Below are positions 1-64,000 of a stretch of 64,000 nt of DNA, in pieces. The notes below the pieces were generated by a model that saw nothing but the letters and a program-made list of their open reading frames with translations, had not been told where the DNA came from and made no database searches. The translations under genes were made by a program, and so were the position numbers. The stretch is from Acidobacteriota bacterium (lineage in GTDB: Bacteria > Acidobacteriota > Blastocatellia > RBC074): NCBI GenBank assembly GCA_016196035.1, contig JACPYM010000057.1, positions 1 to 64,000 of the forward strand. The letters run 5' to 3'. The first letter of the stretch is position 1. Every line of letters begins with the position of its first letter.

Positions 1-178
1 CGCCGCGCCCTACTACGATCAAGCCGCGCCGGGCGATTACGACGGCGACGGCAAAGCCGACCTCACGGTCTGGCGCGCAAGCGATCAGACCTGGTATGTG
101 CAGTGCAGCCTGGATGGCAGTGTGCTGGCCCAGACGCAAGGGCAAACGGGCGACACGGCGGGGCCTGGCAATCATTGA
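1..178 (+). CDS. C-terminal end of an FG-GAP/VCBS-repeat protein (5' partial)
   Basis: An open frame enters at the left edge (first full codon at base 2) and ends at TGA 176-178. The visible residues include a DYDGDGKADLTVWR segment, the acidic calcium-loop signature of FG-GAP/VCBS beta-propeller repeats. Proteins of this type are normally secreted or surface exposed. The short tail after the repeat and the strong terminator just downstream support this as a true gene end. The N-terminus lies outside the window, so size and architecture are unknown. Confidence 0.75.
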   Translation, partial: AAPYYDQAAPGDYDGDGKADLTVWRASDQTWYVQCSLDGSVLAQTQGQTGDTAGPGNH

Positions 179-236
179 TCCAAACGGAATTGCCTGAACT
201 GGCCGGACAAACCGGCTAAAACTGAACCAAACTGCC

Positions 237-280
237 AAAGCAGGAAGACGGAACACCACCTCCGTCTTCCTGCTTTTTTT
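237..280 (+). terminator. Rho-independent terminator after the FG-GAP gene
   Basis: A perfect inverted repeat of about 16 bp (237-252 with 261-276, including A-T closing pairs) with an 8-nt loop runs into a T tract (274-280). It lies about 60 bp after the TGA at 176-178. Confidence 0.9.
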
Positions 281-299
281 GCGGGGTGATTCGATCAGC

Positions 300-395
300 G
301 GGACAGTACCGCGCGCGTGAGCAAGCGGCACGGTGGTAGTGCAGCCAAGGGGGCAAGCTTGACGCACCGCTTGCTCACGCGCGCGGTACTGTCCC
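300..395. repeat. Palindromic element type A, copy 1 (96 bp)
   Basis: Perfect 29-bp inverted arms, 300-328 (starts GGGACAGTACCGCGCGCGTG) and 367-395, enclose a 38-bp centre with CCAAGGGGGCAAGCTTGACG. The same arms recur at 1816-1911, 7937-8032 and 30565-30660, each 96 bp. The remainder of 179-647 holds the terminator, this element, a short conserved flank (about 408-436) and the leader of the next gene; I see no gene in it. Confidence 0.9.
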
Positions 396-647
396 AGCGT
401 CAACTGACTCCCGTAAACGCCATTGCAAACCGCTCTAGCTTGTCCGAGTGCGCTGGAATCCACGCGCCCGCGGCGCACCCGGACAAGCTAAAGCTCGAAC
501 TCTAAACGCCCGGACACCAGTGCTGCATTTCCTAGCTGTGTTCCAAACTTGGTTGCTCTGATTTAGACTGCCTTGCACTTCGAGGGAGGGTCTAACCGCA
601 TGCTTAGCAAACCTCCCGATTTTGCCTTTTCCTGAAGGAGACCTTGA

Positions 648-3578
648 ATGCTCAGGCGTTTTGCCGGCGGCCTGCGCCGGCTCGATTGCAAACCATTTCT
701 TTTCATCGCGCTCTTTTTCGCCGCTTTCTTTGCGCCAATCTTATTTACCGGGCGTTACCTGGTCGGCGGCGATTCGTTGATCTATTCGTACCCGCTGCGC
801 ACGGTGGCCTGGGACATGATCCGGCACGGACAGTTGCCGTTGTGGACGCCGTTGATTTTGTCGGGCTATCCCTTGCTCTCGATGGCGCAACTGGGCCTCG
901 GCTATCCGGGCACGTGGAGCTATTTGTTTCTGCCCGGCTATCTGGCCGAAGAGATTTATGTACTGCTGCCGTTTCTGTTTTCGCCGCTCTTTGCCTATGC
1001 CTATTTGCGCGCCGTCGGGTGCAGCCGGATGGCGGGATTGCTGGGCGGCTTGAGTTTTGGTTACGGCGGGATGATGGCGGGCGGCTTGTCGCACAACGGC
1101 ATGTTCACCAATGCGGTGATGTGGCTGCCGCTGTTTTTGCTGGCCATCGAACGTTCGCGCGTCTGGCAGTTCGCGCACGCGCTGGCGCTGGCGGCGCTGG
1201 TTTATGCGTTGGCCATTCTGACCGGTTTGGGCCAGGGCTTTCTTTACTCCGGCATCATCGCGGGCGCGTATGGCTTTTGCCTGAGCTTGACCAAGGAACG
1301 CACAGCAGCACGCTTCTTTTCGCTGGAACGCTGGCGGCCTTTGTTCGTCGCGGGTTTCGGCATTTTGTTCGCGGCGGGGCTGGCGGCCTTTCAGATTTTG
1401 GAGACGATGCGCGCGCAACGCCGCAGCATTCGCAGCGCATTGAATTACGAAACCTTCAGCACAGGGTCATTCACCGCCAGCAGCATCTGGCATTCGTTTC
1501 TCACGCCGCTCTATTACTTCAATTTCGAAACGACGGCATACGTACCGGGCCTCGCAGGCGTTTGCATCGTCGCAGCGTTGTTTGCGGGTTTGCGCGTGTT
1601 GCCGCAACGTTGGCGCTTGCCGTGGCCGGGCTGGTTTTGGCTGGGATTGTCGGTCGCGGGCTTTCTGTTGATGCAAGGCGACGGCACGCCGGTCTATCGC
1701 TGGATTTATCGTTTGCCGCTGGTCAATCTATTCCGCATTCCGTGGCGGCACGCGTTTGAATTCACGTTGGGGCTGTCTATGTTGGCGGCGTTCGGCTGGG
1801 ACGCGGTGCGAAGCTGGTACAGTACCGCGCGCGTGAGCAAGCGGCACTTGGCAGGAATATCCAAGGGTGCAGCGTCCGGCCAACCGCTTGCTGACGCGCG
1901 CGGTTCCGTATCGGCGGATTGGCTCGGCTATCTCGCGCTGGCCGCAGTCACGGCCTTCGCCCTCTGGTCAATGCGCCAAGCCGTGCCCGTGATGACGCCG
2001 GGCAATCATCCGTTCTACTTTCGTGAACAGACGTGGCTGGCGTTCAAATTGAGTTTACTGGCGGGTTGGTGCGCGCTGGTCTGGTGGGCCTGGACAAAGA
2101 TGCGTTGGCGGCACGCGCGCGTCGTTCTGCTGACGGTGATTTTCAGCGCTTGTTTTTGGGAGCAGCAAGTGTTGGTCGCGCATTGGTGTTTCCCCTTCCT
2201 GCCGGATGCGGCGTATTTCGCCACGCCCGCGCCTTCGACCAAGTTCATGCAGCAATACGAGCCGACGCAAAATCGCGTCTTCACTTCGACCTCGACCTAT
2301 TTCAATCTGAAGCTGCCGGTCGCCGAACCGCACAACATTTCGATGGTGCGCGGGCTGCACAATGCGGCGGGCTACGAACCGCTGTTGCCGAAACGCTACG
2401 CCGACGCCTTTGGCAGCGGGATGTTGTTCAATACGCCGACGATCAACGCGCCGCTCGATCCCCAGATTTTGCAGCCCGCCTGGCAGGTGCTGGATTTGCT
2501 CAACGTGCGCTTGGTCGCGGATTTCAGTTCGTTCAACACCGAGTTTTTTGAAAAAGAAGGCGTGCTCTTTCCGGTCAACGACAGCCAGATTCAATTGCAG
2601 CCAGGCCGCGCGCTCACGCTCAGCGGCTCCGACTTCGCCGCCGAAGGCGTTTCTATAGTCACGACGCTGGCCGATGCCGGCGACATCCCGCAGGGCGAAC
2701 CCGTCGCGCAATTGACCGTGCACACGACCGACGGGCGCCAATTCGATTACGAATTGAAAGCCGGCGTGGACACCGCCGAATGGGCGCACGAGCGGCCCGA
2801 TGTCAAAGCGCACATCCGGCACAACCTGCCCAAAGTCTTCGATCAATCAGTCGGCGACGCGGCGAGTTCGTTCCTGGCTTATCATTACTGGACGAATTTC
2901 CGCTTGGCGCAGCCGGGCGTGATTGAGCGCATGGTCTTGCAAAGCAAAACCCAACGCGCGCCGCTGATCGTCTGGCGCACGGGTCTTTACAGCACACAAC
3001 CTCGCCAACTGGTTTCGGTGTTTGCACGCCTGCCGGGGCATTGGCGCAAGGTCTACGATCAAGACCAAACGCAGATTTACGAAAACAGCCGCGCGCTGCC
3101 GCGCCTCTGGTTGACGCCGCAAGCCGCAGCCGTCAGCGCTGAAGAGGCGCTCAAACGCATTCGCGGTGAAAGCGCGCAGCCTTTCAATCCGCGCCAGACC
3201 GCGCTCATTGAAACTGCCGCAGCGGGTTTGCCGAAAGAGTTGCTGCCCGCCGCAAATAACCAATTGGCCGACACGGCCAGCGCGCGTTACGTCAGCTATC
3301 AACCCAATCATGTGGTCATTGAAACCAACGCGGACAGACCCGCCGTGCTGGTCGTCAGTGAAGCGCATTATCCCGGCTGGACGGCGCGGCTGGACGGACA
3401 GCCGACGGCAATTTACGCGACCGATTATTTGCTGCGCGGAATCGTCTTACCGGCAGGCCAGCATCGAGTGGAGATGCGTTACACCGCACCGGCGGCGCTC
3501 AGCGGCCTGGGCATTTCCGTGCTGACGCTTGGACTTTTGCTGGGGCTGGTTTGGCGGGCGCGCCGCAAAACGAATTGA
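648..3578 (+). CDS. YfhO-like multi-pass membrane protein with a large extracytoplasmic domain
   Basis: 976 residues. Many hydrophobic segments fill residues ~15-500, then a large hydrophilic beta-rich domain (~510-940) and one last membrane segment (~946-966) with an RRK tail. This matches the YfhO/GT-C-like membrane proteins proposed to act in glycosylation of cell-surface polymers. The C-terminal domain carries HYPGWTARLDG, typical of the family. Start ATG 648 is preceded by GGAG at 637-640. Residues ~390-421 are encoded by palindromic element A copy 2, inserted in frame between a membrane segment and its loop; this 32-residue stretch is probably not ancestral. The sugar donor and acceptor cannot be told. 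Confidence 0.85.
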   Translation: MLRRFAGGLRRLDCKPFLFIALFFAAFFAPILFTGRYLVGGDSLIYSYPLRTVAWDMIRHGQLPLWTPLILSGYPLLSMAQLGLGYPGTWSYLFLPGYLAEEIYVLLPFLFSPLFAYAYLRAVGCSRMAGLLGGLSFGYGGMMAGGLSHNGMFTNAVMWLPLFLLAIERSRVWQFAHALALAALVYALAILTGLGQGFLYSGIIAGAYGFCLSLTKERTAARFFSLERWRPLFVAGFGILFAAGLAAFQILETMRAQRRSIRSALNYETFSTGSFTASSIWHSFLTPLYYFNFETTAYVPGLAGVCIVAALFAGLRVLPQRWRLPWPGWFWLGLSVAGFLLMQGDGTPVYRWIYRLPLVNLFRIPWRHAFEFTLGLSMLAAFGWDAVRSWYSTARVSKRHLAGISKGAASGQPLADARGSVSADWLGYLALAAVTAFALWSMRQAVPVMTPGNHPFYFREQTWLAFKLSLLAGWCALVWWAWTKMRWRHARVVLLTVIFSACFWEQQVLVAHWCFPFLPDAAYFATPAPSTKFMQQYEPTQNRVFTSTSTYFNLKLPVAEPHNISMVRGLHNAAGYEPLLPKRYADAFGSGMLFNTPTINAPLDPQILQPAWQVLDLLNVRLVADFSSFNTEFFEKEGVLFPVNDSQIQLQPGRALTLSGSDFAAEGVSIVTTLADAGDIPQGEPVAQLTVHTTDGRQFDYELKAGVDTAEWAHERPDVKAHIRHNLPKVFDQSVGDAASSFLAYHYWTNFRLAQPGVIERMVLQSKTQRAPLIVWRTGLYSTQPRQLVSVFARLPGHWRKVYDQDQTQIYENSRALPRLWLTPQAAAVSAEEALKRIRGESAQPFNPRQTALIETAAAGLPKELLPAANNQLADTASARYVSYQPNHVVIETNADRPAVLVVSEAHYPGWTARLDGQPTAIYATDYLLRGIVLPAGQHRVEMRYTAPAALSGLGISVLTLGLLLGLVWRARRKTN
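1816..1911. repeat. Palindromic element type A, copy 2, inside a coding sequence
   Basis: Left arm 1816-1844, right arm about 1884-1911, slightly degenerate relative to copies 1 and 3. It is 96 bp, exactly 32 codons, and has no stop in the YfhO frame, so the host frame stays open. It encodes a peptide containing VSKRH and LADARGSVS. Confidence 0.85.
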
Positions 3579-3740
3579 CCAGATCACATTCTCCATTCTA
3601 CTTTCTTAGGCAGAACGTGAGTTTCACTGCTTACGAATGGAGAATAGAGAATGAAGAATGCGGCACAGGTTTCCCAATTGCTGGGCGGCGGAAGTGTTGC
3701 ACGCTGCTACCGACTAGCACTTTTCTGAAAGGCAACAAGT

Positions 3741-4205
3741 ATGACTGAAACACATCGCATCAACATTCAACTCAAAGCGGCGCATCAGGGTGGCGCCTGG
3801 CACGGCCCTTCGTTGCGCGAATTGCTGGACGGCGTGACGGCTACACAAGCGGCGCAACATTTGCTGCCCGACGCGCACAGCATCTGGGAACTGGTCAATC
3901 ACATCCGCGCCTGGGAAGCCATCGTCAACCGTCGCGCGCTAGGCGAAACCATCAGCGACGTGCCCGATGAAATAAATTTCCCGCCCGTGACTGACACCGG
4001 CGACAGCGCCTGGCAAGCGGCCTTGCAGCAACTGGACGAGACCAATCGGCAGTTGCGCGCGACCATTCAGCAACTCGACGAAGCCCAATTGCAGGAACTA
4101 GCACCGGGCAAAACACATCCGCTTTACTTTGAATTGCACGGCGCGTTGCAGCACACGCTTTATCACGCGGGGCAAATTGCGCTGCTCAAAAAGGCGCTCA
4201 CCTGA
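3741..4205 (+). CDS. DinB-family protein
   Basis: 154 residues, matching the DinB/YfiT-like four-helix fold that binds a metal through three histidines. Candidate ligands are the His of WELVNHI (~residue 54) and the two of HTLYHAGQ near the C-terminus. The HAGQIALLKKAL tail is typical and is nearly identical in the paralogue at 13034-13525. Substrate unknown; members include thiol-dependent transferases and damage-associated proteins. The leader 3579-3740 contains a weak inverted repeat and no gene. It is followed convergently by the metalloprotease gene with only 20 bp between the stops. Confidence 0.85.
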   Translation: MTETHRINIQLKAAHQGGAWHGPSLRELLDGVTATQAAQHLLPDAHSIWELVNHIRAWEAIVNRRALGETISDVPDEINFPPVTDTGDSAWQAALQQLDETNRQLRATIQQLDEAQLQELAPGKTHPLYFELHGALQHTLYHAGQIALLKKALT

Positions 4206-4225
4206 TTTGGTTCGGCAGCGCTGCC

Positions 4226-7200
4226 TCATTTGATGTTGAGCCTGATCGGATTGGCCGTCTTCCCTTCCACGTTCAACACGACATCCACCACGCCGCGCCC
4301 GGCCAGCGCGCGCGGCAGCGTGATGTTGAGTTGATCCAATCCGACCAAGCCCGGCGCGGCGCTCGCGAAAGACACCGTCGCATTGACCGGTGGCAGCGTA
4401 CCGCCACTCAGCGTCACCTCTACGTCATCCTGCCGCTGGCGCAACCGCCAACCCGTGCCGAATAACACCGCCACCACCACATCGGTCGTTGGCCCCAGAT
4501 CAAGCGGCAGCGTCACGTAGCGATTGGTCGCCGGGTCTAGGCGCACCAGCGGTTCGAATTGTTGCAGCGTGCCGCGCGCGCGCACCGCTACGCCCGCCGG
4601 CACGTCGCGGCCATTGGCATTGGCTGAAAAAAAGTCCGGCGCAACCGTGGCGAGAATGACGTCGCCGCGACTGAGTGCGCCGCTGGCATTGCTGACCGTG
4701 ACCAGGGCTACGCCGGGCGCACTGCCTGCCGGGATTTGATAATTGAGCTGGCTGGCCGAAACAAAAAACAGCGGCGCCAACCGTTCGACGCCTGCGCTGT
4801 CGCGCACTTTGACCTGCGTGCCCGCCAGTGTGGTCGGCAACGGCAAACTCGGGGCGGATTGCGTCGCGGTGGAGAGCGCCGTGCCAAACGCGCTGGCGAT
4901 GCTTTCCGGCGCGAGTTCCCCGCCGAGAAAACTGGCGGCGGAAACATTCACCAGCGTGGCTTGCGTTGCGAGTTGGGTCACCGTGAAAGTTTGCCCCGCG
5001 ACGGTCAGCGTACCCGTGCGCGTGGCTCCGGCATTGGCGGCGACGGTGTAATTCACCGTGCCGGTGCCCACACCGGTTGCGCCCGCCGTCAAGGTCAGCC
5101 ACGCGGCGTTACTCGTTGCCGTCCAATTACAAGGCGTGGCGGCTTCGACAAACACGCTGCCCGTACCGCCCGCAGCGGTAAAGCCTTGCGCGCTGGGGCT
5201 GCGTGTAAAGGTGCAAGGCTGCACGATGAAGCTGGTGGTTTGCACGTTGTTGCAACCGGCTTTGCTCAGCGTGAGCGGCCCACTGACCGCGCCCGCTGGC
5301 ACGCGGGTATCAATTTGCGTGGCGCTCACCACGCTGAATTGCGCCGCGACATCATTGCTAAAACGTAGCGCCGTCACGCCCGTGAAATTCGCGCCGTTCA
5401 GCGTGACCGGTGCGCCGACGACGCCTGCCGGAGTGAAGCTGTTGACGCTAGGACAACTCACGCCCGGCGTGATCGTGAAGTTAGCGTCGGAAATATCGAA
5501 GAAGATATTGCCCAGCGCTTCGACCTTCAAGCGCGCCTGCGTCGTCTGCACATTATTGGGCACGATGATCGCGGCGCTGCCGTTGTTCACCGTATTCGCC
5601 AGCAGCACGGTCGGGAAGCTCTGGCCGCCATCGGTCGAAAGCAGCAGCCGCACATTGCTCGCCAGCGTTTGCGTGCCGTTGACATTCCAGGTCACGGTTT
5701 GCACATTGCCGCCCGTCCAATTGACGGCTGTATTGGGCAGGGTCACGGCGAAGGGGCCGGAGTTATCCACCGTCAATTTGACCGCGTCTTCATTGACGCC
5801 GCCGCGTTGGTCGTAAACGGTTACGCGGAAGTTGAGCATGCGCGGCACACGTGGCAACGCCTCCGCCGTCTGCAAGCCATTGAGCGTCGCGGGCGGCGTG
5901 TTGGCGTTGTTCAAAATATAGGTCAGGCTCGGAAAGGTACGCGCTGGATTGGCTGTGGCGGCGAAGCTGCGAAAGAGCGGGCGCGTGGTCGTGGGCGGAT
6001 CGCTTGCCTGATCGCCATAAGGCGGATTGACGAAGGCGGTTTCGCCCGCATCCACCTGATCCCAGGAGTAAGTTAGGTTGGCGACATCGCCCGCGTCGGC
6101 GTCGGTGCCCGTGGCTGTCAAGGTGAACGGCGTCTGTTTAGGGATGGTGAAATCCGGGCCGCCATTGACCGTCGGCGCGCGATTGGCGGTGGCGATTATC
6201 GTGCCGCAAGCAGCGGTATTGAGATACGCCAGAATTTCGCGCACGCTGCCGTTGTGAAAGCGCATATCGCGGGTGAGCGTGACGTTGTCGGTATCGCAAA
6301 CGCCGATGTAGGCCATGAGCGTCGTGCCGCCACCCGGTTCGTAAGCCGTCGAACTGTTGCGCTGGCTGCCGCAAAAACCGTTGGCAGTGTTGTAGGAATG
6401 ATGCGCGCCAAATTGATGGCCGACTTCGTGCGCCCAGATGCCCAAGGGCCGGCTATCACCCACCGGGTAACTGACGCCCAGCGTGGTCGCCCCACGGCCT
6501 TTATTCGGCCCTTGCAGGTCAGACGTGCCCGTCAGCGGATTAAACTGCTTGTTGTCGCAAACCACGCCAAAGCCCGCCGAGCCTTGATTGTTGAACCCGG
6601 TGCTGGCCCCCAGCACGTGCCCCAGGTCGTAATTGTTCACGCCCACTTGATCGCGCAAGACGGGCCGCAATTGCTCCATCATCGCCAGCACATTGGCATT
6701 CTCGAACGGATCGTTCCCCGCATTGAAACCGCGCTCGGTTGTGAACAGCACATTCGTGCCGCTCGCCAACGTCAGCCGCACCGACAAATCGCGTTCATAA
6801 ATCGCATCGAGTCCGTTGAGCCAGATGTTGATCGAAGCCAGTGTGCCCGCGTTCGTGCCGTTGCCAAAGGCGTTGGCGTATTCCCAGGTCGCGGCAATGG
6901 CGATGCGATAGGTGCGCAACTGTTCGCCGATAGCACTATCCGGCGTCTCAGCGGCAACGACGGACAAGCCTGCCTCTTGCGCCAGGCAGGCAGCGCTTCC
7001 CACTTCCGCCGCGCCGGTTTGGCTGAAATAAAGCGTGGGGTCTTGCGGAGCCGGGAACAAGGTTGTCACTGCGCCGCCCACCAGCAACGTCGCGTGCAAG
7101 CCCGCAGGCGACCAGGCCGCGCGCATCGTCAATCCCGGCACATCCAGCGCCTGCCCGCGATAACTTTTGATTGCCGGAAATTGCGCGGCCAGGGCGGGTT

Positions 7201-7519
7201 CCAGCAAGGGCGACTCTTCGATTTTGAAATGCGCCAGGCCGCCGTCCGGCAAGGGCAAGGGCAGAATCGTCTGACTGCCGTTTGGCGCGCCCTTGAATTC
7301 CAACGGCGTGCTGGCCAGCAGTTGCTGCAACGCTGCCGCATTCAACTGCCAAACGGGCGCGTCGCCCGCCACACCACGCGCCAGCCGCTCCGCGCGTGTC
7401 AGCGGTTGCCAGAGCGGCGTTGCCGATTGCCTACGATTGCTGAGCGCGGGGGCGTTCCAAGCAAGGCCGTAACACAGCCCTAGCAATACAAGCGGCCAAA
7501 AATGCGAGATGAATTTCAT
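4226..7519 (-). CDS. Secreted reprolysin-like zinc metalloprotease with IPT, BACON and TIGR03437 domains
   Basis: 1097 residues with an N-terminal signal peptide (hydrophobic ~7-20). Residues 364-374 are HEVGHQFGAHH, the HExxHxxGxxH zinc site of metzincins (reprolysin-like); a downstream TTLMAY is compatible with the Met-turn. A cadherin/Ig-like stretch follows (~450-690), then an IPT/TIG domain (~690-770), a BACON-like domain (~770-855, CNWTATSNAAWLTL) and a C-terminal TIGR03437 domain (~858-1097) ending in GRGVVDVVLNVEG. It should degrade proteins outside the cell. TIGR03437 is largely restricted to Acidobacteria and its role is not established; surface anchoring or sorting is possible. Confidence 0.9.
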   Translation of the reverse strand: MKFISHFWPLVLLGLCYGLAWNAPALSNRRQSATPLWQPLTRAERLARGVAGDAPVWQLNAAALQQLLASTPLEFKGAPNGSQTILPLPLPDGGLAHFKIEESPLLEPALAAQFPAIKSYRGQALDVPGLTMRAAWSPAGLHATLLVGGAVTTLFPAPQDPTLYFSQTGAAEVGSAACLAQEAGLSVVAAETPDSAIGEQLRTYRIAIAATWEYANAFGNGTNAGTLASINIWLNGLDAIYERDLSVRLTLASGTNVLFTTERGFNAGNDPFENANVLAMMEQLRPVLRDQVGVNNYDLGHVLGASTGFNNQGSAGFGVVCDNKQFNPLTGTSDLQGPNKGRGATTLGVSYPVGDSRPLGIWAHEVGHQFGAHHSYNTANGFCGSQRNSSTAYEPGGGTTLMAYIGVCDTDNVTLTRDMRFHNGSVREILAYLNTAACGTIIATANRAPTVNGGPDFTIPKQTPFTLTATGTDADAGDVANLTYSWDQVDAGETAFVNPPYGDQASDPPTTTRPLFRSFAATANPARTFPSLTYILNNANTPPATLNGLQTAEALPRVPRMLNFRVTVYDQRGGVNEDAVKLTVDNSGPFAVTLPNTAVNWTGGNVQTVTWNVNGTQTLASNVRLLLSTDGGQSFPTVLLANTVNNGSAAIIVPNNVQTTQARLKVEALGNIFFDISDANFTITPGVSCPSVNSFTPAGVVGAPVTLNGANFTGVTALRFSNDVAAQFSVVSATQIDTRVPAGAVSGPLTLSKAGCNNVQTTSFIVQPCTFTRSPSAQGFTAAGGTGSVFVEAATPCNWTATSNAAWLTLTAGATGVGTGTVNYTVAANAGATRTGTLTVAGQTFTVTQLATQATLVNVSAASFLGGELAPESIASAFGTALSTATQSAPSLPLPTTLAGTQVKVRDSAGVERLAPLFFVSASQLNYQIPAGSAPGVALVTVSNASGALSRGDVILATVAPDFFSANANGRDVPAGVAVRARGTLQQFEPLVRLDPATNRYVTLPLDLGPTTDVVVAVLFGTGWRLRQRQDDVEVTLSGGTLPPVNATVSFASAAPGLVGLDQLNITLPRALAGRGVVDVVLNVEGKTANPIRLNIK

Positions 7520-7600
7520 AAGTTTGTTTGTTGATGTCGCGACACGTTTCAGAAACCTTGGTTTAATAGCTATAGCTCATTGTCATCAACCGTCATCAAC

Positions 7601-7708
7601 GTAGCGCAATCTGCCGAGGTTGCGCGGCTGACGCTACTTCGACCTGGGGAGTATACCAACGCCATCGTCGTAGCTCACAAAGCGCGCAACCTCGGCAGGT
7701 TGCGCTAC
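7601..7708. repeat. Long inverted repeat, type C
   Basis: Left arm 7601-7626 (starts GTAGCGCAATCTGCCGAGGT) pairs with right arm 7683-7708 with very few mismatches; the centre is about 56 bp. It lies in the 619-bp divergent gap 7520-8138, which also holds element A copy 3 and presumably the promoters of both flanking genes. I see no coding sequence there. Only one copy is in the window. Confidence 0.75.
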
Positions 7709-7936
7709 GCTACCGGCAGTCGCGTGCTTCTGCTTCAAGCAGTTTTTTGCCCGGCCGCCTGCTACAGATTGGTTTATCACAAGGGGAAGTTTTGCCAGAG
7801 ACGACGCCACCTCGCAGGTCATCGTCTGGCGGGAGCGCCGCAACACCACAGATTGGAACAGCACCAGCTTAACGACACAATCCTGTTTTGCCAATTGGAT
7901 CGGTTTGCAATTGCGTTTACGGGAGCGCGTTGTGCC

Positions 7937-8032
7937 GGGACGGTACCGCGCGCGTGAGCAAGCGGAGCCTGTGCGATTCGGCCAAGGGCGCAAGCTTGAC
8001 GTGCCGCTTGCTCACGCGCGCGGTACCGTCCC
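7937..8032. repeat. Palindromic element type A, copy 3 (96 bp)
   Basis: Perfect 29-bp arms at 7937-7965 and 8004-8032 with the centre CCAAGGGCGCAAGCTTGACG, as in copy 1. Just outside the left arm (about 7900-7925) lies the reverse complement of the segment found just outside the right arm of copy 1, so the mobile or duplicated unit may exceed 96 bp. Confidence 0.9.
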
Positions 8033-8138
8033 GTTGCGCGGCTTTTCCCATACACTGATGTGAAAACCGATTTAAGCCATTCGAAAATCTGCACACTTGG
8101 CGTTGTCAGGGGCGCGCACCGCGTAGTACAAAATCGGC

Positions 8139-9863
8139 ATGAAGACCAACGCATCACTCACCGCGCCGCTCATTCAGTTCGCCGCGTTCATTCTTACGTT
8201 CCTACCCATCACGTTCGCGCAGAACACCATTCCCCCCATCGCCACAGGCTACGGCGCTGAAGGCACATTCACGGTGCTGGATGAACGCTTTGCCAGCCCT
8301 CTCTTCCCTGCCGAGAACGTGCACGTCTTTCTTCCAGCGGAAAGAAGCTCGTTGGCGCCGGTGATTTTCTTTGCACCCGGTTTCAGCGTGACCGACCCGG
8401 CCAGCTATCGCCCGCTGATCAATCACATCGTCAGCCGTGGTTACGCCGTCGTCTTCTCGCCCTTTCAAATCATTGCGGGCGATGGCAGCGTGTATGAGAA
8501 ACGCTACGACACGATCTTTGCCGGATATGAAGAGGCCGTGCGGCGTTACGGGATGTTTTTTGATCTGACGCGGGTGGCGTTTATCGGGCATTCGTTCGGC
8601 GGCGGCGCTTCGTTTGCGATGTTGCAACGCGGAGCCGTGGGCAAAGGCTGGGGCAGCCGCGGGGTGTTCCTGTTCGCAATGGCACCCTGGTACGTGTATG
8701 AGATCACGACCAAACAGTTGCTCGACTTCCCATCGCACGCCAAATTGCTGGTGCAGGTCTATGACGCCGATACTGTCAATGATCATCGCATTGCCAAAGA
8801 AGTCTTTGAACGCACCGACCTGCCCGCCAGCGAAAAGGATTTTGTGCTCTTGCGCAGCGATCAACAGCAAGGCGTGACGCTCGACGCCGCGCACGGCACA
8901 CCGTCGGGCCAGACGCCGAACGCGCTGGATTATTACGGCATCTGGCGGCTGTTTGATGCGCTCGCCGATTATGCGTTCAATGGCGCAGCAGCGGGCAAAG
9001 ACGTCGCGCTTGGCAACGGCAGCGCGCAACAACGTTTCATGGGCGTATGGCCCAACGGCCAGCCGGTCAAAGAGGCGCTGGCGGGTGATTGCGTGACGAT
9101 CACGCGCGCCTCGTCATCATTTCTCTTTCCCTACGATCAAACCATTCATGACCTGACCGCGCTTTCTGCCGCCAGTTTCAAAGCGCCGCTCGCGCCCGCC
9201 TCCATCGGCTCCGCCTTCGGCAAATTGCTGTCGGCTGCGACGGCGGCGAATAGCAGCGCCAGCCCGCCTGTCGCGTTGAACGGCACGGCGCTCAAGGTGC
9301 GCGATAGCGCTTGCGTCGAACGGTTCGCGCCATTGTTTTTTGTCTCGCCGGGGCAAATCAATTTCCTCTTACCCGCCGAGACTGCCACGGGCGCGGCCAC
9401 GCTCATCGCCCAGAACGATGCGGGCGAAGTCAGCCTGGGCGTCATCAATGTCAACCGCGTCGCGCCGGGCCTCTTTGCCGCCAACGCCAATGGTCAGGGC
9501 GTAGCGGCGGCGCTAGCCTTGCGCATCAAGCCGGACGGCCAGCAAGTTTACGAACCCGCCGCGCGTTACGATGACAGCACCAAACGCTTCGTCGCCGCGC
9601 CAATTGAGCTGGGCAATGCGGATGACCAGGTCTTCCTGCTGCTCTTTGGCACCGGCTGGCGCAATCGCAGCGATCTCGGCCAGATCAGCGTCACCCTGGG
9701 CGGCCAACGCGTCGAAGCGCTTTTCGCGGGCGCACAAGGTTCGCCAGGTCTGGATCAAATGAATCTGCGTTTGCCGCGCGCACTGGCCGGGCGTGGTGAA
9801 GTGGATGTCGTGTTGCAGGTGGATGGGCAAATGGCGAATACCGTCAGGGTGAGTTTCAAATGA
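8139..9863 (+). CDS. Secreted alpha/beta hydrolase with a C-terminal TIGR03437 domain
   Basis: 574 residues. Signal peptide ~1-27 (FLPITFAQ). Residues ~30-310 form an alpha/beta hydrolase resembling PAF-acetylhydrolase, chlorophyllase or dienelactone hydrolase proteins: FFAPGFSV near the oxyanion region, the nucleophile elbow GHSFGG with Ser152, and a YDADTVNDH stretch in the acid/His region. Residues ~343-574 are TIGR03437, ending in [19 protein letters not shown], closely like the tails of the metalloprotease and the broken gene at 38 kb. Substrate unknown; probably an ester. A Cys stands where homologues have Gly (DSACVERFAP). No strong ribosome binding site is visible. Confidence 0.85.
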   Translation: MKTNASLTAPLIQFAAFILTFLPITFAQNTIPPIATGYGAEGTFTVLDERFASPLFPAENVHVFLPAERSSLAPVIFFAPGFSVTDPASYRPLINHIVSRGYAVVFSPFQIIAGDGSVYEKRYDTIFAGYEEAVRRYGMFFDLTRVAFIGHSFGGGASFAMLQRGAVGKGWGSRGVFLFAMAPWYVYEITTKQLLDFPSHAKLLVQVYDADTVNDHRIAKEVFERTDLPASEKDFVLLRSDQQQGVTLDAAHGTPSGQTPNALDYYGIWRLFDALADYAFNGAAAGKDVALGNGSAQQRFMGVWPNGQPVKEALAGDCVTITRASSSFLFPYDQTIHDLTALSAASFKAPLAPASIGSAFGKLLSAATAANSSASPPVALNGTALKVRDSACVERFAPLFFVSPGQINFLLPAETATGAATLIAQNDAGEVSLGVINVNRVAPGLFAANANGQGVAAALALRIKPDGQQVYEPAARYDDSTKRFVAAPIELGNADDQVFLLLFGTGWRNRSDLGQISVTLGGQRVEALFAGAQGSPGLDQMNLRLPRALAGRGEVDVVLQVDGQMANTVRVSFK

Positions 9864-9944
9864 GCCACTGTTGCGTAAGTTGCGAAATGCCCCCCTGACC
9901 AATTTTCTCGCTGGGAAATTTCAACTTGGTTGTCGTGACTGCAC

Positions 9945-10175
9945 TCAGGCCGCTTTTTGTTTCAGATGCAATTTGATGAGTTGGGAATCTTCGGTCACAT
10001 CCACCTCTTTCCACTCACCCGTTGCCTCATCTAAAAACTCGACGAGGTAGCCGGCAGGGTGATACGCAGTGGCCGCAAACACCTCCAATACAGTACCCAC
10101 CTCACCGCGCCTGATGTGCTGACTCGGTAAATCAACGAGCAAGGCCACCAAATCATTGACTTGAATCTGTTCCAT
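9945..10175 (-). CDS. DUF4926 domain protein
   Basis: 75-76 residues from ATG 10175, chosen because GAAAGGAA lies 6-7 bases upstream; an in-frame ATG at 10202 would overlap the previous gene. The pattern VNDLVALLVDLPSQHIRRGEVGTVLEV and a later VEFLD match the small DUF4926 family, a KOW-like beta fold of unknown function. DUF4926 genes often sit beside DUF6883 genes, and the neighbour just upstream is a decayed DUF6883 gene. The pair has been suspected to be toxin-antitoxin-like, which is unproven. Confidence 0.8.
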   Translation of the reverse strand: MEQIQVNDLVALLVDLPSQHIRRGEVGTVLEVFAATAYHPAGYLVEFLDEATGEWKEVDVTEDSQLIKLHLKQKAA

Positions 10176-10186
10176 CAAATTTCCTT

Positions 10187-10549
10187 TCAAATCACATAAC
10201 AACTGGTCAACCGTGGAAACGTTTTACCATACTCGATGATTCAGGCCGTTCTGATCAACGCCGTCTTGCCACCATGCGCCAGTTGATAATCCAAGACGAA
10301 TCTTCGACCAAAGACGGACGGCTCAATCTCGTCTGCTTCATCACTGCGAACGGCCTGCAACAGTTGCGCTCTCAGTCATTCGGCATGGGTCGCTGTCAAC
10401 CCAAGTGCCGCTTGCCCAAGTGCCGCTTGCCCAAGTGCCGCTTGAAAGACCCGCGCCTTGTGGCCGCCGCGTTCATGCGACAGGTTGAGGCTGTAGTCCC
10501 GCAGTTTGGCCAGCTCAACCACGGCGTTTTCAGCGTCAGGCAATTTCAT
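10187..10549 (-). pseudogene. DUF6883 gene with two in-frame TGA codons
   Basis: Reading from ATG 10549, one continuous frame of 121 codons gives a DUF6883-type protein (LPDAENAVVELAKLRDYSLN, then HKARVF, then GRRFVLDY, then FPRLTSCYV). It is interrupted by TGA after THAE and by TGA after IRTA; related sequences as I recall them carry Trp at both places. It ends at TGA 10187-10189, 11 bases before the DUF4926 start, and begins 4 bases after the deoC stop. It also contains a 3x15-bp in-frame expansion (QAALG units). Function unknown. The frame is otherwise intact, so decay looks recent. Confidence 0.75.
10400..10444. repeat. Three tandem 15-bp repeats
   Basis: The unit CCCAAGTGCCGCTTG occurs three times head to tail, encoding QAALG-type repeats in the minus-strand DUF6883 pseudogene. 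Multiples of 15 keep the frame. Replication slippage is the simplest cause. Confidence 0.9.
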
Positions 10550-10553
10550 TGCA

Positions 10554-11291
10554 TCAATAACCGCCTGCCGGAGCGGCGCGTTCGAGTTGCAATTCGCCCG
10601 CGCGCCAGCGTTTGAAATCGTCGCACAGCGCCGCCGTGGCTGTGGCACCGATGCGCGTCACCCCGGCATCAATCATTTCCAGCGCGGCAGCCAGTGTGCG
10701 CACGCCGTGTGCGGCTTTGACTTGCACGCGCGCGCTGACGTGGGCGCGCATCAATTGAATGTCGGCCACCGTCGCGCCGGTCGAGGCAAAGCCGGTCGAA
10801 GTCTTCACCCAATCCGCGCCGGCTTCATCGCATAACTGACAGGCCGCGATTTTTTGGTCGTCGGTCAAATAGGCGTTCTCAAAAATCACTTTGACCTTGG
10901 CGCGCTGTGCGTGCGCCAAATCGCAGACGCTCTGCACTTCGGCTTGTACGTAATCAAGTTGGCCCGAACGTAGCGCGCCATAGTTGATGACCATATCGAG
11001 TTCGAGCGCGCCTTCCTGCAACGCCTGCCGTGCTTCGGCCAATTTGGTTTCGCGTGTCGAGCTACCGTGCGGGAAGCCGACAACCGTGCTGACCAGCACA
11101 TCAGAAGCGGCCAGCGCCTCCGCCGCCAGCGTGACGTGATACGGCTTCACGCACACCGAAGCCACGTCGTATTGCGCGGCCAATGCACAGCCAGCCAGCA
11201 CTTCGGCTCCGGTCAATTGCGGTTGCAGCAGCGAGTGGTCAATGGTTTTGGCGAATTGTGCGAGGGTGATGGTCTGACTGTTTAGGCGCAT
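10554..11291 (-). CDS. deoC: Deoxyribose-phosphate aldolase
   Basis: 245 residues, the usual length for DeoC, a cytoplasmic class I aldolase that splits 2-deoxyribose 5-phosphate to glyceraldehyde 3-phosphate and acetaldehyde. The motifs are intact: TIDHSLLQP at the start, VVGFPHG, Schiff-base Lys163 in WVKTSTGF, and Lys192 in VKAAHGVRT. The upstream ROK kinase gene ends 21 bases before this start and the DUF6883 remnant follows within 4 bases, suggesting one minus-strand transcript. No deoxyribonucleoside phosphorylase or DeoR regulator is nearby. Confidence 0.95.
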   Translation of the reverse strand: MRLNSQTITLAQFAKTIDHSLLQPQLTGAEVLAGCALAAQYDVASVCVKPYHVTLAAEALAASDVLVSTVVGFPHGSSTRETKLAEARQALQEGALELDMVINYGALRSGQLDYVQAEVQSVCDLAHAQRAKVKVIFENAYLTDDQKIAACQLCDEAGADWVKTSTGFASTGATVADIQLMRAHVSARVQVKAAHGVRTLAAALEMIDAGVTRIGATATAALCDDFKRWRAGELQLERAAPAGGY

Positions 11292-11312
11292 AGTTTGGTT
11301 CTCTGCAATTGT

Positions 11313-12290
11313 TCAACCTACATTCTGGCGCGCCCACACCGCCGCGCCCATCAACCCGGCGTTGTTGCCCAAGGTCGCCGGTAAAATCTCGATGGCGTCT
11401 TTGTCGGCCACGCGCACGCGGTCGCGCACGGTGCGGCGAATGGGTTCAAGGATCAAATCACCCGCCGCCGCCACGCCCCCGCCAATCAGGACGCGGCGCG
11501 GCGTGAGCGCCATCACGACATTGGCGATGCCATAGCCGATGGCCTTGCCCGCAAACTCATAAATTTCGCGCGCCACCTCGTCACCCGCCAGCGCGGCCTG
11601 ATAAATCAATTCGGGCGTGATCAGATTCAGATCGCCAGCGCATAGTTCCGTGATCTTCGTCGTCGCCCCTTGCACCACGGCGCGCATCCCCGCCGCCGAC
11701 ATGGCCGGGCCAGAGGCGAAGGCTTCGATGCAACCACGCGAGCCGCAATTGCAACGCGGGCCGTTGAAATCCACGCTGACGTGGCCCAATTCGCCCGCCG
11801 CGCCGCCGATGCCCAGATACAATTCGCCGTTAATAACCAAGCCGCCGCCGATGCCTGTGCCCAGCGTATACAGTGCGCAACTCTCGACGCCACGGCCCGC
11901 GCCGAACTTCCATTCGCCCAGCGTCGCCGCACGTGCATCGTTAATGATGGCGACTGGCAAACCGCTGGCCTGCGCGAGTTCAGCGCGCACCGGCACGCTA
12001 CGCCATTGCCCCGGCAGATTGGGCAGAAAGAGCGTCAGCCCGTGTTCCAGATCGAGCAGACCCGGAATGCCCAGGCCGATGCCGCCAATGTCGTCTTTCT
12101 GTTGGCCCGTAGCGCTGATGACCGTGTGCGCGAGTTCGGCCATGCGCACGATCACGGCGTCGTGGCCTTCCTGCGCGTGCGTGGGCGTCGCGGTCAGCCC
12201 GCTGATGTCGCCGCTGTCGGTGTTGACGAGAGCGGCTTTGATATTGGTGCCGCCGAGATCAATGCCAATAAACAAAGTTTTCGGTGTCAT
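11313..12290 (-). CDS. ROK-family sugar kinase, probably glucokinase
   Basis: 325 residues, cytoplasmic. The N-terminal phosphate loop reads [10 protein letters not shown]; the ROK zinc motif is present as [22 protein letters not shown] and GTGIGGG segments are typical. There is no N-terminal helix-turn-helix, so it is a kinase rather than a ROK repressor. Glucose is the likeliest substrate, but fructose or N-acetylhexosamine cannot be excluded. It is the first gene of the apparent ROK-deoC-DUF6883-DUF4926 run. The 242-bp gap upstream (12291-12532) is divergent from the next gene and shows no feature I recognise. Confidence 0.9.
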
Positions 12291-12532
12291 GTGTTTTGAG
12301 AAGTTGTTTCTGCGAGATTGTTAGACCAGCGGGCGGATGTTAGCACGAGGCCGGAAATCTGCGAAGCTGAGCGGGAAAAACCTACGGCTAGCCTTGCCAC
12401 TCTTGCCTGCGCACAGGTGCTGGCCTACACTGCGCGCCGTTCATCGAATTTCAGCCCCACAGCAATCAGCATTTGAGGATGTGGCGCTGCTCAACACTCG
12501 TAAGTGAATAGGCGCAGATAACTTGTACGTTG

Positions 12533-12970
12533 ATGGCAAAACAGCAAGAAGAAAATCAACGGACTGCCCTATCTCCAGGGGTTCAGCTTGAGCCGCTTCA
12601 GTCCGGCGTACTCTATTCGCCCGCTGACGAGATGCTACGCCGAGCAATTACAGATACGCTCAAGGCCCCAACAGCAAAACGGGCAGGGATCTTCGAGCGA
12701 TTCGCGCGCGAGATTGAAGCGTTTGTGGCCGCGCATTATCCCCAACGGCCCTGGACCTGTGGGGTCTACACGGGGACGGATGGCTCGCAGATCTTCCGTG
12801 GCGGCGTAGGACATTCGCTAGTCATAGACGCAAGCGGCCGACTGTGGCGGGCCTGTAGTTACGAGGACTTTGATACAACCTATGTGCTGAGGGGGAACTC
12901 CTGCGAGATCGAAAGCCTGACCCCGCTCTACTCGCAAATGCTCGAGTACCTGGCTGAGGAGAGGCCTTGA
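12533..12970 (+). CDS. Hypothetical protein
   Basis: About 145 residues from ATG 12533 (a TTG at 12530 also opens the frame). No signal peptide or membrane segment; mixed alpha/beta. The middle contains GVYTGTDGSQIFRGGVGHSLVIDASGRLWRA-like sequence, and the C-terminus is acidic. I do not recognise a family. Codon use resembles the neighbours. It is followed 63 bp later by the second DinB gene and may share its transcript. Confidence 0.6.
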   Translation: MAKQQEENQRTALSPGVQLEPLQSGVLYSPADEMLRRAITDTLKAPTAKRAGIFERFAREIEAFVAAHYPQRPWTCGVYTGTDGSQIFRGGVGHSLVIDASGRLWRACSYEDFDTTYVLRGNSCEIESLTPLYSQMLEYLAEERP

Positions 12971-13033
12971 TGCATGGCTGCGCAACGAGCTGCGCCTAAC
13001 GTATGAGGTAGGCCGGCAGAAGAGGAGTGAAAT

Positions 13034-13525
13034 GTGCAAGCTGAGCTAAGCAGGCTGGAAGAGCAGTTGAGACGGGCGCTTGAAGGTGAGACCTGGCATG
13101 GCCTGTCCGTGCTCGAAACCCTGACAGGCGTCTCGGCGGAGCAAGCCGCCGCGCATCCGCTCGCCGGCGCGCACAGTATCTGGGAGTTGGTGCTGCATCT
13201 AGGCGGCACGTATGGCTTGGTATTGCGGCGGCTCGGCGGAGACGGCAGGCAAATGACAGAGGCTGAGGATTGGCCCGCTGTGCCAACGCCCAGCGCCGAA
13301 AACTGGCGTGAAGCCATCCGCGTGCTGAAACGACTCAACGAAGAGCTCAAACTGGCAGTCAGCAGCTTTCCGGCAGAGCGGCTGGATCAGCCCCTGGTCG
13401 CCGAGGCTCCTTACACTGCCTATACGCAGTTCATTGGCGTAACACAGCACAATCTCTATCATGCGGGCCAGATCGCGCTCTTGAAGAAGGCGCTAGCGTC
13501 CGACGGAATGCAGATGAGCGACTAG
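13034..13525 (+). CDS. DinB-family protein (second copy)
   Basis: 163 residues with a GTG start at 13034 and GAGGAG about ten bases upstream. Same architecture as the protein at 3741-4205: ETWHGLSVLETLTGVSAEQA near the start, HSIWELVLHL (first metal His), and QHNLYHAGQIALLKKAL near the end. A putative metal-dependent four-helix protein of unknown substrate. The two copies differ enough to be old paralogues. An ATG at 13032 is in a different frame and is not the start. Confidence 0.85.
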   Translation: MQAELSRLEEQLRRALEGETWHGLSVLETLTGVSAEQAAAHPLAGAHSIWELVLHLGGTYGLVLRRLGGDGRQMTEAEDWPAVPTPSAENWREAIRVLKRLNEELKLAVSSFPAERLDQPLVAEAPYTAYTQFIGVTQHNLYHAGQIALLKKALASDGMQMSD

Positions 13526-13574
13526 GTCAGTGGAGCGGCCTAACGGCCATCCCACAATCCAAAGAGAACTACTC

Positions 13575-14633
13575 ATGAGCAAGACCAATCCAGTAGAAAT
13601 CAGGAAGACTCCCATGCTGCGGTATCTCGTCACTCCTAACCCAACCCGCACCTTTTTGCTTATAGCGCTCGTCTGCGCTTTGGTCGCCACAAGAGCCGTC
13701 CATGTCCAACAGGCGAAGGGCAGCCGCACGGTTCGCCTGCTCACACGCGCCGGCCAGGTGTTGGAAGGGAGCCTCTCCGCAGGCAACTTCACGCTGAACG
13801 GAAACTCGCCCCGCTCTCTGGATGTGGAGACATTGCTTTCCATCAACCTGGCGGCGGAGGCAAGCCCGCGCGAAACTGAGCGAATCACTGCCGCTCTCGC
13901 CGCCGTGCAGGGCGCTGACCGCGTAGCGCGTGATACTGCGGTGGCGGAGTTGACCGACATCGGGTTGCCCGCGCTCACGCCTGTGCTCAACGCCTACAAG
14001 GATCGTGACCTGCGCGAGCCTGATGCGCTTTACCGCCTCTTCGGTCGCTTGATGCCCGGCTATGCTGACGCGGCTGACCGCTCCCTCGACCTCATCCGGC
14101 TGAAAAATGGGGACGCCCTGCGCGAACGGGTGGGCATGGAATCGCTCACGTTCCAACCGCCCGGCAGGACTGTGATGAAGCTTCCCCTCGCCTTGATTCG
14201 TGCGCTAGCGGTGCGGCAGGGCGTGATCGAGAAAACCTTTGAGGTGCAGGCGCTGCGCCATTGCACCCAGATCGAGTTTCTTGATACTGGCGTAGTGCTT
14301 GGCCCTCAATCGCGCGTCGAAGCGACCGCCGCCGGGTATGTGCGGCTTTCTTTCGCCATTGATGGCTGGGCCTCCGATCCGGATGGACTGAAAGTGCCGG
14401 GGCCGAACTACAAGACGAACCTGGTGGATGGCTTTCCCTTTGGAGCGCTGGTGGGCAAGGTCGGTGCCACGGGGCCGCGCTTCAGCGTGGGGCGTCACTT
14501 GGACAAGACGGGCTTGGGTGAGGGCCGCCTTTACCTTGCCGTGAACGACAACGCGCATTGGCAAAACAACATCGGCAGCTTTCGCGTGAGACTGCGCGTC
14601 AGTGATGCTTACGATGTGGGTGATCCGCAGTAA
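13575..14633 (+). CDS. Secreted hypothetical protein with a lectin-like C-terminus
   Basis: About 352 residues from ATG 13575; the frame also opens at 13530 but the later ATG gives a better N-terminus. One hydrophobic segment (FLLIALVCALVATRA) acts as signal peptide or anchor. Residues ~90-190 are helical and resemble HEAT-like repeats. The C-terminus (GRLYLAVNDN, then NNIGSFRVRLRV) resembles the LecA/PA-IL-type fold often seen in secreted Acidobacteria and Planctomycetes proteins. The family is not otherwise recognised; a carbohydrate-binding role is a guess. Confidence 0.65.
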   Translation: MSKTNPVEIRKTPMLRYLVTPNPTRTFLLIALVCALVATRAVHVQQAKGSRTVRLLTRAGQVLEGSLSAGNFTLNGNSPRSLDVETLLSINLAAEASPRETERITAALAAVQGADRVARDTAVAELTDIGLPALTPVLNAYKDRDLREPDALYRLFGRLMPGYADAADRSLDLIRLKNGDALRERVGMESLTFQPPGRTVMKLPLALIRALAVRQGVIEKTFEVQALRHCTQIEFLDTGVVLGPQSRVEATAAGYVRLSFAIDGWASDPDGLKVPGPNYKTNLVDGFPFGALVGKVGATGPRFSVGRHLDKTGLGEGRLYLAVNDNAHWQNNIGSFRVRLRVSDAYDVGDPQ

Positions 14634-14692
14634 TCGCTGGACGCCACAATTGCTTCAGGCGCGGCCCAGTGAACGTGTCAGTAAGGCTACAT

Positions 14693-15115
14693 ATGGCTGA
14701 ATCTGGTCGGCAAAGATGGTTGCGAATGGCGGCACTCTTAGGTGCCGTGTACTTTGTCTTCGGCGTCGCCTTTGCGACATTCGCGAGTTGGTCTGCGTCC
14801 CATTCGATGCGTGTTACCTGGAATCGCTTGGGCTTCCTGGCCTCCGCCATCGCGTTCGCACTTCATATAGGTTACGAGTACTTTCGCTTGCGTAACTCGC
14901 CCCTAACAACAGCGGCGCACGTCGCCATAGCCGTGGCATTGGGCGCTTTTGCTTTGGCAGTCAACGCGAACGTTCATGGCTACCGAGTGGGCTCAAGTAA
15001 CAAGCGACTGCTCGCCTTCGCGCTCTTGGCATGGCCGGTGATAACGGCAGTCCCGGCATTTGTGGTCGCGCTAGTTACGGCAGCCGGACTAACCTTCAAA
15101 CGGCGAAGCGCTTGA
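14693..15115 (+). CDS. Small four-helix membrane protein
   Basis: About 140 residues. ATG 14693 is preferred because AAGG lies six bases upstream; a GTG at 14669 would add eight residues. Four hydrophobic segments are visible at about residues 12-32, 43-60, 74-92 and 110-132, ending in a KRRSA tail. I recognise no family or motif. It lies about 60 bp after the secreted protein and before another small secreted protein. The following 127 bp hold no obvious feature. Confidence 0.65.
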   Translation: MAESGRQRWLRMAALLGAVYFVFGVAFATFASWSASHSMRVTWNRLGFLASAIAFALHIGYEYFRLRNSPLTTAAHVAIAVALGAFALAVNANVHGYRVGSSNKRLLAFALLAWPVITAVPAFVVALVTAAGLTFKRRSA

Positions 15116-15242
15116 TTGCCACGGATTGAGTTGAAGGTGAAATCTAAGCGCCGCGCCCGGTCAACTCTGACGTTCCGGCACAGCGCACTTTTGCTAGCTA
15201 CGCAATTGAAAACTGATCTAATTCACCCAGTCGAGGTAACAC

Positions 15243-15878
15243 ATGAAACAACAGAAACATTGCATGTCCATTCTCATTCTCTTCGCCAGCTTGACCTTAT
15301 CCTTGCCGGTTCCGGCCAAGACACCCTTGGCGCAAAGCCGAACCAATCAGGCACAGGCCACACAACAAGGCGACAAATACCCTACGGTTGAAATGCACAG
15401 AAGCAAACTTCATCAGGACAAATCGCAAGGCGTGATCTACCTGGACGCCCGGCAACGCGAAGAACGGCGCGTGGTGATGCGGGAGGGTCTCGTTTACGAC
15501 CACAGCGGGAATACGTTGATCACCACCCGCAGCAAACACAAAAATCAAAACAACTACGTGATGGATGCCGCCGGGAACTTCTATCTGTTTGATGAGTTCA
15601 CGCACCCAGAGATTCGCCACTCCAGCATCTTTGCCGGTGGCCCAGTCGCGGGCGCAGGCAATATCACGATTCAAGAGGGGCGAATTACGTACATAGATGC
15701 TGACAGCGGCCATTACCCAAGCGCAGGCGTTTTTGAGAACGTGAAGAAAGAAATTGCGGCCCACGGTACGATCAACGGGGATCATTCCCAAAAGGACACC
15801 AGCACCGAGCAAGAAACGAAAAGTAAGAGCGGCAAGAAAGACAAAAAGGGCAAGAAGAAAAAGCATCATTCACAGTAA
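15243..15878 (+). CDS. Secreted small protein with an IQM/effector-like domain and Lys-rich tail
   Basis: 211 residues with a signal peptide (ILILFASLTLSLPVPAKT). Residues ~95-165 contain NYVMDAAGNFYLFDE, HSSIFAGGPVAGAGNI and DSGHYPS. This order (VMD-G-x-FY, HSSxxAGG, A-G, SGHY-P) resembles the C-terminal module of plant IQM calmodulin-binding proteins and some bacterial effectors and polymorphic-toxin-associated proteins. The last ~30 residues are mostly Lys, Ser, Asp and His (KSGKKDKKGKKKKHHSQ). Exported; function unknown. The resemblance is from memory and needs profile confirmation. Confidence 0.65.
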   Translation: MKQQKHCMSILILFASLTLSLPVPAKTPLAQSRTNQAQATQQGDKYPTVEMHRSKLHQDKSQGVIYLDARQREERRVVMREGLVYDHSGNTLITTRSKHKNQNNYVMDAAGNFYLFDEFTHPEIRHSSIFAGGPVAGAGNITIQEGRITYIDADSGHYPSAGVFENVKKEIAAHGTINGDHSQKDTSTEQETKSKSGKKDKKGKKKKHHSQ

Positions 15879-15921
15879 GCGTTATGGCTTGGCAGCGACA
15901 CCTTACTGGCATTCGATAAGT

Positions 15922-15979
15922 CTAAATACGCAGAGGCCAGCCACAGATCGAGACCTGTTGCTGGCCTCTGCGTATTTAG
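15922..15979. terminator. Strong 20-bp palindrome, probable terminator
   Basis: Perfect 20-bp arms at 15922-15941 and 15960-15979 with an 18-nt loop that itself contains ACAG/CTGT. It lies 43 bp after the preceding stop. The T tract is weak, so it may be another intergenic palindromic element rather than a classic terminator. Confidence 0.6.
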
Positions 15980-16161
15980 AGAACAGCACCATTACCTTGG
16001 CGGACTTGCTTCCTGCCAATTGCGGTACTGACCTGGCATCCCACAAACATCATTTGCTCACTTTGCCAGTGGCTGGCTAGAATGGCGCTGCTTTCACCAA
16101 CACATCCGTAACTCAGGATTTGCGTGCGCAGCAACGATTGCAAACGAAACTAAAACATCCC

Positions 16162-17247
16162 ATGCACTTACTCGACTTCACGCTGGCAGAACGAGTCGAG
16201 CAGGCTGAAACATTGCCTGCGCGTTGTTACACCGACCCGGCCTATCTCGAACAAGAAACCAAACAAATCTTCCGTCGCACCTGGCAACTGGCCGGACGCT
16301 TGGAGCAGGTCGCGCAGCCCGGCAGCTACTTCACGACCGAAGCGGCGGGCGAGCCAGTGCTGATCGTGCGGGATCGCCAGGGCACGCTGCGCGGCTTTCA
16401 TAACGTGTGCCGCCATCGCGCGAGCCTCCTGGCGGCGGGCGCGGGACACTGCGAACAGTTCCGCTGTCCGTATCACGGCTGGACGTATGAGCTAACCGGC
16501 AAACTGGTTGGCACGCCGGATTTTCAAGGTGTAGAGAATTTTGACCGCCACGCTTTCGGGCTGGCGTCCTTGCAACTCGAAACCTGGGAGCAATTCATCT
16601 TCGTTAAGCTGGACGCCGCCGCGCCTTACAGCCTGAGCGATTGGCTGACAGACATTCCGTCCCAAACGCGCCATCTGCACGCCGGCAAGATGCAACTCGT
16701 CGAGCGGCGCGATTACGTGATCGAATGCAATTGGAAGGTTTATGTTGATAACTATGTCGAGGGCTACCACGTGCCTATCGTCCATCCGTCGCTGATGCGC
16801 GAATTGGATTTTCAACGCTATCGCACGCTCACCAACCGCTTTTATTCGCGGCAAGACGCGCCGCTCAAAACCGGCAATGATCCGCAACGGCGTTATCAGC
16901 CAACAGCAGCGCAGGCCGAAGCGCTGTACTTCTGGGTCTTTCCCAATCTGATGCTCAATATTTATCCCGACAACCTGTCAGTGAATCTGATCTTGCCGCT
17001 GGGGCACGAACGAACCTTAACGATTTTCGAGTGGTTCTTTCACGAACCGGACGCGCCGGGGATGGCCGAACGAATTCACCGCACGGTTGAATTGAGCGAC
17101 GAAGTGCAAGCCGAAGACATCCGCGCTTGTGAGTTGGTGCAGAAGGGCCTGCGTTCGATGTCGTATGAGCGCGGGCGTTATTCGGTCAAACGCGAGAACG
17201 GACTCCATCATTTTCATTCGCTGTGGTACGAATTTATGAAGGGATAG
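16162..17247 (+). CDS. Rieske-type ring-hydroxylating oxygenase alpha subunit
   Basis: 361 residues from ATG 16162. The Rieske [2Fe-2S] ligands are Cys83-x-His85 (NVCRHRA) and Cys102-x2-His105 (CPYHGW). The mononuclear iron motif appears as NWKVYVDNYVEGYHVPIVHPS, with an acidic segment (EDIRACELVQKG) supplying a likely Asp ligand. The C-terminal YERGRYSVKRENGLHHFHSLWYEF resembles the choline/carnitine/glycine-betaine monooxygenase branch more than aromatic dioxygenases. No reductase, ferredoxin or beta subunit is adjacent, so electrons must come from elsewhere. Substrate unknown. Confidence 0.9.
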   Translation: MHLLDFTLAERVEQAETLPARCYTDPAYLEQETKQIFRRTWQLAGRLEQVAQPGSYFTTEAAGEPVLIVRDRQGTLRGFHNVCRHRASLLAAGAGHCEQFRCPYHGWTYELTGKLVGTPDFQGVENFDRHAFGLASLQLETWEQFIFVKLDAAAPYSLSDWLTDIPSQTRHLHAGKMQLVERRDYVIECNWKVYVDNYVEGYHVPIVHPSLMRELDFQRYRTLTNRFYSRQDAPLKTGNDPQRRYQPTAAQAEALYFWVFPNLMLNIYPDNLSVNLILPLGHERTLTIFEWFFHEPDAPGMAERIHRTVELSDEVQAEDIRACELVQKGLRSMSYERGRYSVKRENGLHHFHSLWYEFMKG

Positions 17248-17306
17248 CCACAAAAAGGCGCAGAAGACGCAAAGGGAGTCCAGGCATGACAGAAGCCGAG
17301 TTGCCT

Positions 17307-17404
17307 GATTCCTGATTCCTGATTCCTGACTTCTGATTCCTGATCGTCGGAAAATAACGGCTGAGTTTCACTTATCAGGAATCAGAAGCCAGGAATCAGG
17401 GGTC
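17307..17404. repeat. Inverted/tandem repeat, type D (CTGATTC)
   Basis: The left side is a run of CCTGATT-type 7-mers; the right side carries the reverse complement (ATCAGGAATCAGAAGCCAGG). Together they form an imperfect palindrome of about 95 bp in the 245-bp gap before the carboxylase gene, whose leader follows. Confidence 0.65.
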
Positions 17405-17492
17405 GGGTAGAGAGGTTGTAACCACTGCTTCTTTCAAAACTACCCAAACCCTCTTTTGCGCCTTTTTACAGCAAAGACAACCAGGTTACCGA

Positions 17493-19040
17493 ATGATCGA
17501 AAACAAACTCCAACTCTTACAAGACAAGAACAAGGCCGCTGAGGTTGGCGGCGGCCCGGAACGCATCAAACGCCAGCACGCCGAAGGAAAAATGACGGCG
17601 CGTGAGCGCGTCGAATTCCTGCTGGATGACGGCAGCTTTGAAGAGTTCGACAAGTTCGTGGCGCATCGTTGCCTTGATTTCGGCATGCAGGAACAACTCT
17701 TTCCCGGCGACGGTTTCATCACCGGCCACGGCTTGATTGACGGGCGCGAGGTCTTTGTCTTCGCCCAGGATTTTACCGTCTTTGGCGGCTCGCTGTCGGA
17801 AACGAATGCGCAGAAGGTCTGCAAGATTATGGACCTGGCGATGAAAGTCGGCGCGCCCGTGATTGGCTTGAACGATTCGGGCGGCGCGCGCATTCAGGAA
17901 GGCGTGGCCTCGCTCGGCGGGTATGCCGACATCTTCTTGCGCAACACGCTGGCGTCGGGCGTGATTCCACAAATTTCGGCGATTATGGGGCCGTGCGCGG
18001 GCGGCGCGGTCTATTCGCCCGCGATCACCGATTTCACCGTGATGGTCAAAGACACCAGTTATATGTTCATCACCGGCCCCGATGTCATCAAAACCGTCAC
18101 GCACGAAGACGTGACGAAAGAAGAACTCGGCGGTGCGATGACGCACAACGCAACCAGTGGCGTAGCCCATTTCGCGACTGAGAATGAAGAAGACTGTTTG
18201 CGCGTCATTCGCGAACTGTTCTCCTTCATCCCGTCAAACAACATGGATGACCCGCCGCGCATCGCCTGTGGCGATCCAATTGACCGAGCGGATGAAGCGT
18301 TGAACACGGTCGTGCCGCTTGAATCGAACAAGCCTTATGACATTCGCCAGGTCATCAACAAGGTCGTAGACAATGGTTACTTCTTCGAGATTCAAGAACA
18401 TTTCGCGCGCAACATTGTGATCGGCTTTGCGCGGCTGAACGGCCAGCCGGTGGGCCTCGTGGCGAATCAACCGAGCTTCCTGGCGGGCGTGCTCGACATT
18501 GACGCGAGCGTCAAAGGCGCGCGCTTCGTGCGCTTCTGCGATTGCTTCAACATTCCGATCATCACCTTTGAGGACGTGCCAGGCTTCCTGCCGGGCGTCA
18601 ATCAGGAACACGGCGGCATCATCCGGCACGGCGCGAAACTGCTCTACGCCTACGCCGAAGCGACGGTGCCGAAGATCACCGTCGTGACGCGCAAGGCCTA
18701 CGGCGGCGCCTATTGCGTGATGGGGTCAAAACACATTCGCACCGACATCAACTTTGCTTATCCATCAGCCGAGATCGCCGTGATGGGCGCGGAAGGCGCG
18801 GTTGGCATTCTCTATCGCCGCGAGTTAGCTGGGGCGGAAGACCCGGCGGCGGCGCGCCAGGAAAAGATCGAAGAGTATCAGGACAAATTCGCCTCGCCTT
18901 ATGTGGCGGCGGAGCGCGGCTTTATTGACGAAGTGATCGAACCAAAACAGACGCGGCAAAAACTGATTCGCGCCTTGAAGCTGCTTGCCAACAAACGCGA
19001 CACCAATCCGCCGCGCAAACACGGCAACATCCCGTTGTGA
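17493..19040 (+). CDS. Acyl-CoA carboxylase carboxyltransferase (beta) subunit, propionyl-CoA type
   Basis: 515 residues, the normal length for PccB/AccD-type beta subunits. Crotonase-like N and C halves are complete: [24 protein letters not shown] (acyl-CoA site), [16 protein letters not shown] (first oxyanion hole), [24 protein letters not shown] and [15 protein letters not shown] (second half). It transfers CO2 from carboxybiotin to propionyl-CoA or methylmalonyl-CoA in the cytoplasm. The biotin-carrying alpha subunit is not adjacent, so it must be encoded elsewhere. A bidirectional terminator follows. Confidence 0.93.
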
Positions 19041-19064
19041 TTTGGAGCCAGCGGCTCTGACGAT

Positions 19065-19111
19065 GACAAAAGGGGTGGAGCAGGTAATCAACCTGCTCCA
19101 CCCCTTTTGTC
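19065..19111. terminator. Bidirectional terminator between convergent genes
   Basis: Perfect 21-bp arms (19065-19085 and 19091-19111) with a 5-nt loop. The outer bases supply AAAA/TTTT on both strands, fitting termination of the plus-strand carboxylase and the minus-strand S41 gene. Confidence 0.85.
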
Positions 19112-19128
19112 GGGTACTTGGTGCGGCT

Positions 19129-20412
19129 TTAAGCGGCGCGTTTCTTCGCCTTCCCAGTCGTCAATACTTCAATCGCTTTTTTGAGCATGATGTCATCGCC
19201 GGATTTGGGCGCCACGATATTCGGCGGCTGTGCTGTGCCACCCGGAGCAGGCGGAGCGGGCGCTTGTTTTTTCGTATCGTTCTCAGTGTCGTCGGGATTG
19301 ACATCGGCCAGATCGGCGCGCTTCACCTCGACATTCGGCGTCACGCCTTCGGTCATGAAAATCTTGCCGTTGGGCGAAGCATGCCGCGCTACCGTCAGCA
19401 AGAACGCCGAACCATCATCCAACGGGAACAGCTTCTGCTCAGATCCCATTCCAAAAAGCGTGCGCTCGCCGACGACATCGCCGCGCTGACTTTCCATCAA
19501 GGCCGCTGCCACGACTTCAGCCGCGCCCGCTGTCGTGCGATCCACGATGGCCGCGACGGGCAGATCGGTCAGATCGTTGTCGGCTTTGGCTTCGTAGGTC
19601 GCCAACACCGCTTCTTTACGTCCAATGGTTTTGGCAAGCGTGCCGGATTTGATGAAGTAATCAGCGACAGCCACGCCTTCGCTCAAGTCGCCCCCGGCGG
19701 AACCGCGCAGGTCGAGCAAAATGCTTTTCGCGCCTTTCTTGATGACATCCTTGACGGCGGCGGCCACGGCTTCGGCTTGCCCTTTGTGCAGGATGGGCAC
19801 TTTGACATAGCCGACTTGCGCTTCAAGCGTGCGGTCTTCAATCGGCGCGTTGGGCACGGCGGCGCGCGTGAGTTTGAGCTTGTCCGTCTTGCGATTGATG
19901 AGCGACAGTTCGACGCTGGTGCCCGCCTGCCCTGCAAGCAAGGTTTTCACGTCGTACAAATCCAGGTCGCGGGTCGCGTGGCCGTCAATGTATTCGATCA
20001 CGTCGCCGACGCGGATGCCCGCTTTTTCAGCCGGCGAATTCGGCACGACAGTAATCACATACGCAAAACCCGAATACTGACCAATGACTATGCCTGTGAC
20101 ATCGGTGTTGTGTTTGCCCGCTTGATAGTCTTTGACTTGGGCGGGCAACAGATAAGCGCTGTATGGATCAAGGCCGTCGGTCAAGCCGCGCAGCGCGCCG
20201 ACGCGCACTTTGTCGAGATCAGGTTTCTCTACGTAATCGCTATTGATCTTGCTAATGACCTCTTCAAAGATGCGCAGTTGCGGATAAGGGCCGGTTTCGG
20301 CAATCGCACGCACTAGCGGATTGTTCGAGCTGGAAAGCATGCCGCCCACAATCGAATACAGAGCGATAAAGGCGGAAAGCGAAATCAGCGTCAACTTGCT
20401 GCGAATGGACAT
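19129..20412 (-). CDS. S41 (CtpA/Tsp-like) protein lacking the catalytic dyad
   Basis: 427 residues. An N-terminal membrane segment (~7-27) anchors a periplasmic PDZ domain (~95-185) and an S41 domain (~190-390) with LDLRGSAGGDLSEGV. In active C-terminal processing peptidases the nucleophile lies in a (T/S)ASASE block and the Lys in GKG, about 25 residues later. Here the block reads TTAGAAE, with Gly296 at the Ser position, and the other reads FGMGSEQ, with Met322 at the Lys position, 26 residues apart. Both dyad residues therefore seem absent although the fold looks intact. A regulatory or scaffold pseudopeptidase is likely. Pro/Ala-rich linker near residue 395, Lys-rich end. RBS AAGGAG precedes ATG 20412. 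Confidence 0.85.
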   Translation of the reverse strand: MSIRSKLTLISLSAFIALYSIVGGMLSSSNNPLVRAIAETGPYPQLRIFEEVISKINSDYVEKPDLDKVRVGALRGLTDGLDPYSAYLLPAQVKDYQAGKHNTDVTGIVIGQYSGFAYVITVVPNSPAEKAGIRVGDVIEYIDGHATRDLDLYDVKTLLAGQAGTSVELSLINRKTDKLKLTRAAVPNAPIEDRTLEAQVGYVKVPILHKGQAEAVAAAVKDVIKKGAKSILLDLRGSAGGDLSEGVAVADYFIKSGTLAKTIGRKEAVLATYEAKADNDLTDLPVAAIVDRTTAGAAEVVAAALMESQRGDVVGERTLFGMGSEQKLFPLDDGSAFLLTVARHASPNGKIFMTEGVTPNVEVKRADLADVNPDDTENDTKKQAPAPPAPGGTAQPPNIVAPKSGDDIMLKKAIEVLTTGKAKKRAA

Positions 20413-20663
20413 CTACTTCTCCTTAAAGAGGACAGCCGTTCAGGCTGTTGGTCATTGCGATTCGTCACGAATGCACGCTTGCAAACGTGGCCGGATCATA
20501 CATCACGTGAAAAGAACGGCGCAAGCAGTGCTTCCTGCACAAAAGACAATTAACCACTTAAAATCTCAAGCATTTCCAGCCACCGCCGCATAAATCCAGG
20601 CGATTGGAATCACTCGTAAGCCAAGGTGCACTGACAACGCTTTAGATTACAGGAGGAAACCAC

Positions 20664-21416
20664 ATGAACGAATTTCCAGGTACGGGTGCGCCCTGGCGTG
20701 CCGATCTAAATCTGGTGTTACAACTCTTAATGGGCGGGGTGCTGCTGCTGGGAATGTGGCTGGCGCGCCGGCAGCGCTTTCGCGCGCATGGGATTTGCCA
20801 GGCGGCAGTTATGCTACTCAACCTGCCGCTGATTGCGCTAGTGATGTATCCGGCCTTTCAACGTTCGACGCTGCCGCGGTTAGGAGCGGGATTTGGCAAA
20901 CCCGATGTCCTCATCACGACATTGCACGCCGGATTGGGATTGCTGGCAGAACTCATGGGCCTGTATGTGATCCTGGTCGCAGGCACAAAGTTGCTGCCCG
21001 CCGCGTGGCGGTTTCAAAATTACAAACGTTGGATGCGCGCGACACTGGGATTGTGGTGGTTGGTGATTGCGTTTGGCCTGGGCACCTATTACCAATGGTA
21101 TCTCAAAGCCGCCGCTCCCAAACCGGTGGCGGCCACAACGCAGACCGGCAACGACCAACGCACGACCATACGACTCAGCAATTTCAAGTTCGAACCAAAA
21201 GAGGTCACGATCGCTGCCGGGACGACGGTAGAATGGATTGACGAACAAGGCAATCATTCTATCGTGGCGGACGACGGTTCGTTTGAATCTGACATCCTGG
21301 ACGCGGGCGGACGGTTTGAGCATCGGTATGAAAAGCCGGGGCGCTTTCCCTATTACTGCTCCTTGCACGGGGAAAAGGGCGGGCACGAGATGGCGGGACT
21401 GGTCATCGTTCAATAA
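20664..21416 (+). CDS. Membrane protein fused to a cupredoxin domain
   Basis: 250 residues with a strong RBS (AGGAGG, 20651-20656). Residues ~15-150 hold four hydrophobic helices resembling DUF420-type membrane proteins. Residues ~170-250 are a plastocyanin/azurin-like cupredoxin: NFKFEPKEVTIAAGTTVEW, then His ~197 (GNHSIV), and the copper loop YYCSLH with a Met near HEMAG. This places a type I copper site on the outer face of the membrane. An electron-transfer or copper-handling role is likely. The 250-bp gap upstream, divergent from the S41 gene, shows no other feature. Confidence 0.8.
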   Translation: MNEFPGTGAPWRADLNLVLQLLMGGVLLLGMWLARRQRFRAHGICQAAVMLLNLPLIALVMYPAFQRSTLPRLGAGFGKPDVLITTLHAGLGLLAELMGLYVILVAGTKLLPAAWRFQNYKRWMRATLGLWWLVIAFGLGTYYQWYLKAAAPKPVAATTQTGNDQRTTIRLSNFKFEPKEVTIAAGTTVEWIDEQGNHSIVADDGSFESDILDAGGRFEHRYEKPGRFPYYCSLHGEKGGHEMAGLVIVQ

Positions 21417-21445
21417 CTCAGCAAGCCTCAACGCTCAATAAAATG

Positions 21446-21476
21446 GGCCGCTTCGGTGTGCGCATCCGAAGCGGCC
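21446..21476. terminator. Stem-loop after the cupredoxin gene
   Basis: Arms GGCCGCTTCGG (21446-21456) and its complement (21466-21476) with a 9-nt loop, 30 bp after the stop. No T tract follows on the plus strand; a second weaker hairpin lies at about 21500-21522. Probable transcription end between convergent genes. Confidence 0.55.
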
Positions 21477-21587
21477 AACAGGAGGATACCCCTTTGAAGA
21501 AACACCGGCTGGTGCTTTTCTCAGTGAGTACAGTTTTAGACGCCGGGCTTTCCGCTAAGGTTTCTATTTATTTCGGAAAAGTCTGAC

Positions 21588-22556
21588 TCATTCCCAGGCG
21601 TCGCCCCAGGCGATTTTCCGGGCACGCTTCCAGGTGATTTCAGCGCGCTTGGTGAGAGCGACTTCTTGCAGTCCCTCCGGCGCACAAAGCTGCAATCGTG
21701 TGAAGCCCGGCGGGCGTTGCGGATGCCGTAACACCCGCGCGGCGGCTGGGCGCACCGCCTGTTTGGCGAAGATTACATAACTGAATTTTTCATCTTCGTA
21801 TCCGAGCGAACCCGCCTTCAGCCGGCGTTGCAAGGCCGAGCGCTCGACCCGCGCGGCAAAATGGCACCAATCTGTTTCGGGCAGGGGGCAGGCGCGCGCG
21901 TGGGGGCAAGGCGCGACGAGATGGCCGCCGAGCTCGATCAACTGGTCGCGCAACCTACTTACAGTGGCAAAACCGCGCATGGTACCCGGTTCGATAATGA
22001 CCAAAGCCTGTTGCGTCGTTTGCCAAACCGCGCGCACCAGTCGCGCCGCCAATTCAGGTTCGAGTTCACTCAGGGCGTAGGAAAACACAGCCAGGTCATG
22101 CGGCGGCCAGTCGCGGAGGTGTTGCAAATTCGCCCGTTGCCAGGCTGCCGCGCGTAAGGCTGCTTGTTCAGAGGCGTGCGCCAATTCCTTGCCCAGTTGA
22201 ATCATCCCGCTGTCCTGTTCGAGCAGCGTACACTGTTGTAACGCGCTGAACGTTTCGGTCGCCGCCCAGCTTGCGGCGCCTGTCCCGCCGCCTAAATCCA
22301 GAAGGCTGCCGAAAGACGCGGCGGGGATCAACCGCTGCAACTCGCCGAAGACTTTGCACGCGGCGGCATAGGTCGCGGGCATGCGCGTGGCGGCATAAGC
22401 CAGCCGCTCCGCGTCAGTATTAATAAACCGCTCCGGCAGAGTTTGCGGCGCGCGGTAACGCGCCGAGAGCGCCCGCGCGGCATCGTTTAAGTCTTTGGTT
22501 GAACAGCGTGCGGCAGCGATTTCAATCGCCGCACGCAAGCTTGACGGTAGTTGCAT
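21588..22556 (-). CDS. Rsm22-family methyltransferase-like protein (small ribosomal subunit associated)
   Basis: 322 residues. LAYAATRMPATYAA, then the SAM-binding motif FGSLLDLGGGTGAASWAA (~100-115) and LAVFSYALSELEP match the Rsm22 family, known from mitochondrial ribosome assembly and widespread in bacteria. A cysteine set, CPHARACPLPETDWCHF, resembles the iron-sulfur or zinc site typical of the family. The C-terminal GSLGYEDEKFSYVIFAK is also characteristic. Cytoplasmic; likely acts on the ribosome, with catalysis unproven in the family. Confidence 0.85.
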   Translation of the reverse strand: MQLPSSLRAAIEIAAARCSTKDLNDAARALSARYRAPQTLPERFINTDAERLAYAATRMPATYAAACKVFGELQRLIPAASFGSLLDLGGGTGAASWAATETFSALQQCTLLEQDSGMIQLGKELAHASEQAALRAAAWQRANLQHLRDWPPHDLAVFSYALSELEPELAARLVRAVWQTTQQALVIIEPGTMRGFATVSRLRDQLIELGGHLVAPCPHARACPLPETDWCHFAARVERSALQRRLKAGSLGYEDEKFSYVIFAKQAVRPAAARVLRHPQRPPGFTRLQLCAPEGLQEVALTKRAEITWKRARKIAWGDAWE

Positions 22557-22622
22557 AATCCAACTCGCAGCCGTGGCATTTCGCAGGTTCAGCAGCGCCC
22601 GCCACGGTAACGCAAAAAAGCG

Positions 22623-22664
22623 AAAGGGAGAAAGGCGAAGCCATAACTTCGCCTTTCTCCCTTT
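22623..22664 (-). terminator. Terminator of the TonB-receptor gene
   Basis: An 18-bp perfect stem (22623-22640 with 22647-22664) and 6-nt loop, followed on the minus strand by CGCTTTTTTGCG. It lies about 50 bp downstream of the receptor stop and before the rsm22-like gene. Confidence 0.85.
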
Positions 22665-22711
22665 GTGCAGCTTAACCGCCTTGCGGCAGTCAGATTGTCG
22701 CGCAAGCCAAA

Positions 22712-25700
22712 CTAGAACAGGAACTTGAATCCGAGTTGCCAGAAACGCGGGAAGTTCGATTGCCCGTTGGTGGCCTTGTTGATCGAACCGAACTCGGTGC
22801 TGTTCGGATCGGTGGTGTACGTGCGTTCGTCATACATCGGTGTATTGAAAATGTTGAACGCCTCGGCACGGAATTGGAAGCGCATCTTTTCGGTGATGCG
22901 GAAGGTCTTGGCCAAATTCAGATCGAACTGCTCGAACGCGGGGCGGCGAATGCGCGGATCGCGGATCGCCGTCGTGCGTGTGGTGAACGGTTCGCGGATG
23001 ACAAAGTTCGGCGCGGTGCAGCCATACGCCACCGAATAGGCCACCAATGAGTAAGTCAATTGACCGCTCGCATCGCGTTTGTAGCTGCCGTCCGAATTCT
23101 TGACCGCCTGGCCCACGCAGGGTTTGACGCCTTGAATGAACTGCGTGCCGTTGAGTACGCGCAAGCGGTCGCTCAAGCGGGCGTCATTTTGATTGCCGAT
23201 GAAATCCACGTTGCCGGGCAATTGCCAGGGCCGGCCGGAGTTGAAGATGTATGCGCCAGCCGCTTCCCAGCCGCCGAGCACGCCATCAAGTATACGGCCC
23301 GAGCCGCTCAAGAACTTCTTGCCCTTGCCGACCGGCACTTCCCACACGCCCGAAATCGTGAAGCGGTGGGGGCGATCCGAGAAGCTCAAGCTGCGGTTCT
23401 TGATCTTCGCCACGTCGTCAATGTAAGCCGCCGTGCTGTCTTGCGAACCGGGGAATTCGAGCGCTTGTTCCAATTGCTTCGACAGCGTATAGGTCGAACT
23501 CAAGGTTAAGCCTTGCGACAGTCGTTTGTTGAAAAGCATTTGCAGCGAGTTATACCAAACCTTGCCTTCGTTGCGTTCCAACTCGGTAATCGTGCTGTTG
23601 AATTGCGGGAAAGGGCGGGTCAGTTGATAACGCGTCAGTGTTGTTGACGTGAACAGGCTGGTGCCTTCAAATCCGGCGACACCTTGGAACGGATTCGGCA
23701 ACAACGCGTTGCAAAACGCGGGATCGCCGCCCTTATTGGGGTCGCACTTGTCGCGGAAGGCTTGCGTCACTTCGTTGATGCCGTTGTAACGCGATTGCCC
23801 TTGATAGGTGCGACTGCCGACATAGCTGACTTCCAGCACGCTGTGCCAGGGCATTTGCCGCTGGATGGCGAACGAGAAGTTATGCACGTAAGGCACAGTG
23901 AAGTTTGGGTTCGAGTATTGGAGGCCGTTGCCGAGCAGCGTTTCCAACCCGCGCCCCGCGCCCGCCGGACGATTAACCGTCGGGAACGGGTTGTTGAGCG
24001 CATATGTTGGCGTGCGATTACCGTCGAGCGAACCGACCAGTGATGTAGTCAGGCTAAAGCCATTGAGCGGGAAGCCCGGCGCGCCTGTCGGATTCAAGTA
24101 GTAACGGCCAAAGCCGCCACGCAAGACGGTCTTGGCATTCAGCGAATAGGCCACGCCGATGCGCGGTTGGATGTTGTTCTTGTCATACTTGTACGGGCTG
24201 GTCGAGTTGCCATTGACACCCGCGAAGCCGAGTCCGCCAAACACCTGCGTCGCGCCGTTCAGCAATTTGGTCTTGTCAATGCGCGCACTGACCGGATTGA
24301 CCGCCAGCGGATCAAACCCGTAATTCGCGCGGTTATAGCGCTCGACCGGCGGGCCGTTCAAATCCCAACGCAAGCCCAGGTTGATCGTCAGCTTGCGCGT
24401 CAGCTTCCAATCGTCCTGCACCCAAAGCGCGTAGTACTTGAACATGTAAATCGGGAAGGCGTTCGCATCCACGTTGCCCGACGCCGGCGCACCCAGCAAC
24501 AACGAAGCAATCGAACTGCCGCTCAAGACATCGGCGCGCGAGAAATCCTTCTGGGTGAAGGTGCGGTCAAAGCTGATCTGCATGCCGCCATTGCCGCTGA
24601 CCAGGCGCGCGTATTGCGAGTAGCGCAAATCCAAACCGAAGCGGATCGTATGCGCCGCTTTGCTCAACGAGGCGTTCGGCTGGAAACTGAAGACGTTGGT
24701 CGGCTCGCGGCTGAATGAGCCACGCCCATAGCTGATGAAGTCCGAGAAATTGAAGCGCGGGAACATCTTGACCGGCAATTGCGCACTGAGCGCAGACGGG
24801 AAACCAAGTTGCGTCACGTCATAACCGAGTCCACCCTCGAAACGCGCCGCTTCGATGTAACGGTTCGCCGATGAACGCAGATTCAAAATCAGGTTCGGGC
24901 TAAACGTGTGCACCCAGTCGGCCACGCCCGTGTAGTTGATGCGGTTGAGTGGCAACTGGCCGTCTTGCGCCGGGCCGGTCGTAATGCCGTTCGTCCAGCG
25001 AATCTCGGCGCGGTTGTTGTAGCCGTAGCGGAAAAACACTTTGTCTTTCTCGCCGATGTTCTGGTCAATTTTGAAAATCCAGTTTTTGAATTTGTCGTTG
25101 GCGATGTTCGGGATGTCAGCGAAGTTGTTGCGGAACGGATCGCTGCCCGGCGTCACCGCGTTCGGTTTGGGGAAGAAGGCGGCGACCTTCGCGGCAATTG
25201 GGTTGATGCGATTGGCCGGGATGATGTTGTTGGGGAACGGGTCGCGCACCCAGTTGCTGCCTTCCGCGCGTCCGGTCAACGGATCATAGATGGTAATCAA
25301 TTGGCCGTTGGCATTTTTGTAATTGCTGAAATCGCCTTTGAGAAATGCTTCGGGCGGCACCGTGCGCACGGCCTGGTTGGGCGTCTGTTCGCGGTAACCT
25401 TCGTAGTTGAACAGGAAAAACGTCTTGTCGCGGCCATCATAACCGGCTTTGCGGAAGATGGACTTGGGCAAGCGCACCGGGCCGTTAATCACGCCGCCGT
25501 ATTGATCCAACAGGTGCTCCGCCGCGACGAACTTGCCGGAATTGGGATCAAGTGTCTTGCCTTTCGGAATGCCCCGTGTATTCGCCAGCATATTGTTTGC
25601 GTCGAGCCAGTTGCGGCGATAGAACTCATAGAGCGAGCCATGAAACTGATTGCCGCCCGATTTGATCTGCACGTTGACGATGCCGCCTGACGTGCGGCCG

Positions 25701-26395
25701 TATTGCGCGTCGAACGAATTGGTGACGATCTTGAATTCGCCGACCGCGTCCACCGGCGGCACATAAGCCAGATTGTTGCCGCCCTGAATCGAATTGTTAG
25801 GCGCACCATCCAGCAGGAATTCGTTGTTGCGGTTCTGGCCGCCGTTGACCGACCAATCGGCAATCGCGCCGTTGTCAAAGGGGCGCTGATAAATCGCCGG
25901 GCCGTTAAAAGTAACCCCAGGCGTGAGCGTCGCCAGCATAAATGGATTGCGCGCGTTGAGCGGCAATTCGGTAATGCGGCGGTTCTCGATGACGTTGCCG
26001 CGGTCGGCTTTGGTTTCTTCGAGTAAGGCAGCCTCTGCCGTAATCGTCACGGTTTCGCTGGCCGCGCCGACTTCGAGCGTGATGTCAATCGTGGCGGTCT
26101 GGCTGACCTGCAAGAGTTGATTGTCGCGCTGGTATTTCTTGAATCCCTTGGCTTCCGCCGTCATTGCGTAGGTGCCGGGTTTCAAGAAAGGCACGTTGTA
26201 AGCGCCTTCGGAATTGGTGGTGACGGTGGCCGCCTCATTGGTGCCGGTGTTGCGCAAAAGGATCGTCGCACCGGGCACAGCCGCGCCATTCGGATCGGTC
26301 ACACGGCCATTGACGGTCGCACGGAACTCTTGCGCCAAACCGCAAACCGTCAACAGCAGCAACCAGCAGAAAGAAACTGCCAGGGACTTCTTCAT
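22712..26395 (-). CDS. Oar-type TonB-dependent receptor with a carboxypeptidase regulatory-like domain
   Basis: 1227 residues, outer membrane. Signal peptide ~1-21 (LLLLTVCGLAQ); carboxypeptidase-regulatory-like domain ~26-105 (GRVTDPNGAAVPGATI); plug ~125-250 (ITELPLNARNPFMLATLTPGV, then DWSVNGGQNRNNEFLLDG); then a long beta-barrel ending in Phe (FWQLGFKFLF), as outer-membrane insertion needs. Such Oar/CarbReg receptors are greatly expanded in Acidobacteria and probably import oligosaccharides or other large ligands. GGAGGAG lies just upstream of ATG 26395. No TonB/ExbB/ExbD or periplasmic partner is adjacent, so the ligand is unknown. Confidence 0.93.
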   Translation of the reverse strand: MKKSLAVSFCWLLLLTVCGLAQEFRATVNGRVTDPNGAAVPGATILLRNTGTNEAATVTTNSEGAYNVPFLKPGTYAMTAEAKGFKKYQRDNQLLQVSQTATIDITLEVGAASETVTITAEAALLEETKADRGNVIENRRITELPLNARNPFMLATLTPGVTFNGPAIYQRPFDNGAIADWSVNGGQNRNNEFLLDGAPNNSIQGGNNLAYVPPVDAVGEFKIVTNSFDAQYGRTSGGIVNVQIKSGGNQFHGSLYEFYRRNWLDANNMLANTRGIPKGKTLDPNSGKFVAAEHLLDQYGGVINGPVRLPKSIFRKAGYDGRDKTFFLFNYEGYREQTPNQAVRTVPPEAFLKGDFSNYKNANGQLITIYDPLTGRAEGSNWVRDPFPNNIIPANRINPIAAKVAAFFPKPNAVTPGSDPFRNNFADIPNIANDKFKNWIFKIDQNIGEKDKVFFRYGYNNRAEIRWTNGITTGPAQDGQLPLNRINYTGVADWVHTFSPNLILNLRSSANRYIEAARFEGGLGYDVTQLGFPSALSAQLPVKMFPRFNFSDFISYGRGSFSREPTNVFSFQPNASLSKAAHTIRFGLDLRYSQYARLVSGNGGMQISFDRTFTQKDFSRADVLSGSSIASLLLGAPASGNVDANAFPIYMFKYYALWVQDDWKLTRKLTINLGLRWDLNGPPVERYNRANYGFDPLAVNPVSARIDKTKLLNGATQVFGGLGFAGVNGNSTSPYKYDKNNIQPRIGVAYSLNAKTVLRGGFGRYYLNPTGAPGFPLNGFSLTTSLVGSLDGNRTPTYALNNPFPTVNRPAGAGRGLETLLGNGLQYSNPNFTVPYVHNFSFAIQRQMPWHSVLEVSYVGSRTYQGQSRYNGINEVTQAFRDKCDPNKGGDPAFCNALLPNPFQGVAGFEGTSLFTSTTLTRYQLTRPFPQFNSTITELERNEGKVWYNSLQMLFNKRLSQGLTLSSTYTLSKQLEQALEFPGSQDSTAAYIDDVAKIKNRSLSFSDRPHRFTISGVWEVPVGKGKKFLSGSGRILDGVLGGWEAAGAYIFNSGRPWQLPGNVDFIGNQNDARLSDRLRVLNGTQFIQGVKPCVGQAVKNSDGSYKRDASGQLTYSLVAYSVAYGCTAPNFVIREPFTTRTTAIRDPRIRRPAFEQFDLNLAKTFRITEKMRFQFRAEAFNIFNTPMYDERTYTTDPNSTEFGSINKATNGQSNFPRFWQLGFKFLF

Positions 26396-26531
26396 TGCTC
26401 CTCCTAAATTGGGCTAAGTTGGGACAGTTGATGTATCGGTAAAACGAGAACGCTCACAGCCGGGTCAGACCGCACTCTGAACCTTCTGCTACCAGAAAGT
26501 TTTCGGCTCACTTCTCCGTTGTTTCAATCCG

Positions 26532-27944
26532 TTATTGATTTGTCTTTTGATGAATCCCAGCGAAATCGTACAGAGGCGCTGACCGTTCCCCTGCACCCGG
26601 CGCCGCGATCAGGAAAGTGCGGCTGTGTAGAACCGGAAGACCGAGTGCTTGTGTGACAGCGGGAGCGGTAACGCGCGGTTCATTATGCACAAGGCAGCCG
26701 CCGTGCGCCAGCATTTTGGCGAGATTGGTCAAACCACTCAGCAATTCGATGTCATTGAAATAAGGGAAGACGTTGGTCACCACGATCAGATCAAATTGGC
26801 GCGTTGGTTCATAACGCTCCGTAATCACGTTCAGCCGCGCCGCGCTGAATTTCGCCAGCAACTCCGGGCGCAGGGTGAGCCGCTTGTGCAGATGCCCAGC
26901 GAATTCCGGCGGCACAGCCAGCGGGGCGCTCGTACCGATGGCATCGCCCAGGGTTTGGAAATAGTGTTTGTAATCATCCGTCAATGGCAGCGCGGGTTTA
27001 TCAGCCAGGCCTGAGAGCAAAGAAAGCTGACGCGCTGATGCTTTGCTCACACGTTGAAGGTGGGCGATGACGCGCTCATTGATGTCCACACAATGAACGC
27101 GCAACTGCTTTTCATCCGCCAGCCCCAAACTCAACAACGCATCGGCGACGGCGAAGGGCTGGTAACTTTGCGGCCCAAACAGATCGAGCAAATCCGTGCG
27201 CGGCGCAAAATCCAACCCCGGCCCGACGATCAGCACGCGATTCAGTTTCAACTTGGGTTGCTGGCTTTTCAGAATCGCCAGCGACTGTTGCACGGCGAAA
27301 TTGGCTTCGATCTGCGTGTCGGTGCTGTGGCCGCGCGTTTGATAAAGCTTCGCGAGTTCCTCCGTTTCGACGCGAAATTCCTTTTGATAGAGGAAGCGCA
27401 TCGTCTCAGCATAGGCTTGGCACAGGCGCGCCGTCAGTTCGTTCAGAGGCCGTTTGTCGGCACTGGTAAGTTGCCGCAAGTAAAGCAAGCGCTCATCGTC
27501 GGTAAAGCCGCGCAGGGTTTTGAGGAATTCTTGCAAGCGTTGCTGCGCCGCTTTCGGGATGCGCGCACAAGGCGGCAGTGGCGCGCTACTTTCCGCCAGC
27601 CAGGCACTGCGTTCGGCTTCGCTCAGACTTCGCGCAAATTCGCGCGCGCTCAGCGCCGGTTCGATTTTCGGCAACTTAGTAAAGCGCGTGGATTGCAACG
27701 CGAAATAGATCAGATGTTCATACTCGCCGCGCAATTCCCGTTCGGCCGTCTCACGGTTCTGCTTGGCAATCCACTGGTCAAAAGCGTTTGGCAGCAGGCC
27801 CTGCTCTTTTAACCAGTCGTGAAAAGTTTCGGGCAAATCAGCAAAGCGCAAGGTCGTCGTTTGCGCGAGCGCCAGCCTGGCGCCGCCAAGCAGAGCTAGC
27901 AGGCAAAAGAAGGAGGCAGGTAGAACTATTCGACGTAACAACAT
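26532..27944 (-). CDS. Exported protein with a class I methyltransferase-like domain
   Basis: 470 residues from ATG 27944. The open frame extends to 28004, but those codons lie in or next to palindromic element B and are unlikely to be translated. A signal peptide is evident (RRIVLPASFFCLLALLGGARLALAQ). The N-terminal half is helical. A SAM-type motif I (NRVLIVGPGLDFAPR, ~228-245), an acidic motif II (VHCVDIN) and FDLIVVTNVFPYFNDIELLSGL (~383) resemble the CheR-like/Rossmann methyltransferase core, with GGCLVHNEP after it. Methyltransferases are normally cytoplasmic, so export is odd. It may be a non-catalytic relative. Confidence 0.65.
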   Translation of the reverse strand: MLLRRIVLPASFFCLLALLGGARLALAQTTTLRFADLPETFHDWLKEQGLLPNAFDQWIAKQNRETAERELRGEYEHLIYFALQSTRFTKLPKIEPALSAREFARSLSEAERSAWLAESSAPLPPCARIPKAAQQRLQEFLKTLRGFTDDERLLYLRQLTSADKRPLNELTARLCQAYAETMRFLYQKEFRVETEELAKLYQTRGHSTDTQIEANFAVQQSLAILKSQQPKLKLNRVLIVGPGLDFAPRTDLLDLFGPQSYQPFAVADALLSLGLADEKQLRVHCVDINERVIAHLQRVSKASARQLSLLSGLADKPALPLTDDYKHYFQTLGDAIGTSAPLAVPPEFAGHLHKRLTLRPELLAKFSAARLNVITERYEPTRQFDLIVVTNVFPYFNDIELLSGLTNLAKMLAHGGCLVHNEPRVTAPAVTQALGLPVLHSRTFLIAAPGAGERSAPLYDFAGIHQKTNQ

Positions 27945-27958
27945 AATTGACGGCCCAA

Positions 27959-28082
27959 CCTGGGTACGCACCGCTTCCAGCGTGCGGCCTTGGCGCAAGA
28001 CCAACTGCTGCTGAAAGGAAATCCCTACGGCCTCATTCCGTCCGTTGCCAGAACTGCACGCTGGAAGCGGTGCGTACCCAGG
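27959..28082. repeat. Palindromic element type B, copy 1 (124 bp)
   Basis: Arms begin CCTGGGTACGCACCGCTTCC (27959) and end in the complement (28082), about 30 bp each. The centre is the reverse complement of the centre of copy 2 (29062-29185), so the two copies are oppositely oriented. It ends one base before the stop codon of the dehydratase gene. Confidence 0.9.
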
Positions 28083-28083
28083 T

Positions 28084-29034
28084 TCACCACAACTCCCGCA
28101 AACGTTCCGCCGCGATATTGCGCCCGCACAACACCGCCACCACGTGCTGACCGCGAAACCGCTCCGCCGACTTTAACAGCGCCGCAACGGCCACGCCCGC
28201 CGCGCCCTCGATGACCCAGCGTTCCTTCTCCAGCACCAGCCGCATCGCATGTTTAATTTCGTCTTCGCTCACCAAAACATGTTCATCCAGCAAACGCTGG
28301 CAAGGCTCGAAGGTCAGCGCATCAGGTTCGACGCCACCCGCCGTGCTGTCTGAAAGCGTCGGCAACTCCGGTACATCAAAGATGCGCCCGGCTTTCAAAC
28401 ATTCGTACAACACCGGCGAATTTTCCGGCCAGCAGCCGACGATCTTGACCTTTGGTCTGACCTCTTTCAGATACGTCGCAATCCCCGCGATCAAGCCGCC
28501 GCCGCCCACGGCCACGAAAACAGCGTCCAGCGTTTCAAGCTGTTCGGCGAGTTCAACGCCAATTGTTCCCTGCCCCGCGATGACCTCGGCGTCGTTGTAA
28601 GGCGAGATAAAAACTTGGCCGCGCTGCCCCGCGACGGTGCGCGCCTGCATTTCTGCTTTCAATGAATCATCGCCAAAGAAGACCGGCTCCCCGCCCAGTG
28701 CGCGAATCAGCGCCACACGCAGTTCCGGCACGCCGTTGCGCATGAACACCCGCACCGGCACACCCAATTGCCGTGCCGCGTAACAAACCGCGATGCCGTG
28801 ATTGCCATTGGACGCCGTGATAACGCCGCGCGCGCGTTCTTCCGCCGACAGTGAAAGTAGTTTGTTCGCTGCGCCGCGCAGCTTGAAGGAACCGGTGTGT
28901 TGCAGGTGTTCGAGCTTGAGCCAGACGTGGCAACCGGTCAGTTCGCTCAACGCCCGCGAATAATCAGTCGGCGTCGTGCGGATGACAGGTTGAATGCGGG
29001 CGGCGGCGGTAAGGGTAGCTTGGGCAGTAATCAT
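28084..29034 (-). CDS. Threonine/serine dehydratase-like PLP enzyme
   Basis: 316-317 residues from ATG 29034; the longer frame to 29154 runs through element B copy 2 and is rejected. Fold-type II PLP enzyme: Lys51 in HTGSFKLRGAANK, SNGNHGIAV substrate loop, GGGGLIAG phosphate-binding loop and the C-terminal VLCGRNI, where many homologues have SGGN. The length fits catabolic threonine dehydratase (no ACT regulatory domain) or serine racemase. It should deaminate L-threonine or L-serine to a 2-oxo acid and ammonia in the cytoplasm. The gene is bracketed by two element B copies in opposite orientation. Confidence 0.88.
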   Translation of the reverse strand: MITAQATLTAAARIQPVIRTTPTDYSRALSELTGCHVWLKLEHLQHTGSFKLRGAANKLLSLSAEERARGVITASNGNHGIAVCYAARQLGVPVRVFMRNGVPELRVALIRALGGEPVFFGDDSLKAEMQARTVAGQRGQVFISPYNDAEVIAGQGTIGVELAEQLETLDAVFVAVGGGGLIAGIATYLKEVRPKVKIVGCWPENSPVLYECLKAGRIFDVPELPTLSDSTAGGVEPDALTFEPCQRLLDEHVLVSEDEIKHAMRLVLEKERWVIEGAAGVAVAALLKSAERFRGQHVVAVLCGRNIAAERLRELW

Positions 29035-29061
29035 CGGTTGTTTTTTTTGGCGTTGTCTAAA

Positions 29062-29185
29062 CCTGGGTACGCACCGCTTCCAGCGTGCAGGCTTGGCGAC
29101 AGACGGAATGAAGCCGGAGGGATTTCCTTTCAGCAGCAGTTGGTCTCGCGCCAAGCCTGCACGCTGGAAGCGGTGCGTACACAGG
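29062..29185. repeat. Palindromic element type B, copy 2 (124 bp)
   Basis: Same arms as copy 1; the symmetry extends a few bases further on both sides (GTCTAAA ... TTTAGAC). It fills the gap between the dehydratase start (29034) and the stop of the oxidoreductase gene (29187), ending one base before that stop codon. Confidence 0.9.
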
Positions 29186-29186
29186 T

Positions 29187-30524
29187 TTAGACCGGCAATT
29201 GCCAGGGTGCGCGGTATGCGCGCGCGACCAAGCGTTGTGCTTCGGCATCATTCACGATCTGCTTGCCATCCCAAGCGACCGTGCGACCCGTGCGATAAGC
29301 GATATTCGCCAGATGCGAGGGCAGGATCGAATTGAAACCAATCTCAATGTCCGCCGCCGGGCGCTGGCGCGTGCGCATGCAATCCAGAAAGTTGCGCGCG
29401 TGTTCCAAGCCGGGGTCTTCGTTGCGCGGCGTTGCGCGCGGCTCGCCGGTCATACGATAGAAATCCTTGCGGTCTTTGCCGCGCTCCGATTCGGGGAAGA
29501 CTTCCCAACCGCCGCGATCAATCACCAGTACGCCATTGTTGCCGTGAAAGGCCACGCCGTGTTCGCGCGCTTCGGGGCCGCGTCCGACAAAGACGGCGTG
29601 TTCCCACACCATCGTGTAGCCGGGATAGGTCCACAATGCTTGCAAGGTATCGGGAATCTCTTGCGCGTCCTCTGGGTACCCAAACTTGCCGCCCGCCGCC
29701 ATTGCGTTTTGCGGCGCACCGCTTTGCATGCCCCACGCGGCAATATCCATCTGATGCGCGCCCCAATCGGTCGTCAGCCCGCCCGCGTAATCCCAAAACC
29801 AGCGGAAGTTGAAATGAAAGCGATTGCGATTGAACGCGCGTTTCGGCGCGGGCCCCAACCACATGTCGTAATCCACCGACGCGGGCGCAGCTTCATCCGC
29901 CACGGCCGGCAGGCTCTTCACCCAATTCAAATAGGCCCAGCCGCGCACCATGCGAATCTTGCCGAGTTTGCCGCTTTGCACATAGGCCATCGCTTCCTGA
30001 TGAAAGGCCGAACTGCGCAGCATCGTGCCGACCTGTACGACGCGCTTGTAGCGGCGCGCGGCCTCGACCATCGCGCGGCCTTCGGCAATCGTGGTGGCGA
30101 GCGGCTTCTCGACATAAACATCCTTGCCCGCCTGACAGGCCATGATCGTGGGCAGCGCGTGCCAATGATCGGGCGTGCCGACGATGACGGCGTCTATGTT
30201 TTTATCTTCGATCAAGCGGCGAAAGTCGCGCGTGAGCAAGGCTGGCGTTTGCCCGGCGCGTTCGGTGACGGTCTTTAACTGTTTGGCCGTTTGCGCATCG
30301 TCAACATCGCACAAGGCGACGCATTCGGTCTTGGGCACTTGCAAGGCCTTCATCAAATCGCTGCCGCCCTGACCGCCGCAGCCGATCAGGCCGAGGCGGA
30401 TGCGGTCATTCGCGCCTTGAATCTTGTTGTAAGAAGCGGCTTCCGCCGAGGTCACGGCCAATGCGCCAGTCACGCCTGCCTTGACCGAAGCTTGCAGAAA
30501 TTTGCGGCGGGTCTTGTCGGTCAT
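29187..30524 (-). CDS. Tat-exported Gfo/Idh/MocA-family oxidoreductase
   Basis: 445 residues. An N-terminal twin-arginine signal (TRRKFLQASVKAGVTGALAV) indicates export folded. Rossmann motif LGLIGCGGQGG (~45-55); EKPLATT is the characteristic EKP motif; WDYAGGLTTDWGAHQMDIAAW is typical of the Planctomycetes/Acidobacteria exported branch. It should oxidise or epimerise a sugar or inositol with NAD(P), but how the cofactor is supplied outside the cytoplasm is unclear. Cofactor may be tightly bound, as in glucose-fructose oxidoreductase. Confidence 0.9.
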   Translation of the reverse strand: MTDKTRRKFLQASVKAGVTGALAVTSAEAASYNKIQGANDRIRLGLIGCGGQGGSDLMKALQVPKTECVALCDVDDAQTAKQLKTVTERAGQTPALLTRDFRRLIEDKNIDAVIVGTPDHWHALPTIMACQAGKDVYVEKPLATTIAEGRAMVEAARRYKRVVQVGTMLRSSAFHQEAMAYVQSGKLGKIRMVRGWAYLNWVKSLPAVADEAAPASVDYDMWLGPAPKRAFNRNRFHFNFRWFWDYAGGLTTDWGAHQMDIAAWGMQSGAPQNAMAAGGKFGYPEDAQEIPDTLQALWTYPGYTMVWEHAVFVGRGPEAREHGVAFHGNNGVLVIDRGGWEVFPESERGKDRKDFYRMTGEPRATPRNEDPGLEHARNFLDCMRTRQRPAADIEIGFNSILPSHLANIAYRTGRTVAWDGKQIVNDAEAQRLVARAYRAPWQLPV

Positions 30525-30564
30525 AAAAAGGCCTCTCTGCTTGTACGATGAGGCGCGCAGCGCC

Positions 30565-30660
30565 GGGACAGTACCGCGCGCGTGAGCAAGCGGTGCGTCA
30601 AATCAAGCGCAATGACGCAACGATGAAAGCACCGCTTGCTGACGCGCGCGGTACCTCACC
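30565..30660. repeat. Palindromic element type A, copy 4 (96 bp)
   Basis: Left arm 30565-30593 identical to copy 1; right arm 30632-30658 degenerate at its end. The centre matches the others better as the reverse complement, so this copy is inverted. It ends at the base before the stop codon (30661-30663) of the serine hydrolase gene. Confidence 0.88.
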
Positions 30661-31974
30661 TTAATCGGCAATCGCCTGATACGCCAGCACGCGAAACTCC
30701 GAACCGTAATCCACCGTGTTCGGCATAATCTGAATCATAAAGATGCCGATCAATTCTTCCTGCGGATCAATCCAGAATTTCGTACCGGCCGCGCCGCCCC
30801 AATTGTATTCGCCCGGCGTCCCCAGCATCCCCGCTTCGCCCGGCGCTTTGCTGACTGCAAAACCAAGACCAAAACCAGTACCCGGCCCCATGCCCGGAAT
30901 CGTGCCCAGGTTGTCGCTGCTCATCAGTTGCACGGTCTTGCGGCTGAGCAAGCGTTTGCCTTCGTATTGCCCCTGATTCAAGAGCATCTGGCAAAAGCGC
31001 AAATAGTCATAAGCCGTCGAAACCAGCCCGCCGCCGCCCGACAGCATGCCCATCTGTTGCGTGAACGAAGGCACGGCGTCCGGGAACTTCTGCAAGCATT
31101 CCTCGCGCGTGTTGCAAATCGGCGAGGCCTTGATCGGGCCTTCTTTGGTCGGGGTGTAAAGCTTGGCAAGACGATTCACCTTGTTGGCGGGCACGGTAAA
31201 ACCCGTGTCATTCATCTCCAACGGCACAAAGATGCGCTCCTGCAAAAACTGATCGAAGGATTTGCCCGACAGGACTTCGACCAGGCGGCCCAGCACGTCC
31301 ACCGAGACGCTGTAATGCCAGCGCGTGCCCGGTTCGTATTGCAGCGGGATGGCTGCGAGCTTCGTGACGAAGTCGGCCAGGTTCACGTTCGACAGTATCC
31401 CGGCCTTGCGATATTCCTGATCCACCAGCGTGTCGCCAAACACGCCGTAAGTCAGCCCCGCCGTATGCCGCAACAAATCGCGCACGGTAATCGGGCGTTT
31501 GGCGGGCACGGTCTTCATCATCGGCTTGCCGGTCTGCGGGTCTTTCTCTTCGACCGCGACTTGCAGCTTGGCGAATTCGGGCAGGTATTTGGCGACCGGA
31601 TCGTTGAGCTGAAACTTCCCTTCTTCGTAAAGCATCATCACCGCGACGCTGGTGATCGGCTTGCTCATCGAATAGATGCGATGAATCGTGTCGAACTGCA
31701 TCGGCTTGCCGCCCTCGGCATCAGCCATCCCGTATGTTTCCTGATAGGCGATCTTGCCGTGTCGCGCGATCAGGCCCATTGCCCCCGCCATCTTTTTGTC
31801 GGCGATATGTTGATTCATCGCTGTGCGGATGTAGGCCAGACGCGGCGTAGACAAGCCCACCGCTTCGGGCGCAGCCGTGGGCGGATCGCTTTTGCCTTTG
31901 CCAACGACTGACTGGTGAATTGGATTGGCAGACAACAGCACGCCAAGCAAGAGTGCAAACAAGAGACGCTTCAT
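30661..31974 (-). CDS. Secreted serine hydrolase, beta-lactamase/DD-peptidase fold
   Basis: 437 residues from ATG 31974, chosen because GGAGG lies four to five bases upstream; the frame opens earlier at 32007. Signal peptide ~1-17. The class C beta-lactamase/esterase motif SxxK is Ser102-Met-Ser-Lys105 ([11 protein letters not shown]), followed by a [10 protein letters not shown] segment at the Tyr position and a GWGGAAGT-like motif near the C-terminus ([13 protein letters not shown]). Probable esterase or D,D-peptidase in the periplasm or outside; true beta-lactamase activity is less likely. Confidence 0.88.
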
Positions 31975-32173
31975 AGTTCCTCCAACGCAAGCGCCGCAGC
32001 CATTCAACTCAGTTGGGAGTCAGAGCCGCGACGATTCAAATTCGATGTTATAGCCAGTGTGGTACAGCGCGGACGTGCGCAACAGCGGCGGGATGATAGG
32101 CGTTCAATCGTACAAGTTCAATTGCGGCTGGAGTAACGCCCTAAAACTGTGTTGCCAGTGAACGGAGGGTCTT

Positions 32174-32294
32174 GCCCACGAAGCCACACCAAGAAAACAC
32201 GAAGAGCGGAAAACGATGTCAGCGGCAGTCGCGGCGCTCGTTGCCACACTAACCTGTAATAACCTTCGTGTCTCCTTAGTGTGACTTCGTGGGC
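32174..32294. repeat. Long inverted repeat, type E (CACGAAG)
   Basis: Left arm 32174-32204 starts GCCCACGAAGCCACAC and the right arm about 32264-32294 is its near complement. It occupies the gap between the serine hydrolase and L,D-transpeptidase genes. One copy in the window. Confidence 0.75.
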
Positions 32295-32355
32295 GAGAGC
32301 TTGCTATCGGTAAGCAACTCAACTTTAGGACACCACCTGCGGCTGGTAACAAGTT

Positions 32356-32901
32356 TCAAGGTCGAATCTCAATCGGCGTCCCCACCGGCACCGCCTGCCA
32401 AATCTCATCCATCTCGGCATTCGTCACGCCGATGCAACCGTCCGTCCAATCCATCCAGCGATGCAGGCGGCCTATCCACCAAACCTTGTTCGGCAAGCCG
32501 TGAATCATCACCGCCCCACCGGGCGAAACGCCGCGCGCCAGGGCCTGGGCCTTGTCGGCTGCGTTTGGATAAGAGATGTGCAGGGCGCGATGTGCAAGGC
32601 TACGCGGATTGCGAAAGTCCAACGTGTAGCGGCCTTCGGGCGTGCGCTCATCGCCTTCTTGCAGCTTGTGCCCAATCGGATTTTGTCCCAGCGCGATGCG
32701 ATAGGTTTTGAGCACCCGCCCATTCTGCAACAATTGCAGCTTGTGTTCGGCTTTGAGCACCAGCGCGGCATCGGCCTGGGCATCAGCGGGCAAGACCTCA
32801 CCGCCGCGCCAGTTTGCATAAGCAACCAAAACAGCAGCCGTGATGGGTAGCAGGCTAAACAGTACGCTGGTGGTGAGCAAAGCAAAGCGTTCGTTGGTCA
32901 T
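32356..32901 (-). CDS. L,D-transpeptidase (YkuD) domain protein
   Basis: 181 residues from ATG 32901; the open frame begins at 33024 but the upstream part lies beside a repeat and lacks coding character. An N-terminal hydrophobic segment (LLTTSVLFSLLPITAAVLVAYA) is a signal or anchor. YkuD motifs: GRYTLDFRNP, then MIHGLPN, and the catalytic Cys156 in WTDGCIGVTNAEMDEIW, where SHGC is usual. Such enzymes make 3-3 crosslinks in peptidoglycan or attach lipoproteins. It has no LysM or peptidoglycan-binding domain, so it is a minimal form. Confidence 0.88.
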   Translation of the reverse strand: MTNERFALLTTSVLFSLLPITAAVLVAYANWRGGEVLPADAQADAALVLKAEHKLQLLQNGRVLKTYRIALGQNPIGHKLQEGDERTPEGRYTLDFRNPRSLAHRALHISYPNAADKAQALARGVSPGGAVMIHGLPNKVWWIGRLHRWMDWTDGCIGVTNAEMDEIWQAVPVGTPIEIRP

Positions 32902-32947
32902 CGCGTTACCATTGAGACAGCCAGGCCAGCGGAGTAGATCAAAATAT

Positions 32948-33083
32948 GGTAGTGGCTCAAAGAGGGGAGGTCTTGCCGCAGATGGCCGCTGAAAAACGCG
33001 GCTCAAACCTGTTAGCCATTCCATTGATCGGCGTTAGTCTGCGTTGATCTGCGGCTTGGCTCTCTTCTCATTGACCCACTACC
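32948..33083. repeat. Nested inverted repeat, type F (GCCGCAGAT)
   Basis: Outer arms 32948-32964 (GGTAGTGGCTCAAAGAG) with about 33067-33083, and inner arms GCCGCAGAT 32975-32983 with 33047-33055. One copy in the window, between the transpeptidase and esterase genes. Confidence 0.7.
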
Positions 33084-33105
33084 CAAAATATACCCGCGCC
33101 AGGTT

Positions 33106-34800
33106 TTACTTTCCCGCCGCCTTGGCGTTCGCCGTCTGATTGATGCGCGCATCCATCATCCGCACCAACTCGGCATTCGTGAACGGTTGCCAGCCGTGCG
33201 GCTTCATCGGTCGCCCGTACTCAAACACGGCTTCGGCTTTGGGATTCTCAGCGGCTTTCAAAAAGTCTTCGAGCTGATAGACCGCCAGGTTCAAGTAGTA
33301 GTTATCCATATCGCCGCAATACACGTGAATCTTGTCGACCAGGTCAGGGCCGATCTTCGACCAGTTCTTTTCCAGGTTGTAGCGCAGGTCATAACCGTTA
33401 TCGCGCATATACAACGCCACCTCGCGATCAATCTTGCCCGTCATTCGATCCCAGATTGTACGCGGATAGCCATCCTTGCCGACCGGCCCATACGCCGCAT
33501 CCCACGCGGCAATTTGCTGGCCCGAACGGATATTGCTGCCGAGCACGGCTTCCAACCGGCTCATCTCGCGCATCGTCAACGTCACCTGCCCATCGGCGTT
33601 GCGCGACAGCGGGCGAATCAGCTTGGCCCAATCGCCGCTCGGCACTTCAAAGGCATTGTCGTCTTCGTAAACGTTCGACATCTGATAGCGCCTGAAATCC
33701 ACCGGATCGGGATACAGCGACCACGTGCCGTTGAAAAACTTCGGATGCAGGATTTGCAGCGCCAGCGATTCCCAACCGCCCGTCGAACCGCCCGTCAGCA
33801 CACGCGCTTGCGGCTCGGCGCGCAGCCTGAAATTCTTTTCGAGATACGGGATCAATTCGGTGAGCAGCGCATCGCCATACGGCCCATTGTTGACCGAGTT
33901 CACCGCGTAAGAATCATCGTAATACGGCGTCGGATGCTGAAAGGTCACGGCGGCCATACGCGGGAAGTTGTCAGACAGCCACGCTTGCGAGAACTCGTAA
34001 CTGGTTTCGCGCGCACCCCGGCTCAGCCGCGCCTTGCGCTGTTCCGCGCTCTCAGGCGTGGCCGGTGCCTGCGTCGTAAACTGGAACGGCGCGCCGAGTC
34101 CGAAATGCCCCTGAATGTAAATCGCCGGATACTTCTGATTCGCGTTCTGCGCGTAGCCCTTCGGCAACAGCACCGTCGCGCCCAGATACATCGGATGGCC
34201 CCAGAACTCCGTCAACAGCTTGCTCTGAATCTTCACCCGCTTGACCCATTCGGTATCGGGCGGCGCCACGACCGGCGGCAGCTTTTTGGTCAGCGAAAGC
34301 TTGATGTTGAACCCGGCAGCCGGGTCTAGGCGCACGCGCTGCACCTCGCTGACCAGATTGCCCGGCGAGCGATTCCATTGCTGGCCTTCCCACTGATCCA
34401 GATGCACCCAGATCACATGCCCGTCCTTGCGATGAACTTGCGTGTATACGTTCAGCAGCGCTTGCACGTAATACTCACCCGCCGGAAGCTGGCTCAGGCT
34501 CTCGACCTGATAGCCCAACGTCGAACTATCAATCACCGCATGCGCGCTCGGTTTCAATGCATCCACATCCTGCCCATAAAACGGCACCGAAGCTTGATAC
34601 GAACCCGCCTGCAAGCGCGGCTCGACGCGATTGTTTTTCGAGATCATCACGAAAACGCGCCCGGTGATGGGGCCGTTATCGAGCGCGGCGGGATAGGAAA
34701 TCTCGAAGCGTGCATCTGTCGTTGCAGAGCGGCTTGGATGGATTGCCAACAGCGAGAGACAAAAGGCGAGGCCAACAACAGCCAGAATTCTTCGCTTCAT
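33106..34800 (-). CDS. Secreted esterase-like alpha/beta hydrolase
   Basis: 564 residues with a signal peptide (VVGLAFCLSLLAIHPSRS). Residues ~30-190 form a beta-rich N-terminal domain (FEISYPAALDNGPITGRVFVMI). The remainder resembles the enterobactin-esterase/esterase D type hydrolases: YPAIYIQGHFGLG, then the nucleophile elbow GGSTGGWES with Ser339, then DVYCGDMDNYYLN-like sequence (CGDMD) and HGWQPF near the end as possible acid/His elements. It probably cleaves an ester of a plant or microbial polymer outside the cell. Substrate unknown. Confidence 0.75.
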   Translation of the reverse strand: MKRRILAVVGLAFCLSLLAIHPSRSATTDARFEISYPAALDNGPITGRVFVMISKNNRVEPRLQAGSYQASVPFYGQDVDALKPSAHAVIDSSTLGYQVESLSQLPAGEYYVQALLNVYTQVHRKDGHVIWVHLDQWEGQQWNRSPGNLVSEVQRVRLDPAAGFNIKLSLTKKLPPVVAPPDTEWVKRVKIQSKLLTEFWGHPMYLGATVLLPKGYAQNANQKYPAIYIQGHFGLGAPFQFTTQAPATPESAEQRKARLSRGARETSYEFSQAWLSDNFPRMAAVTFQHPTPYYDDSYAVNSVNNGPYGDALLTELIPYLEKNFRLRAEPQARVLTGGSTGGWESLALQILHPKFFNGTWSLYPDPVDFRRYQMSNVYEDDNAFEVPSGDWAKLIRPLSRNADGQVTLTMREMSRLEAVLGSNIRSGQQIAAWDAAYGPVGKDGYPRTIWDRMTGKIDREVALYMRDNGYDLRYNLEKNWSKIGPDLVDKIHVYCGDMDNYYLNLAVYQLEDFLKAAENPKAEAVFEYGRPMKPHGWQPFTNAELVRMMDARINQTANAKAAGK

Positions 34801-34818
34801 TCGAATGCTCCTGATTAG

Positions 34819-35196
34819 TTAGGGATAGGTTTGTAAGTTCAGCCCGGCAATAAATCGAAAGTCGCGCTGGTTTTTCGTGATAAAGGGTGCAGCGTATTCC
34901 AATGCAGTCGCAGCAATCAGCGCATCCGCAATCAGCAAGCCGTGGCTCAGCCGATATTACCGCAACAAGTCAACAGCGTGGTCAGAAATTTGATCCGTGA
35001 TTTTCAGCACTTGAAAGCGGCGGAGGAAGCTTTCCAGATCGTGCAATTCCGTCTTGCCTACGACTAATTCCATCTGCGTCACGGCACTGACCGCCACGGA
35101 CGTTTGCTGTTCGAGGCGTTGCAAGCAGGCGATGGCAGTCTGATCGCCACGCCCAACATCAATCAAAATGTCAGTGTCAACGATGGTGAACGCCAC
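34819..35196 (-). pseudogene. VapC-type PIN toxin with a premature stop
   Basis: Read straight through, the frame gives a 125-residue PIN protein of normal length: IVDTDILIDVGRGD (first acidic residue), TQMELVVGK (second), then SHGLLIADALIAATAL (third) and KNQRDF. A TAA at 34957-34959 interrupts it after residue 79; the context (LLR-stop-YRLSHGL) suggests a single CAA to TAA change. The stop removes the later catalytic acids, so the 79-residue product should be inactive as an RNase. It starts two bases after the antitoxin stop, as usual for vapBC. Confidence 0.85.
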
Positions 35197-35197
35197 G

Positions 35198-35428
35198 TTA
35201 CTGACCCCATTCAGACGCGCGGAGGCTGCGGACGCACGTTGTGCTATCAGTTATTTCATCGCGGTCTCGCCACATGCCAATGAAATTTTCATTGGCATGT
35301 GGCGTATTAGGTGAAGGCGCGCCTTGACGAGCGTAGCGTTGCCGCATAAACCCTATGAAATTTTCTAAGAGGCTTCGCCCTTCTGGCGGCAAGGCTGCAA
35401 TTTCTCGCAAGATTTCTTCGGTTGTCAT
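35198..35428 (-). CDS. VapB-like antitoxin
   Basis: 76 residues from ATG 35428, with GGGAGG seven bases upstream; the frame also opens at 35440. The N-terminus (TTEEILREIAALPPEGRSLLENFIGFMRQRY) is the helical region seen in DUF2281-type antitoxins, and the C-terminus (FIGMWRDRDEITDST, then VRSLRASEW) is the flexible toxin-binding tail. It is intact although its partner toxin carries a nonsense mutation. Likely autoregulates its own promoter. Confidence 0.8.
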   Translation of the reverse strand: MTTEEILREIAALPPEGRSLLENFIGFMRQRYARQGAPSPNTPHANENFIGMWRDRDEITDSTTCVRSLRASEWGQ

Positions 35429-35446
35429 AACACCTCCCATTTAGAA

Positions 35447-35680
35447 TTATATTTTTTCCGTTGAACTTTTGAAAACAGCCTCTTCTGGGTTCTTGATGGC
35501 AGAAAGAATATTTTCAGCCACTTTTGCAATTAGCTTCTTACCCCAAAAGGGGTCATTTACGTCATAGTAAATGACCCGAATATGTCATACGTCAAACGGT
35601 ACATCCTCTTCATTGGAAGAGATAAGCACAACTGGCTTCTTCAAGGCGTGGCCGAACGCCTTTCATAATGCAATTCTTGA
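35447..35680 (-). pseudogene. Remnant of a nucleotide-binding (deoxyribosyltransferase/TIR-like) gene
   Basis: On the minus strand one frame reads AFGHALKKPVVLISSNEEDV, PFDV, stop (TGA 35585-35587), HIRVIYYDVNDPFWGKKL and a helical tail ending at TAA 35447-35449. The pattern (G-x-A-x-A-L-x-K-P-V-x-L-I-S, then VPFD-x-RH-x-R-x-I-x-YD) is that of nucleoside 2-deoxyribosyltransferase-like/TIR-like domains; the stop replaces the Arg. Upstream a frameshift links it to NCIM, matching the usual N-V-M segment. Only the C-terminal ~75 residues remain. The upper boundary is approximate. Confidence 0.6.
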
Positions 35681-36881
35681 AGTGCAAAACCTCTGGGAGG
35701 GCTTATACCTTGAGAAGATCAGACCAGTCTTGGGCGGGTTGATGCCGAGCACAGCCAATACTTCTGCCAACCTTCTAGCAGCAAGAGTGAGTTCACCAGA
35801 ACAGACAGTCACACCACGCAATCCAATCCTTCCGCCATTGCTGCCAGCGCAAGGTGTAAAACGGGCTGTAGGCAAGCTGACGCCAACTGCGCCGACTGCT
35901 TCGGTCAGCTTTGTTGTTGAAACGGGCGCCGACCTAACAGTCAGCCTCACCACTGATGCGATGAAACCAGACTTGACACTCAACGCGCCCGGCGGCGTGA
36001 GGTATTCGCCAACTTCGGTCAATGGGTTGGATAAACGCTACGACATTTTTCAGAACGTTTCGGGCATAACACAAGTTTTCGCGATTCACAGTCCAGCGCC
36101 CGGCAATCCCGGCAATTGGACGCTGAATCTCGTAGTGGATAACAACAATGTTCTGCTCACGGGAGCAAACTGGACTGCCAACATCAGTCTTCATGCTGGG
36201 ATCGGTTTGCAAGTTGAGGTCGCAGAAACAAACTACCTTGTGAGTGAGACGCTGAAACTCAAAGCGACAGCCAAACGAGACAGCACGGCGTTGACCAGTC
36301 TCACCGTCGCCGCCAGCTTCACCCCAACCACCGGCGGCACCGCTACCAACTTCACCCTCTTCGACGATGGCGCACACGAAGACGGTGCGGCCAATGATGG
36401 CGTGTACGCTGGCAGTCAGTCCCTGAACACAGTCGGCAGCTTTGATCTGACGGTGACGGCGGCGGGCAATGCGCCGCTCGGCGCATTCCAACACCAGCAA
36501 GCGGGCACGTTCACCGTCAGCGCGCCAGAAGCGACGATCAGCGGCGGCTTCACCGAAGCTGCGCCCGATGCCGATAACGATGGCCGCTACGATTCGATCA
36601 ATTGGAGCTTTGCCGTCAATGTGCCGCGCGTGGGCAGCTACACGGTCTTTGGCGATTTGGCGGCGCGGGATGGCAGCAGCGTCGGCAGCGCCAGTGCGAG
36701 CGTGAATGCAACGGTGGCGGGCAATCAGAACGTAACGCTCGTCTTTGCGGGGCAGGAGCTTTACCGCAACGGCAAGGAGGGGCCGTACCTGCTGAAGAAT
36801 CTGCGCATCACGGTGGCGACGGCGGAGGGCGAGCGGCTGAGTGGTAGACCGGCGCAAACGGCGCTCACCGGCGGGCCGTAG
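35571..36881 (+). pseudogene. Broken TIGR03437 secreted protein, fragment 1
   Basis: First piece of a large decayed gene running to 38722. It lacks a signal peptide; the first ~30 codons overlap the minus-strand remnant at 35447-35680, so the true 5' end seems lost and real homology probably starts near 35680. The rest is beta-rich, with a bacterial pre-peptidase-like segment (~110-220) and a calcium-loop DADNDGRYDS. A TAG at 36879-36881 stops it; translation resumes immediately in the same frame (fragment 2). Originally an exported multi-domain protein. Confidence 0.7.
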
Positions 36882-37703
36882 TATTCGAGTTGGCTGTCGT
36901 TCGAGCGCGCCGAAACGCCGTCGCTGGTGTGGCAAGCGCCCGTGTTGGAACAGGTGACGCGCGGTGGCAGTTACGACTTGCGCTGGCTGTTCAAAGACGG
37001 CAACGGCGGCGCGACGGTGGATTTGTACTACGACATGACGGGCAGTGGGTTTGCGGGGACGGCGATTGTGACGGGGTTGAACGCGACGAATGGCGAGATG
37101 ATCTACAACTGGGATGTGGGCGCGTTGCCGGATGGGTTGTATTACGTCTATGCGCGGTTCAGGAACGGTGAGTTTTCAGATGCGGTCTACGGCGGCAGTG
37201 TGCGCAAGCTGACGGACACGGATGGTGACGGAATGCCGGATGCGTGGGAGACAGCGAATGGTCTGAATCCGAACAGCGACGCCGCTGCCTATCTCGAACC
37301 CGATGGGGATGGGCCATCGAATTTGGACGAGTACATCAGCAACACCAATCCACGCGCAGCGGATACGGACGGCGGCGGCGAAAGCGATCGGTCGGAAGTG
37401 ACGAATGGGCGCGACCCGTTGGCGCAGGCGGATGACGTGACAGGCGTGACGGTGCTGGCGGCCAGTCCGGCGCAAGGCGACAGCCGGGGCGGCGACCAGG
37501 TGATGATCGTGGGCAGCGGCTTCCGCACTGGTGCGACGGTGAGTTTCGGCAATGTAGCCGCGACAGGCGTGACGTTTATCAACAGTACGAAGCTGCTGGT
37601 GACGACTCCGGCGGGCAACATCGGCAAGGTCGAATCCGGCGAATGGCGGCAGCGTGAACGGCGCGTCTGTAGGCAGCAACGCGACGTTCACTGCTGTGGC
37701 TAG
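36882..37703 (+). pseudogene. Broken TIGR03437 secreted protein, fragment 2
   Basis: Continues fragment 1 in the same frame after the TAG (YSSWLSFERAETPSLVWQAP). It contains thrombospondin type-3-like calcium repeats (DTDGDGMPDAWE, then DPDGDG-like, then DTDGGGESDRSE) and an IPT/TIG domain (VTVLAASPAQGDSRGGDQVMIVGSGFRTGATVSFG). Near 37620-37640 the frame shifts: the meaningful continuation (NGGSVNGASVGSNATFTAVAS) is in another frame, which then meets an inserted palindromic element at 37700. Non-functional as it stands. Confidence 0.7.
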
Positions 37704-37808
37704 TACTCCATCAAGCTGTAAGTGATGGATGCTGAGAGCGCATCCGGGATGTAGGGCGGGATTAAATCCCGCCCTACATCCCTCATTTTCGGCTTGATGG
37801 AGTACTAG
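37700..37808. mobile_element. Inserted palindromic element type G with apparent CTAG duplication
   Basis: CTAG at 37700-37703 and at 37805-37808 flank inverted ends TACTCCATCAAGC / GCTTGATGGAGTA; a second inner palindrome is GGGATGTAGGGCGGGATT and its complement. Removing one CTAG plus the element (105 bp) restores an open frame reading VASGTPAPTVQWQ. This looks like a MITE-like insertion without a transposase gene. Confidence 0.75.
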
Positions 37809-38722
37809 CGGTACGCCTGCGCCTACGGTGCAATGGCAGGTAAGCACGGACGGTGGTGCGACGTTCAACAGCATCAACGGCGCAACGAACACAACGCTGA
37901 CTGTGTTGCCGCTGACATTGAGCGATAACGGCAAACGGTATCGCGCGGTCTTCACGAATAGTTGTGGGATGGCTGCCAGCAATGCGGCGACGCTCACACC
38001 TGCCAATCCGGTAGTGAACGTTTCGGCGGCCAGCTACAGCGGCGCGCAGCTTGCGCCGGAAGCCCTCGTTACGGCGTTTGGCGAATGAGTTGGCAACGAG
38101 AACAGTGATAGCTTCGACGCTGCCGACTGCATTAAATGGCACAACGGTAAAGATCAGAGATAGCGCCGGGGTGGAATGGCTGGCCGCGCTCTTCTTTGTA
38201 TCGCCGACGCAGATCAACTATCAAATCCCGCCAGGAACAGCGGCGGGTGTGGCGACAGTCACGGTCACGAGCAGCAGCGGCGCTCTCTCGGTCGGCACAA
38301 TACAAATTGCCACGGTTGCGCCGGGTTTGTTTTCTGCCAATGCGAGCGGGCAAGGGCTGGCTGCTGCGGTTGCCTTGCGCGTGAAGAGCAATGGCGCACA
38401 AACCTATGAACCAATCGCGCGCTTCGATACGACGATCAATCGGATGGTCGCTACGCCGATTGACCTCGGCCCGGCGGGCGAGCAGGTCTTTTTGATCTTG
38501 TACGGCACGGGCCTCAAGTTCCGCAGTTCGTTGGCTGCCGTGACGGCGAAAATCGGCGGTGCGGATGCATCCGTCTCATTCGCCCAAGCGCAAGGGAGCC
38601 TGACCGGCTTGGATCAAGTCAACGCGCTGATTCCGCGCAGCCTGCTTGGGCGTGGTGAGGTGGATGTTGTGTTGACTGTAGATGGGAAGGCGGCGAATAC
38701 GGTGTGGGTAAGCATCAAGTAA
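37809..38722 (+). pseudogene. Broken TIGR03437 secreted protein, fragment 3
   Basis: Begins after the inserted element with an Ig-like segment (VQWQVSTDGGATFNSINGAT, YRAVFTNSCG), then TIGR03437 ([21 protein letters not shown]). A one-base insertion (extra T near 38087) breaks the frame at GE; the second frame picks up [19 protein letters not shown] and runs through [15 protein letters not shown] to [19 protein letters not shown] and the TAA at 38720-38722. The tail is well preserved and close to the TIGR03437 tails at 4.2 and 9.8 kb. Confidence 0.75.
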
Positions 38723-38806
38723 AGGAGCGCCTCACCCGCCGCCACATTCCTTCTCAAGCAATGACTGTAAGCGTTGTTGAGAGCGGCAGGCAGGCTACCT
38801 GGCTGC

Positions 38807-38890
38807 GCGACAAGCTGGCAGCTTGTCGCGGGCGTGGCGGTCAGCCCACTGGTTCGCAAGCCGAGACTTCGACAAGCTGGCAGCTTGTCG
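38807..38890. repeat. Paired palindrome, type H
   Basis: The 21-bp palindrome CGACAAGCTGGCAGCTTGTCG occurs at 38808-38828 (extended to 38807-38829) and again at 38870-38890. It lies in the 366-bp gap 38723-39088, which otherwise shows no gene and ends with the glycanase leader. Confidence 0.8.
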
Positions 38891-39073
38891 GACACTTTTC
38901 AAGAATGATAGACCTTGGTCTTCACGGTTTGCCATCCGCGCAACATCGGGTAAGATGCCGCTCGTTTTCCCACTCTCCCACGTTCGATGCCCCTCAGTTC
39001 GACCGAACAAAGCTCTTTCAAATAGCCATCGGTCTCGTTTGCCCACCTCATCAATCAACAAAAACACACCTAA

Positions 39074-41140
<2,067 letters not shown>

Positions 41141-41175
41141 ATGAAGCTCGTGCTTGATTCAGAAGGTGTGCCTGA

Positions 41176-41298
41176 CCTGGGTACGCACCGCTTCCAGCGT
41201 GCAGGCTTGGCGTAAGACCAAATTATGCCGGAGGGTTCTCTTTCAGCATCCATCGGTCTTATGCCAAGTCTGCACGCTGGAAGCGGTGCGTACCCAGG
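41176..41298. repeat. Palindromic element type B, copy 3 (123 bp)
   Basis: Same arms (CCTGGGTACGCACCGCTTCC) and same centre orientation as copy 2. It lies between the ends of the convergent glycanase and isomerase-like genes, 20 bp from the latter's stop codon. Confidence 0.9.
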
Positions 41299-41318
41299 CT
41301 CATCTATGCCAAGGCAGT

Positions 41319-42344
41319 TCAGAAGCGCAACAGCTCCAGATAACGCAAACTCAGCGGGATATTCGTTGGTGCCTCTGGCTCTTCGGCCTCAATGAAATAG
41401 TGCTTGATGCCGATCTGCTTGGCCGCGCGTAAGACGGCGGGCCAATCCACTTTGCCGGTGCCCAATATGACGCTGGTGTCGTCTGTCGTGTCGCCCGTCA
41501 AATCGCCCGGCACGTCTTTGCGCAAATCTTTCAAGTGGAGCATCACGAAACGGCGCGGATATTTCAGCAACAGTTTGGCTGCATCCTGCCCGCCGTGCGT
41601 GGCCCAAAAGACATCCAGTTCAAAACTCACCAACTCCGGCTTGGTCTGTTGCGCCATCCAATCGAACAGCGTCCCGTCGCCTTGCGGCTGAAATTCGTAG
41701 CCGTGCGGGTGATAGCAAAATTTCAACCCGGCGGCTTTGAGCACCGCGCCCGCTTGGTTGAAGACCAGCACCGCCTGCTTCGCCTGTTCCAAGGTGAACG
41801 GATGCTCGTGCGGAATCCAGGGGCACACGACATAACTCACGCCCAGCACGCGCGCAGCGCTGACGATCTCATTCACTTTGACACGCAAGTCATCGAAATC
41901 GGCGTGCATGCTGACGGCTTTCAAACCCGCCTTGTCCAATTCACTGCGAAAGGCCGCCGCCGTCATCCCGTAATAACCCGCCGTCTCGATTTCGCGGATG
42001 CCCATTGCGCGTATGCGCGCCAGCGTCGCGGGGACGCCCGCATTTTTGAATTCGCCGCGCAGGCTGTAAAGCTGAACGCCCACAGGCCCCTTGAAGGAAC
42101 GCCCGACGCCCGCCGGGTCTTTCACCGGTTTGGCCACTGGCGCTTGCAACGCCACTGACGGGTTGAAGGCGGACGGCGCATCAGGCGTTTTCATCAACGC
42201 ACTGCGGAAAGGCAAAGTCACTGCACAGAGTCCCAACACCAACACCACACCCAGCCACACACTCGTTTGCGTCACTTCCCTTCCGAGGCGAAACAGGCTT
42301 TTGAGCGGGTAAGCCTCAAGCTTGGCAAGATTGCTTCTCATCAT
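41319..42344 (-). CDS. Membrane-anchored sugar phosphate isomerase/epimerase-like TIM barrel
   Basis: 341 residues from ATG 42344; the longer frame to 42515 overlaps the next gene's end and lacks coding character. One hydrophobic segment (WLGVVLVLGLCAVTLPF, ~27-43) precedes a xylose-isomerase-like TIM barrel: GVQLYSLRGEF, GIREIETAGYYG, KFCYHPHGYEF, SFELDVFWATHGGQD, and HLKDLR with a late FIEAEEP. The metal-binding Glu, Asp and His residues seem present. The family is common in Acidobacteria and Planctomycetes and is normally cytoplasmic or Tat-exported, so an N-terminal anchor is unusual. Substrate unknown. Confidence 0.85.
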   Translation of the reverse strand: MMRSNLAKLEAYPLKSLFRLGREVTQTSVWLGVVLVLGLCAVTLPFRSALMKTPDAPSAFNPSVALQAPVAKPVKDPAGVGRSFKGPVGVQLYSLRGEFKNAGVPATLARIRAMGIREIETAGYYGMTAAAFRSELDKAGLKAVSMHADFDDLRVKVNEIVSAARVLGVSYVVCPWIPHEHPFTLEQAKQAVLVFNQAGAVLKAAGLKFCYHPHGYEFQPQGDGTLFDWMAQQTKPELVSFELDVFWATHGGQDAAKLLLKYPRRFVMLHLKDLRKDVPGDLTGDTTDDTSVILGTGKVDWPAVLRAAKQIGIKHYFIEAEEPEAPTNIPLSLRYLELLRF

Positions 42345-42505
42345 TCGTCCCGGTTTTTGGTCAGGGTTAATCGGAAAACCGCTGCCGCACAGTGGTTCGT
42401 TGTCGTGGGTTGATTCGTAGGATGGCGCGGAGTTTAGCAGCGCGGTTGAAAAATGAAAATAGCTGTCTTGTGCTGGCACCCCGCCCGTTAGCATTGGATG
42501 GCTAG

Positions 42506-44284
42506 TCACTTCCATTGCAACACGAAATCCATCACAGCCTGGCAGGTTTTCAATTCAACCAGCACATTCGACGTTTCCGCTTCTTTCCGCAGTCTCAGTC
42601 GCTCAACTGAATCCCAAGCCACCGGACGCAGGCGTTTCTCGGCAGTCTCAGTTGCGGGCACGACGCGCGCCAGCAACCAATACTTGCCCGGCGCCAACGA
42701 GGCAATGCTGAATTCCCCGTTCGTGCCAGCCTCAGCTTCCGCATAGCGCAATACATCATCTTTGGCCTCGGGTTCCGCCGGAACCAAAAAGACCCGTAAA
42801 CTCGCTGGCAGCTTTGCGCCTGTCGCTGGTTTCACTACGCCCTTCAAACTGGCTGCGCCAGGCGCGACGGCGACGACCAATCCGCTGACCCTGTCGCCCG
42901 CTTTGACGGGCAAGCCATTGCGCGCCGGTTCGGGCAGCGCCGGATTCGCGGGCGTCAGCGACAACGCTCTGAGATACCAACTCGCATCGGGAAAGCGCGC
43001 GGCAATGCGGTAACGCCCGGTGGTCAGCCCGCGCAAGCTGAACGCGCCTTGTTGTTCGGCGACGGCGGGCGCGCTTACGCCCAGGGCGGCGAGGTCAATT
43101 TCAGGCTTGGGGTTCGGGTCGTCTTTGCGGGCGAGGATGACAACTTCATCCAGTTGGGATTCGCGCGGATTGGCGCATTTGGCGGCTGCCGCTTGTGCTG
43201 CCGCCTCAGCGGGCTTTTCCAAAATAACTTTGCCTTTGATAACAGCGAGCGGCGTCAGCGCCAAATCCACGCCGCTCAGGTCAGCGCCGTTGATGGTGAT
43301 GCGACGCGGGGCGGCGGCGGATTGGTTGTCATCGCTCAGCGAGACTTGCGAGGCAATGAGTTCGTATTCGCCGTTGGGCACGCCATAAAACCCGTAGCTG
43401 TTTTGTCCCGCGCTGGGAATCATGACGGTCATGGCGACAGCCTCAGTCGCACCGGGACGTTTCAGCAAGACCACCGTCGAGCTTTGCACCGCCACCATTG
43501 TATTGCCCGTTGTCAGCCCCGTCACCTTGCCGCTGATGGCGAAGCCGCTTTCGCCACGGTAGCGAATATCCATGCCGCTGAGTTCTTCGCCGCTCTGCAC
43601 GGTGATGGGCGTCGCGGTGTCGCGCGTTGCGCCCGGGTAATAAGTCGGCACATTGCCGCGAAACGGCGTCGTTGTCCCCAACGAGAAGCCCGTTGCGCCG
43701 GCGACGATCAGGTACTTGCCGGGCTGCACGCCGTACAAACGATAGACGCCGCGATCGTCTGTCTGCCGCATGATGATCTGCCCGCTGCCGAGATCCATTG
43801 AGAAGGCCGCTGTAACCGACGCGGCTGGATCGAGCGAGACCGTACTCACCTCAACCCCAACCACAGGTTCGCCATTGGCCGTCGTGACTTTGCCGGTGAT
43901 GACGCCGCCTTTGCGCATGACCAGCGTGACGCTTTCGCCCAGGTAGTGATATTCCGGATTGGCGGGGTCGAGGGGTTGCGCGGGCAAATAGCCCGGCGCT
44001 CTGGCGATGACCGTATACGGCGAGGGATCGAGACCGGTCGCTTCGAATTTGCCTTCGGCATCGGTTTTGAGCGCCATGCGGCCACTCATCATTTTTTCAA
44101 GTTTTCCGCTCAGCGCGAGTATCGAGATGACGGCGCGCGGGATGGGCTGGCCGTCTTCGCCAACCACGCGGCCGCTGATCGTGCCGGTGCTGCGTTGCGC
44201 AGATGCTGTTGTGCAAAGGGTGAGTAGCGTTAGCAATGAACGGCAGATCGTTGCATTCAGAAATGAAGAGCGGCTGAGACACAT
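42506..44284 (-). CDS. Secreted carboxypeptidase-regulatory-like domain protein
   Basis: 592 residues with a signal peptide (LLTLLTLCTTASAQ). At least three carboxypeptidase-regulatory/SdrB-like beta-sandwich units: GTISGRVVGEDGQPIPRAVISI, GVITGKVTTANGEPVVGVEVSTV and, near the C-terminus, ASLKGVVKPATGAKLPASLRVFL. RQTDDRGVYRLYGVQPGKYLIVAG is repeated almost word for word in the next gene. No catalytic motif. Probably structural or binding, on the cell surface. It ends in MDFVLQW. Its start lies three bases after the neighbour's stop, so the two form an operon. Confidence 0.85.
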   Translation of the reverse strand: MCLSRSSFLNATICRSLLTLLTLCTTASAQRSTGTISGRVVGEDGQPIPRAVISILALSGKLEKMMSGRMALKTDAEGKFEATGLDPSPYTVIARAPGYLPAQPLDPANPEYHYLGESVTLVMRKGGVITGKVTTANGEPVVGVEVSTVSLDPAASVTAAFSMDLGSGQIIMRQTDDRGVYRLYGVQPGKYLIVAGATGFSLGTTTPFRGNVPTYYPGATRDTATPITVQSGEELSGMDIRYRGESGFAISGKVTGLTTGNTMVAVQSSTVVLLKRPGATEAVAMTVMIPSAGQNSYGFYGVPNGEYELIASQVSLSDDNQSAAAPRRITINGADLSGVDLALTPLAVIKGKVILEKPAEAAAQAAAAKCANPRESQLDEVVILARKDDPNPKPEIDLAALGVSAPAVAEQQGAFSLRGLTTGRYRIAARFPDASWYLRALSLTPANPALPEPARNGLPVKAGDRVSGLVVAVAPGAASLKGVVKPATGAKLPASLRVFLVPAEPEAKDDVLRYAEAEAGTNGEFSIASLAPGKYWLLARVVPATETAEKRLRPVAWDSVERLRLRKEAETSNVLVELKTCQAVMDFVLQWK

Positions 44285-44286
44285 GA

Positions 44287-45999
44287 CTATTTCTCCTTGG
44301 TGGTTAATTCAACCACGAGCAATACCTCTTGCCGGGCATTGTCGGCCAGCACGACGGTTTGCGTGCTGTTTTGAGATTTCACGACAGCGTTATCCGGCGT
44401 TCGGATGCTGCCAACGCTCACTTCATAAACACCGGGAACAATTCCATCAACCGTGAATTGACCCCGCGCATCGGCATCGGCGTATGCCGTTGGGTTGCCA
44501 GCGCTGGTGTCTTTTTGCTTGGCGATGACCCTAATTCTAGTGCCCGGTGGTAGCGCGCCGCCGCGCACTTCGACACGCCCCATCAGGGTGGCAGTGCCAA
44601 AGGCGACGACGAGCCGGACGTTATTGACGGCCGTTGTGCCGGTGACTTCCAGCTTCGCAATGACAGCGCCGTTCTGCTCGACGCGCAACAATTTCAACGT
44701 GCGCTCTTTCGGATTGTTGAGGGTGATGCTGAATTTGCCCGGACGCGCGCCGCTGAGTTTGAATGAACCATCCGGCCCCACTGTCCCCATCGCCATACTC
44801 GACATGGCTGTCATCATTGCCGAAGGGTCCTTCATATCCATGTCAGGCAGCGCCTGCACAATCGTCCCGGCCAATTTGGCGAGCGACTTCGGGTCTTGCG
44901 CGCCGTCCAGCACGACGCGGCCAACGATCACCGCGCCTTTGGACATCTTCAATTCCAAGCCGCTGACATCGCTGCCGGTGATTTCGACATTGAGCGGTTC
45001 GCCATAAAACTCCGAGCCGGAACCCATCAGCGCCGTAATGTTCATGACGCTGATCGAATAACTGCCCGCTGCCAACCCTTCCAGCCGGAATTCGCCTTGC
45101 GAATTGGTGGTGGCGGGCGTCATGCCAAAGGGCATGCCACCTTCACTTTTGGCTTTTGAACTGTAGGCGATCATCACGCCGGGGACGGGCTTGCCGGTAT
45201 CGGCTTCAATTACGCGGCCACTGGCGACATAACCTTTCTTGGCATCGGCGCGCACCATCACGATGTTGACGCCTTCGACTTCGGCACCGGGAGCAATCTC
45301 AATGATGCGGGCCTCGGCTTCAATGGCTGTGCGCGGATGATAAGTCAGTTGAAATTCCTTGCTCATGCTGAACAGCGCGGTCTCATTCGGCTCGGCGCCC
45401 ACGGCCACCAAGTAACGCCCCGGCTCAACCCCGAACAGGCGGTAGACGCCGCGATCATCCGTGCGGTTCAGTGAGAGGAGCGCCAAGCGCACAGGTTCGT
45501 TGACTTTCTTGCCTTGCGCATCCAGGCGGATGAGTTTGACGGCCTCTTCGATCATAGGGCGATTTTCGTCATCGGTGACTTTGCCGGTGATGACGCCGCC
45601 GCGCCGCAAACTGAAATTGAGGTTCTCGATATTCTCATCAGCCCCGACATTGACCGACTGCCCGGCGCGGAAGGGTTCATCTTTCTGATCCTTGATGTAA
45701 ACGGGCGCATAAACCTGCAAACGATATTTGCCTGCGGGCACTTTGCTAAAACGAAAATTGCCATCGGCATCGGTCGCGGCTTTGAGCGGCGGCGCTTGGT
45801 TGAGGATTTCCATGCCTTCGGCTTCGCGTTGCAACAAGACTTGCAGACCCGCGAGCGCGCCGCCATCCACAGTGACACGCCCAGCCACCGAGGCCGTCCC
45901 AACGGCTGCCGGAGCTACAGTATTTTGCGCAAAGATTGCTGGTGAAAGCAGTGCCAGGGTGAATAGAACTGTGCAGCAATATGTTTTGGCTGGCTTCAT
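44287..45999 (-). CDS. Secreted carboxypeptidase-regulatory-like domain protein (paralogue)
   Basis: 570 residues from ATG 45999 with AAGGGGA six to seven bases upstream; an earlier start at 46098 adds no coding-like sequence. Signal peptide (CCTVLFTLALLSPAIFAQ). Same plan as the downstream gene: AGRVTVDGGALAGLQVLL, GVITGKVTDDENRPMIEEAV, NRTDDRGVYRLFGVEPGRYLVAVG, then several more sandwich units. It lies two bases upstream of the paralogue, indicating tandem duplication within an operon. Function unknown; presumably envelope associated. Confidence 0.85.
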   Translation of the reverse strand: MKPAKTYCCTVLFTLALLSPAIFAQNTVAPAAVGTASVAGRVTVDGGALAGLQVLLQREAEGMEILNQAPPLKAATDADGNFRFSKVPAGKYRLQVYAPVYIKDQKDEPFRAGQSVNVGADENIENLNFSLRRGGVITGKVTDDENRPMIEEAVKLIRLDAQGKKVNEPVRLALLSLNRTDDRGVYRLFGVEPGRYLVAVGAEPNETALFSMSKEFQLTYHPRTAIEAEARIIEIAPGAEVEGVNIVMVRADAKKGYVASGRVIEADTGKPVPGVMIAYSSKAKSEGGMPFGMTPATTNSQGEFRLEGLAAGSYSISVMNITALMGSGSEFYGEPLNVEITGSDVSGLELKMSKGAVIVGRVVLDGAQDPKSLAKLAGTIVQALPDMDMKDPSAMMTAMSSMAMGTVGPDGSFKLSGARPGKFSITLNNPKERTLKLLRVEQNGAVIAKLEVTGTTAVNNVRLVVAFGTATLMGRVEVRGGALPPGTRIRVIAKQKDTSAGNPTAYADADARGQFTVDGIVPGVYEVSVGSIRTPDNAVVKSQNSTQTVVLADNARQEVLLVVELTTKEK

Positions 46000-46093
46000 C
46001 GGTTTCCCCTTTCTTGAGCGGCTCTGGGAACGGAGTGGCAAATCAGATGTTGTAAGTAGGCGCGCAAAAACAAGCAGGCATTTAGATAGGACG

Positions 46094-46196
46094 GACAAGA
46101 TTTACCAGCAGATTGACAGGATTCAAACCGCACAGTGCCGGCCAGATGTTTCAATGCTTGCCTGTTAAGCCTGTTAGCAATCTTGTCAATCCTGTC
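46094..46196. repeat. Imperfect inverted repeat, type I (GACAGGATT)
   Basis: Left arm GACAAGATTTACCAGCAG plus GATTGACAGGATT, and on the right its imperfect complement. It lies between the D-aminoacylase 3' end and the upstream paralogue gene. One copy in the window. Confidence 0.6.
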
Positions 46197-46259
46197 TAGA
46201 CTTGCTTATTTTTGCCTTTGAACTTAGCTCCGCACTGCAACATCACAACAGCGCGCAGC

Positions 46260-47864
46260 TTACTCCTTGGCACCCGCCCCACGCAAAATCTTTCCAGCTT
46301 TGGCGCCTGTGTGACGACCTTGCTCGATGACCACCTGCCCGTTGACGATCACATACTCGAACCCGGTCGCAAACTGTTTGGGTTGTTGAAAGGTCGCGTT
46401 GTCCTTGACGCTCTTTTCGTCAAAGATCACGACATCCGCCGCCAGCCCCGGTCGCAACACGCCGCGATCCCACAGATGAAAGGTCTGCGCGGGCAACGAA
46501 GCCATCTTCCGAATCGCTTCTTCCAAACTGACATACTGCTTATCGCGCACGTAAACAGCCAGCACGCGCGCATTGTTGCCAAAGCCGCGCGGATGCGGGA
46601 TGGAATTGCTGTTGATGTCCTGCACGCCCGCGTCAGAGGCGATCATCGTGAAGGGCTGTTTGAAGATTTTCTCGATGTCCTGCTCGGACATTTTTTGCAG
46701 CACGACCTGCGCGCCGCCCGCCAATTGCAGGTCAATCGCCTGTTCGGCTTGGGCGTCAGCGGCAGCAGAGTTGCGTTTGAGCTTGGCGATCTCGGCGAGG
46801 TTCTTGCCGTTGATAGTTTGATCGGCCTGATGGTTGGCGATATAGACGAAAGACAAATCGGCGAAGCCCTGCTCGGCGGCTTTGGCGAGGATTTCTTTTT
46901 TGACCTGGGTGCGCGTGGCGCTGTCTTCCAGGCGTATGCGCGTCTCGTCGCGTCCGCCTTCAAACACCCAGGATGGAAAGACAATACCGATGCCGGTGCT
47001 GCTGGCCGGATACATGTACTGATCTACCGTCACTTGCTGGCCGCGCGCGCGGGCGTCGGCGACCAGCTTGGTGGTAATGGCGCTCGCGCCCCAGCGATTC
47101 TTGCTGGAGATTTTGAAATGCGAGATTTCGACCGGGCAGCCCGTCAGCCTGCCGATTTCGAGCGTCTCATTGATGGCGGCTTCGACCCGCACACCTTCAT
47201 CGCGCATGTGCGAGGCATAAACGCCGCCGTAACTCGCTGCGACTTTCGCCAATTCGGCGATCTCATCCGTCTTTGCATAAGTGCCTGGGACGTATTCCAA
47301 GCCGGTTGAGAAACCCACCGCGCCAGCGCGCATGGCTTGCTCGACCAGATTGCGCATCTTGTTCAATTCATCAGGCGTCGGCGGGCGATTGAAATCACCG
47401 TCCATGCCAGCGTGACGCACAGTATTGTGGCCGTAGAGTGTGGCGACATTGAGCGAAATGCCAAGCTTTTCCAGTTGCTCAAACCAATCGCTCAGGTTCA
47501 ATTCAGAGCTACCGCAATTGCCGGTGACGACCGAAGTCACGCCCATGCGCAAAAAGTTTTCAGCCTGTGGCAAGCGGTTGATAGCGCCTTCGATGTGCGT
47601 GTGCACGTCAATAAAGCCGGGCGCGACGATCAGCCCTTTGGCATCAAGTGTGCGCGCGGCACGGGCGGGATCAATTTTGCCCAGCGCGGCGACGCGACCA
47701 TCTTTAATCGCCAGATCGGCCAACATCCACGGATTCCCCGTACCGTCCACGATACGGCCATTGGTAATGAGCAAATCAAATTCGGGCGCGGCGGAGGTCG
47801 CGCGCGTTACCGGCAAACTTGTCAGCGTGACGACCAGCAAAAACACAGCGGAAGCGATGCGCAT
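46260..47864 (-). CDS. Secreted N-acyl-D-amino-acid deacylase (D-aminoacylase) family amidohydrolase
   Basis: 534 residues from ATG 47864, with GGGGAG seven bases upstream. Signal peptide (VFLLVVTLTSLPVTRATSA). Amidohydrolase fold: DLLITNGRIVDGTGNPW, metal motif GFIDVHTHIEG, TGNCGSS (metal-binding Cys of D-aminoacylases), ASHMRDEG, VEISHFKIS, and ASDAGVQD with the late Asp. It removes acyl groups from N-acyl-D-amino acids, useful in recycling peptidoglycan or D-amino acid conjugates; export suggests a periplasmic role. GNPWM and WDRGVLRPGLAADVVIFD are typical of the family. Confidence 0.9.
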   Translation of the reverse strand: MRIASAVFLLVVTLTSLPVTRATSAAPEFDLLITNGRIVDGTGNPWMLADLAIKDGRVAALGKIDPARAARTLDAKGLIVAPGFIDVHTHIEGAINRLPQAENFLRMGVTSVVTGNCGSSELNLSDWFEQLEKLGISLNVATLYGHNTVRHAGMDGDFNRPPTPDELNKMRNLVEQAMRAGAVGFSTGLEYVPGTYAKTDEIAELAKVAASYGGVYASHMRDEGVRVEAAINETLEIGRLTGCPVEISHFKISSKNRWGASAITTKLVADARARGQQVTVDQYMYPASSTGIGIVFPSWVFEGGRDETRIRLEDSATRTQVKKEILAKAAEQGFADLSFVYIANHQADQTINGKNLAEIAKLKRNSAAADAQAEQAIDLQLAGGAQVVLQKMSEQDIEKIFKQPFTMIASDAGVQDINSNSIPHPRGFGNNARVLAVYVRDKQYVSLEEAIRKMASLPAQTFHLWDRGVLRPGLAADVVIFDEKSVKDNATFQQPKQFATGFEYVIVNGQVVIEQGRHTGAKAGKILRGAGAKE

Positions 47865-48049
47865 GATTTCTCCCCTCAAAGTTGAACGCGATGAAGACCA
47901 ACACAACGATGCCCCGCGCCAATCATACTCGACCGACTGCAAACGCCAAATTTTTTGCCGCGCTTTTGCCGCCTGCGGCGCGTGACAAATCCAGCGTGAG
48001 CCGGTACATTCCAGCGCGCCGTTGTGCACTTTCACGAGCATTGCCTTTC

Positions 48050-48156
48050 GTGGGGCGGCGCGGCTGGTTTTTACCTTCTCAAGTCACAGGTTGAAAACCA
48101 GCCCCACTGTCATCAGACAAAGCGACTTCAACTTTAGACAAAGCGACTTCAACTTT
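48050..48156. repeat. Stem-loop and 21-bp tandem duplication in a divergent gap
   Basis: An imperfect hairpin (GTGGGGC ... GCTGGTTTT with GAAAACCAGCCCCAC, 48050-48107) is followed by two adjacent identical 21-bp units starting AGACAAAGCGACTTC (48115-48135, 48136-48156). They lie in the 352-bp divergent gap 47865-48216, which should contain both promoters; I see no gene there. Confidence 0.75.
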
Positions 48157-48216
48157 CACGGATGTTCGTACCAAGCCAGCAGGCTGTCTACACACACCCG
48201 CATAGACGAGAAACCA

Positions 48217-51200
48217 ATGCCATCTTTATCACACCCTCTGCGCTCTTTGCGGCTCGCGCTCGCGCTGGCTGTCGTTTGTGGTCTGAGTTTCATGGGCTAT
48301 CGCGTGCGCGCAAGCGAGACCAACGGGAGTTGGCTGCTCCGGCTCAAAAACGCGCCTGCGGCAGTTTGGGCGGCGGTGTTTCAGGCCAACCCTGAAACCC
48401 TGAGCCAAAGCGGGTTGGCGACGGACGGCAACCGCGCGCGGCTTGCGGCGCAGCGTTTTACCGCGTTGCCCTCCGCGTTGCCCACTGCGTTGCCCTCCAC
48501 CTTACGAAGCTGGGAGGCGCTCGACGACCTGAAGCAGCCGGGACTGTCTGATTCGCTCCCGCCCGCAGCCTTCGCGCCGCTCTTACCCGCCATGACCGGC
48601 TGCGCGACCTCCAGCTTCGGCGCGGCCACCAATTTCGGCGTCGGTGTTGGCCCTATCTCAGTCGCCATCGGCGACCTCAATGGTGATGGCAAGCCTGACC
48701 TAGCCACAGCAAATGATATCTCCAACAATGTCTCGGTGCTGCTGGGCACGGGCACGGGCAGCTTTGGCGCAACCACCAATTTCAGCGTCGGGACAGGCCC
48801 TGCCTCTGTCGCCATCGGCGATCTCAATGGTGATGGAAAGCCCGACCTAGTCGTAGCGAATCGCTACGACAACAATGTCTCGGTGTTGCTGGGCACGGGT
48901 ACGGGCAGCTTCGGCGCGGCCAACAACTTCGGCGTCGGGACTACGCCTGCCTCTGTCGCCATCGGCGACCTCAATGGCGATGGCAAGCGTGACTTGGCCG
49001 TGGCGAATGCCAACTCCAACACTGTCTCGGTGCTGTTAGGCACTGGCACGGGCAGCTTCGGCTCCGCCAACAACTTCGATGTCTGGTATGGCCCTGTCTC
49101 CGTCGCCATCGGCGACCTCAATGGTGATGGCAAGCTTGACTTGGTTACGGCGAATTTCCGTTCCAACGATGTCTCGATGCTTCTGGGCACTGGTACGGGC
49201 AGCTTCGGCGCAGCCATCAACTTCGGCGTCGGGAGTTTCCCTTTTTCCGTCGCCATCGGCGATCTTAATGGCGATGGCAAGCCTGACTTGACCGTGGTGA
49301 ATTCCAACTCCAACAATGTCTCGGTGTTGCTGGGCACGGGCACGGGCAGCTTCGGCGCGGCCTCCAACTTCGGCGTTGGAATTAACCCTGAATCCGTGGC
49401 GATCGGCGATCTCAATGGCGATGGCAAGTCTGACTTGGCGGTGGCTAACGGCTACAACAATGGCTCAGTGCTGCTGGGCACGGGGACTGGCAGCTTCGGT
49501 GCTCCCTCCAACTTCGCTGTCGGGAGTTACACTCGCTCCATCGCCATTGGCGATCTCAACAGCGATGGTAAACCTGACCTAGCTACAGCGAATAACGGCT
49601 CTAACAATGTCTCAGTGCTGCTGAATACCTGCAATGCCAGCCCGTGCGGTGGGACGAGCTTCGGCGCAGCCACCAACTTCGACGCCGGAAGTAGTTCTTT
49701 CTCTGTCGCCATCAGCGATCTCAATGGCGATGGCAAGCCCGACCTAGCCGTGGCGAATCGAGACTCTAACAATGTCTCCGTGCTGCTGGGCACGGGCGCA
49801 GGCAGCTTCGGCGCGGCCATCAACTTCGGCGTCGGGACTCAACCCCACTCCGTTGCCATCAGCGATCTCAATGGCGATGGTAAGCTCGACCTCGCTGTGG
49901 CGAACGAAATGTCCGCTAATGTCTCGGTGCTACTGGGCACAGGCACGGGCAGCTTCGGCGCGGCCACCAACTTCATTGTCGGGGGTCAACCTTGGTCAGT
50001 AGCCATTGGCGATCTCAATGGCGATGGCAAGCCCGACCTAACCGTGGCAAATCGAGACTCCAATAATCTCTCGGTGCTGCTGGGCACGGGCGCAGGCAGC
50101 TTCGGTGCGGCCACCAACTTCGGCGTCGGGACTACTCCGCGCTCCATCGCCATTGGCGATCTCAATGGCGATGGCAAGCCCGACTTGGCTGTGGCGAATA
50201 CAGGCGACAACAATGTTTCGGTGCTGCTGGGCACGGGCACGGGCAGCTTCGGCGCGGCCATGAACTTTAGCGTCGGGAGTAGCCCTATCTCCATCGCCAT
50301 TGGCGATCTCAATGGCGATGGCAAGCCCGACTTGGCTGTGGTGAAGTATCTCTTCTCCAGCAATGTCTCGGTGCTGCTGGGCACAGGCACGGGCAGCTTC
50401 GGCGCGGCCACGAGCTTCGGCGTTGGGAGTAGCCCTTTCTCCGTCGCCATCGGCGATCTCAATGGTGATGGCAAGCCGGATCTGGCCGTGGCGAATTCTA
50501 GTTCCGACAATGTATCGGTGCTGCTGGGAGATGGCACGGGCAGCTTCGCCGCGACCACCAACTTCGACGTCGGGTATATCCCTGTTGCCGTCGCCATCGG
50601 CGATCTCAATGGCGATGGCAAGCCTGACTTGGCCGTGGCGAGTTTCCGCTTCGGCAGTGTCTCGGTGCTGCTCAATAATTGCACTCCGCCACCAAACACA
50701 GCTCCCACCCTCACGCCTGTCGCCGCCACGCGCCAGCCGGGCAGCCCGGCCAGCAACTCCCAAATCGCCAGCACCGCCGACGCCGAAGACGCTGCCAATA
50801 CGCTGCAAATCCAGCTCAGCAGCGACGGGGTGACGTTTGGCACAACGGCCACGTCGGGCGGCGTCACCGTCACGTTGACCGACAGCAACGCGGGTGCGGC
50901 GGGGACGAATCCCGATGCGCTGGGCAAAGTTTTCGCCGACATCGTGGCCTCGCGCATGGCGAGCGGCGGCAGCTTTACGCTCAAAGTCACCGACAGCGGC
51001 TCGTTGACGGCGACCGCCACGCTGACGGTCTACACGATGAATCTTGCGCTGGCCGACCCGGCGGTTTGTCTGGGGCCGGGCGGCTTGGTGGGTGTGACGT
51101 TCAGCGTGACCAATAGCGCCAACACCGCGCAACCGGTGACGGCGACGGCCAGCTTGCCCGCTGGGTTGCTGGCGCTCGCTGGCACCTGCACGGCCAATTT

Positions 51201-52317
51201 CGGCACATGCACAATCAACAATCCGGCCACGGTGTTATACAGCGGCACGCTGGCGGCGGGCCAGACGGCGCTTGTTAGCTATCAAACTCAGGCGGCTGAC
51301 AGCGCCGCCCCGAACACGCAATTGTGCGTCAACACCACTGCCAGCATTGCCGGCGCGGCTCCGGTGAGCGTGCAGGCCTGCACCACGGTGCGTTGCCCGC
51401 CGGCGGGCCCCGGCGCGAACTATCCGTCCGCTGCCGCTATCAGCAGTCAAAAGGCCGGGTCGGTGTTGATCTTCAACCTTTACACCTCAGACGCCGCCGC
51501 CGGCAATCAGCAAAACACACGCATCGCGCTGACCAACCTTGACGCGTTGCGCACGGCCTTTGTGCATCTGTTCTTTGTGGACGGCACGTCCTGTTCGGTT
51601 GCGGATTCGTTCGTTTGCCTGACTCCGAATCAGACCTCGGCATTTCTCGCGTCGGACATTGATCCGGGCACGACTGGCTATTTGATCGCGGTGGCGACGG
51701 ATCGCAGCGGTTGCCCGCTCAATTTCAACTTTCTGCTGGGGGACGCCTTCGTGAAACTTAGCAGCGGACACGCGGCGAACCTGCCTGCGGAAAGCGTTGC
51801 GGCGCTGCCGGGCGGCTTTGTGCCGTGCGACCCGCTGGCCAGCACGGCGGTGCTGAATTTCGATGACCGGATGTACAACGCCTTGCCGCGCACCCTGGCG
51901 CTGTCGAACATCGCCAGCCGCGCCGATGGCAACAACACGTTGTTAATCGTCAATCGCATCGGCGGCAGTTTGGCGACGAGCGCGAGCACGTTGGCAAATT
52001 TGTTCGGCGTGCTTTATGACGACGGCGAGACACCGTTCAGCTTCAACTTCTCGCCCGGCACGTGCCAGCTCCGCAGCATCATCAGCAGCAACTTCCCGCG
52101 CACGGCCCCGCGTTTCGAGCAGGTGATCCCGGCGGGCCGCAGCGGCTGGCTGAAGTTTGCGCTGTTTACGGACGGCGCGATTTCAGGCGCGGCCATCAAT
52201 GCCAACACCAATGCGGGCATACAGGCCAATGCCTTCAATCAAGGCCACAACCTGCACAAACTGACGTTGACGACGACGGCGGTGTTGACGGTGCCGGTGT
52301 TCCCGCCGAGTTGTTAA
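48217..52317 (+). CDS. Giant secreted FG-GAP/VCBS-repeat protein
   Basis: About 1366 residues from ATG 48217; the open frame begins at 48022 but those codons cover the repeats. Signal peptide (LRLALALAVVCGLSFMG). Residues ~140-825 hold 14 FG-GAP repeats of about 48-49 residues, each with SVAIGDLNGDGKPDLAVAN and NVSVLLGTGTGSFGAA, giving calcium-binding propeller blades. Then a bacterial Ig-like segment (~830-945), a DUF11-like segment (~950-1070) and a C-terminal domain (~1080-1366) that recurs in Acidobacteria secreted proteins (NQQNTRIALTNLDA, FFVDGTSC). Likely an adhesin or surface protein. Confidence 0.88.
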   Translation: MPSLSHPLRSLRLALALAVVCGLSFMGYRVRASETNGSWLLRLKNAPAAVWAAVFQANPETLSQSGLATDGNRARLAAQRFTALPSALPTALPSTLRSWEALDDLKQPGLSDSLPPAAFAPLLPAMTGCATSSFGAATNFGVGVGPISVAIGDLNGDGKPDLATANDISNNVSVLLGTGTGSFGATTNFSVGTGPASVAIGDLNGDGKPDLVVANRYDNNVSVLLGTGTGSFGAANNFGVGTTPASVAIGDLNGDGKRDLAVANANSNTVSVLLGTGTGSFGSANNFDVWYGPVSVAIGDLNGDGKLDLVTANFRSNDVSMLLGTGTGSFGAAINFGVGSFPFSVAIGDLNGDGKPDLTVVNSNSNNVSVLLGTGTGSFGAASNFGVGINPESVAIGDLNGDGKSDLAVANGYNNGSVLLGTGTGSFGAPSNFAVGSYTRSIAIGDLNSDGKPDLATANNGSNNVSVLLNTCNASPCGGTSFGAATNFDAGSSSFSVAISDLNGDGKPDLAVANRDSNNVSVLLGTGAGSFGAAINFGVGTQPHSVAISDLNGDGKLDLAVANEMSANVSVLLGTGTGSFGAATNFIVGGQPWSVAIGDLNGDGKPDLTVANRDSNNLSVLLGTGAGSFGAATNFGVGTTPRSIAIGDLNGDGKPDLAVANTGDNNVSVLLGTGTGSFGAAMNFSVGSSPISIAIGDLNGDGKPDLAVVKYLFSSNVSVLLGTGTGSFGAATSFGVGSSPFSVAIGDLNGDGKPDLAVANSSSDNVSVLLGDGTGSFAATTNFDVGYIPVAVAIGDLNGDGKPDLAVASFRFGSVSVLLNNCTPPPNTAPTLTPVAATRQPGSPASNSQIASTADAEDAANTLQIQLSSDGVTFGTTATSGGVTVTLTDSNAGAAGTNPDALGKVFADIVASRMASGGSFTLKVTDSGSLTATATLTVYTMNLALADPAVCLGPGGLVGVTFSVTNSANTAQPVTATASLPAGLLALAGTCTANFGTCTINNPATVLYSGTLAAGQTALVSYQTQAADSAAPNTQLCVNTTASIAGAAPVSVQACTTVRCPPAGPGANYPSAAAISSQKAGSVLIFNLYTSDAAAGNQQNTRIALTNLDALRTAFVHLFFVDGTSCSVADSFVCLTPNQTSAFLASDIDPGTTGYLIAVATDRSGCPLNFNFLLGDAFVKLSSGHAANLPAESVAALPGGFVPCDPLASTAVLNFDDRMYNALPRTLALSNIASRADGNNTLLIVNRIGGSLATSASTLANLFGVLYDDGETPFSFNFSPGTCQLRSIISSNFPRTAPRFEQVIPAGRSGWLKFALFTDGAISGAAINANTNAGIQANAFNQGHNLHKLTLTTTAVLTVPVFPPSC
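48640..50690. repeat. 14 tandem ~146-bp coding repeats (FG-GAP blades)
   Basis: Each unit repeats nearly the same bases around GATCTCAATGGCGATGGCAA. Unit 6 is one codon short (NNGSVLL), unit 12 is longer (KYLFSSNVSVLL), and units 7-8 are separated by an extra CNASPCGGTSF segment. High nucleotide identity between units should make this prone to recombination and assembly collapse. Confidence 0.9.
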
Positions 52318-52347
52318 GTCAGGGGCTATTCGTGCTCAGCAGAAATT

Positions 52348-52466
52348 GCCACAGAGGCACAGAGACGCAGAGCAATGCGGAACGAACCATGGAGGTTTTT
52401 AGCTGAACCATGTGGTTTCCCCTGCCGGGGCTTCGCCACTTCTCTGTGTCTCTGTGCCTCTGTGGC
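52348..52466. repeat. Long inverted repeat, type J (CACAGAG)
   Basis: Left arm about 52348-52370 (GCCACAGAGGCACAGAGAC) and right arm 52442-52466, its near complement, with a ~70-bp centre. It occupies most of the 265-bp gap 52318-52582. Confidence 0.8.
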
Positions 52467-52582
52467 AGAGAATGAATAGGCCTTGGCCAGCAGTTTGCCA
52501 AAATCACCACCCGCCCGTATGATGCGCGCACTCCATTCGACAACGCAGTTCCATTCATAAACCAAGCTTTTCTGGAGGCTTT

Positions 52583-54061
52583 ATGCGGTTGGGTGTCATC
52601 CGGCTTGCGCTTTTCGTCTCGCTGCTGTCCGGCTTCGCGCTGGCGCAAAACAACAAGACCGCCGAAGAAGTTTTGCAGCAAGCCATCGCGGCAATTGGCG
52701 GCCTGGAAAAACTGCAAAGTGTCAAGACTCTTTACACCGAAGCCGTCAACACGCGGCAGGAAATCGGGCAGAGCTACTTGCCCGCGTTCAATGAAGATTT
52801 TGCGCGTGTGCCGCGCGAGACGTTTATCACCGAGACTTGGGTGGACTTCACGACGGGACGGCGCTATTGGCTGCGCAAACTCGACAATACCCAATACGCC
52901 AACCTCGTGACGCCGACCTGGGGCGCGAATCTGGTTGGTGAGCGCCGCAACCCTCTGGGTGCGACAGTGGTTGATCTATACCAGGATCGCAATCGTCACA
53001 TGACCTTTCCGGGGCCGCTCTTCACGGCGCTGGAACGCAAAGGCCAGTTGCAACGGCTGCCCGATCAGAAGTTCCAAGACCGGTTGCATTACGTCCTTGG
53101 GCTGCCTGACGCGAATCGCACCTGGCGTTTATTTATTGAACAAAGTTCCGGCTTGCTGGCCAAAATTGAAACCGATCAAAGCGCGCCTGTCCGTGGCAAA
53201 GTGGCGCTGGAATACCGTTACTCGAACTGGCAAGCGATCAACGGCGTCAAACTGCCGTTGCGCACCGAAGGGTTGAATACACAAAACGGCGCCAGCCATT
53301 GGACGATTGAAGATCAATGGGTCGAGGTCAACAAACCCGAAGGCGCTTGGTTCAGCGCGCACGCCGAAATGATGAAAGCCGGCGTTGAACGCGTGGCGCG
53401 CGACCGCGAAGCCCTGAAAGCGCCGCCCGCGCCGCTCAAATACGACAAACTGGGCGAGGGCGTTTATTACATTCGCGGCACGATTGGTTCGTTGGCGGTG
53501 GCAATGGGCGAATACACTTTCATTGTCGAAGCCCCCACGGGTGAGGCTCGTTCCAAACAGATCATCGCGTTGACAAAAGAGCTGTTCCCGAACAAACAGC
53601 TTGTCGCCGTGGGCGTCACGCACTGGCATTACGACACAGTGGCGGGGCTGCGTGCTTACGTGGCGGAAGGCGTGCGCATCGCGGCTTCCTCAACGGCAAA
53701 GGATTTCTTTGAAAAGTTTCTGACGGCCAACACCCACGATGATGCGCTGAGCAAAAGCAAAAGCAAGCCGCAATTCCTGTGGATCGAAGGCGAGCGCAGT
53801 CTTTCGCAAGGCGGCCGCACCATTCAGGCCGTAGACATCCCGAATGCGCACGCGGCGGGTATGCTAGGACTTTTTATTGCGGGCGAAGGCATTTTGTTCA
53901 TCGGCGATATTTTCCCCACTAATGAACCTGCCTATGCGCAGGCCATACTGGATACCATCCAAAAACACAAACTCGATGTTAAGCAGATCGTGGGTTCGCG
54001 TGGCGGGCCAACGACACTGCAACAATTACAACAGGCGGCAGCAGTCCGCCCCATCAACTAA
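52583..54061 (+). CDS. Secreted MBL-fold metallohydrolase-like protein
   Basis: 492 residues with a signal peptide (LALFVSLLSGFALAQ) and GGAGG upstream of ATG 52583. Residues ~25-280 form an outer-membrane lipoprotein-like domain seen before MBL domains in Acidobacteria. From ~300 the MBL fold: YYIRGTIGSLAV, GVTHWHYDTVAGLRAYV, and ILFIGDIFPTNEP. The canonical HxHxDH motif reads HWHYDT, so the final His is missing, while the downstream NAHAAG could supply another ligand. It may bind one metal or be inactive. Followed 12 bp later by the aquaporin gene. Confidence 0.8.
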   Translation: MRLGVIRLALFVSLLSGFALAQNNKTAEEVLQQAIAAIGGLEKLQSVKTLYTEAVNTRQEIGQSYLPAFNEDFARVPRETFITETWVDFTTGRRYWLRKLDNTQYANLVTPTWGANLVGERRNPLGATVVDLYQDRNRHMTFPGPLFTALERKGQLQRLPDQKFQDRLHYVLGLPDANRTWRLFIEQSSGLLAKIETDQSAPVRGKVALEYRYSNWQAINGVKLPLRTEGLNTQNGASHWTIEDQWVEVNKPEGAWFSAHAEMMKAGVERVARDREALKAPPAPLKYDKLGEGVYYIRGTIGSLAVAMGEYTFIVEAPTGEARSKQIIALTKELFPNKQLVAVGVTHWHYDTVAGLRAYVAEGVRIAASSTAKDFFEKFLTANTHDDALSKSKSKPQFLWIEGERSLSQGGRTIQAVDIPNAHAAGMLGLFIAGEGILFIGDIFPTNEPAYAQAILDTIQKHKLDVKQIVGSRGGPTTLQQLQQAAAVRPIN

Positions 54062-54073
54062 GCACCAGCACCT

Positions 54074-54853
54074 ATGCAGCAAAACCAGTTGAAACGTGAA
54101 CTCCTGGCCGAGTTTCTCGGCACGCTCGTCTTGATTACTTTTGGCTCAGCCGTGGTCGCCCAAGTCGTCTTGAGCGGCAATAAAAACGGCGAATATCTAT
54201 CCATCAATCTGGCCTGGGGCTTTGCCGTGACGATGGGCATCTTCGTCGCAGGCGGCGTCAGTGGCGCGCATCTCAACCCGGCAGTCACTTTTGCGCTGGC
54301 CGTGCACCGTGATTTCGAATGGCGCAAAGTCATCCCTTATTGCCTCGCGCAAGTGGCTGGGGCCTTTGGCGGCGCGGCCATCACGCTGATGGTGTACCGG
54401 GAAGCTTTCAATGCCTTTGACGGCGGCCTGCGGCAAATTGCCGGCGACAAAGGCACGGCCGGCATCTTTTCAACTTACCCGCAACCTTATCTTTCGACCT
54501 TTGGCGGCCTGGTGGATCAAATCGTCGGGACGGCCCTGTTATTGTTGGTGATTCGCGGCATTGGCGATGCGCGCAATAATGCGCCAACGGGTAACATGGC
54601 GCCGCTGTTTGTCGGCTTGTTAGTCGTGGTGATTGGCATGAGTTTTGGCTTGAATGCAGGTTATGCCATTAACCCGGCGCGCGATTTAGGCCCGCGCCTG
54701 TTCACCGCTATTGCCGGTTGGGGGCCAGGCGTCTTTTCAGCAGGCAATCATTGGTTCTGGGTGCCAATCGTTGGCCCCTTGATTGGAGGCGTGCTTGGTG
54801 TGGCTATTTATGACGCCTTGATTAGCAAGCTGCACCCGGTATTGGCCGAGTAA
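54074..54853 (+). CDS. Aquaglyceroporin (MIP family, glycerol facilitator-like)
   Basis: 259 residues with six membrane helices and two half-helices bearing NPA motifs: [14 protein letters not shown] (~72) and [15 protein letters not shown] (~195). The Asp directly after NPAR is the mark of glycerol facilitators rather than strict water channels. It passively admits glycerol or similar solutes across the inner membrane. It starts 12 bp after the MBL gene and ends 7 bp before xthA, so the three may be cotranscribed. No glycerol kinase is adjacent. Confidence 0.93.
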
Positions 54854-54860
54854 ACGCAAC

Positions 54861-55631
54861 ATGAAAATCGCAACTTGGAATGTTAATTCGATCGCTGTTC
54901 GCTTACCACAAGCGTTGGACTGGATAAAAGCCAACCTGCCGGATGTACTCTGTCTGCAAGAAATCAAATGTACGGATGATAAATTTCCGCTTGAGCGCTT
55001 CAAAGAACTGGGCTATTACGCCGAGATATTCGGGCAGCCTGCCTACAACGGCGTCGCCATCCTGTCGCGCACACCGGCCAGTAATACTCAGAAAGGATTT
55101 CCCGATGATGCGCCTGACGCCCAGCGGCGGTTATTGGCGGCCAATATCGGCGGCGTCAAAGTTGTCAACGTTTATATCCCGAACGGCTCAGAAGTCGGCT
55201 CGGAGAAATTTTTTTACAAACTAGGCTGGCTCAAACAACTCAAAACTTTTTTTGAAACACATTGCGCCGTGCAGGAACCGCTGGTGCTCTGTGGCGATTT
55301 CAACGTCGCCCCTGAAGATCGCGATGTGCATGATCCCATTCTTTGGTACGGCAAGATTCTGTGCAGCCCGGAAGAACGCGCGGCGCTGGCTGAAATCGCG
55401 CAATGGGGTCTGGTGGATGTCTTTCGCCAACATCATCAGGAGCGAGGTTTATATTCGTGGTGGGATTACCGTGGTGGCGGCTTTCGGCGCAACTTTGGGT
55501 TGCGGATTGATCACCTGTGGGCGACGGCGCCGTTGGCGGCGAAGAGTGTCGAATGCGTCATTGATCTGGCACCGCGCAAGTTAGAGCGCCCTTCGGATCA
55601 TGCGCCGGTGCTGGCGGAGTTCAACGTGTAA
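54861..55631 (+). CDS. xthA: Exodeoxyribonuclease III
   Basis: 256 residues, the standard length. Endonuclease/exonuclease/phosphatase fold with [17 protein letters not shown], the metal ligand Glu in [24 protein letters not shown], and the catalytic [10 protein letters not shown] at the end. [21 protein letters not shown] is typical. It removes 3' blocks and cuts at abasic sites in base excision repair, in the cytoplasm. It ends the MBL-glpF-like-xthA run and is followed by hairpins. Confidence 0.95.
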
Positions 55632-56693
55632 CTCAAAATAAAAAAAGCCGGCCAGCTTGCTTGCGCGCCCCGACCGGCAGAGCAGGAGTAGGCAAAAAGG
55701 AGGCGAGGTAACTTGCCTGCCCTGAGGCAGAGGTAAAAGGCAACAGTCGTGGGCTGGAAAAAGGGGCACCTTTTTTCTCAAGCTTTGGTTACTATTGCCT
55801 TTTACCTCTACTTCAGCGGCTTACTCCTGTAGTTATTTGTAGGGCCGCGGCTGAGGTGAATCCCCGTGAAGCACTCACCTCAACCGCCATTGTCAGCACA
55901 CGTCGGTAGCCTACTGGACAAATGCTGACAGCCTAGCTAACTCAAAACGAAGGTAAATATCGAGTAACACGCCAGCGCAATCCGGAAGTAGAAAGCTCAA
56001 TTGTAACTACTCTCCCGAAGCGGCGTGGCATAACCATAAATAAATAAGTAACAAGCTGAAACCCGGCCTGTGGTTGCCGGCCAAAATAAATCGCAATCAG
56101 CTTGAGATGTTTCAGCGCGAGTAGCGCTCCAATGCGTGGCATTGCACTTTTCCACTGAGCAAATTGTTATGCAGAAGGGTCGAAGGAGGGTAATGAGAGG
56201 CGGGTGAGTGAAATGACTCGCTAAGTAAAACTTCTAGTTATTGGCAACATGTAGCAGGAAAACAAGCTCGGCTACACACAACTCACCGAATAACTAAAAA
56301 GATTTAGTTACTAAACGAGATACACACTTTGTTCGACCACCAACACCAAATCACCAACGCGATCAACACCGACTGAACAAAGTCATCGAATCCTAAATTA
56401 TGGGCAACCTATTCGGAATATCTAATGGGGATCTTTAGGCCAATTTGCGGGAGGAGAATTGGAGGGATACAACCTAAAGCTACGTCGTTAAGCGCTCTTT
56501 CAAGTTAGGCAACGCAACCTTATATGTTACGTTTCATTGGCAATCATTTGCTCACGACGCGGCGGATTCTACTCATTCGACATTAGCACGTCAACAACAA
56601 AATAACCTGATGTGTCTTTCTATCCGTTCGATGACTATGCTAGATTTCTTGTAATTCACCGAACACTGAAAACGAATCGTAACGGCTTTCCCA
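55632..56693. other. Gene-poor, hairpin-rich, lower-GC region
   Basis: About 1060 bp without a convincing gene. It contains a GCCGG/CCGGC stem just after xthA (55647-55678), a nested long hairpin (55683-55829) whose innermost stem (55757-55777) has T-rich character, a GAGGTGA/TCACCTC stem near 55853-55882, a TGTCAGCA/TGCTGACA stem near 55890-55931 and a CCCGGCC hairpin near 56060. From about 56140 it becomes A/T richer with no structure I can name. A 66-codon minus-strand frame (55942-56142) has no clear coding character. Confidence 0.55.
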
Positions 56694-56912
56694 ATGGGGT
56701 GTGCTTGTTCCCAAAATCAAAGTTTGCGTGGCGCGGCAGTCAATGCCTACATCACACGTTTTCTAACGCGGGTAGCTTCCAGCGCCGCCAATGAGCAATC
56801 CCAATATGCTTGCCGTATTTGCGGCGCCAGATGGAAGCGTGACGAGCACCCTGACGCCCCACGCGCGGAACTTATTCGCATCACAGAGTCACCCGATAGC
56901 AAGAAGGAGTAA
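56694..56912 (+). CDS. Small putative zinc-ribbon-like protein
   Basis: 72 residues from ATG 56694. The second half (QSQYACRICGARWKRDEHPDAPRAELIRI) reads as coding, with a CxxC knuckle followed by basic and Pro-rich residues; the first half is less convincing, so the real start may be downstream. Only one Cys pair is clear beyond the N-terminal CAC, so a complete zinc site would need partners. It ends six bases before the next small ORF. No family recognised. Confidence 0.5.
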   Translation: MGCACSQNQSLRGAAVNAYITRFLTRVASSAANEQSQYACRICGARWKRDEHPDAPRAELIRITESPDSKKE

Positions 56913-56918
56913 TACACG

Positions 56919-57113
56919 ATGGCGCTGCCAACCCGGCAAAACACCGAAACCGGCGAGCTTGAAGTCTTGGTGCAAGGCGAGTGGTTGTTATTCGAGCAGT
57001 ATCGCAAACAGCAGATTGATGACGCTTATCAAAATTCGGTCAAATTCTTGAGAGAAAGGCTCGGCGAAGATCATGCGCAAAGAATGGAAGAACCCGCTGA
57101 AAAGAAATCATAA
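56919..57113 (+). CDS. Small hypothetical protein
   Basis: 64 residues from ATG 56919, with AAGGAG nine bases upstream (overlapping the preceding stop). The sequence (TGELEVLVQGEWLLFEQYRKQQID, then a charged helix ending EEPAEKKS) looks like a real small protein with a short beta part and an amphipathic helix. It overlaps the start of the esterase gene by 41 bases in another frame, which suggests translational coupling. No family recognised. Confidence 0.6.
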   Translation: MALPTRQNTETGELEVLVQGEWLLFEQYRKQQIDDAYQNSVKFLRERLGEDHAQRMEEPAEKKS

Positions 57114-59142
57114 CAGCCCAACCGTTGTCACCAAGTCATTAGCTTTGCGGTTGTTGTTATTACTTTGCGTGCCATCTGCAATTGCGCTGGCGCAAGTTTC
57201 AACTGGCGACCGGCGCGCCGCCGAAATCCGGCATCTCGACCTGGATTACACCAATCAATTGCACACCTATCAAACACGTGAAGAGTGGCAGGCGCGCGCC
57301 GAATGTTTGCGCAACCAGATTTTGGTGAGCACAGGATTGTGGCCGCAGCCCGCGAAGCAGCCCCTCCGAGTTGTGATCTTTGACAAGGTTGATCGCGGAA
57401 CGCATACCATCGAAAAAGTCTATTTTGAGAGCTTCCCCGGGCATTATGTCAGCGGAAATCTTTATCGCCCCAAAAATCAGACCGGCAAAGTTCCGGCGGT
57501 GCTTTGCCCGCACGGCCACTGGAGTTATGGGCGCCTGGAAAACACACCGCTGAATTCAGGGCCGCTGCGCGCGGCCAGTTTTGCGCAGCAGGGTTATGTA
57601 GCCTTCACCTGGGACATGGTCGGTTATAACGATAGCGCGGCCATCAGTCACCGGTTTGCCAGCGGGCATCGCGAGGGCACAGCGCGTGAAGTGCTCTGGG
57701 GCGTGAATCTGTTGGGGCTGCAACTTTGGAATAGCATGCGCGCCGTGGACTTTCTGTTGACGCTGCCCGAAGTGGATGCGGAGAAAATTGGCTGCACCGG
57801 CGAATCGGGCGGCGGGACGCAAACATTTTTGCTGGCGGCGGTGGATGAGCGCATTAAGGTTGCCGCGCCGGTCAATATGGTTTCGACGCTAATGCAGGGT
57901 GGCAGCCTTTGCGAAAATGCGCCCAACCTGCGCATTGACACGAATAACGTCGAACTGGCCGCGCTGTTTGCGCCGCGCCCGCTGCTGATGGTTTCGGCAA
58001 CCGGCGATTGGACAAAAAATACGTTGACTGTCGAGTACCCGGCTGTGCGTAACATTTATCGGTTGTTTGGCGCAGAAGAGAAATTGCACGCAGTGCAGAT
58101 GAACGCGCCGCACAATTACAACCAGGACAGCCGCGAAGCTGTTTACGGCTGGTTTGCGCACTGGTTCAAAGGCCGGGCGGAAATCACGCCCATCAAAGAG
58201 CGCGGTGTGAGTGTGGCGACCTTGCCTGAATTGCTGGTTTTCTTTGGTCGCTCACGCCCGGCCAATGAACTGACCGAAGAACAGTTGATTGAGGCGCGCA
58301 TTCTGGCTGCGCAACAGCAATTGGCCACCTTGCAACCGGCTACGCCTGCCGCCTTGCCAGCGTTCCGCGAACAACTGGGCACGGCCTTGAAATATTCGCT
58401 GATGGCCGAATATCCAAAGGGGAATGACATCAGTGTCGCCAGACGAGAGAGCCGGCCGAATGGCGCAGAGGAGGTTGAGTTATCCCGCCAGGGCGTCAAT
58501 GATCGCCTGAAACTGCAAATTTATCGGGTGGCCTCGGCGGTCGCGCCCGTCACCATTCTGGTCACGCCGCCTGACAATCAGCCGCCACAAGAACTGCTTG
58601 ACGGTTTGCGGGCCGCCAAACAGACGGTTGTCACGGTGGCAGTCTTTGCTGATTTCACGGACAAAGAAACGCTCGCGCGCATCAAATTTTTCACCACCTA
58701 TAACCGCACGACGGCGGCCAATCGCATCCAAGACGTGCTGACCACGTTGGCGTATGTGCAGCAAACTATGCTGGCCGCAACGGCCAATCAGCCGCGCGTG
58801 ACGCTGGTTGGCCTAGGCGAGGCGGGGTTATGGACGTTGTTGGCGCGAGGATTAGCGCCACGGATTGAGCGCACGATTGTGGATGCCGGACAATTCGACA
58901 CTGCCAGCGATGAAGCTTTCTTACAGCGGCTGCCGATCCCTGGCTTACGTCGTGCCGGGGATTTCGTGACCGCCGTGACGTTGGCGCCACTAGCGCCGCT
59001 CGTCATTCATAACAGCGGTGAGAGGTTCAAGGCGGCGGCGCTTGCCGACGTTTACCGCCGCTTGGGGCGCGCCGAAGATTTTCGCGCACAAACCGATCAA
59101 CTCACGCACAAACAATTGCTCGCGCTGCTCACGCAACCTTGA
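57073..59142 (+). CDS. Secreted acetylxylan esterase/dienelactone hydrolase-like protein
   Basis: 689 residues. After a basic leader, a signal peptide at ~21-40 (LALRLLLLLCVPSAIALAQ). An alpha/beta hydrolase domain covers ~100-370: YRPKN, VLCPHGHWSYG (oxyanion region), nucleophile elbow GCTGESGGGTQ with Ser245, LFAPRPLLMVSATGDW and HNYNQDSREAVYGWF as acid/His. A second Rossmann-like part (~450-680) lacks a clear elbow (VTLVGLGEAGLW). Probably deacetylates hemicellulose or a similar polymer. It overlaps the preceding small ORF by 41 bases. Confidence 0.8.
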   Translation: MRKEWKNPLKRNHNSPTVVTKSLALRLLLLLCVPSAIALAQVSTGDRRAAEIRHLDLDYTNQLHTYQTREEWQARAECLRNQILVSTGLWPQPAKQPLRVVIFDKVDRGTHTIEKVYFESFPGHYVSGNLYRPKNQTGKVPAVLCPHGHWSYGRLENTPLNSGPLRAASFAQQGYVAFTWDMVGYNDSAAISHRFASGHREGTAREVLWGVNLLGLQLWNSMRAVDFLLTLPEVDAEKIGCTGESGGGTQTFLLAAVDERIKVAAPVNMVSTLMQGGSLCENAPNLRIDTNNVELAALFAPRPLLMVSATGDWTKNTLTVEYPAVRNIYRLFGAEEKLHAVQMNAPHNYNQDSREAVYGWFAHWFKGRAEITPIKERGVSVATLPELLVFFGRSRPANELTEEQLIEARILAAQQQLATLQPATPAALPAFREQLGTALKYSLMAEYPKGNDISVARRESRPNGAEEVELSRQGVNDRLKLQIYRVASAVAPVTILVTPPDNQPPQELLDGLRAAKQTVVTVAVFADFTDKETLARIKFFTTYNRTTAANRIQDVLTTLAYVQQTMLAATANQPRVTLVGLGEAGLWTLLARGLAPRIERTIVDAGQFDTASDEAFLQRLPIPGLRRAGDFVTAVTLAPLAPLVIHNSGERFKAAALADVYRRLGRAEDFRAQTDQLTHKQLLALLTQP

Positions 59143-59197
59143 ACAGCGCCCGGCAAATCACTTTTATTTTTTTGGCTGTCTTAAGAAAGGAATCTGA

Positions 59198-59461
59198 ATG
59201 CCTGATAGTACACAACCCGTCAATTCCCAAACCCTGGTCATTGACTTTGAACAACTCAGCTACGAAACGGTCGAGCAAGCCAATGGCAATGCCACCGTCG
59301 TGCGCTTCAAAGTAGACAATCCACAGGTATTGCCCGGCGATGTGCTGCTGGTGCTGGCGGGCGAGGAGATTCAATTCCACGGCTTCATCAACAACGTCAT
59401 TGATGGCTGGGGAGTCGCCGCTGACACGAGCGGCTCCACGCTACCCGCCAGCGTGCACTGA
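59198..59461 (+). CDS. Small hypothetical protein
   Basis: 87 residues from ATG 59198, with AAAGGA nine bases upstream. No signal peptide or membrane segment; acidic. Core DFEQLSYETVEQANGNATVVRFKVDNPQ and LPGDVLLVLAGEEIQFHGFI look like a compact beta-rich domain. I do not recognise a family. It sits 55 bp after the esterase gene on the same strand and ends before a shared terminator-like stem. Confidence 0.6.
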   Translation: MPDSTQPVNSQTLVIDFEQLSYETVEQANGNATVVRFKVDNPQVLPGDVLLVLAGEEIQFHGFINNVIDGWGVAADTSGSTLPASVH

Positions 59462-59495
59462 GGAATTTGACCTGAGCAGTTCGCATACTTCATTC

Positions 59496-59534
59496 GGAGT
59501 TGGTGGCAGCGAAAACTGCGCTGCTACCAACTCC
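59496..59534. terminator. Stem-loop between convergent small genes
   Basis: A 15-bp stem (59496-59510 with 59520-59534, one G-T pair) with a 9-nt loop. Its right arm overlaps the last codons of the minus-strand gene that stops at 59524. Confidence 0.65.
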
Positions 59535-59817
59535 ATTTAATTTCGGTATTGGCATCAGTAGGTTTGAACGTATTGGCTTCCAAATCGCCTGTGACGAGCC
59601 AGGCGATGGTCAGCGCGATGACGATCCCAATCAACCAGCCTACCATCGTCTGGTTGAAATACGGGATCACGCGCAGCCCGGAAATTGAGAGCAGACCGCG
59701 CCAGCGGCATTCTTCGCAGTGAAAGGGTTCGTAAGGCAAAAAGCGGGAGAGCAAGCGCGTGCGTATGCTATAAGCGCGCACACGCCGCGCGTGGGCATAA
59801 CATTCCGGACAAATCAT
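59524..59817 (-). CDS. Small membrane protein with an N-terminal zinc ribbon
   Basis: 97 residues. MICPEC and later FHCEECRWRG give two CxxC knuckles, the pattern of a zinc ribbon, followed by one hydrophobic helix (MVGWLIGIVIALTIAWLVT). Basic residues (RRVRAYSIRTRLLSRF) between the knuckles suggest contact with nucleic acid or lipid head groups. Similar small zinc-ribbon membrane proteins of unknown role are common in Acidobacteria. Confidence 0.7.
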   Translation of the reverse strand: MICPECYAHARRVRAYSIRTRLLSRFLPYEPFHCEECRWRGLLSISGLRVIPYFNQTMVGWLIGIVIALTIAWLVTGDLEANTFKPTDANTEIKWSW

Positions 59818-59909
59818 CGTTGGGCACCTTTCAGATGATCTCTCTGTTGTTGTTTAAGTTGTTTGAGTGTTTGGGGGAAACGTTGGCAGCATTGCGCCGC
59901 CGTAAATCA

Positions 59910-61379
59910 TCACGAATACAACTGCTCGATCACAGTGCCACCGAAATCTGTGAGGCGTTCATTCCGTCCGTTGTGAAGGTAGGTCAAGCGCATCTGATCC
60001 AACCCGAGCAGTTGCAGTATAGTAGCGTGTATGTCGCGGGGATGGAAGCGCGCGCCAACCGTTTTGAAACCAATTTCATCCGTCTGTCCGATCACTTGGC
60101 CGCCCTTGACGCCACCGCCCGCCAGCCACATCGAGAAGGCTGTCGGGTTATGATCGCGGCCCCGGCCATTCTCTGACACAGGCGTGCGGCCAAACTCCGT
60201 TCCCCAAATGACCAGCGTCGAATCCAGCAAGCTGCGGCTTTTCAAATCCTTCAACAAACCGGCTGTCGGCTTGTCCGTCCAGCGGCACATCTTTTCGTGA
60301 TTGCCTTTGATGTCGTCATGCGCATCCCATTGTGTGCTGACTGGGCCGCCGCCCGAAAAGAGCAGGATAAAGCGCACGCCACGTTCGACCAACCGTCGCG
60401 CCAGCAAACAGCGCGTGCCAAACTCGCGCGTTTGCGCGTCATCCAAACCATACAACCGTTTCGTCGCCTCGCTCTCTTTGCTCACCTCCACGGCTTCGGG
60501 CGCGTGCTGTTGCATGCGAAAAGCCAGCTCGTATGAAGCAATCCGCGCCTGCAAGTCGCTATCATCCACACGTAGATTTACTTCATTCATCCGCCGCATG
60601 AATTTCAACATGTTGGCCTGCTGCGTCTGGCCGATTTCTGCTGAAGGCTGCAAATGCAAGATGGGCGTCGCGCCGTTGCGCAGTTGCGTGCCCTGGTAAA
60701 ACGAAGGCAAATAGCCCGCCCCCCACATCGGCGCGCCACCTTCGGGCAAGCCCTCCGGCTGCGTCAGCACGCAATAGGCGGGCAAGTTGGCGCTCTCGCT
60801 GCCCAATCCGTATGTCACCCAACTGCCCAATGAAGGATGCGCGGGCAACACACGGCCCGACGTCATCTGATACATCGCGGGCGCATGTACAAAGCTTTCG
60901 GTGTAACACGACCGCAGCACCGCGATGTCGTCAATGCACGTGGCGACGTGCGGAAAGAGTTCGCTGACCTCGATGCCAGATTGGCCGTGCTGGCGGAACT
61001 TCCAATGGCTGCCTAGCAGCGGCGTGCCCGCTTTGACGAACTGGCTTCTGACTTCGCCAAAGGAAGGCGGCATCTGCTGGCCGTGCAAGTTGTCCAGCAC
61101 CGGTTTGGGATCGAAGGTTTCCATGTGACTGGGGCCGCCGACCATAAACAGAAAAATGACGGCTTTGGCTTTGGCGGCGAAGTGCGGTGGCTTGGGTGCC
61201 AGCGGATTGACCGATTGCGGATTGACCGATTGCGGATTGACCGATTGCGGATTGGTTGTTGCAATTGTTTCGGACTGCAACATTGAAGCCAAAGCCAAAG
61301 AGCCGAAGCCATTCGCCGCGTGCGCCAGAAAGTCGCGCCGTGTGGTTGCAGTGGGCCAATGCGTCGTATTCGGTTTCAT
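59910..61379 (-). CDS. Tat-exported DUF1501 protein
   Basis: 489 residues. Twin-arginine signal [25 protein letters not shown]1501 (sulfatase-like fold) with [21 protein letters not shown] at the N-terminus, [46 protein letters not shown] and [29 protein letters not shown]1501 genes are usually paired with PSD1/DUF1553 genes, as here, in Planctomycetes and Acidobacteria; substrates are unknown. After the signal lies a 3x repeat of NPQSV encoded by tandem 15-bp units. Three further genes upstream on the same strand probably share its transcript. Confidence 0.9.
61204..61248. repeat. Three tandem 15-bp repeats in the DUF1501 gene
   Basis: GGATTGACCGATTGC repeats three times, encoding NPQSV units just after the Tat signal. 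In-frame and in the exported linker region, so likely tolerated slippage. Confidence 0.92.
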
Positions 61380-61387
61380 TCGGTGCC

Positions 61388-62137
61388 TCAGAACGTGGGC
61401 AGCGTCACGCGCGCCAAAGTTGAAGAGATGCCGCGCCGCGCATCGTGGATCAGAATGTCATAGGTTGACCCGCCCGTGCCTTCGAGTTGGCCGGAAGACA
61501 GGTTTAGTTCGCGCGGCCCAGCCGTGTAGGTGCTGCTCAGCAGATGCCGGACAACGCGCCCGTTGCGCAGTAACAGGACGGTGTAATCGGTTTTGGCAAA
61601 AGCCCCGTCGAAGGTGAGAAAGAGTTCCGTATTCGCGCGTTTCAGGCTGCGCAAGTGCGTTTCGCATGGACTCGGCTTGGATGCCTCATCCTGATGCAAG
61701 ACGCAGGTTTGCAGCAAGGCCAGCAGCTTTTTGGTATGCGCCTGGAAAATCGAAACCTGCACCGTGTAGCGCCCCGTCGGGCTGACCTCGCCAAAATGAA
61801 AGGTGTCGTCCAGCACCAGCGACTGATACTTTTCCATGCGATCCAGCAGCGGGCTGGTCGGGCGCTTCCGCGCACGTTCGACCAGCTTTTCCGTGGTCTT
61901 GCCGTCGTCGTCTTTCTCTTCGACAGTCTCATCAAACAGATAGGCCACCTGGGTGTAGAACTGCTCTTGAATGGTCTCAAGCGCGAGAATTTCGACTTTG
62001 AGTTGGTCACCGGATTGAAAGACGTTGCCGTTTGTGCGCACCGTCAGGTTGCCGTTTTGCCATTGCGCTTGCACCGGCAGTGTCAGGCTCAGCCACAACA
62101 GCATCACAGATCCAATCAACATCTGCGTTTTCATCAA
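61388..62137 (-). CDS. Secreted hypothetical protein in the DUF1501/PSD1 cluster
   Basis: 249 residues with a signal peptide ([20 protein letters not shown]). Beta-rich: an N-terminal [24 protein letters not shown] suggests a fibronectin/Ig-like fold, and the C-terminus has [21 protein letters not shown] and [12 protein letters not shown] charged [20 protein letters not shown] stretch lies in the middle, and two Cys (QTCVLHQ, SPCETH) may form a disulfide. No family recognised. It starts 30 bp after the Uma2 gene and ends 9 bp before the DUF1501 start, so it belongs to the cluster. Confidence 0.7.
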
Positions 62138-62166
62138 ACACCTCTCAATTCATCTGGCAAACGTCC

Positions 62167-62736
62167 TCACGCGTGAGCTGCCGGTTGAAACAACGCTGCC
62201 ACCGCGCAACGAAAGCCGGGGAGCAACGCTGGGCTGGTCAGTTCATCGCCAGCTTGCAGCGTCGTTGATTTCACCGGCGTCTCGTAAATCGTCACTGTTT
62301 CGAACTGCGGCGAGACCAGCCAGACCTGTTGCACCCCAGCGGCAAAGTATTCGCGGATTTTCGCTTCGACAGCTTCTATCAAATCGTTGGGCGAAATGAT
62401 TTCGACGGCGAGGTCAGGCGCAATCGGCCAAATCCCCACAGGGTCACCTTCCGGCGGGATGTGCGCGGCGGCAACGAAGGCCACATCCGGAATGCGCTCG
62501 CGCTTGCCGATGGTAAAGCTAACATCCGGGCCATAAACAGCGCCGAGCTTTTGCGTTTCTACGTGATCCAATATTTTCGCCGCGAGTTTCAATCCAATGC
62601 GACCGTGGCGTGCGCCTGCCATTTCTTTTACCTCCGCGTGTCCGTTCACCCATTCGAGTTGTTTCTCAGGGTCAATCAGCTTGAAAGACCCTGGCGCAAT
62701 CACGGGTTGCAAGGCTGTTTCTGCGGTTGCGGTCAT
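62167..62736 (-). CDS. Uma2-family (DUF820) putative restriction-endonuclease-fold protein
   Basis: 189 residues, normal length for the family. PD-(D/E)xK-like signature: RIPDVAFV, then PDLAVEIISPNDLIEAVEAKIREYF, with GVQQVWLVSPQFETVTIYE. Uma2 proteins occur in many copies in Cyanobacteria and also in Acidobacteria and Chloroflexi; no clear biological role is established. It splits the DUF1501/PSD1 cluster on the same strand and has a low-complexity N-terminus. A passenger gene is likely. Confidence 0.9.
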   Translation of the reverse strand: MTATAETALQPVIAPGSFKLIDPEKQLEWVNGHAEVKEMAGARHGRIGLKLAAKILDHVETQKLGAVYGPDVSFTIGKRERIPDVAFVAAAHIPPEGDPVGIWPIAPDLAVEIISPNDLIEAVEAKIREYFAAGVQQVWLVSPQFETVTIYETPVKSTTLQAGDELTSPALLPGFRCAVAALFQPAAHA

Positions 62737-62819
62737 TTGTATGTTCCTCCTCTTGTGAATTTGTCGTTGAGCACAAGCATGCTACTGCGCGCGCACCGCG
62801 CTCACAAGACACAGCGTCC

Positions 62820-64000
62820 TCAATTCACATAAACAAACTCATTCAGGTTCAGCGTCGCCAGACACAAGTCTACCCACGCCGCCGCCACGACTGGCACAAC
62901 GCCTGGCGGCGCGTCCTGCACTTGCGCTAACGTTTCACCCCGCTGCCGGCGTCCTACCAGTAGCGCGCGTTGTTCACGCAAAAAGGCCCGCGCCGTTTGC
63001 GCCTCAACCACGCTCGGTGGCCGCCCCAGCGCCAACTCAAACAGCCGCATGATTCGTTGCGGCTCCGTTTGCCCGGCGCGCAAGACACGCGCCGCCAGGG
63101 CCTTGCTCTGTTGCAGCATAAATTCGCTGTTCATCAACGTTAAGGCTTGCAAGGCATGCACGCTCACATTGCGTGCGCCGCATGAACTCATCAAATCCGG
63201 CGTGTCGTAAGCCACCAACAGCGGCAGCCGGACATTGCGTTTGCGCAGCAGGTACAAGCTGCGCCGTGTGTGTTGCCGCGCGTCCGGATGCACGGGCCAG
63301 AGGTTGTCCGGCTCGTATTCGGTGAAGATAGTGTCGTAAACCTCCGGCTCCAGCGGCACGCGAATCGAAGGGCCAGCCAATTCCTCTGTCAGCGTCCCCG
63401 CAACCGCCAGCACCGCATCGCGCACGGCTTCGGCATCCAGGCGCTGCCGGTTCATGCGCCAGAGCAATTTGTTGTCGGGGTCTTTTGCTTGTTTGGCTGA
63501 GTCAATGACAGAAGCCTGTTGATAGGTGTTTGAGAGCACCAGCAACGCGTGCATCTGCTTCAAGCTCCAACCACGCTCAACAAACTCGACCGCCAGCCAG
63601 TCCAGCAATTCGGGGTGCGTGGGCGGTTGTCCGTTACGGCCAAAATCATTCGGCGTCGCCACGATGCCGCGTCCAAAATGATGCTGCCACAAGCGGTTCA
63701 TCAGCACGCGCGCCGTCAGCGGGTGATCTTTTTGCGTCAACCAGCGCGCCAACGCCAAGCGCCTGCCCGTCGAATTGGCAACCGGCGCAATCGCAAGTTC
63801 AGCAGGCGCATCCGGCGGCAGCAACACGCTGGGAAAACGCGGTTGTACGACCGGCCCCAAACGCTGCGGATCGCCGCCCTTCAACAAATGCGTGGCGGGC
63901 ACGGGCGTCAGTTTGTCGCGCACCGCCAACGCTTTGGGCAACGGCGCGGGCGCATAAAGTTCGAGCGTGTGCATTTGCTTGCGCAAGGCGGCGCGCCGCG
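62820..64000 (-). CDS. PSD1/DUF1553 domain protein (5' partial, runs off the window)
   Basis: The C-terminal ~393 codons are visible; the start lies beyond base 64000. [40 protein letters not shown] and [20 protein letters not shown] are the classic DUF1553 (PSD1) signature, with [19 protein letters not shown] and [10 protein letters not shown]-like helices after it. These proteins often carry an N-terminal cytochrome c-like PSCyt1 and DUF1549 region, which would lie outside the window. The partner is the DUF1501 gene at 59910-61379. Confidence 0.93.

Follow-up and report, generated by a model that had tools for sequence, protein, structure and literature searches.

A short, probably mobile palindromic repeat adds about 30 amino acids to a membrane protein, within a loop of variable length. 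The repeat lies at positions 1816–1912 (97 bp, no strand assigned) of the 64,000-nucleotide stretch of Acidobacteriota DNA analysed here (the window), where it stands in frame in a YfhO-like gene. It is very probably a non-autonomous repeat of the REPIN/TIR type, which was spread by a RAYT-like transposase and is tolerated in the variable YfhO loop. In the proposed mechanism, two inverted arms of about 29 nt, each potentially a small imperfect hairpin, would enclose a variable spacer. The family would most likely be spread by its own RAYT-like HUH/Y1 transposase, which would act on hairpins in single-stranded DNA, and copies that hit genes would mostly be lost. The survival of the copy at 1816–1912 may be owed to its landing site, a loop of variable length, and to an open frame and a net length that kept the phase. 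A REPIN-type repeat, normally extragenic, can be retained as coding sequence.

The host gene (648–3578, + strand) encodes a YfhO-like membrane protein of 976 amino acids, and its reading frame passes through the element without a stop. The element consists of a left arm (1816–1844, + strand, GGTACAGTACCGCGCGCGTGAGCAAGCGG) that reads (Y)STARVSKR, a variable inter-arm spacer (1845–1883, + strand) and a right arm (1884–1912, − strand), which is an inverted copy and gives PLADARGSVS when read on the + strand. The claim of an earlier note on this DNA, that a palindrome lies in frame and free of stops within a YfhO-like protein and encodes LADARGSVS, was borne out by the open reading frame and the peptide (...STARVSKR...PLADARGSVS), but the length given there, exactly 96 bp or 32 codons, was one base short. 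The arm spacing is 57, arm symmetry gives 97 bp, and codons 390–422 are touched. Of the 29 arm positions, 4 are mismatched between the two arms. The peptide-coding pattern has an expected count of 0.00 in shuffled versions of the window. When folding energies were calculated with RNA parameters, this copy (−58.6 kcal/mol) and another copy in the window, copy 1 (−74.2 kcal/mol), formed long hairpins, and a single arm (−9.3 kcal/mol) formed a small imperfect hairpin with a 7-bp stem containing a mismatch.

That the 648–3578 frame is an assembly or gene-call artefact, open by chance and without a real gene behind it, is scarcely credible. Hexamer coding scores are 0.38 upstream (389 codons) and 0.40 downstream (554 codons) of the element, and homologues with 42–49% identity from the same family and class align over nearly the full length of the protein. 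The Pfam family PF09586 (YfhO) was matched with 43.7 bits against a gathering cut-off of 28.5, over residues 848–957 only. The host gene is presumably translated across the element. The insert plausibly lies between membrane segments; a Kyte-Doolittle scan (>1.6) flagged neither of the segments next to it, and AlphaFold with 4 sequences gave a poor model (mean pLDDT 41.5, pTM 0.29). The earlier note had also considered that the peptide might be a real conserved domain. When the peptide was searched, no Pfam family matched and no PDB chain was found at E≤1, and its reading as a known domain was rejected. A literature text search for ADARGSV found nothing, which is a weak negative as peptides are seldom printed.

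The window holds four two-armed copies of the palindrome, and the other three lie outside called genes: copy 1 (300–395) and copy 3 (7937–8032) with perfect arms, and copy 4 (30565–30660) with 5 arm mismatches, all without assigned strand. When the whole 9.59 Mb genome (G000) was searched with at most 1 mismatch, 336 forward and 336 reverse arm sites (672) were found, and the reversed control pattern gave 0 sites in the same search, so the arm sites are not due to chance. The architecture of the copies was analysed in tiles covering 1,631,391 bases (1.63 of 9.59 Mb); several tiles were picked for listed hits, which raises the density but should leave the position relative to genes unaffected. 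With at most 2 mismatches, the tiles contained 143 arm hits, of which 17 stand alone and the rest form 63 inverted pairs. The arm spacing was 56 (96 bp) in 36 pairs, 55 in 10, 57 in 9 and another value in 8, so that a near-fixed spacing of 55–57 (95–97 bp) holds for 55 of the 63. Arms that are perfect inverses were found in 21 of the 63 copies. The variable core letter was the same in both arms in 54 of the 63 pairs (G/G 36, C/C 18); at the A/G position close to the arm end, the two arms agreed in 50.

The family has a narrow distribution among near relatives. With at most 1 mismatch, the arm was present in 4 of 58 sampled genomes including its own (G000, G003, G006 and G009), all of the same family. 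A phylum-wide draw of 297 genomes found it in five, namely G000, G006 and three distant genomes with 1, 3 and 7 sites; a GGTTC variant accounts for 10 of these 11. This variant would give PLADARGS, like the copy in the YfhO gene of the window. Among 116 sampled arm cores, in contrast to these distant genomes, 112 were GGTAC and only 2 GGTTC, and a similar stretch within the RAYT-like protein linked to the arms, HGDARGSVD, was therefore taken as a coincidence and not as kin of the insert peptide.

The arms are also linked to a transposase gene. G000 contains 14 Y1_Tnp matches, and at one of them (L042, C64, 88282–88818) family arms stand immediately beyond the stop and just before the likely start. 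The product matched Y1_Tnp with 29.3 bits (Pfam cut-off 23). It stayed below the NCBIfam cut-offs for REP_Tyr_transpos (NF047646; 25.5 versus 80 bits) and for IS200 (26 versus 55 bits), and because the former was missed it is named only RAYT-like. None of the other 13 Y1_Tnp loci carried these arms within the 3.2–3.4 kb searched at each (at most 2 mismatches). The closest relative of the L042 transposase in another genus (L165, 59%) has a different palindrome on both sides, GGTACGGGGAGCGTCAGCGACCTG, with the same layout as the arms of L042 (GGTAC.....GCGT[C/A]AGC......), as joint change of transposase and arms would predict. A second relative (50%) is present in G000 itself at C18:9708. G009 and G006 contain arms and gave no match to the L042 transposase (G009 is 83% complete), and these two genomes count against a one-to-one pairing of transposase and arms. 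When flanking palindromes were scanned (arms of at least 16 nt, gap up to 80), the Y1_Tnp genes of L040 (G000:C70), L041 (C59:128610) and L044 (G000:C97) were each found between palindromes of their own; together with L042, there are therefore seemingly at least four separate transposase-palindrome systems. The flanking palindromes of L041 belong, by eye, to a second palindromic family that is also present in the window, CCTGGGTACGCACCGCTTCCAGCGTGC... (27957–28084, 29060–29187 and 41175–41298).

To place the insert, the protein was aligned with 16 homologue rows, 14 of them distinct, since L157 and L129 look alike throughout, as do L159 and L155. After the ...FGWD-like motif, the loop contained no recognised repeat in 14 of the 16 rows, or 12 of the 14 distinct ones, so the alignment proposed in the earlier note does find the insertion absent from most homologues. 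At their degree of identity, none of them offers a close empty site. The note had named an equally long unrelated insertion at this place as evidence against its reading; this was seen in part, since the loop of L153 (G009) is longer and without a recognised repeat. Two stray single arm-like matches (2 mismatches each) lie outside the loop, one at 1415 in L154, where the YfhO-like frame is only just starting or has yet to start, and one at 1803 in L158, in another frame.

The remaining two homologues carry repeats of their own in this loop. In L128, from another genus (G009), a 75-bp version of the element is read as YRARQQA...QPLADARGT. The left arms are in different frames (YRARQQA against STARVSK in the window), and the right-arm frame giving PLADARG is common to both. 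Among the 28 pairs from G009, 27 are 70–76 bp long, and the copy in L128 therefore looks native to the G009 lineage. In L134, from the same genus as the window (G001), the loop contains two perfect palindromes of another type, GGGCAGGTTnnnAACCTGCCC, 48 bp apart: GGTGTAGGGCAGGTT ACC AACCTGCCCTACACC and its sister, which together give the peptide GVGQVTNLPYT...AVGQVENLPHS. With at most 1 mismatch, 33 sites of this type were found in G001 and 18 in G000. One such site (1 mismatch) was also observed at G006:C63:18377–18397. It falls in the 1019-codon frame that encodes a YfhO-like paralogue and, judged from coordinates only, apparently lies away from the loop.

The shared loop and the shared right-arm frame might suggest that the inserts of the window and of L128 go back to an ancestor shared by both genes. 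This is very improbable: the left arms are read in different frames, the length of each copy is the one usual in its own genome (95–97 bp in G000, 70–76 bp in G009), the arms are near-identical, yet the proteins are 47% identical, and the G009 homologue L153 has no insert. Descent of both PLADARG inserts from one event was accordingly judged unlikely. We read the loop as one permissive site that was filled three times, presumably in independent events.

The three occupied loops, with 97 bp in the window, 75 bp in L128 and the palindrome pair in L134, could also mean that this is a favoured site, where some property of the loop or of its transcript draws palindromes in repeatedly or rewards their entry. 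We consider this unlikely, since the loop is free of recognised repeats in 12 distinct homologues, it varies in length anyway, so that plain tolerance accounts for the repeats, and the sample was a chosen one, the homologues being examined on account of the window. A broader proposal is that unrelated palindromic repeats land again and again in this loop of the YfhO-like family, in at least three species, because the site attracts single-strand hairpin transposition or because longer, basic loops are of benefit there. It keeps a small chance of being right; if true, intragenic REPs would be selected at this position, beyond mere tolerance. The repeats in one YfhO loop of three species form a small natural insertion map and mark the loop as free to vary.

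The earlier note proposed a search for the peptide in unrelated families, and in-frame arms do occur in such proteins. Loci of G009, G003 and G006 were scanned, giving 30 pairs (28 from G009) and 28 single arms; all G009 contigs had been chosen for holding hits. In-frame arms were found in three recognisable proteins, the YfhO-like L128 and two unrelated proteins of G009. The asparagine synthase L195 has a single arm, read as TACSRARYGT, between its glutamine amidotransferase and synthase domains. The PSCyt1/PSCyt2/PSD1 protein L184 (G009:C390) has three 39-bp units in frame, which make PLAHARGTDSTPK repeats before the cytochrome domain, at the contig end. Tandem single arms with a 39-bp (13-codon) period at contig ends were observed both there and in L180 (G009:C199). 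Most of the matches listed in a peptide search of four genomes were in short open frames. At least five longer open frames, from 244 codons upwards, were also listed with PLADARG: 515, 337, 333 and 288 codons at C27, C99, C107 and C81 of G000, where 150 of 213 candidates were scored, and 244 codons at G006:C18. In L206, L217 and L248, the element stands in an open frame but lies by eye upstream of the likely start or signal peptide; they were rejected as coding insertions and left uncounted. The GGGCAGGTTnnnAACCTGCCC palindrome, sometimes paired, was likewise observed in frame in protein genes, namely in L134 / L256 (G001:C726), in an AAA_16 protein of G003 (L219) and in a PMT_2 membrane protein of G001 (L245).

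In the tiled DNA of G000, the YfhO-like gene contains the only copy lying wholly within a gene. Of the 63 two-arm copies, 10 lie across a gene end and 52 touch no gene. This DNA is 82.6% coding, according to gene calls from our own hexamer caller, which is crude and non-standard. The frames across the elements are no more open than those of control DNA. Stop-free frames numbered 180 of 378, compared with 169 ± 8.3 in 200 dinucleotide shuffles, 23 of which reached 180, and amounted to 2.86 of 6 per element, compared with 2.83 of 6 in 625 GC-matched intergenic windows. The full set of 2369 intergenic windows gave 2.17 of 6, at a G+C content of 53% versus 67% in the elements. An element that hits a gene therefore has fair but unexceptional odds of an open frame.

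These results bear on the proposal of a protein-diversifying repeat comparable to the Rickettsia palindromic elements, one that enters genes frequently and is selected for open frames. The in-frame cases in unrelated proteins (YfhO in two genera, the single arm of L195 and the three units of L184) and the PLADARG open frames listed above speak for it. The share of one copy in 63 within genes and a frame openness equal to that of shuffles and GC-matched controls speak against it, and we regard it as quite improbable. The suggestion that the element diversifies proteins without breaking them does not hold as a property of the element, and it was rejected as an adapted stop-free diversifier; with a stop-free rate no higher than in controls, nothing points to such an adaptation. 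Tolerance of a REPIN/TIR-type repeat, probably without benefit to the protein, is the reading we keep.

Gene 3′ ends are a more frequent point of effect on proteins than in-frame insertion. The nearest gene end was a 3′ end for 42 of the 63 copies, and in eight a gene 3′ end lies within the element, in two of these by just 1 nt. The other six genes draw 21–52 nt from it. Four of them (C11:83719, C7:133637, C5:112095 and C117:55859 of G000) terminate on the arm's own TGA and take their last residues from the arm, so that the commoner contact between repeat and protein (4 of 63 copies) is the gift of a stop codon and a shared ...VPRA tail. Two further genes end within the element in other frames, one of them a weak 89-codon call. 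Two findings deserve further attention, these ...VPRA tails and the reuse of the YfhO loop.

The features of the family were compared with known systems as far as the available parts of the sources describe them. REPINs are inverted REP doublets that form a hairpin, and the gene of the RAYT tyrosine transposase has these REPs on both sides (Bertels and Rainey 2011, PMC3116915). The present element has near-fixed inverted arm pairs, folds as a hairpin, occurs in many mostly extragenic copies and is linked to a RAYT-like gene between the same arms; it differs from REPINs in its arm sequence, its Acidobacteria host and the one copy in frame in a gene. In Acidobacteria, TIRtrons or TIRYTs have been described, which are RAYT-like genes between long TIRs, some of which are also repeat families (PMC3733652). 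The L042 gene resembles them, lying between inverted arms that also form a genomic repeat family. The same account reports that REP dimers inside open reading frames add 20–30 amino acids, that REP ends provide neighbouring genes with stop codons, and that recB of two Xanthomonas species carries different REPs near the same site. The stop provided by the present element is TGA and not TAG as there, and its host gene is YfhO-like. In-frame REPs are thus already described, and the insert at 1816–1912 is a further example, probably tolerated rather than a device for making new proteins. Rickettsia palindromic elements are likewise palindromic repeats that stand in frame in genes for unrelated proteins, but nearly half of them are in genes (review PMC10969869), compared with 1 of 63 here. 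No family with these arms was seen in the available part of the TIRtron account (PMC3733652), and the titles and abstract openings of the papers listed on Acidobacteria REP sequences and on REPINs, RAYTs and coding do not name the arm family.

Further repeats were observed in the window. A tandem array at 48573–50716 consists of units of about 147 bp (49 codons) with 60–81% identity, within a + strand gene call (48247–52318). Inverted repeats lie between called genes at 7600–7709, 15921–15980, 17311–17407 and 52347–52467, and another, at 37699–37809, overlaps a gene end.
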